This document shows, piece by piece, positions 1-21,374 of a DNA stretch of 21,374 bases. Each line of letters starts with the position of its first letter. The stretch's first letter is position 1. The translations under genes were made by a program, and so were the position numbers. Location of the stretch: positions 1 through 21,374 of IMG/VR virus record IMGVR_UViG_3300020185_000298. One strand, 5' to 3'. The notes beneath the pieces were generated by a model, which was not told the origin of the DNA, ran no database searches, and saw only the letters and a program-made list of their open reading frames with translations. Source of the stretch: a virus.

Positions 1-360
1 AAAGGAAATACGTCTTTAGAACAAACTATTACGGCGTCTAGAGAAAACGGAACTCTTTTTTACGAGCAAGTATTAACGGCTATTTTTCCAAAATTGAGTC
101 CACAAACTCAAACAGAAATTAATGATTTGGCTAAAGGCAGACCGCACGTTGTACTAGAAGACAATAACGGTAACTTTTTGTTAGCCGGACTAAAATATGG
201 TTGTGATGCAACCGGTGGTACTATTTCAACGGGTACTGCTATGGGAGATTTATCAGGTTACAATTTAACTATGAGTGGAATGGAGCCAATACCGGCTTAT
301 TTTGTAGATAGTGCTTTAGTTACCGCAAATATAGGCGCAGACACAATCGACGATATTTAA
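1..360 (+). CDS. Virion structural protein, 3' end (tail-tube-like, tentative)
   Basis: The reading frame is open from base 1 with no start visible, so this is the last 119 codons of a longer gene. The end is rich in Gly, Thr and Ser with a beta-strand look (ATGGTISTGTAMGDLSGYNL), then MEPIPAYFV. From memory, proteins with a SGY-LT-x3-EPAPAYF-type ending are virion structural proteins, often tail-tube-like, in Bacteroidota phages, but I cannot prove the assignment. It is followed by a clear terminator, so it closes a transcription unit. An internal TTG at 94 is in frame but is not a likely start, because the protein pattern continues upstream of it. A capsid-associated role is the main alternative. 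Confidence 0.6.
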   Translation, partial: KGNTSLEQTITASRENGTLFYEQVLTAIFPKLSPQTQTEINDLAKGRPHVVLEDNNGNFLLAGLKYGCDATGGTISTGTAMGDLSGYNLTMSGMEPIPAYFVDSALVTANIGADTIDDI

Positions 361-383
361 TATTGTTTTGTTTTAAGTTAGAA

Positions 384-414
384 GGACGTATCTGAGGGGG
401 TACGTCTTTTTTTT
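384..414 (+). terminator. Rho-independent terminator
   Basis: GGACGTA (384-390) pairs with TACGTCT (401-407). With wobble pairs the stem extends inwards to about 10 bp around a GAGG loop, and a run of eight T (407-414) follows. It lies 24 bp after the stop of the structural gene, where a transcript end is expected. Confidence 0.85.
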
Positions 415-447
415 GACAAAAAAGGAAATTAAAGCGTTATATATTAA
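413..447 (+). promoter_or_regulatory. Possible promoter at the end of the terminator
   Basis: TTGACA (413-418) begins inside the T-run of the preceding terminator. TATATTAA (440-447) fits the TAnnTT part of the Bacteroidota -7 element, but the spacing is about 21 bp rather than the 16-17 bp of the other promoters here. The next gene starts at 457. Weak on its own; the same terminator-then-promoter arrangement recurs at 9148-9205 and 10011-10048. Confidence 0.35.
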
Positions 448-456
448 AATAAGACA

Positions 457-846
457 TTGTACACTATATTACCAAATACAAATGCTCAGACTATAAAGTT
501 TGTTCCGAGAGATACGGCTACACTTATAACGGTATCTTTTAGAGACGACCAAACAAACGCGATACAGACTTTTAATTTTTCTAGTTCAGACGCTAATTAC
601 AATTTACCTACGGCTACAAATGATTTTAGCGAATTAACTTTTCAAATAACTGATTCAACATTTTTAAAAGAGGGTCATTTTTACGATATTAAAATGATAA
701 ATCAATCTTCTAGCGATACAATTTATAAAGACCGAGCATTTGCAACGGCTCAAACAGTTAATCAGTCTAATAACGATTATTATACTATAAATAAAGATGA
801 GTATATTGCAGAAAATACTAACAATAACGATTACATAGTTTTATGA
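457..846 (+). CDS. Small phage structural protein upstream of the portal
   Basis: A 129-residue protein from a TTG start; the frame is closed by TAA at 445-447, only nine bases upstream, so no earlier start exists. It is rich in Thr, Asn and Asp and looks all-beta. The pattern I notice is an N-terminal ILPNTNAQTIKFVPRD, a central LKEGHFYDIKM, then IYKDRAF and a C-terminal NNDYIVL. I associate this with a recurring small structural protein next to portal genes in flavobacterial phages, but I know no function. It overlaps the portal start by 4 bp, so the two are probably co-translated. Role in the virion is an inference from position. Confidence 0.7.
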   Translation: MYTILPNTNAQTIKFVPRDTATLITVSFRDDQTNAIQTFNFSSSDANYNLPTATNDFSELTFQITDSTFLKEGHFYDIKMINQSSSDTIYKDRAFATAQTVNQSNNDYYTINKDEYIAENTNNNDYIVL

Positions 847-2639
847 GATTCGTACAATTAAACACATACACGACACCTGAGGTTAAAGAGGTTCGTAATC
901 AAGAATGGATTGGCTACGGGGAAGACAATAATTACTTTCAGTATTTAATAGACCAATATTTAGGGAGTCCGACTAACAACGCAATTATTACGGGAATAAG
1001 CGACTTAATTTTTGGCAAAGGCTTAGACGCAACAAATAGTAATAGAAAGCCGGACGAGTACGCTCAAATGAAAGTCTTACTAAAAGACGATTGTGTAAAG
1101 AAATTGTGTTCTGATTTAAAACTAATGGGTCAATGTGCCTACCAAGTTATTTATAACGCAGACCATAGCAAAATAGTTCAATTAGAACACTTTCCCGTAG
1201 AGACTTTAAGATCAGAAAAATGTAATGACGACGGAGAAGTAGAAGCGTATTACTATTATTATGATTGGACGGAATACAGAAAAGGAGACGAACTAACTAG
1301 AATACCGGTTTTTGGTACAAGTTCTGAGTCTATTGAGATTTGCTACATAAAACCTTACAGAGCCGGTTTTAAATATTACGCACCGGTTGATTATCAAGGC
1401 GCATTACAATACGCAGAATTAGAGGGCGAAATAGCAAACTACCATTTAAACAATATTATGAATGGCCTTGCGCCGTCTATGTTAATTAATTTTAACAATG
1501 GAGTTCCGGACGAAGAAACTCAACAAATTATAGAGGGAAAGATTAAAGATAAATTTTCCGGAAGTAGTAATGCCGGACGTTTTATCTTAAATTTTAATGA
1601 TAGTTCAGAGCAAGGCGGTAGTATAGAGCCGGTTCAATTATCTGACGCACATCAACAATACGAATTTTTAAGTAATGAATGTATGCGTAAATTAATGGTC
1701 GGGCATAGAGTTATTTCGCCAATGTTACTAGGAATTAAAGACGATAGTGGATTCGGTAATAATGCAGACGAAATTGAGACGGCATCTACTTTAATGGATA
1801 ATACCGTAATAAGACCATTTCAGGAATTATTATTAAAAAGCTTTGAGCAAGTATTAGCCGTAAATGGTATTGCTTTACAATTATACTTTAAAACACTACA
1901 ACCGTTAGAGTTTGCAGACTTAGAAAATGCAATCACTAAAGAAGAGGTCGAAGAACAGACCGGTCAAAAATTATCGACTGATTTAAAAGAGCCTTGTTGG
2001 GACGGTTACGAGCAAATAGGCACAAAGATTAAAGACGGCAAAGAAGTCCCTAATTGCGTTCCTATTGAAGCCGTAGAGCAACTGAGAGCAGATTTATTAG
2101 AGAGCATTTTAAATATTGAACAAGAAGACTTGTCTGATTATGAAATTATAGACGAAAGACCGGCTAATAAAAATGACGACTTATTAAACAGTTCTTTAAA
2201 TTTAGCTAGTGTAGTCTCTAGCAGTCCAAATCGTAAAAGCGAACAAGACACAAAACTATTTAAAGTACGATACGTTTATGCACCGGATAAGGCTTCGGCT
2301 AACAGTAGAGATTTTTGCAGAAAAATGGTAGATGCCGGTAAGGTTTATCGTAAAGAGGACTTAGACAAACAAAGTGGCGACAACTCAGAATTAAGTGCCA
2401 AAGGAGAATCAACATATAATATTTGGCTATATAAAGGCGGTGCAAATTGTAAGCATTTTTGGATGAGAAGAGTCTATATTAGAAAAAACAACAAGCGTAT
2501 AAGTGTAAAGGAAGCTATAAGAAAGATAAATGAACTAGACCCGAGTCTAAGAAAAGAAGCAAAGTTTCCGGTAAACGATAAAGACGTCGCAAAGAGACCG
2601 GCGGATATGGAAAATAACGGATATAAAAACCCTAGATAA
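843..2639 (+). CDS. Portal protein with C-terminal extra domain
   Basis: A 598-residue portal protein; twelve copies would form the ring through which DNA enters the capsid, docking TerL during packaging. Residues 20-355 have the portal pattern: WIGYGEDNNYFQYLIDQYL (22-40), AIITGISDLIFGKGL (47-61), then a helical region ending MDNTVIRPFQELLLKSFEQVL (helix around 318-338). Residues 382-408 carry an unusual linker with CWDGYEQIG, KDGK and VPNCVP, containing Cys385 and Cys405. From about 470 to 598 a separate basic domain follows, with NSRDFCRKM (487-495), YNIWLYKGGANCKHFW (525-540) and many Lys/Arg. I have seen this domain type in MuF-like or portal-associated phage proteins, but its activity is unknown to me. 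Start ATG overlaps the previous stop; the next gene overlaps by one base. Confidence 0.85.
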   Translation: MRFVQLNTYTTPEVKEVRNQEWIGYGEDNNYFQYLIDQYLGSPTNNAIITGISDLIFGKGLDATNSNRKPDEYAQMKVLLKDDCVKKLCSDLKLMGQCAYQVIYNADHSKIVQLEHFPVETLRSEKCNDDGEVEAYYYYYDWTEYRKGDELTRIPVFGTSSESIEICYIKPYRAGFKYYAPVDYQGALQYAELEGEIANYHLNNIMNGLAPSMLINFNNGVPDEETQQIIEGKIKDKFSGSSNAGRFILNFNDSSEQGGSIEPVQLSDAHQQYEFLSNECMRKLMVGHRVISPMLLGIKDDSGFGNNADEIETASTLMDNTVIRPFQELLLKSFEQVLAVNGIALQLYFKTLQPLEFADLENAITKEEVEEQTGQKLSTDLKEPCWDGYEQIGTKIKDGKEVPNCVPIEAVEQLRADLLESILNIEQEDLSDYEIIDERPANKNDDLLNSSLNLASVVSSSPNRKSEQDTKLFKVRYVYAPDKASANSRDFCRKMVDAGKVYRKEDLDKQSGDNSELSAKGESTYNIWLYKGGANCKHFWMRRVYIRKNNKRISVKEAIRKINELDPSLRKEAKFPVNDKDVAKRPADMENNGYKNPR

Positions 2640-3139
2640 TGGCGACCGGACTATTTATAACAAGAACAGATTTAGCTAAACACACGATTCTAAACGGAAA
2701 CGTAGATACTGACAAGTTTATACAGTTTATTAAGATTGCACAAGAAATGCATATTCAAAACTATTTAGGCTCGGCATTATACGATAAAATAGAAGCAGAT
2801 GTTATCGCCGGTAATCTTACAAATCCATATCTAGATTTAGTTAAAGACTACGTTCAGCCTATGCTTATTCATTTTGCTATGGTAGACTATTTACCGTTTG
2901 CGTCTTACGAGGTAAAAAACGGCGGTTTATTTAAACATAAAAGCGAAACGTCGGATAGTGTCTCAAAAGATGAAACAGATTTCTTAACGCAAAAGCATAG
3001 AAATTTCGCAGACTTTTATACGAGACGATTTATAGATTATATGAGTTTTAATCAATCCACATTTCCGGAATACTTTAGCGGTACAAACGACGATATGTAC
3101 CCCGATAGAAATGCAAATTTTGTAGGTTGGGTTTTATGA
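2639..3139 (+). CDS. Head-tail connector/neck-like phage protein
   Basis: A 166-residue, mostly helical protein. The N-terminal half has the pattern FITRTDLAKHTILNGNVDTD followed by QNYLGSALYDKIEADV, then a helical stretch PMLIHFAMVDYLPFASYEV and a polar tail. Proteins like this (I recall a DUF6712-type family) sit after the portal in Bacteroidota phages, where head-completion or adaptor proteins are expected. Its start overlaps the last base of the portal stop (TAATG), and its stop overlaps the next start (ATGA). The connector role is inferred from position and fold impression; no catalytic residues are seen. Confidence 0.65.
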   Translation: MATGLFITRTDLAKHTILNGNVDTDKFIQFIKIAQEMHIQNYLGSALYDKIEADVIAGNLTNPYLDLVKDYVQPMLIHFAMVDYLPFASYEVKNGGLFKHKSETSDSVSKDETDFLTQKHRNFADFYTRRFIDYMSFNQSTFPEYFSGTNDDMYPDRNANFVGWVL

Positions 3140-4335
3140 TAAAATTAGCAACAATACCAAGCGGTTATAAAACGAGTAAATTATACTCAGTCGTCCCAAA
3201 TGACGGTTTGGGGGATTTTACTTTTGTTAGAACTACGGAAGCAACTAGAATTAATGAAGACGGCTTAATAGAAACTTTAGACGCAAACATACCTAGACTA
3301 GATTACAGTAAAAGTGGTTGTCCTGAATTATTAATGGAAAGAGCGTCTACAAATTTAATCACTTATAGTGAAGATTTTAGTGGGTGGATTAATACTTTTT
3401 CAACAGACACTTTTGGTGCAATTAGTCCGAGTGGACTTGCAAATGCAACAACATTAACAGATGATGGTAATGGTGGTGCTTCAGGAAATGTAAGAATACA
3501 AAAAAATGGTATTTCAATAAATGCTACGACTGTATATACTTTTAGTTGTTTTTTAAAACCAAATCCTAATAATATAGTCGAAATTAAAACTGCAAATGAT
3601 GACGCAATAAGAGGTGGTACTTTTGATTTAAGCACTAAAACATTTACACCTTTAAATAGTGAAACTGGAAATATAGAATTAATTTCAAATGATTGGTATA
3701 AAGTCTATGTAACGTGGACGAGTGGCTCAGATACAAGTATAGCTTTAAGAGTTGGATTTCCTAATATAACAAGAGACGGAACTAATTCTTTTATTTTATG
3801 GGGTACACAACTAGAGCAAAGCACAAAAGCAACGAGTTATATTCCAAGCTTATTAGGAACGGCTACGACTAGAGCGATTGACCGAATAACCGATTTAACA
3901 ACAATAGATGTAACGTCAGACGATTGGACTTTGTTTATTAATGCTGATTACACAGACCTGAATTTTAGTTTTGGTTGTATATCTATAAACGACGGAGACG
4001 ACGACAATAACTTACGAATAATGAATATTGAAAGTAGTGAAGAGGTTAGAGTGACTAATAGAGTTGGAGGTTCCGGTGTAAATAACTATAATATATTTTA
4101 TGGTACTTGGGGTTATAAATTAAAAATAGGAATAGTATCTACTAGCAATGGAATTGATATTTATGTAAACGGACAATTAGCTTCGTCTCAAACGTCCGGC
4201 AGAATAGATATGTCAGGAATGACAAACATAGGTTTTACGGACGGCTCAGGCGATAATTTTTTAGGTAGAATCTCAGACTTTAGATATTATAATACAAACC
4301 TATCAAACGACGATATAATTAAACTAACAGAATAA
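3136..4335 (+). CDS. Tail/receptor-binding protein with CBM-like and LamG-like domains
   Basis: I place the start at ATG 3136, overlapping the previous stop, giving 399 aa; an in-frame TTG at 3127 is less likely. Residues from about 25 have DFTFVRTTEATRINEDGLIE, then PRLDYS and LLMERASTNLI. The middle is a jelly-roll-like module starting at TYSEDFSGW and ending around WGTQLEQSTKATSYIPS. The C-terminal 140 residues resemble a concanavalin A/LamG fold, with IDIYVNGQLASSQ, and end in ISDFRYYNTNLSNDDIIKL. Such modules usually bind sugars, which fits host recognition at the tail tip or as a fibre. It is a paralogue of the next gene, which shares the same framework. No coiled coil or membrane segment is seen. 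Confidence 0.75.
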   Translation: MIKLATIPSGYKTSKLYSVVPNDGLGDFTFVRTTEATRINEDGLIETLDANIPRLDYSKSGCPELLMERASTNLITYSEDFSGWINTFSTDTFGAISPSGLANATTLTDDGNGGASGNVRIQKNGISINATTVYTFSCFLKPNPNNIVEIKTANDDAIRGGTFDLSTKTFTPLNSETGNIELISNDWYKVYVTWTSGSDTSIALRVGFPNITRDGTNSFILWGTQLEQSTKATSYIPSLLGTATTRAIDRITDLTTIDVTSDDWTLFINADYTDLNFSFGCISINDGDDDNNLRIMNIESSEEVRVTNRVGGSGVNNYNIFYGTWGYKLKIGIVSTSNGIDIYVNGQLASSQTSGRIDMSGMTNIGFTDGSGDNFLGRISDFRYYNTNLSNDDIIKLTE

Positions 4336-6746
4336 TGGCAAATACAATCGGTTGGGGACAAGGCTCTGCAAATAATACAAACCAATGGGGACGAGGTTCG
4401 ACTAACAATTCAATTAGTTGGGGAAGTATTTACGGTTTATCTCCTAGTGGAGAAACAAATATAATAGGAGGACTTCAGCCTACATTTGAATTAAAGTACG
4501 ATTTAATAACAACAGACTTTACTTTTACTAGAGCATCTTTTGGAACAAGAGTTAATGAGTTCGGACTAATAGAAACGGTTACAGATTTAGGTTCAGATTT
4601 AATTCAGAATGGTTCTTTTGATGAATTAGGTTCTGAAAGAGTTATAAACGGTGATTTTGAAAATGGCGAAAATGATTGGAATTTTGGTGGCGATTGGACT
4701 TTAGTAAACGGAACTGCTGAAATACTAACATCTACACAGAGTTATTTAAGGTCAGATAATGACCGAATTCCTTTAACAGTTAAAACATATAAATTACAAT
4801 ATGAAGTTGTTACAACAAATGGAAATAATTTTAGACTTGCAGGTGGTAGTTCAGCATTTGGAACTGTTACTTTAGATTCTGCAACTGTTGGAGTAAAAAC
4901 TGTTTGTTTAACAAGTAATGGTACTCAGGCATATTTACAATTTAATCAAAATGCATTTAGAGGCTCAATAGACAACATATCAGTTAAACAAGTAGACCCA
5001 AATGATGATTGGACTTTGGGAACAGGTTGGAATATTGAAGATGGTAAGGCTGCAAGTAATGGGACTGCAAGTAATTTAGACCAAAGTGGTACATTTTTAA
5101 GTGGTGAAACCTACAAGGTAACATTCGATGTTTTAAATTACGTTAGTGGAGATATAAGGTTTAGATTTACAGGAGCAAGTAATGAGAACGGAACTCTTAG
5201 AAGCGCAAATGGTACTTACACAGAATACATAACATTAACTAATACTCAAGGTATTTTAAGGTTTCCCTCATCTGCGTTTAATGGCTCAATAGACAACGTG
5301 TCAGTTGAACAAGTATTAGAAGATGACGTACCACGAATAGATTATACGGGTAGTACATTTGATGTAGCTGTTTTAGGAAATGAGTTGATTGATTATAGCG
5401 CCATAAGTTCGCCTTCAAGTTCTTGGAGTTTAGTTAATGGTAAGTGGTTTTTTGATGATACTACAAGTGGGTTTCTTTTAACAGAAGCTTTTGATGTTGT
5501 TGTAGGAGAGCAATACGAGATAACGGTAGATGTTAGTATAGCAAGTGGTAATGCTAATTTTAGAGTTACAAGCGGAAACGGGCAAACAAGAGTATTTAAT
5601 TATACGGACTTTCCTAATGGAGTAACTAAATTTATAACTACAGTTGTAGGTGTCGATGGTGCCGTAAATAGAATATATGCTCCGGTAAATTTAGTAGATA
5701 ATCCTTTTACATTAAATAGTATATCTATCAAGAAAGTTACTGCATACACAACAACAGATAAAGGTGCTTTTTTACTTGAACCAATTTCTACTAATTTTAT
5801 TGATTATAGTGAAGATGTAAGTGGTGCTTCTAATTGGGGAGCGAATAGTGTAGCAACAACAATCAATATAACAACATCTCCTGATGGTACTCAAAACGCT
5901 GATTTAATTCAATCGACTGATGCTACTTCTTGTTTTATTGATGACAGTACTTTGACTTTTACAATAGGAAATACTTATACTTTTTCGGTGTTTGCTAAAA
6001 AAGGAAATAATGATTGGATAAGAACTGCACACGTTTCAAGTGGTTCAACAGGGTGTTGGTTCGATTTAGAGAATGGTGTTGTTGGTACAGTTAATTCAAC
6101 TTCAGCAACTATTGAAGATTACGGGAATGGTTGGTATAGATGTACTAATACTTTTGTAGCTACCCAAGCAACAGGTGGTAATCAAGTATTTATAGGAATA
6201 TGTGATGCTAATGGAAGTACAGATGCAGGTGCAAGTGGTCAAAATGATTATGTTTGGGGTATGCAAGTAGAAGAATTATCATACGCAACATCTTACATAC
6301 CTACAAGTGGAACAACAGTAACAAGAGCGCAAGAATCTTCTGTTAAAAATAACGTAAACGGTTTATTTGACGATAATGTTGGAAGTATATATTTAGCTTA
6401 TGATGGAGTCTTAACAAGTGGGACTACATTAAACAATATGAATCCTTTTAGATTATATGGTCAAGGCAGTAACAGAATTAGATTGTATTATACACCAGAC
6501 GCAGATTTTTTAGGTTCAAGTGTAGACTTTGAAAATGGTGGTAAAATAGCTTGGAGTTGTAACGGAACTACTATATTAACATATATCAATGGTGCTTTAG
6601 TAGACACACACACCATAACGAGTAATTTTACTACACTTACCAATTTTATATTATCTACACCTTTTATGACGCATAGAATTAATGATATAAAAATCTACGA
6701 TAAAGCATTAACAGATGATGAACTAATTAATTTAACAACGATATGA
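4335..6746 (+). CDS. Large modular tail fibre/receptor-binding protein
   Basis: An 803-residue protein starting with a W-G repeat (MANTIGWGQGS, NQWGRGS, SISWGS), a head-piece type I recall in flavobacterial phage tail genes. Then comes DFTFTRASFGTRVNEFGLIE, shared with the preceding protein. Between GLIE and PRIDY the gene carries two extra modules of about 100-120 residues, ending FRGSIDNISVKQV and FNGSIDNVSVEQV. A third lies between PRIDY and FLLEPISTNFIDYSED. Then a jelly-roll-like module and a C-terminal LamG-like domain (TYINGALVDTHT, then INDIKIYDKALTDDELINL). I infer sugar binding and host attachment. The extra modules are poorer in CG-containing words than the core phage genes. Start overlaps the previous stop (TAATG). 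Confidence 0.75.
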   Translation: MANTIGWGQGSANNTNQWGRGSTNNSISWGSIYGLSPSGETNIIGGLQPTFELKYDLITTDFTFTRASFGTRVNEFGLIETVTDLGSDLIQNGSFDELGSERVINGDFENGENDWNFGGDWTLVNGTAEILTSTQSYLRSDNDRIPLTVKTYKLQYEVVTTNGNNFRLAGGSSAFGTVTLDSATVGVKTVCLTSNGTQAYLQFNQNAFRGSIDNISVKQVDPNDDWTLGTGWNIEDGKAASNGTASNLDQSGTFLSGETYKVTFDVLNYVSGDIRFRFTGASNENGTLRSANGTYTEYITLTNTQGILRFPSSAFNGSIDNVSVEQVLEDDVPRIDYTGSTFDVAVLGNELIDYSAISSPSSSWSLVNGKWFFDDTTSGFLLTEAFDVVVGEQYEITVDVSIASGNANFRVTSGNGQTRVFNYTDFPNGVTKFITTVVGVDGAVNRIYAPVNLVDNPFTLNSISIKKVTAYTTTDKGAFLLEPISTNFIDYSEDVSGASNWGANSVATTINITTSPDGTQNADLIQSTDATSCFIDDSTLTFTIGNTYTFSVFAKKGNNDWIRTAHVSSGSTGCWFDLENGVVGTVNSTSATIEDYGNGWYRCTNTFVATQATGGNQVFIGICDANGSTDAGASGQNDYVWGMQVEELSYATSYIPTSGTTVTRAQESSVKNNVNGLFDDNVGSIYLAYDGVLTSGTTLNNMNPFRLYGQGSNRIRLYYTPDADFLGSSVDFENGGKIAWSCNGTTILTYINGALVDTHTITSNFTTLTNFILSTPFMTHRINDIKIYDKALTDDELINLTTI

Positions 6747-6991
6747 AAGAATTACTAAAAAAATTGGCAAGTATTCCAAACGACAAATTATTACATTTCT
6801 TTTACGGAAGTTTGATTTCGTATGTTTTTCTAGGACTAGGATTCGAAATAACATTAACTTTTATATTAGTGGTTTCTATTGGTTTTATTAAAGAGGTCTA
6901 CGACAAAATAAATTCCACGTTATTTAGCTTTGTAGATTTTTTATACACCGTAGCTACGCCATTAATATTACTTTTAATAGATAAGATATGA
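6743..6991 (+). CDS. Small membrane protein with DKLLHFFYG motif
   Basis: An 82-residue protein with NDKLLHFFYGSLISYVFLGL near the N-terminus and two or three hydrophobic segments (about residues 21-35, 37-50 and 64-80). A conserved-looking GFIKEVYDK separates the last two. Small proteins with DK-x2-HF-x2-G and a K-E-x-Y-D motif recur in phages and bacteria (they recall YfiM/VanZ-like membrane proteins), but the function is not known to me. It overlaps the fibre gene (ATGA) and the next gene (ATGA). Its position just before the lysis genes makes a holin or spanin-like role possible, but this is not shown. Confidence 0.65.
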   Translation: MKELLKKLASIPNDKLLHFFYGSLISYVFLGLGFEITLTFILVVSIGFIKEVYDKINSTLFSFVDFLYTVATPLILLLIDKI

Positions 6992-7317
6992 CAATTAAAA
7001 TAGGCAAATACGAATTTAATAGCGAAGATCAGGCTAAGAAAAAAATTGAAGCGTTAGGCGAAGAAATAGACGGCGTTTATTATCCTGATTTATACGACTC
7101 AATAGTTGAGTTAGGTTTTTTGATTATTACACCCGGAACTTACGACCCTGACGGAAAAGAGATAACACCGCCGGTTTATAGCGATAAATACTCAGTAGAC
7201 GTACTTTGGTTAAACCGAGTTCAAAATCCTTATGGTTGGTCTACCTATCAAATAAACGTACAAGGAGAGGGCGCACATTCATTTTTCGGCGTACCGTATC
7301 AAGAAAATAAAATATGA
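6988..7317 (+). CDS. Conserved-looking phage protein, unknown function
   Basis: A 109-residue soluble protein. It starts MTIKIGKYEFNSEDQAKKKI, contains VELGFLIITPGTYDPDGKEI, then SVDVLWLN and a C-terminal HSFFGVPYQ. No catalytic motif, signal peptide or membrane segment is visible. It is embedded between a small membrane protein and the lysis genes with ATGA overlaps on both sides, so it is probably a late-expressed phage protein. I recall similar proteins in this place in Bacteroidota phages near the tail genes, but no known role. Confidence 0.6.
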   Translation: MTIKIGKYEFNSEDQAKKKIEALGEEIDGVYYPDLYDSIVELGFLIITPGTYDPDGKEITPPVYSDKYSVDVLWLNRVQNPYGWSTYQINVQGEGAHSFFGVPYQENKI

Positions 7318-7406
7318 AAAAAAAGGAGTATAAAGTAAAACCGGATAATTTTAAGAAATTGATTATCTACTTAAAGAAAAAGAAAGATGAGTCTAGAAGA
7401 CATTAG
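7314..7406 (+). CDS. Tiny basic protein (30 aa)
   Basis: An ATG overlapping the previous stop (ATGA) opens a 30-codon frame rich in lysine (MKKKEYKVKPDNFKKLIIYL and then KKKKDE). It overlaps the following gene by 20 bases. The stop-start coupling and the absence of any other gene here support translation, but the length is too short for a family call. No function can be assigned. Confidence 0.45.
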   Translation: MKKKEYKVKPDNFKKLIIYLKKKKDESRRH

Positions 7407-7548
7407 AATATTTTTTTTAAACACTACAACATTTACTTTGTCTCTAACTAATATGGACGATATTTTAAAGATAATTCTTTTGGCAGTATCGATTGGATAT
7501 ACGGCTCAGAGGTGGTATTTAATGAATAAAGATGAGAAAGATAAATAA
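7387..7548 (+). CDS. Small single-span membrane protein, holin candidate
   Basis: A 53-residue frame from ATG 7387, overlapping both the preceding 30-aa gene and the start of the amidase gene at 7532. One hydrophobic segment is clear (about residues 26-45, ILKIILLAVSIGYTAQRWYL), with a short charged tail (NKDEKDK). A small single-span protein directly upstream of an endolysin is a typical place for a holin or a holin regulator. A second, better holin candidate lies just downstream of the amidase, so its exact role stays open. Confidence 0.5.
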   Translation: MSLEDIRIFFLNTTTFTLSLTNMDDILKIILLAVSIGYTAQRWYLMNKDEKDK

Positions 7549-7951
7549 GATTATTGTTCATTGTACGGCAACACCTGAAGAACGAGAAGTAACGACTGAA
7601 GATTTATATAAGTGGCACGTTAAAGAGAGGGGTTGGCGAGATATTGGTTATCATTTTTTTATTGATATTTGCGGAGAAGTACACGAATGCAGACCGGTCG
7701 AGCAAACGGGCGCACATACTAAAGGCCATAATTGGGATAGTATTGGAGTTTGTTACGCCGGTGGTTTAGACAAAGACTTAAAAACTAAAGACACTAGAAC
7801 GGAAGAGCAGAAAGAATCTTTAATAGATTTGCTTTGTCAATTAAAAGACACTTACGGCGGAATAGTTTACGGACATCGAGATTTTAGCACAAAGGATTGT
7901 CCGAGTTTTGACGCAAAAACAGAATACGAAAACATAAGCATTCGATTTTAA
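7532..7951 (+). CDS. Endolysin: N-acetylmuramoyl-L-alanine amidase (Amidase_2)
   Basis: A 139-residue T7-lysozyme-type amidase that would cut the bond between N-acetylmuramic acid and L-alanine in peptidoglycan at lysis. It matches the family closely: the opening IIVHCTAT gives zinc ligand His10; GWRDIGYHF supplies Tyr40; VYGHRDF gives His115; and STKDCPSFD gives Lys121 and Cys123. These match the His/His/Cys zinc site and the Tyr/Lys pair of T7 lysozyme, and the length is normal for a single-domain enzyme. There is no signal peptide, so export depends on a holin. It overlaps the small membrane gene upstream by 17 bases and shares its last base with the next start. Confidence 0.93.
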   Translation: MRKINKIIVHCTATPEEREVTTEDLYKWHVKERGWRDIGYHFFIDICGEVHECRPVEQTGAHTKGHNWDSIGVCYAGGLDKDLKTKDTRTEEQKESLIDLLCQLKDTYGGIVYGHRDFSTKDCPSFDAKTEYENISIRF

Positions 7952-8349
7952 TGAAAAAGATTTTAAATTGGTTTTCAGGCGGTGTAATAAAAGAGATAGG
8001 TAAAGTCATCGACAATATATTTACTAACGATGAGGAACGTATAAACGCCAAAAACGAGATAATTAAAGTATTAAAGCGACAAGAGTTAGAACTCTATAAA
8101 ATGCAGACCGATATAATTGTGGCTGAAGCTAGTGGAAATTGGTTGCAAAGAAGTTGGCGACCTATTTTAATGCTAAGTTTTGGTTTTATCGTTATTTATG
8201 TTAAATTCGTAGCACCGTTATTTGATTTAAGAATACCTGAGTTAGAAGACGAGTTTTGGAATTTACTACAACTAGGGATTGGTGGATATGTAATTGGCAG
8301 AAGCGCAGAGAAAATATCCAAACAGATTAAAATAACCAAAGAGTCTTAA
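7951..8349 (+). CDS. Holin-like membrane protein (3TM/GTA-type)
   Basis: A 132-residue protein. An N-terminal basic/amphipathic part is followed by a charged helix (about 25-58) and the motif EASGNWLQRSWRPILM (59-74), which I recognise from the three-TM holin family found in phages and gene transfer agents. Hydrophobic segments are about 71-91 and 103-116, and the C-terminus is basic. A holin would form membrane holes to release the amidase at lysis time. It directly follows the amidase gene (TAATG overlap) and is the last gene before a new promoter, closing the lysis cassette. Confidence 0.78.
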   Translation: MKKILNWFSGGVIKEIGKVIDNIFTNDEERINAKNEIIKVLKRQELELYKMQTDIIVAEASGNWLQRSWRPILMLSFGFIVIYVKFVAPLFDLRIPELEDEFWNLLQLGIGGYVIGRSAEKISKQIKITKES

Positions 8350-8368
8350 AGGTCTGTTAATCAAAGAC

Positions 8369-8399
8369 TTGACAATCTCAAAAAAATTGACTACCTTAG
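8369..8399 (+). promoter_or_regulatory. Bacteroidota-type promoter (TTGACA-N17-TACCTTAG)
   Basis: TTGACA (8369-8374) and TACCTTAG (8392-8399), 17 bp apart, match the -33/-7 pattern of Bacteroidota (TTG and TAnnTTTG). The predicted start is near 8406. A short hairpin, AGGTCT with AGACTT, lies at about 8349-8370 and touches the -33 box; it has no T-run, so it is more likely an operator or weak processing site than a terminator. Confidence 0.75.
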
Positions 8400-8405
8400 C
8401 TAGAA

Positions 8406-8471
8406 CTAGGACGTAAGACCAAAACCGATAGGGCGTCGTCGTAGGACTATACGCCAAAAAACTATTATTTT
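8406..8471 (+). promoter_or_regulatory. Structured 5' leader (element A, repeated at 14174)
   Basis: The 65-base leader between the promoter and the gene at 8472 holds GTAAGACC (8413-8420), an A-rich piece and a hairpin: GGCGT (8432-8436) with ACGCC (8451-8455), inside it GTC with GAC around a GTAG loop. CTATACG (8447-8453) and an A-run follow. The same order, GTAAGACC, AAAA, CG, GTAG, CTATACG, AAAAA, occurs in the leader at 14174-14204. A cis-acting RNA element (antitermination, translation control or protein binding) is an inference. Confidence 0.5.
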
Positions 8472-8702
8472 ATGAATTACAGAGAACAAGCCGACAAGAT
8501 ATATTCTTACACATCTTACACTAAAAAAAGAAAAATAGATAGTCTACTAGAACTTAATTCAAACATATACTGTAATAGCGGTATTGATTCGACGAAGAAA
8601 GAACGGCGGTCTAATAAAGAAACAAGCAACTATATATTTAGTCTAATAAAGAAAATAGATTTTTACTTAGGGCATTTCCTATTATACAACAGAGATAAAT
8701 GA
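8472..8702 (+). CDS. Unidentified small basic protein
   Basis: A 76-residue protein, first gene after the 8369 promoter and leader. It is rich in Lys, Ser, Asn and Tyr (REQADKIYSYTSYTKKRKID near the start) and has one mildly hydrophobic C-terminal piece (IDFYLGHFLLYN). No domain is recognised. It overlaps the NinG-like gene (ATGA), suggesting coupled translation. A small DNA-binding or host-takeover protein is possible, but only from position. Confidence 0.55.
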   Translation: MNYREQADKIYSYTSYTKKRKIDSLLELNSNIYCNSGIDSTKKERRSNKETSNYIFSLIKKIDFYLGHFLLYNRDK

Positions 8703-9097
8703 AAAGAAAAAAACGTAGCCGAAGTAAAGTAGTTAGTCTTTTAGATACTGAATTTTCAAAATACATAAGAAACCGTAAGAGCAAAAATGGTATTGCTCAA
8801 TGTTATACTTGTGGTAAAAAAGACCATTGGAAGAAATTACAAGCCGGACATTTTCAATCTCGTAAACATTATTCGACTAGGTGGGATTCTATAAACGTTC
8901 AAGTACAATGCGCCGGTTGTAATATTTTCAGGAGTGGCGAACAGTTTAAATTTGGTAAAATACTAGACTTCGAATACGGCATAGGTACTGCCGACGAATT
9001 ACATCATAAAGCGTCTCAGACTGTAAAATATAGTACGGCTGAATTATCAGAAATGTTAGACTATTATAAACAACTAAACAAATCTCTTTTAAAATAA
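8699..9097 (+). CDS. NinG-like recombination protein
   Basis: A 132-residue protein of the lambda NinG (Rap) type, which acts in phage recombination as a structure-specific nuclease on branched DNA. Evidence is the order of metal-binding residues: CYTCG (Cys35, Cys38), then LQAGHFQSRKHYSTRWD with His51, then NVQVQCAGCNIFRSG (Cys71, Cys74), the typical NinG spacing. The N-terminus is very basic (KRKKRSRSK) and suits DNA contact. It is shorter than lambda NinG, ending soon after a helical C-terminus. It overlaps the previous gene (ATGA). A possible small RNA unit follows. Confidence 0.82.
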   Translation: MKRKKRSRSKVVSLLDTEFSKYIRNRKSKNGIAQCYTCGKKDHWKKLQAGHFQSRKHYSTRWDSINVQVQCAGCNIFRSGEQFKFGKILDFEYGIGTADELHHKASQTVKYSTAELSEMLDYYKQLNKSLLK

Positions 9098-9103
9098 ATT
9101 TTG

Positions 9104-9180
9104 TATATTTACAACTTGGCGTCTTAGCCAACATCAATTCTCTGTTTGAACGTCCTTTTAATCGAGGACGTTCTTTGTAT
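9104..9180 (+). ncRNA. Possible phage small RNA transcription unit
   Basis: TATATTTA at 9104-9111 fits a -7 box, preceded by TTTTG, though I see no clear -33 TTG. A start near 9118 would give about 60 bases: hairpin TTGGC (9116-9120) with GCCAA (9127-9131), a short linker, then the strong hairpin at 9148-9173 followed by TTTG. No ORF of useful size lies in it. It may instead be only the 3' end of the NinG transcript. Confidence 0.35.
9148..9177 (+). terminator. Rho-independent terminator-like hairpin
   Basis: GAACGTCC (9148-9155) and GGACGTTC (9166-9173) form a perfect 8-bp stem with a 10-base loop, followed by TTTG. The T-tract is short and is reused as the -33 box (TTGTAT) of the next promoter. 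It would separate the NinG unit from the unit starting at 9221. Confidence 0.7.
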
Positions 9181-9205
9181 AATCTAATTAATTTTCGTAT
9201 CTTGT
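9175..9205 (+). promoter_or_regulatory. Promoter TTGTAT-N17-TATCTTGT
   Basis: TTGTAT (9175-9180) and TATCTTGT (9198-9205) are spaced 17 bp, as in the other promoters here. The predicted start lies about nine bases before the ATG at 9221, giving a nearly leaderless mRNA that begins around ACAGAAGA. The -33 box directly follows the terminator stem. Confidence 0.7.
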
Positions 9206-9220
9206 AGTAAACAGAAGAAT

Positions 9221-9346
9221 ATGATTGACTACTACCTAGCTAGAATCGAGGCCTTAGAAAAAAAGGTACAAGAGCAAGAAAACTACATACAATTTATAGA
9301 AGCACAATACGAAGTCCTTGACGAGCAAGGCAAATTATTCATTTAA
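9221..9346 (+). CDS. Short coiled-coil protein (41 aa)
   Basis: ATG 9221 opens a 41-codon frame, too short for many gene finders. Residues 8-36 form a charged helix (RIEALEKKVQEQENY, then IEAQYEVLDEQ) with coiled-coil spacing, ending GKLFI. It sits immediately behind a well-formed promoter with a very short leader, and the next gene starts only ten bases after its stop, so it is likely a real first gene of this unit. Function is unknown; a helical adaptor or inhibitor would fit the shape. Confidence 0.6.
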   Translation: MIDYYLARIEALEKKVQEQENYIQFIEAQYEVLDEQGKLFI

Positions 9347-9356
9347 AACTAAGACA

Positions 9357-9722
9357 ATGAAAAAAGGTAAAGTACAATTTATCGAACCGGACGGAATGTT
9401 CAAAGACCTAACTAAAAACAAAGTAACGTTAGCCGACGGGCAACAGTTTACATTCTTTAGCAAAGGAAATTTTAAAGCCAACGTAGGAGACGAAATTGAC
9501 TACGAGGTAACAAATGCTCAATACGGAAACGCAAAGTTAGTTCAGCAACAACAAAACTTTAGCAAACCTTCTTTCGGGGGTGGAATGGGAAAAGACCAAC
9601 AAATCATACGTCAAACGTGTATTAAAGCGTCTAGCGAGTTTAACGCTCAGAAAGGCGGTGTAACTATCCAAGACGTAATAAACGACGCAGAGATGTTATT
9701 AAATTGGGTAAATAATGGATAA
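9357..9722 (+). CDS. OB-fold-like DNA-processing protein (tentative)
   Basis: I take ATG 9357 as the start (121 aa), ten bases after the preceding stop; an in-frame TTG at 9318 would lie inside the preceding gene. Residues 1-62 are short beta strands like an OB barrel (KKGKVQFIEPDGMF, VTLADGQQFTFFSKGNF, VGDEIDYEV). A Gln/Gly-rich linker (QQQQNFSKPSFGGGMG) follows, then a helical end with IIRQTCIKASSEFNAQ and DVINDAEMLLNWV. Such an OB-plus-linker layout is common in phage ssDNA-binding proteins, and the next gene ends with an SSB-like tip. A role on single-stranded DNA is an inference. It overlaps the next gene by 8 bases. Confidence 0.6.
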   Translation: MKKGKVQFIEPDGMFKDLTKNKVTLADGQQFTFFSKGNFKANVGDEIDYEVTNAQYGNAKLVQQQQNFSKPSFGGGMGKDQQIIRQTCIKASSEFNAQKGGVTIQDVINDAEMLLNWVNNG

Positions 9723-10008
9723 TGATACTCAATTTTTAGACGGAGTTTTTGCTAAAGGCGGTAAATATGATTTTATCGTGGCAGAACTAAATATAAATTC
9801 TGAACAGTTTAAGCAGTTTCTAAATAAGAATAGCGACTACATAAAACAAAATAAAGGGTTTATAAAGATAGAAGTTTTACGGACTAAAAAAGACCGAGAG
9901 AAAATGTACTGTAAGTTTACACCTTTTACACCAAAACCGCAAGTACAAGCGTCCGAGCATATGCCGGACAGACAAAGACAAAAAGAGGACGACGAAGTGC
10001 CGTTCTAA
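9715..10008 (+). CDS. Small protein with SSB-like acidic C-terminal tip
   Basis: A 97-residue protein. The body has short strands and helices (GGKYDFIVAELNINSEQFKQ, then GFIKIEVLRTKKDREKMYCK), followed by a disordered tail that ends EDDEVPF. That ending is very close to the acidic tip of bacterial SSB (DDDIPF), the docking site for helicases, exonucleases and polymerase subunits. I infer that it works with the OB-like protein upstream, to recruit host or phage repair factors to single-stranded DNA. No catalytic motif is visible. It is the last gene before a strong terminator. Confidence 0.6.
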   Translation: MDNDTQFLDGVFAKGGKYDFIVAELNINSEQFKQFLNKNSDYIKQNKGFIKIEVLRTKKDREKMYCKFTPFTPKPQVQASEHMPDRQRQKEDDEVPF

Positions 10009-10010
10009 TC

Positions 10011-10039
10011 AAGGGGGTTGTAAAAGACCCCTTTTTTTT
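10011..10039 (+). terminator. Rho-independent terminator
   Basis: AAGGGGGTT (10011-10019) pairs with GACCCCTTT (10026-10034), with two wobble pairs, around a short A-rich loop. A run of eight T reaches 10039. It starts three bases after the stop at 10008. The next promoter is built into it. Confidence 0.9.
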
Positions 10040-10048
10040 GTATCTTAA
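10018..10048 (+). promoter_or_regulatory. Promoter nested in terminator (TTGTAA-N17-TATCTTAA)
   Basis: TTGTAA (10018-10023) is in the loop side of the terminator, and TATCTTAA (10041-10048) follows its T-run, exactly 17 bp apart. The predicted start near 10055 leaves about eight bases before ATG 10063, beginning with ACAGAGA. Confidence 0.75.
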
Positions 10049-10062
10049 ATAAAACACAGAGA

Positions 10063-10962
10063 ATGATAATAAAATACCAAGAACAACTAGCACATCTAGA
10101 CAAACTGCGTACCGGAGAGATACCGGAAGGGTTAGGTCTAGACATACCGGAAATTGATAACTACATACGTTTTAAGGAGTCTAACTTTAATATATGCTTA
10201 GGACACGCTAACGTAGGTAAGACGACAGTAATACTCTATTTAATGCTAATGTATAATCTAAAGCATAACAAAAGGTGGCTCGTGTTTTCTAGCGAAAACG
10301 AAGCACATAGCATAATACGTAAGCTAATGGAGTTCCTGAGACAAAAACCACTACATCTAATAAGTAAGGCTGAATTCGAAGAGACGTCAGATTACATCGA
10401 CGAAAATTTTAAATTTATATCTAATGAGAAAATGTATACTTATAGAGATATAATCAGGCTAGGTAGTCAAGTGAGCGATGCGTGGAAATACGACGGATTT
10501 TTAATCGACCCGTATAACAGTTTAATCAAAGAGACTGAACTAATGAAAAGCGTCGGCGGACACGAATACGATTATCAGGCTACGACCGAAATACGAATGT
10601 TTTGTAAGACACATAAAAAAACCGTATGGTTATGTACACACGCAAACACACAAGCACTAAGATTCAAACACCCAATTGGACACGAATACGCCGGTTATCC
10701 GATACCGCCAATGGCTTCAGACGTAGAGGGCGGGGGTAAATTCGTAAACCGAGCAGATGATTTTATCGTAATACATAGATATACGCAACACCCTAACGAG
10801 TGGATGCAAAGTCATCTTCACGTAAGAAAGGTAAAAGAAATAGAAACGGGCGGTCGTCCGACACCTATGGACGAACCAATAAGATTAAAATCATTAATTA
10901 ATAACGTAGGTTTTGAAATAGACGGTCAGGATATAATGAAGTCAATCAAGAGACCTTTTTAA
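10063..10962 (+). CDS. RecA/DnaB-like ATPase, probable replicative helicase
   Basis: A 299-residue P-loop ATPase. Walker A is LGHANVGKTT (46-55), and a Walker B-like strand is YDGFLIDPYNSL. VWLCTHANTQ is the sensor-like strand found in DnaB/RecA-type (SF4) enzymes. Position 15-42 (LRTGEIPEGLGLDIPEID) is the lead-in typical of DnaB-like proteins. The N-terminal primase-interacting domain of full DnaB is missing, so this is a core-only form, as is common in phages. The likely role is unwinding at phage replication forks; a RecA-like recombination function is the alternative. It is the first gene behind its own promoter, with a very short leader. Confidence 0.8.
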   Translation: MIIKYQEQLAHLDKLRTGEIPEGLGLDIPEIDNYIRFKESNFNICLGHANVGKTTVILYLMLMYNLKHNKRWLVFSSENEAHSIIRKLMEFLRQKPLHLISKAEFEETSDYIDENFKFISNEKMYTYRDIIRLGSQVSDAWKYDGFLIDPYNSLIKETELMKSVGGHEYDYQATTEIRMFCKTHKKTVWLCTHANTQALRFKHPIGHEYAGYPIPPMASDVEGGGKFVNRADDFIVIHRYTQHPNEWMQSHLHVRKVKEIETGGRPTPMDEPIRLKSLINNVGFEIDGQDIMKSIKRPF

Positions 10963-10973
10963 AAAATAAAATT

Positions 10974-11090
10974 ATGTCATTTGGAAATGAAATAGCAAAA
11001 GAAGTAGGAAAACAGTTGTTTAATAAATTACTTATACCATTTGCGATAGTGTTTGCAATAGGATTTGCACTTGGAGCTTGGTTGTTCTAA
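10974..11090 (+). CDS. Tiny single-span membrane protein (38 aa)
   Basis: ATG 10974 opens a 38-codon frame with a polar start (MSFGNEIAKEVGKQLFNK) and then one membrane segment, LLIPFAIVFAIGFALGAWLF, running to the C-terminus. It lies 11 bases after the ATPase stop and 10 before the next start, fitting the compact operon. Function is unknown; small membrane proteins in early regions of phages may affect host membranes or exclude other phages. Confidence 0.55.
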   Translation: MSFGNEIAKEVGKQLFNKLLIPFAIVFAIGFALGAWLF

Positions 11091-11100
11091 AAATAAAAAA

Positions 11101-11250
11101 ATGAATATACAAGTATTAGGATTTGTTTTAGTAGGTGGCGTGTTTGCTATTGGTTTGTTAGTTATTCTTATCTATATGATTTTTGATAAAACACCATCAG
11201 GAAACACAACACCTAAACCGCCTATAACCTTAAAAAACAAAAAAAGATGA
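11101..11250 (+). CDS. Small membrane protein (49 aa)
   Basis: From ATG 11101 the frame encodes 49 residues: an N-terminal membrane segment (QVLGFVLVGGVFAIGLLVIL) followed by a short cytoplasmic tail with prolines and lysines (TTPKPPITLKNKKR). An in-frame TTG at 11065 would run into the previous gene and adds no sensible residues, so I reject it. With the gene upstream it makes a pair of tiny membrane proteins. Its stop overlaps the next start (ATGA). Function not recognised. Confidence 0.55.
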   Translation: MNIQVLGFVLVGGVFAIGLLVILIYMIFDKTPSGNTTPKPPITLKNKKR

Positions 11251-11399
11251 AAAAAGTTATTAGTGTTATACATTGTTATGTGAGCGAAGCTGAACAGTTT
11301 TTTTGTTGGGATAAAAAAGGAAAGCTAAGTAAACAATGTGAAAACCAATGCAACGTATGTTTTAGATATGAGCGAAACAATAAAAAAAATTGCACATAA
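11247..11399 (+). CDS. Small cysteine-rich protein (50 aa)
   Basis: A 50-codon frame begins with an ATGA overlap on the previous stop. It has five to six cysteines (SVIHCYVSEAEQFFCW, KQCENQCNVCF, then NNCT-like KNCT at the end), including C-x3-C-x2-C. A small zinc-binding fold is possible. The stop TAA lies inside a repeat-rich stretch (11388-11439). The stop-start coupling supports it, but there is no family match that I know. Confidence 0.45.
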   Translation: MKKVISVIHCYVSEAEQFFCWDKKGKLSKQCENQCNVCFRYERNNKKNCT

Positions 11400-11439
11400 T
11401 GCTCGTGTATGTTGCGTTTTAATGCAATTATACATAATG
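11388..11439. repeat. Inverted and direct repeats before the sigma-like gene
   Basis: AATTGCA (11388-11394) is mirrored by TGCAATT (11423-11429). CATAATG follows the first directly (11395-11401) and returns at 11433-11439. In between, TTGCGTTTTAATGCAA (11412-11427) is an almost perfect 16-bp palindrome. A similar word, TTATACATTGTTATG, occurs upstream at about 11264-11278. This may be an operator for the sigma-like gene, or a recombination scar. Confidence 0.5.
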
Positions 11440-11484
11440 TTATAAAAAATACAATAATTATAAATTTTTCGTTAAATTGATAAC

Positions 11485-12054
11485 GTGAATACATTAGAGT
11501 CCCTATCTAGTCAGCATCAGTTATGGTTATCCTACACCATTAGTTTCGGTTGCAATAAAGATACGGCAGAGGATATTGTAATGGAAATGTACTTAAAAGT
11601 TAATGAATATGTTCAGTCCGGTAAAAAAAATATCATTTTTGAAGACACCGGAAAGATAAATTACTTTTTTATATACGTTACTTTAAAGAATATGTTTTTA
11701 GATTTAAAACGTAACGAGAAAAGAATAAAAATAATTCCTTTAGAAACTTACGACAAAACAGAAGACGATATAATTCCGGAGAAAGAAATAGATTACGACA
11801 AATTTAGGGTAATAGAAAAATACTTATTAAACCAAGATTATATAGATCTTACATCTGAATGCGTAAAAGAATACACAAACAAACAATTTGGTGCTTTTTA
11901 CAAACGTAAAATATTCGAAGAGGTATTTATAGAGGGCAAGAGTATTTCACAATTTAGCCGAGACTCAGGAATATCATATTATTCACTTTATAATACTATT
12001 AAAAACATAAAAAAGGATTTAAAAAATGAATATAAAATTAGGAAACATCGTTGA
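11485..12054 (+). CDS. Phage sigma-70-family (ECF-like) RNA polymerase sigma factor
   Basis: A 189-residue protein from GTG 11485, in a layout like ECF sigma factors. Region 2 covers about residues 10-80, with DTAEDIVMEMYLKV (26-39) and KNMFLDLKRNEKR (68-80, the part that normally contacts -10 DNA). An acidic linker follows, then region 4 at about 140-181, with the helix-turn-helix ISQFSRDSGISYYSLYNTIK (154-173). It would direct host RNA polymerase to phage promoters, probably switching between gene sets. It is more divergent than cellular ECF factors. The 85-bp gap upstream has a palindrome that could allow autoregulation. A non-sigma helix-turn-helix regulator is the alternative. Confidence 0.72.
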   Translation: MNTLESLSSQHQLWLSYTISFGCNKDTAEDIVMEMYLKVNEYVQSGKKNIIFEDTGKINYFFIYVTLKNMFLDLKRNEKRIKIIPLETYDKTEDDIIPEKEIDYDKFRVIEKYLLNQDYIDLTSECVKEYTNKQFGAFYKRKIFEEVFIEGKSISQFSRDSGISYYSLYNTIKNIKKDLKNEYKIRKHR

Positions 12055-12166
12055 ATTTATTACGACGTACACCGGTATTAAATGGTTAGTCAAAAAAATA
12101 TGGGGAAACGATTGCGGTTGCGATAAGAGAAAAGAAGATTTAAATAATGTATTTAAACGAAAATAA
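12026..12166 (+). CDS. Small phage protein with GIK…CGCD motif (46 aa)
   Basis: ATG 12026 lies inside the end of the sigma-like gene (29-base overlap) and opens a 46-residue frame ending at the next start (TAATG). The sequence has IVEFITTYTGIKWLVKKI, then NDCGCDKRKEDLNN. I recall the pattern TGIK, then DCGCDxRxxxLN, in small proteins of many Bacteroidota phages, which makes this a real gene, though its function is unknown. The CGC pair with neighbouring acidic residues could bind a metal. It is usually paired with a protein like the next gene. Confidence 0.7.
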   Translation: MNIKLGNIVEFITTYTGIKWLVKKIWGNDCGCDKRKEDLNNVFKRK

Positions 12167-12393
12167 TGGATAAAAAAGATTGGTACAGTTGGTTAGCTTT
12201 TAGGGAGAACATCGAACCGACAATAAGTAAAGAAGAAATAAAATTAATATCTAAATTACACGCAAAGTATTTTAATCACGTATTTGCAATACCTTGTTCT
12301 TGTAGTCCAAAAAAGAGTAAGCGTAAAATAGAGAAATGGATAAATGAATTAAACACTATGTTTGAGACTCAGCCGAAACCTAGATATAGATGA
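12166..12393 (+). CDS. Small phage protein with HxF…PCSC motif (75 aa)
   Basis: A 75-residue protein, mostly helical: ISKEEIKLISKLHAKYFNH, then VFAIPCSCSPKKSKRKIEKW, then a short Pro-rich end. The combination of a helix, H-x-F, PCxC and a following basic helix matches a small family I associate with Bacteroidota phages, often next to the CGCD protein upstream. With the cysteines in both, the pair might share a metal site; that is speculation. Both ends overlap neighbours (TAATG, ATGA). Confidence 0.6.
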   Translation: MDKKDWYSWLAFRENIEPTISKEEIKLISKLHAKYFNHVFAIPCSCSPKKSKRKIEKWINELNTMFETQPKPRYR

Positions 12394-12854
12394 ATATAAA
12401 AAATGTAGAGAATTGGGAGAAAGCGGTCATAATGATTTTAAATTTTGACGGTTGGGAACTAGAACCTACCGACACAATGGAACGATACGATGCGATAGGC
12501 TACACGCCGAAAGGCCACAAATGTGTAATGGAAATGAAGTTCCGGAATAAATACTACGATACTAAATTAATAGAAAAATCTAAGTACGATTATTTAATGT
12601 CCTTAAACGATAAAATCGTAAAACTGTATTTTGTAGCCGACCCAAAAGGCAACTATATGTTTTGGTTAAACGATATTGATATGTCTGACATAGATGGTTC
12701 TCAAAATGTATATGCGCCAAGAACTAGCTTTTGGGGTCAGGGACACAAGAACAAAGAGGTTTATATGCTTAAAGAGAATTTAGCTAGTATCATAAACATA
12801 AATGATAAAGACGAAAAACGTTTGTGGGACGATTACTTCAACAGAAAAAAATAA
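12390..12854 (+). CDS. PD-(D/E)XK-like nuclease (resolvase/restriction-like fold)
   Basis: A 154-residue protein with a recognisable nuclease core: after an N-terminal helix (WEKAVIMIL) comes RYDAIGYTPKGHKCVMEMKF, giving Asp34 and the E-x-K triad Glu48 and Lys50, the classical D…ExK arrangement. A helix (LIEKSKYDYLM) and a strand (IVKLYFVADPKGNYMFW) follow, as in VRR-NUC or Holliday-junction-resolvase-like folds. It may trim branched phage DNA or act as an endonuclease against host DNA. Its small size and lack of a target-recognition domain argue against a full restriction enzyme. It closes the sigma-gene unit before a new promoter. Confidence 0.65.
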   Translation: MNIKNVENWEKAVIMILNFDGWELEPTDTMERYDAIGYTPKGHKCVMEMKFRNKYYDTKLIEKSKYDYLMSLNDKIVKLYFVADPKGNYMFWLNDIDMSDIDGSQNVYAPRTSFWGQGHKNKEVYMLKENLASIININDKDEKRLWDDYFNRKK

Positions 12855-12894
12855 CTTACAGATTTGCATAAACCGTTAGTATTTTGTATCTTAG
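12855..12894 (+). promoter_or_regulatory. Promoter with CTTACAGATTT box (TTGCAT-N17-TATCTTAG)
   Basis: TTGCAT (12864-12869) and TATCTTAG (12887-12894) are 17 bp apart. CTTACAGATTT (12855-12865) is repeated exactly at the promoter at 14111. The predicted start near 12901 gives a leader of about eight bases with ACAGAGA (12900-12906) before ATG 12909. Confidence 0.75.
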
Positions 12895-12908
12895 GGTAAA
12901 CAGAGATA

Positions 12909-13196
12909 ATGGAATACATAAGCCCAAAACCGAATAACGTACTCGACATCGAGGAACTATCTTATCACAATAACTTTGTAGAAATGCACACCATTCTTAC
13001 TAAATGGCTAGACGCAAAGCCTACCGAAGATATGATAAAAGTACATACGGCTTTTACCGAAATCTCACTATATGTAATGGCGATGCAAAAGCGACAACGT
13101 CAGTACGACCAACAAATCAGTATGTGGCGCAAAGACAGAAACCGAGCGATACAGAAACTCAGAGAACAGAATATTAATTTAAAACCAATAATATGA
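12909..13196 (+). CDS. Unidentified helical protein
   Basis: A 95-residue protein, first in its unit. The N-terminal half looks globular (LDIEELSYHNNFVEMHTILT, then WLDAKPTEDMIKVHTAFTEI). The C-terminal third is a long charged helix (MQKRQRQYDQQISMWRKDR, then NRAIQKLREQ) with coiled-coil character, suggesting dimerisation. No known motif. Expression is set by the promoter at 12864 with its near-leaderless start. Overlaps the next gene (ATGA). Confidence 0.6.
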   Translation: MEYISPKPNNVLDIEELSYHNNFVEMHTILTKWLDAKPTEDMIKVHTAFTEISLYVMAMQKRQRQYDQQISMWRKDRNRAIQKLREQNINLKPII

Positions 13197-13432
13197 ACAC
13201 AGAAGTATTAGTAGTAAGATTAGACAATCTAGATGAAGTAGATATGATTTTTGAAGCGTGTAAATCATTAGAACACACGGTAGAATACATAGATTACGAA
13301 GTTGTTTTTGATAAATTAGAAGACGAAATAATAGAAAGTTATAACGTGAAAATTAAATGCAAGTATATACACTCAGCCTATTCTTTAGGTCGAATATATC
13401 AAATGAAAAGAAGTCATAAACTAGGAATATAA
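13193..13432 (+). CDS. Unidentified small acidic protein
   Basis: A 79-residue protein with alternating strands and helices (TEVLVVRLDNLDEVDMIFEA, then VVFDKLEDEIIESYNVKIKC), ending in a basic helix (GRIYQMKRSHKL). It is acidic in the middle and has no recognised motif. It overlaps both neighbours (ATGA before, TAATG after), so it is one of a tightly coupled set of small genes, 12909-14107. Confidence 0.5.
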   Translation: MNTEVLVVRLDNLDEVDMIFEACKSLEHTVEYIDYEVVFDKLEDEIIESYNVKIKCKYIHSAYSLGRIYQMKRSHKLGI

Positions 13433-13617
13433 TGAGCATAGAATATTGTGAAAATCATCATCACTTCTACGACACCGATTGGGTAGAAGATTGTAAATAT
13501 TGTTTTGAAGAAGAAAGCGATATTAAAGAAGAGCCTGAGTGCAAACATTGTTGCGCACCAAACGTAAGCTATAAAGGTTTTTGTAGCCGAGAATGTTACA
13601 TATACGATAACGAATAA
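13432..13617 (+). CDS. Small zinc-finger-like protein (61 aa)
   Basis: A 61-residue protein dense in Cys and His: CENHHHFY near the start, then CKYC, CKHC and a final CSREC. The pairs C-x2-C (DCKYCF) and C-x2-C (ECKHCC), followed by FCSREC, fit two small zinc knuckles. An acidic segment (FEEESDIKEEPE) separates them. A small metal-binding protein that contacts nucleic acid or protein is likely; no exact family is recognised. Confidence 0.6.
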   Translation: MSIEYCENHHHFYDTDWVEDCKYCFEEESDIKEEPECKHCCAPNVSYKGFCSRECYIYDNE

Positions 13618-13626
13618 ATCTAAAAA

Positions 13627-13860
13627 ATGAGAAAACTAGACAGAGAATTACAAAAAGTAGTAAATAAAATAAAAAGAATGAAAGTCGGAGATTTAGAAAT
13701 AAATTACGAATACGAAAACGTCGATACAGTACCATATTTAGAAATCTATAAAGACGGCAAAAACCGACCAATAGATGTTTTTATGGGGGACTGTTTAAAC
13801 GTAGAAACAATAAAACAAGACTATCCGCAATTTTTTATCAAAGCACAACAGTTTAAGTGA
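13627..13860 (+). CDS. Unidentified small protein
   Basis: A 77-residue protein with a basic N-terminal helix (MRKLDRELQKVVNKIKRM), short strands (VGDLEINYEYENVDTVPYLE) and an aromatic C-terminus (YPQFFIKAQQF). No domain is recognised. It is separated by nine bases from the zinc-finger-like gene and lies 19 bases before the next. Likely an accessory phage protein of this middle operon. Confidence 0.5.
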   Translation: MRKLDRELQKVVNKIKRMKVGDLEINYEYENVDTVPYLEIYKDGKNRPIDVFMGDCLNVETIKQDYPQFFIKAQQFK

Positions 13861-13879
13861 AAGATACAATATCAAAAAT

Positions 13880-14107
13880 ATGAAAACAGAAATAAGATAC
13901 CGAGTAATGTGGGTCAATGATTACGGACAAGGCGAGATAAACACCGACGATTTTTACACCCGAAAAAATGCAGAAACATACTGCAAAGACCTTAAAGAAG
14001 ATTTTAAAGAACACGATTATTACGTAGAGGAATACGAAAAAGTTATCAGGAAATCTTATGCCTATCCAAATTCAATAGACGGTTGGGAAGATTTATATCC
14101 AAGATAA
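13880..14107 (+). CDS. Unidentified small acidic protein
   Basis: A 75-residue acidic protein with a beta-hairpin-like start (TEIRYRVMWVNDYGQGEI), DDFYTRKNAETYCKDLKEDF and a C-terminal region with PNSIDGWEDLY. The strand-then-helix layout looks like a small ferredoxin-like or anti-restriction-size fold, but nothing identifies it. Last gene before the promoter at 14121. Confidence 0.5.
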   Translation: MKTEIRYRVMWVNDYGQGEINTDDFYTRKNAETYCKDLKEDFKEHDYYVEEYEKVIRKSYAYPNSIDGWEDLYPR

Positions 14108-14110
14108 TTA

Positions 14111-14150
14111 CTTACAGATTTTGATAATTCGTTAATTATTTGTATATTGT
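14111..14150 (+). promoter_or_regulatory. Promoter with CTTACAGATTT box (TTGATA…TATATTGT)
   Basis: CTTACAGATTT (14111-14121) is identical to the copy at 12855. TTGATA (14121-14126) and TATATTGT (14143-14150) are 16 bp apart. The shared upstream box and similar spacer suggest co-regulation with the 12864 promoter. Predicted start near 14157. Confidence 0.65.
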
Positions 14151-14156
14151 ATAGGT

Positions 14157-14278
14157 AATGAGTAGGCAGATAAGTAAGACCGAAAATCGTAGCTATACGA
14201 AAAATAGCAGTCTAACGTAAGTGGTTACCGAGTCCGGACTCAAAACATAAATAGTAAACGCTCACTAATAACAGAGAA
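14157..14278 (+). promoter_or_regulatory. Long 5' leader (element B, homologous to 8413)
   Basis: GTAAGACC (14174-14181), GAAAA, then a hairpin CGTA (14188-14191) with TACG (14196-14199) and an A-run follow the same order as the leader at 8413-8460. Both share GTAG…CTATACG. A 20-codon frame (14158-14220, ATG to TAA) could be a leader peptide starting at the very 5' end. The 12-bp palindrome at 14230 and an ACAGAGA box (14271-14277) before ATG 14279 complete it. Confidence 0.5.
14230..14241. repeat. Perfect 12-bp palindrome GAGTCCGGACTC
   Basis: GAGTCC is directly followed by its mirror GGACTC. It lies in the leader, about 80 bases after the predicted transcript start and 38 before the next ATG. 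A dimeric repressor site is the simplest reading; in RNA only a small 4-bp hairpin with a CCGG loop would form. Confidence 0.5.
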
Positions 14279-14533
14279 ATGAAAACAGAAATTACACCGT
14301 TCTTACAAGAACTAGCAAACGAGAAAACCGTAAACGTAAACGGTAAGCCAATGCACACCGCAATCTACAATCTGATAGTTTCAAGACGAGACCTTAAACT
14401 ATGGAGTAGAGGAATGAAACCGCACCGAATGTGGTTCGTAACAGACGTCAAAAGATACTTCGGACTAAAGGGTAATGACCGGCAGAAGTTAGTAAATCAA
14501 ATAGAAAATCTAGTTGAGACTTATGCGAAGTAA
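14279..14533 (+). CDS. Unidentified phage protein
   Basis: An 84-residue basic protein with NEKTVNVNGKPMHTAIYNL, then RDLKLWSRGMKPHRMW, VTDVKRYFGLKGNDRQ and a final helix LVNQIENLVETY. The lysine/arginine and aromatic content suits nucleic-acid contact. It is the first gene after the element-B leader, so it may be the controlled product. I recall similar small proteins in Bacteroidota phages but no function. Overlaps the next gene by 11 bases. Confidence 0.6.
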   Translation: MKTEITPFLQELANEKTVNVNGKPMHTAIYNLIVSRRDLKLWSRGMKPHRMWFVTDVKRYFGLKGNDRQKLVNQIENLVETYAK

Positions 14534-14867
14534 TAGCAAAGAAGTAAGAGAGAAGATAAAGGCGCACATTTTAGAGTGCGTCTACGACGAAAACGATATG
14601 AACTACTCAGATTTTGCAAAAGCAAAAAAGAGAGTATTAAATGAGTTTGTAAGGGTTGCAAACCACCCGTACAATATGAAACGTCTACCTGATAATCAAG
14701 AAAGGTTTAGCGACTATCTAAATGCGATACCTTGGGACTTTTACTTCTATACTAGAGATATAAAAAACTTTTTAAATAGTCTAGGCATAAATCCTAGCAA
14801 TAAAGAGTTTGACTCAGAGAAAGCATTAAAACTATATCACAATCTAATATGGAGAGAAATAAAATAA
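14523..14867 (+). CDS. Unidentified phage protein
   Basis: I use ATG 14523 (114 aa); an in-frame TTG at 14514 is less likely. Mostly helical: KEVREKIKAHILECVYDEND, YSDFAKAKKRVLNEFVRVAN, then HPYNMKRLPDNQERFSDYL, and a C-terminal LGINPSNKEFDSEKALKLYH ending LIWREI. I recall proteins with ANHPYNMxRxPxxQxRFxDYL in flavobacterial phages, but with no known role. It overlaps both neighbours, as expected in a coupled operon. Confidence 0.6.
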   Translation: MRSNSKEVREKIKAHILECVYDENDMNYSDFAKAKKRVLNEFVRVANHPYNMKRLPDNQERFSDYLNAIPWDFYFYTRDIKNFLNSLGINPSNKEFDSEKALKLYHNLIWREIK

Positions 14868-15106
14868 AAGAAGAATTTATTCTAAGAACAACAGAGTTAT
14901 ATTCTTCCGCCGGAATTGTACACATAAGAAGTATTGGCTACGATAATTCAGAAGAAATGCATATAGAATGGGACGCAAAATCTTTATTAGAAGATATACC
15001 GTCTTTATATACAATGGCAAAACAAGCTTTAAAACAAGACGAAGAACACGAATATAAAAAATATTTAAAGTTTATCGACGAAATAAATAACGACTTAAAA
15101 AAATGA
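14849..15106 (+). CDS. Unidentified small protein
   Basis: An 85-residue protein overlapping the previous gene by 19 bases and the next by 4 (ATGA). A strand-rich first half (ELYSSAGIVHIRSIGYDNSE, then EMHIEWDAKSLLEDI) is followed by a charged helix (QALKQDEEHEYKKYLKFIDE) and a lysine-rich end. No motif is recognised. Tight coupling with the exonuclease gene suggests an accessory role in recombination, which is inference. Confidence 0.5.
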   Translation: MERNKIKEEFILRTTELYSSAGIVHIRSIGYDNSEEMHIEWDAKSLLEDIPSLYTMAKQALKQDEEHEYKKYLKFIDEINNDLKK

Positions 15107-15879
15107 AAACAATAAAACTACTAGACGGCTCAATACATAATATTAAAGAGCTAGAAGACAATATGTACGAAGATGAGTTTTACTACGGCTACTTAGGAAA
15201 GGTAGCTTTAAGTAGTAGTTCTTGTAAGTTATTGCTCGACAGTCCTAAGACGTATCACTATATTACAAAGTACGGTCAGGCTACAAGTCAAGCGATGCGC
15301 GACGGTCAGTTGTTTCACACTATGATACTTGAACCGGAGAAGATTAATCAATTCGTTTTTGTAAACGTACAGTCAAAGAACACTAAGGCTTACAAAGAAG
15401 CAAAGGCGTATCACGAAAATGTTTTCACAATTAAAGAAAAGCAAGACGCAGAACGATTAGTCGATGCCTTTCATAGAAACGAGAATGTTAAAAAATATAT
15501 AGTCGATGCTCAATACGAAGTACCAAAAATAGGTGTAATAGAGGACATACCTTTTAGAGCAAAAGCAGATGTTTTATTAAACTCTAATGGAATAGTAGAT
15601 TTAAAGACTACGACCGACGTAAAGAATTTTCAAATTTCAGCTCAGAAATGGAAATATTATAATCAAGTTTACATATATTGTGAATTGTTTGGGATTGACT
15701 ACGAAAATTTTACCTTTGTATGTATCGACAAAAAGAGTCTAGACATAGGGGTTTTTAAATGCTCAGAAGAATTCTACCTACGAGGTAAAGAAGAAGTAGG
15801 AAACGCAATAGAACTATATAGAAAGTTTTTTGCAGAACCTGAATCGCTAGACGATTACATATACGAAGGGACGTTATGA
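15103..15879 (+). CDS. RecE/YqaJ-type exonuclease (PD-(D/E)XK, DUF3799-like)
   Basis: A 258-residue phage exonuclease of the RecE C-terminal type, expected to chew 5' ends at double-strand breaks to give ssDNA for annealing. Signatures in order: SSSSCKLLLDSPKTYHYI (37-54) near the start, RDGQLFHTMILEPEKI (66-81) with His72, then FRAKADVLLNSNGIVDLKTT (151-170) with Asp156, Asp166 and Lys168 (the D…DxK core), and YYNQVYIYCELFG (185-197) with Gln188. That is the full set for this family. A matching annealase is not obvious here, but the OB-like and SSB-tip proteins at 9357-10008 could serve. Overlaps both neighbours (ATGA). Confidence 0.85.
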   Translation: MKTIKLLDGSIHNIKELEDNMYEDEFYYGYLGKVALSSSSCKLLLDSPKTYHYITKYGQATSQAMRDGQLFHTMILEPEKINQFVFVNVQSKNTKAYKEAKAYHENVFTIKEKQDAERLVDAFHRNENVKKYIVDAQYEVPKIGVIEDIPFRAKADVLLNSNGIVDLKTTTDVKNFQISAQKWKYYNQVYIYCELFGIDYENFTFVCIDKKSLDIGVFKCSEEFYLRGKEEVGNAIELYRKFFAEPESLDDYIYEGTL

Positions 15880-16268
15880 AGCACAAAGATTCAATAGAGG
15901 AAGTTATATCGCTAGTCAATGAGTATTTAGGAATAGATTGTACTAAACATACTAGACGAAGAGATTATTGCGACGCAAGAAGTATCGTAGTTAAAATAAT
16001 GAAAGACGACTTTTACATCGGTTGGACTATGATTGCGACATACTTCGAAGAACGTGGAACGCCTATTGGCACACACGCGAGTATGATAAATTTATACAAG
16101 AGATTCGATGAGGTTATAAAATACAATGCTTTAGTAAAATCGTGTTACTATGAGATAGTCGGAGAAATGCTTACGGCTAACGATATGGAAAAACTTATAG
16201 AAAGAATCCGTCGTATTAAAGACATTGATAAAATAATTAAAATAGAGCAATGCTTAAATAATTTATAA
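15876..16268 (+). CDS. DnaA domain IV-like DNA-binding protein
   Basis: A 130-residue protein that resembles the C-terminal origin-binding domain of DnaA, without an AAA+ ATPase part. Evidence: RRRDYCDARSIVVKIMKDDF (27-46), corresponding to the DnaA helix with R-x-A-R, then GWTMIATYFEERGTPIGTHA (49-68) and SMINLYKRFDEVIKY, matching the signature helix that includes DHTTVLHA in DnaA (here GTHASMINLY). In phages such proteins probably bind a replication origin and load the helicase. That it sits between the exonuclease and the cassette below, with the helicase at 10063, fits a replication role. The other possibility is a plain helix-turn-helix regulator. Confidence 0.72.
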   Translation: MKHKDSIEEVISLVNEYLGIDCTKHTRRRDYCDARSIVVKIMKDDFYIGWTMIATYFEERGTPIGTHASMINLYKRFDEVIKYNALVKSCYYEIVGEMLTANDMEKLIERIRRIKDIDKIIKIEQCLNNL

Positions 16269-16582
16269 TGAATAAAGAAGAATTAAACGAACTATTATTA
16301 AATGCTAAATGGAAAACATCTTCATCAAAAAAATATGAAAAGTTACCACATCAATATTCTTTAAAAGAAACTTGGACTGATGAAAATTTGTTTTATAAAG
16401 TTTGTAAAGCTATAAGGGCATTAGGTATTAAGAAACCTTTTTTTAGAACTTTTTTTACTTATTATGAAATAGGCGAGTATCAATACTTTATTATGAATGA
16501 TGAAATAGAAAATCAAGGACTTATTAATAGAGCAGAAATTAAAAACCAAAAAAAATATAATCTAAATAATTATGGAAATTAA
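16268..16582 (+). CDS. Unidentified protein with PHQYSLKETW and INRAE motifs
   Basis: A 104-residue protein with PHQYSLKETWTDENLFYKVC, then AIRALGIKK, TYYEIGEYQYFIM and NQGLINRAE. The pattern, PHxYTL-x2-W, a helix with I-R-x2-G, Y-x2-G-YxYW and finally INR, recurs in small uncharacterised bacterial and phage proteins that I have seen near DNA-metabolism genes, but no function is known to me. Its base composition is more AT-rich than the upstream operon, like the next two genes, with which it may have arrived. Overlaps the previous stop (TAATG) and the next gene by 11 bases. Confidence 0.6.
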   Translation: MNKEELNELLLNAKWKTSSSKKYEKLPHQYSLKETWTDENLFYKVCKAIRALGIKKPFFRTFFTYYEIGEYQYFIMNDEIENQGLINRAEIKNQKKYNLNNYGN

Positions 16583-17162
16583 ATATATTATGATGACTTG
16601 CGACAATCGTAATGATAATCGCATTAAAGAATACAAAAAAGAAATACCAAATCTGATTATAAATCACGACGACTTTCCAAAATCATCTTCCGGAAAGTTT
16701 TTATCTACTGCTTGGAATAATTATTTAAGAGGGTGGGAATTAGCCGGAGACAATCCAACAGTTCAATTTGACGACGACATCATACTTACATCAAATTTTA
16801 TAAATAAATTAAATTCTGTTATTAAAAAAAACCCTAATGATGTTATACAGTTTTTTAGTATGCGTAAAGACGATTTAACCATAGGAACTAGGTATGTATC
16901 AGGAAGTAAATTTATGATGCAACAATGTTATTACCTACCAAAAGGTGTAGCTAAAGGAATTTTGTCTTTAAAAAATGAATGGTATAATTTATGTAAAGAC
17001 GGAGACAAAGCACCAACCGATTTATTGATGGCAGAATATTTTAAAAGAAATAAAATAAACTACTTAAATTGGTGTCCCAATCTAGTAGACCATATTGTTG
17101 GAAAAAGTGCTATTGATAGTAGACGTAGTAGTAAAAGACAAAGTAAAACTTTTAAACTATAA
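16572..17162 (+). CDS. GT-A glycosyltransferase (GT25-like)
   Basis: A 196-residue protein with a GT-A nucleotide-sugar fold. The N-terminus has a strand and loop (MEIKYIMMTCDNRNDNRI), then the DXD-type motif TVQFDDDIILTSNF, with Asp67-Asp69 to hold the metal and UDP-sugar. Later DKAPTDLLMAEYFKRNK and NWCPNLVDHIVGKSAID recall the acceptor side of GT25-type enzymes, which end with a Ser/Arg-rich tail like RRSSKRQSKTF. It would move a sugar to an unknown acceptor; hydroxylated DNA bases, a virion protein and host surface sugar are all possible. It lies directly before a putative oxygenase in a more AT-rich block, suggesting transfer. Confidence 0.7.
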   Translation: MEIKYIMMTCDNRNDNRIKEYKKEIPNLIINHDDFPKSSSGKFLSTAWNNYLRGWELAGDNPTVQFDDDIILTSNFINKLNSVIKKNPNDVIQFFSMRKDDLTIGTRYVSGSKFMMQQCYYLPKGVAKGILSLKNEWYNLCKDGDKAPTDLLMAEYFKRNKINYLNWCPNLVDHIVGKSAIDSRRSSKRQSKTFKL

Positions 17163-17166
17163 TGTT

Positions 17167-17679
17167 ATGAATGTAAAATGGGAAACACCTTTAAAAAAAA
17201 ATCAATTATCTAATCCGATTATTGAAAAACATCAAATACCTTTAAAGTTAATTGATTTAAGTATTTTTAATGAAGAAGATTTTAACTCTGTATTAAATGC
17301 TAAAGCTCAACATCAATTAAAAACGTGGGGTGGCGCAGAAAATACATCAAAACCGCATTGGATTGGAGTAAAAAAATCTACACCATTACACACAGACCCA
17401 AGATACCCTAGATATTCTTGGCAATTAATTATTAAAGTAGATAATTTTGTTTTAAGAGGACACGACAAAATTGAAACCGAATTAAAAGAAGGAACTATAT
17501 TTTTATTAGATACACATAGTCCGCACCAATTATACGCAAAATCAAAAGATGCAAAATATTATTTAGCTTGTAGTATGGATTCAAAAGAAAAAGTGAGTTA
17601 CGCAATAGCATTAAGAGAATTATGTACCTATGCTAAACAGAATTTAATTTTAAATAATGTAAACAGAATTACTAAATGA
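17167..17679 (+). CDS. Probable Fe(II)/2-oxoglutarate oxygenase
   Basis: I use ATG 17167 (170 aa), four bases after the glycosyltransferase stop; frames upstream (from 17095) would overlap that gene and give a poor N-terminus. It has a double-stranded beta-helix signature: STPLHTDPRYPRYSWQLIIK with H-x-D (His75, Asp77), GTIFLLDTHSPHQLYA with the distal His (His120, or His117), and a following KDAKYYLACSMD strand, where a basic residue (Lys130) sits where 2OG is usually bound. Such enzymes hydroxylate amino acids, small molecules or DNA bases. The partner glycosyltransferase makes hydroxylation followed by sugar transfer attractive, but the substrate is not shown. It is only moderately similar to known families. 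Confidence 0.58.
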   Translation: MNVKWETPLKKNQLSNPIIEKHQIPLKLIDLSIFNEEDFNSVLNAKAQHQLKTWGGAENTSKPHWIGVKKSTPLHTDPRYPRYSWQLIIKVDNFVLRGHDKIETELKEGTIFLLDTHSPHQLYAKSKDAKYYLACSMDSKEKVSYAIALRELCTYAKQNLILNNVNRITK

Positions 17680-18839
17680 GAAATGGAGCGTTGCTATATA
17701 AACACAAAAACGTCTACGACTCAGCGTTAGAACGTATAAACTATTTGTTTGACGAGTTCGATAACGTCGTTGTTGGTTTTTCCGGTGGCAAGGATAGTAC
17801 GGTAGTTTTAAATCTAGCGTTAAAAGTAGCAGAGGAAAGAGACCGGCTACCATTAAAAGTAATGTTTTTAGACCAAGAGGCTGAATGGCAAAACGTAATT
17901 GATTATGTGAGACAGATAATGTTAGACGAAAGAGTAGACCCAATGTGGTTTCAAATACCAATTAGGCTATTTAATGCGACGTCTAATACAGACCATTGGC
18001 TAGAGTGTTGGAGTCCAAAAGACGAGGGAAATTGGATGCGTTCAAAAGAAGATTTTTCATTTAAAGAAAATATATACGGGACAGATAGATTTTACGATAT
18101 GTTTCAGGCTATATTTGAACATCACTTTAAAAACGAAAAGGCTTGTTACTTAGCCGGTATTAGAACAGAGGAAAGTCCGACACGATTTCTAGCAGTTACT
18201 AGCGACGCGACATATAAATACATAACATACGGCAAGAAGCTAAATCGTAAAATGCAACACTATACTTTTTATCCGATATACGATTGGAGTTTTACGGACG
18301 TTTGGAAATCAATTCACGACAACGATTGGTCTTATACTAAAATATATGATTACCAATTTCAACACGGAATATCTATAAAGAGTATGCGTGTAAGTAATTT
18401 ACATCACGAAACATCTGTCGAGTCCTTGTATTATTTAGAGGAAGTAGAAAAGGAAACGTGGAACAAACTTACAAAGAGATTATCAGGAATAAGTACTGCC
18501 GGTAGGCTCGGACGCGACAACTTCTTAAAGGTAAAGAAACTGCCTTATATGTTTAAAGATTGGAAAGAATACCGAGACCATTTACTAGAGAATCTTATTA
18601 CAGACGAAAAGCATCGTTTGATCTTCCGAAAAAAGTTTAAAAGATTAGACGATAAATATGATTTTGCATTTCATAAAGATAAATTACATAAAGTACAAGT
18701 ACAGTCAATTTTGGCTAACGATTTTGAGTTTACAAAAATAACTAACTATGAGCGACACCCCGACGTAGATACTTGGAGAAAATGGAAACGGGGAATAACA
18801 AACGCTTGGACTGACACAAATAAATATATAAATGGATAA
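17676..18839 (+). CDS. PAPS-reductase-like PP-loop protein (IbrA/DUF3440-like)
   Basis: A 387-residue protein with the PP-loop SGGKDST (36-42), an ATP-pyrophosphatase signature, following NVVVGF. The core has MFLDQEAEW and YLAGIRTEESPTRF, then the C-terminal region of the DUF3440/IbrA type (FYPIYDWSFTDVWKSIHD, LSGISTAGRLGRDNFLKVKK and RHPDVDTWRKWKRGITNAW at the end). The ECGLH active-site end of true PAPS reductase is absent, so it should not reduce sulfate; it probably adenylates another substrate. It is followed at once by a ParB-like gene, as IbrA is followed by IbrB. Role in the phage is open (regulation, DNA modification or counter-defence). Overlaps both neighbours. Confidence 0.78.
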   Translation: MRNGALLYKHKNVYDSALERINYLFDEFDNVVVGFSGGKDSTVVLNLALKVAEERDRLPLKVMFLDQEAEWQNVIDYVRQIMLDERVDPMWFQIPIRLFNATSNTDHWLECWSPKDEGNWMRSKEDFSFKENIYGTDRFYDMFQAIFEHHFKNEKACYLAGIRTEESPTRFLAVTSDATYKYITYGKKLNRKMQHYTFYPIYDWSFTDVWKSIHDNDWSYTKIYDYQFQHGISIKSMRVSNLHHETSVESLYYLEEVEKETWNKLTKRLSGISTAGRLGRDNFLKVKKLPYMFKDWKEYRDHLLENLITDEKHRLIFRKKFKRLDDKYDFAFHKDKLHKVQVQSILANDFEFTKITNYERHPDVDTWRKWKRGITNAWTDTNKYING

Positions 18840-19491
18840 ATTAAAATACCTTAAAAAACTAGAGGGCGAAGAGCTTTTATTAGAAATAGAAAAGATACAA
18901 CAACACTTGTTTGAGATAAGTCCTTTAAAGTCTCAGCCGGTATCTAGAATACGTTGGGTTCCTATCGAACAAGTAACGTCAAATGATTATAACCCTAATA
19001 GCGTTGCGACAAATGAAATGAGATTATTATACACTTCAATATTACACGACGGTTATACTCAGCCGGTAGTTACGGTGCGAGACGACGAGAACGACCGTTA
19101 TGTTATTGTGGACGGATTTCATAGATACCTGACTTGTAAATCAAATGAGGATATTTTAAATAGGAATATGGGACGTCTGCCTATTGTAGTTATAGAAAAA
19201 GATATAAACGACCGTATGGCTTCGACTGTCCGGCATAACCGAGCAAGAGGTAAACATTCAATAAACGGAATGTCTAGTATGGTATTTGAAATGCTAGAGA
19301 ACGGTTGGGAAGATGCGGACATTTGTAATGAGTTAGGTATGGAGTCTGAGGAACTGATTAGACTAAAACACATAACCGGATTCAGCAAACTATTTAAAGA
19401 CGTAGAATATAAAAAGTCTTGGGAAACTAAGAATCAATTACTAATTAAAAAACAATTTAAGAATGAATATCCAAAAGAAAAAATTATCTGA
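18832..19491 (+). CDS. ParB-like protein (IbrB-like)
   Basis: A 219-residue protein with a ParB/sulfiredoxin-like domain: IRWVPIEQVTSNDYNPN (40-56), HDGYTQPVVTV (72-82), VDGFHRYLT (93-101, the G-x2-R motif) and the ParB box RHNRARGKHS (134-143). A helix-turn-helix follows (WEDADICNELGMESEELIRL, 159-178), then a basic end. This architecture, right after a PAPS-reductase-like protein, matches IbrB of the IbrA/IbrB pair. ParB-type domains bind DNA and use CTP in chromosome ParB; other members act as nucleases or kinases. Which applies here is not visible. Overlaps the previous gene by 8 bases and the next by 29. Confidence 0.75.
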   Translation: MDKLKYLKKLEGEELLLEIEKIQQHLFEISPLKSQPVSRIRWVPIEQVTSNDYNPNSVATNEMRLLYTSILHDGYTQPVVTVRDDENDRYVIVDGFHRYLTCKSNEDILNRNMGRLPIVVIEKDINDRMASTVRHNRARGKHSINGMSSMVFEMLENGWEDADICNELGMESEELIRLKHITGFSKLFKDVEYKKSWETKNQLLIKKQFKNEYPKEKII

Positions 19492-20020
19492 GATAAAACC
19501 ATATTGGAGAAACGCTCGTAAAAACGATAAAACAGTAGAGGCCTTAAAACAGTCTATTAAGAAATACGGCTATACGCAACCAATTAACATAGACCAAAAT
19601 AATGTTATCATTACCGGACACGCACGTTATATTGCTTTAATGCAGTTAGACTACAAAGAAGCGTTTGTAATCGTTGTAGATTATTTAGGAGAAAAAGAAG
19701 TTAAAGAATATCGTATCGCAGACAACAAAACTCACGAATTAACAATGTGGGACAATGAGGAATTAGTATTAGAAATGCGAGAGATAAACAACAATGAAGA
19801 TATGCAGACGTTCTTTCCTAATATTAATTTAAATAATTGGCTAGAGGATTCAGTAGGATTTAACGTAAATGATATTACGACTGAAAACATAGGAGACACA
19901 GAAGAAAAAATATTTGGTCAAATGACTAATATAAACACTCAGGCTTTAGACCAAACAATCGACGTAATGTGTCCGCATTGTATGGAAGAGTTTGCACTTA
20001 AAAAATCAGAACTACAATGA
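19463..20020 (+). CDS. Second ParB-like protein with C-terminal CxxC
   Basis: A 185-residue protein. The ParB part has IKPYWRNARKNDKTVEALKQ, then YGYTQPINIDQNNVIITGHA with GHAR (52-55), and YRIADNKTHELTMWDNEE (83-100). In many phage proteins this exact pattern is the front half of a ParB-DNA methyltransferase fusion; here the methyltransferase is absent. Instead a flexible part leads to MCPHCMEEFAL (169-179), a single C-x2-C pair, half a zinc ribbon. It overlaps the first ParB gene by 29 bases and TerS by 4, so it is part of the packaging operon; a DNA-binding role near packaging sites is an inference. Confidence 0.75.
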   Translation: MNIQKKKLSEIKPYWRNARKNDKTVEALKQSIKKYGYTQPINIDQNNVIITGHARYIALMQLDYKEAFVIVVDYLGEKEVKEYRIADNKTHELTMWDNEELVLEMREINNNEDMQTFFPNINLNNWLEDSVGFNVNDITTENIGDTEEKIFGQMTNINTQALDQTIDVMCPHCMEEFALKKSELQ

Positions 20021-20361
20021 CAAAAACTGACACTAAAAAAAATGTAATGATTAAGTCTCTAGAGAAAAGTCTAGGGGTTGTATCGGTAGCTTGTCAAAAA
20101 GCTGAGGTTAGCCGAGAGACGCATTATAAATGGTATCGACAAGACGATGATTACAAAGCGAGAGTAGATAATGTAAAAAACATTTGTTTAGACTTTGCCG
20201 AGAGTATGCTATTAGAAAATATTAAATCTAAAAAAGAGAGTAGTATCTTCTTTTATTTAAAGACGCAAGGAAAACAACGTGGATATGTCGAAAGACAAGA
20301 AATAGATTTGGGTAACGAAAATCATTTTAGAATAGAGATAGTTGAAGACAATAAAGACTAA
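20017..20361 (+). CDS. Terminase small subunit
   Basis: A 114-residue protein with an N-terminal helix-turn-helix: MIKSLEKSLGVVSVACQKAE then VSRETHYKWYRQDDDYKARV, typical of small terminase subunits (a homeodomain-like DNA-binding front). A helical middle (LDFAESMLLENIKSKKESSI) and FYLKTQGKQRGYVERQEID follow. It would recognise the packaging site and stimulate TerL. TerL starts inside its last codons (20-base overlap), as is usual for terS-terL pairs. Confidence 0.82.
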   Translation: MTKTDTKKNVMIKSLEKSLGVVSVACQKAEVSRETHYKWYRQDDDYKARVDNVKNICLDFAESMLLENIKSKKESSIFFYLKTQGKQRGYVERQEIDLGNENHFRIEIVEDNKD

Positions 20362-21374
20362 CGTAGTATGTAAGCACCTTATAAATTCCGATAAACGTAT
20401 TGTAATAGAGCAAGGCGGTACGAGGTCAGGCAAAACATTTAATATCCTAATATGGATAATTTTTTACTACTGTTTGCAAGAGTCCGGTAAGACCGTAACG
20501 ATATGTCGTAAAACATTTCCGGCTTTAAGAACTTCGGCTATGAGAGATTTCTTTGATATTTTAAAAGAGCATAATCTTTATAGCGAGACATTTCACAATA
20601 AGTCTTCGGGAGAATATAGGCTTAATAATAATTTAGTAGAGTTTATATCCTTAGACCAACCGCAGAAAGTTAGAGGTCGTAAAAGAAATTTGCTATTTAT
20701 AAATGAAGCTAACGAGTTAAATTGGGAGGATTGGCAACAGTTAGTTTTCAGGACGACCGGCAGAATAATACTAGACTACAATCCGTCAGATGAGTTTCAT
20801 TGGATATATGAAAAAGTAAAAACGAGAGACGATGCAGAATTTCACATAACAACTTATTTAGATAATCACTTTTTACCGGAGACGATTATTCAAGAGATAG
20901 AACGCTTAAAAGAAACAGACAAGAACTATTGGAGAGTTTACGGCTTAGGAGAAGTCGGTAAATCTATGGCAACTATTTTCGATGCTCAGCTATGCGACCA
21001 AATACCTACATACGCAAGGCACTTAGGATATGGAATGGACTTTGGCTATACAAACGACCCTACGACACTTGTTTCAGTTTTCCTACACGATACTACTTTA
21101 TATATTAAAGAACTCGTATATCGCACCGGAATGACAAACAGAGACATATCTAACGAACTATCTAGATTAAAAATTGGTAGACGGGAAGAGATTTATGCTG
21201 ACAGTGCAGAACCAAAATCAATAGAAGAGATTTATCGAATGGGTTGGAATATAAAACCTGCGGTCAAAGGACGAGATAGTATTAATATAGGAATCGATAT
21301 GTTAAAACGATATAAGCTACTCGTAACAAAAGACAGTATCAATACTATTAAAGAACTCAGGAACTATAAATGGA
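20342..21374 (+). CDS. Terminase large subunit (5' part, runs off window)
   Basis: The frame opens after a stop at 20339-20341, and the best start is TTG 20342 (MKTIKTNVV…). About 344 codons are in the window and it is still open at the end. Walker A is QGGTRSGKT (24-32), Walker B-like LLFINEANE with the catalytic Glu, then a conserved RTTGRIILDYNPSDEFHW. The RNase H-like nuclease starts at GYGMDFGYTNDPTTLV, with its first Asp, and continues into IYADSAEPKSIEEIYRMGW, the second acidic site. This ATPase cuts concatemers and pumps DNA into the capsid through the portal. I could not see the final nuclease Asp, which lies outside. Confidence 0.92.
   Translation, partial: MKTIKTNVVCKHLINSDKRIVIEQGGTRSGKTFNILIWIIFYYCLQESGKTVTICRKTFPALRTSAMRDFFDILKEHNLYSETFHNKSSGEYRLNNNLVEFISLDQPQKVRGRKRNLLFINEANELNWEDWQQLVFRTTGRIILDYNPSDEFHWIYEKVKTRDDAEFHITTYLDNHFLPETIIQEIERLKETDKNYWRVYGLGEVGKSMATIFDAQLCDQIPTYARHLGYGMDFGYTNDPTTLVSVFLHDTTLYIKELVYRTGMTNRDISNELSRLKIGRREEIYADSAEPKSIEEIYRMGWNIKPAVKGRDSINIGIDMLKRYKLLVTKDSINTIKELRNYKW

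What the first reader, a model, noticed from the sequence alone, without database searches (positions are those of the whole stretch)
16268..17679. AT-rich cassette pairing a GT-A glycosyltransferase with a putative Fe/2OG oxygenase
Three genes (unknown, GT25-like transferase, H-x-D…H oxygenase) form a tight co-transcribed block that reads more AT-rich than its neighbours (long A/T runs, fewer CG-containing words). It is inserted between a DnaA-like gene and the PAPSR-ParB block. Phages are known to hydroxylate bases with 2OG enzymes and then glycosylate them, which protects DNA from restriction. Here the oxygenase is only distantly like known families, so protein or surface-sugar modification is also possible. 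The link between hydroxylation and sugar transfer is my inference.
Basis: partly seen in the sequence, partly recalled or inferred. Interest (0 to 1): 0.7.

Follow-up and report, generated by a model that had tools for sequence, protein, structure and literature searches.

The report
Phage oxidise-then-glycosylate cassette in modification slot
A phage carries a swappable gene set pairing a likely iron-dependent hydroxylase with a sugar-transferring enzyme, beside genes tied to DNA modification, so it probably builds a sugar-capped base that shields the phage's DNA; the pair recurs in dozens of uncultured phages but was not found as a pair in any isolated phage searched.

Summary
Three overlapping or abutting genes at 16268-17679 (g1 unknown, GT, Ox) form the lowest-GC 1.4 kb of the window. 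GT is predicted as a GT-A glycosyltransferase fold closest to GT25-type enzymes. Ox is predicted as a double-stranded beta-helix with an HxD...H triad invariant in 37 relatives. The full block is ParB-[g1]-GT-[sugar MTase or GalE-like]-Ox-PAPSR-ParB. Close relatives with 69-82% identical flanks carry different genes in the same place, so this is a cargo slot. Alternative cargo includes N6/N4 DNA-methylase-like genes, GNATs, other GTs and AdoMet decarboxylase. The fixed PAPSR and ParB genes resemble DndC and the ParB part of DNA methyltransferases. I judge DNA to be the likeliest acceptor (about 0.55); virion protein remains a real rival. Close Ox relatives were not found in 50,697 phage records; two Caulobacter phages hold a remote homologue. 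No chemistry has been shown.

The parts
16268..16582 (+). g1: small domain of unknown function (W-x-F-A-K-T...PH-x-Y...YW.M...INR); fused to a SAM methyltransferase-like domain in L003/L036 and in Microbacterium phage Hendrix gp156
   Evidence: no Pfam, NCBIfam or PADLOC hit
16572..17162 (+). GT: GT-A glycosyltransferase (phrog_854-like; GT25-type fold neighbours); acidic triplet FDDD, third Asp (D69) invariant
17167..17679 (+). Ox: double-stranded beta-helix, probable Fe(II)/2-oxoglutarate oxygenase; H75, D77, H120 and R82 invariant in 37 relatives
17676..18839 (+). PAPS-reductase-like PP-loop protein with DUF3440 (IbrA-like, DndC-related); fixed partner of the block
18832..19491 (+). ParB-domain protein 1 (phrog_2159)
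19463..20020 (+). ParB-domain protein 2 (phrog_620; matches the ParB part of DNA methyltransferase models)
15876..16268 (+). DnaA-C-like gene, left boundary of the slot in this phage family

Best explanation
The three genes are the exchangeable cargo of a phage DNA-hypermodification locus. Ox, a divergent non-heme iron (probably 2-oxoglutarate) hydroxylase, puts a hydroxyl on a substrate, and GT puts a sugar on that hydroxyl from a nucleotide-sugar donor. In sister loci the sugar is decorated further by a sugar O-methyltransferase-like enzyme or its donor is made by a GalE-like epimerase. The acceptor is most likely a base in the phage's DNA; the fixed PAPSR-like PP-loop enzyme and ParB-domain proteins would provide ATP-driven activation and DNA loading or targeting. 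The product would hide phage DNA from restriction and similar defences. Shown by computation: gene order, conservation, predicted folds, invariant metal triad, cargo exchange. Inferred: hydroxylation, sugar transfer, DNA as acceptor, role of PAPSR/ParB, protection.
For: Fold and site: Ox model pLDDT 94.8, DSBH strand order with HxD between strands II and III and H120 opening strand VII; viral fold neighbours are mostly aspartyl/asparaginyl hydroxylases and 2OG-Fe(II) oxygenases; GT model pLDDT 92.5, GT-A fold. Linkage: of 43 testable non-redundant Ox genes 37 have the GT just upstream, 37 the PAPSR just downstream, 36 both; in 44 non-redundant PAPSR-anchored loci Ox occurs 6 times, always with a GT (Fisher p 0.022). 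Sugar chemistry in the same operons: TylF/Methyltransf_24, GalE-like epimerase between GT and Ox. DNA as acceptor: the slot alternatively carries N6/N4 DNA-methylase-like genes with SDPPW and DPxCGMG motifs (12 of 44 loci); PAPSR matches DndC/BrxP; ParB2 matches the ParB part of type II DNA methyltransferases (E 3.5e-20). Exchange: L080-L084 have 69-82% identical flanks but a different GT, a 30-32% identical g1 where held, and no Ox.
Against: No chemistry was measured. No conserved Arg/Lys after H120, the usual 2OG anchor; R82 may replace it. Fold-search TM-scores for Ox are low (0.3-0.5) and cupin isomerases rank first in the PDB by E-value. The nearest GT folds include collagen hydroxylysine GTs, which act on protein. 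Distant actinophage relatives of the GT sit among tail genes. No Tet_JBP or TAGT match. The PAPSR-ParB pair also occurs without GT or Ox, so its role in the chemistry is unproven.
Confidence: 0.55

Rival explanations
1. Virion protein modification: Ox hydroxylates a residue in a capsid or tail protein and GT glycosylates it, as lysyl hydroxylase and GT25 enzymes do for collagen.
For: Closest GT folds are LH3, GLT25D1/COLGALT1 and mimivirus R655; Ox fold neighbours include aspartyl/asparaginyl hydroxylases acting on protein; actinophage GT relatives in phiAsp2 and GMA2 lie by tail genes; mycobacteriophage virions are reported glycosylated (PMC11256854 citing Freeman 2023).
Against: The block lies between replication-type genes and the terminase, not among head or tail genes, in the loci examined. 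DNA-methylase-like genes replace it in the same slot. Fold neighbours are only superfamily-level.
Confidence: 0.22
2. Ox is not an oxygenase but a cupin-type sugar isomerase or epimerase that makes the sugar donor for GT.
For: Top PDB fold hits by E-value are cupin phosphoglucose isomerases; a GalE-like epimerase occurs between GT and Ox in L058/L062.
Against: HxD...H triad with oxygenase-type placement, invariant in 37 sequences; viral fold neighbours are mostly hydroxylases; in L058/L062 epimerase and Ox are both present, so the one does not stand in for the other.
Confidence: 0.1
3. Host-surface or phage-receptor glycan modification (seroconversion type).
For: Glycosyltransferases in phages often do this (general knowledge); weak GT25 (LPS) profile hit.
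Against: No flippase or membrane GT seen in the block; tight coupling to Ox, PAPSR and ParB; DNA-methylase-like alternatives in the slot.
Confidence: 0.08
4. The neighbours are unrelated: the GT-Ox pair merely hitch-hikes in a hot spot and its function has nothing to do with PAPSR/ParB.
For: PAPSR-ParB exists without GT or Ox; the cassette is compositionally foreign.
Against: Cargo of different phages falls into a few related chemistries, and Ox overlaps PAPSR by 4 nt in most loci across several terminase types.
Confidence: 0.05

Closest known systems
TET/JBP plus Tet-associated glycosyltransferase DNA hypermodification of phages
   Same: Oxygenase plus glycosyltransferase pairing, with further modifying enzymes as accessories
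   Different: No Tet_JBP or TAGT profile match; Ox is a different, shorter DSBH family; block is bracketed by PAPSR and ParB
T4-type glucosyl-hydroxymethylcytosine pathway
   Same: Sugar added to a hydroxylated base (inferred here)
   Different: T4 makes the hydroxymethyl group at the nucleotide level (PMC13390438); no such synthase recognised near the block
IbrA/IbrB (PAPSR-DUF3440 plus ParB) of E. coli ECOR-9
   Same: PAPS_reduct plus DUF3440 next to a ParB-domain gene; the IbrAB resemblance itself is from my own knowledge
   Different: IbrAB is described as an activator of prophage eib genes (Sandt 2002, cited in PMC10434257); no GT or Ox cargo there to my knowledge
Dnd DNA phosphorothioation (DndC, with ParB-type DndB)
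   Same: PAPSR-type enzyme with ParB-fold partners; significant but partial DndC match
   Different: Far below the DndC cut-off; only two cysteines, no ECGLH; no other Dnd gene recognised nearby
Collagen hydroxylysine glycosylation (LH3, GLT25D1, mimivirus R655)
   Same: Hydroxylase plus GT25-type transferase; nearest GT folds
   Different: Sequence identity 9-16% in the fold alignments; Ox is not a lysyl hydroxylase by any profile
Microbacterium phage Hendrix/Leaf/Rasputia gene cluster
   Same: GT (31-34% identity in Hendrix), PAPSR (about 39%), and in Hendrix a g1-type domain fused to a methyltransferase, in one run of genes
   Different: No Ox; GNAT and more GTs instead; no ParB annotated in the stretch

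Membership tests
Fe(II)/2OG oxygenase superfamily | double-stranded beta-helix fold | tested here: met
   (prediction; low TM-scores)
Fe(II)/2OG oxygenase superfamily | HxD...H metal triad | tested here: met
   H75, D77, H120 invariant in 37 sequences
Fe(II)/2OG oxygenase superfamily | Arg/Lys anchoring 2OG after the distal His | tested here: inconclusive
   no conserved basic residue after H120; R82 invariant instead
Fe(II)/2OG oxygenase superfamily | Fe/2OG-dependent activity | not testable with these tools
   needs purified protein
Aspartyl/asparaginyl hydroxylase (PF05118) | profile score above cut-off | tested here: not met
   12.3 bits against 22.6
TET/JBP DNA oxygenase | Tet_JBP profile match | tested here: not met
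   no hit in Pfam scans
Tet-associated glycosyltransferase (TAGT) | TAGT profile match | tested here: not met
   no hit
Glycosyltransferase family 25 | GT-A fold of GT25 type | tested here: met
   (E 1e-6 to 1e-4 with R655, LH3, GLT25D1)
Glycosyltransferase family 25 | Pfam Glyco_transf_25 cut-off | tested here: not met
   12.7 bits against 24
IbrA/IbrB | PAPS_reduct plus DUF3440 with adjacent ParB | tested here: met
   gene order
IbrA/IbrB | gene-activating function | not testable with these tools
   needs an expression experiment
Dnd phosphorothioation | DndC cut-off | tested here: not met
   30.3 bits against 290.4
Assimilatory PAPS reductase | catalytic Cys motif ECGLH | tested here: not met
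   absent; only two Cys in the translation; CysH score below cut-off

The most novel reading that the evidence does not exclude
A modular phage DNA-hypermodification platform: a fixed PAPSR-ParB chassis next to the terminase into which phages plug interchangeable chemistries (oxidation plus glycosylation, DNA-methylase-type transfer, GNAT acylation, decarboxy-SAM-based aminopropylation), giving combinatorial and largely unknown modified bases in uncultured phages.
Probability: 0.45. Interest if true: 0.88.

Novelty: new variant of a known kind. Interest (0 to 1): 0.7.

Why it matters
If right, this adds an oxygenase family and an oxidise-then-glycosylate route that the phage records and family libraries searched here do not describe. 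It also gives a constant chassis (PAPSR-ParB beside the terminase) that can be used to find further base chemistries in uncultured phages. It offers a testable role for the widespread, unexplained phage PAPSR-ParB pair, which is usually annotated as sulfur metabolism.

Tried and rejected
Pfam, PHROGs, NCBIfam and PADLOC gave no name for g1 or Ox. PDB sequence searches gave nothing meaningful for GT or Ox. First search for related loci patterns fell on poorly chosen stretches and found only three phages; a hand-made HTDxxYPRxxW DNA pattern broke this open and led to 51 loci. A genome search with the g1 alignment returned hits almost only in the generic methyltransferase part that a few rows carry; discarded. 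Ox was absent from 398 other genomes of that MAG's phylum. Boundary repeats at the cassette: only a 9-mer, taken as chance. Literature searches found no description of this block in the open-access library. IbrA/IbrB search terms returned blood-retinal-barrier papers. PAPSR as a true PAPS reductase was rejected for lack of the catalytic Cys motif.

Full report
What is there. The window is a 21,374-base IMG/VR-type virus record. The three genes at 16268-17679 exist as described: g1 (104 aa), GT (196 aa, overlapping g1 by 11 nt), and Ox, whose best start is ATG 17167 (170 aa); Ox overlaps the PAPSR gene by 4 nt. The cassette is the lowest-GC 1412-base stretch in the window, with low third-position GC and reduced CpG. 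Two tail genes share the low third-position GC, so composition alone would be a weak argument for lateral origin.

The slot is real. Phages L080, L081, L083 and L084 have PAPSR, ParB1, ParB2 and TerS 69-82% identical to this phage (exo 71-74% where held), but between them hold a different GT, a g1 only 30-32% identical and no Ox. L002 holds the same cassette with no AT bias; L003 holds GT (77-78%) and Ox (58-60%), both AT-rich in an otherwise richer genome. So cassettes are swapped at a fixed place.

The proteins. GT is a confident GT-A model (pLDDT 92.5, pTM 0.90). The acidic triplet (window residues 67-69, DDD) and the C-terminal H174...S...R..S.TF signature are conserved in 35 relatives, with D69 invariant. 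Ox is a confident model (pLDDT 94.8, pTM 0.90). Its strand order is that of a DSBH oxygenase, with H75-x-D77 between strands II and III and H120 opening strand VII. P73, L74, H75, D77, Y80, P81, R82, D115, T116, H117, S118, P119, H120 and Q121 are among the residues invariant in 37 sequences. Viral fold neighbours are mostly aspartyl/asparaginyl hydroxylases and 2OG-Fe(II) oxygenases; solved neighbours mix cupin isomerases and 2OG oxygenases at low TM-score. The usual basic 2OG anchor after the distal His is not conserved, so the cosubstrate is inferred. g1 is a small unnamed domain fused to a methyltransferase-like domain in L003 and L036 and, by profile comparison (E 2.5e-5), in Hendrix gp156.

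The link. A scan found 51 viral loci with Ox relatives down to about 30% identity. The order ParB-[g1]-GT-[x]-Ox-PAPSR-ParB recurs throughout, mostly with overlapping start and stop codons. Of 43 testable non-redundant Ox genes, 37 have the GT immediately upstream, 37 the PAPSR immediately downstream, 36 both. Four of the exceptions (L036, L070, L071, L072) still lie in a PAPSR neighbourhood; only a second copy in L053 and the remote Caulobacter phage CcrBL9 homologue stand apart. The optional x is a TylF/Methyltransf_24 enzyme (L012, L019; after Ox in L048) or a GalE-like epimerase (L058, L062), both typical of sugar decoration. Ox was not found by tblastn in 50,697 phage records at stringent cut-offs; a weak CcrBL9/CcrSC match became significant with the family profile. 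The block occurs with several terminase types, so it is not one phage lineage.

What the slot does. A scan for PAPSR gave 80 loci; 44 are non-redundant with enough upstream sequence. Ox occurs in 6, always with a GT (23 loci have some GT; Fisher p 0.022). Other cargo in the same place: N6/N4 DNA-methylase-like genes with SDPPW and DPxCGMG motifs (12 loci), a second methyltransferase-like family with EPPF and GDxxCGYG motifs (9), GNATs (14), other GTs, and AdoMet decarboxylase beside a DNA-methylase-like gene (2). These are tools of nucleic-acid or sugar modification, and the methylase-like genes point to DNA. The fixed partners point the same way: PAPSR matches DndC and BrxP, below cut-off, and ParB2 matches the ParB part of type II DNA methyltransferases (E 3.5e-20). 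PAPSR has two cysteines and no ECGLH motif, so it is not a PAPS reductase; an ATP-dependent activating role is inferred from its PP-loop.

Mechanism. I propose that Ox hydroxylates a base in phage DNA, GT glycosylates the new hydroxyl, optional enzymes tune the sugar, and PAPSR-ParB supply ATP-driven activation and DNA loading. Every chemical step is inferred. The main rival is virion-protein hydroxylation plus glycosylation: the nearest GT folds act on collagen, actinophage GT relatives in phiAsp2 and GMA2 lie among tail genes, and mycobacteriophage capsids are reported glycosylated (PMC11256854). The position of the block, next to the terminase and away from head and tail genes, and the DNA-methylase alternatives make DNA more likely in my view.

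Comparison with the known. Oxygenase plus glycosyltransferase hypermodification is known in kind (TET with its associated glycosyltransferases, from my own knowledge; T4-type pathways and TAGT in PMC13390438). Ox and GT match neither the Tet_JBP nor the TAGT profile. PAPSR-ParB resembles IbrA/IbrB. I found no paper describing the combined block in the open-access library; subscription literature was not searched. Hence: new variant of a known kind, with a possible broader platform if the slot reading holds.

Noticed in passing
L128 2969-3974, L138 1391-2285 (also L130, L140): AdoMet decarboxylase gene directly after an N6/N4 DNA-methylase-like gene in the same slot; suggests transfer of an aminopropyl group from decarboxylated SAM to DNA.
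   Followed up: partly
L008 4576-8977 (Microbacterium phage Hendrix); L076, L077: Run of GTs, g1-type methyltransferase (Hendrix), GNAT and PAPSR at the genome end: an isolated phage family on which DNA or virion modification could be measured.
   Followed up: partly
L011 2761-3348 (Caulobacter phage CcrBL9 gp285): Remote Ox homologue with HTD..YPR and DSH..H motifs, no GT detected nearby; an isolated phage in which the Ox family could be studied.
   Followed up: partly
L058, L062 (7046-8011): GalE-like NAD-dependent epimerase between GT and Ox.
   Followed up: yes
L014 737-1285: A second, ordinary 2OG-Fe(II) oxygenase (PF13640) elsewhere in the genome of a relative.
   Followed up: no
L038, L045, L047, L068 and others, beside the block on the opposite strand: Amidoligase_2 plus GGACT/AIG2 pair repeatedly beside the block.
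   Followed up: no
L053 3731-4282: A second Ox copy about 2 kb away from the block and without GT.
   Followed up: no
L001/L004 3515-4008: In the near-identical contig the Ox frame breaks near its C-terminus although tblastn spans the whole protein; probably an assembly indel.
   Followed up: no
window 3127-6746: Two long tail-type genes whose third-position GC is as low as that of the cassette, with the most deviant codon use in the window.
   Followed up: no
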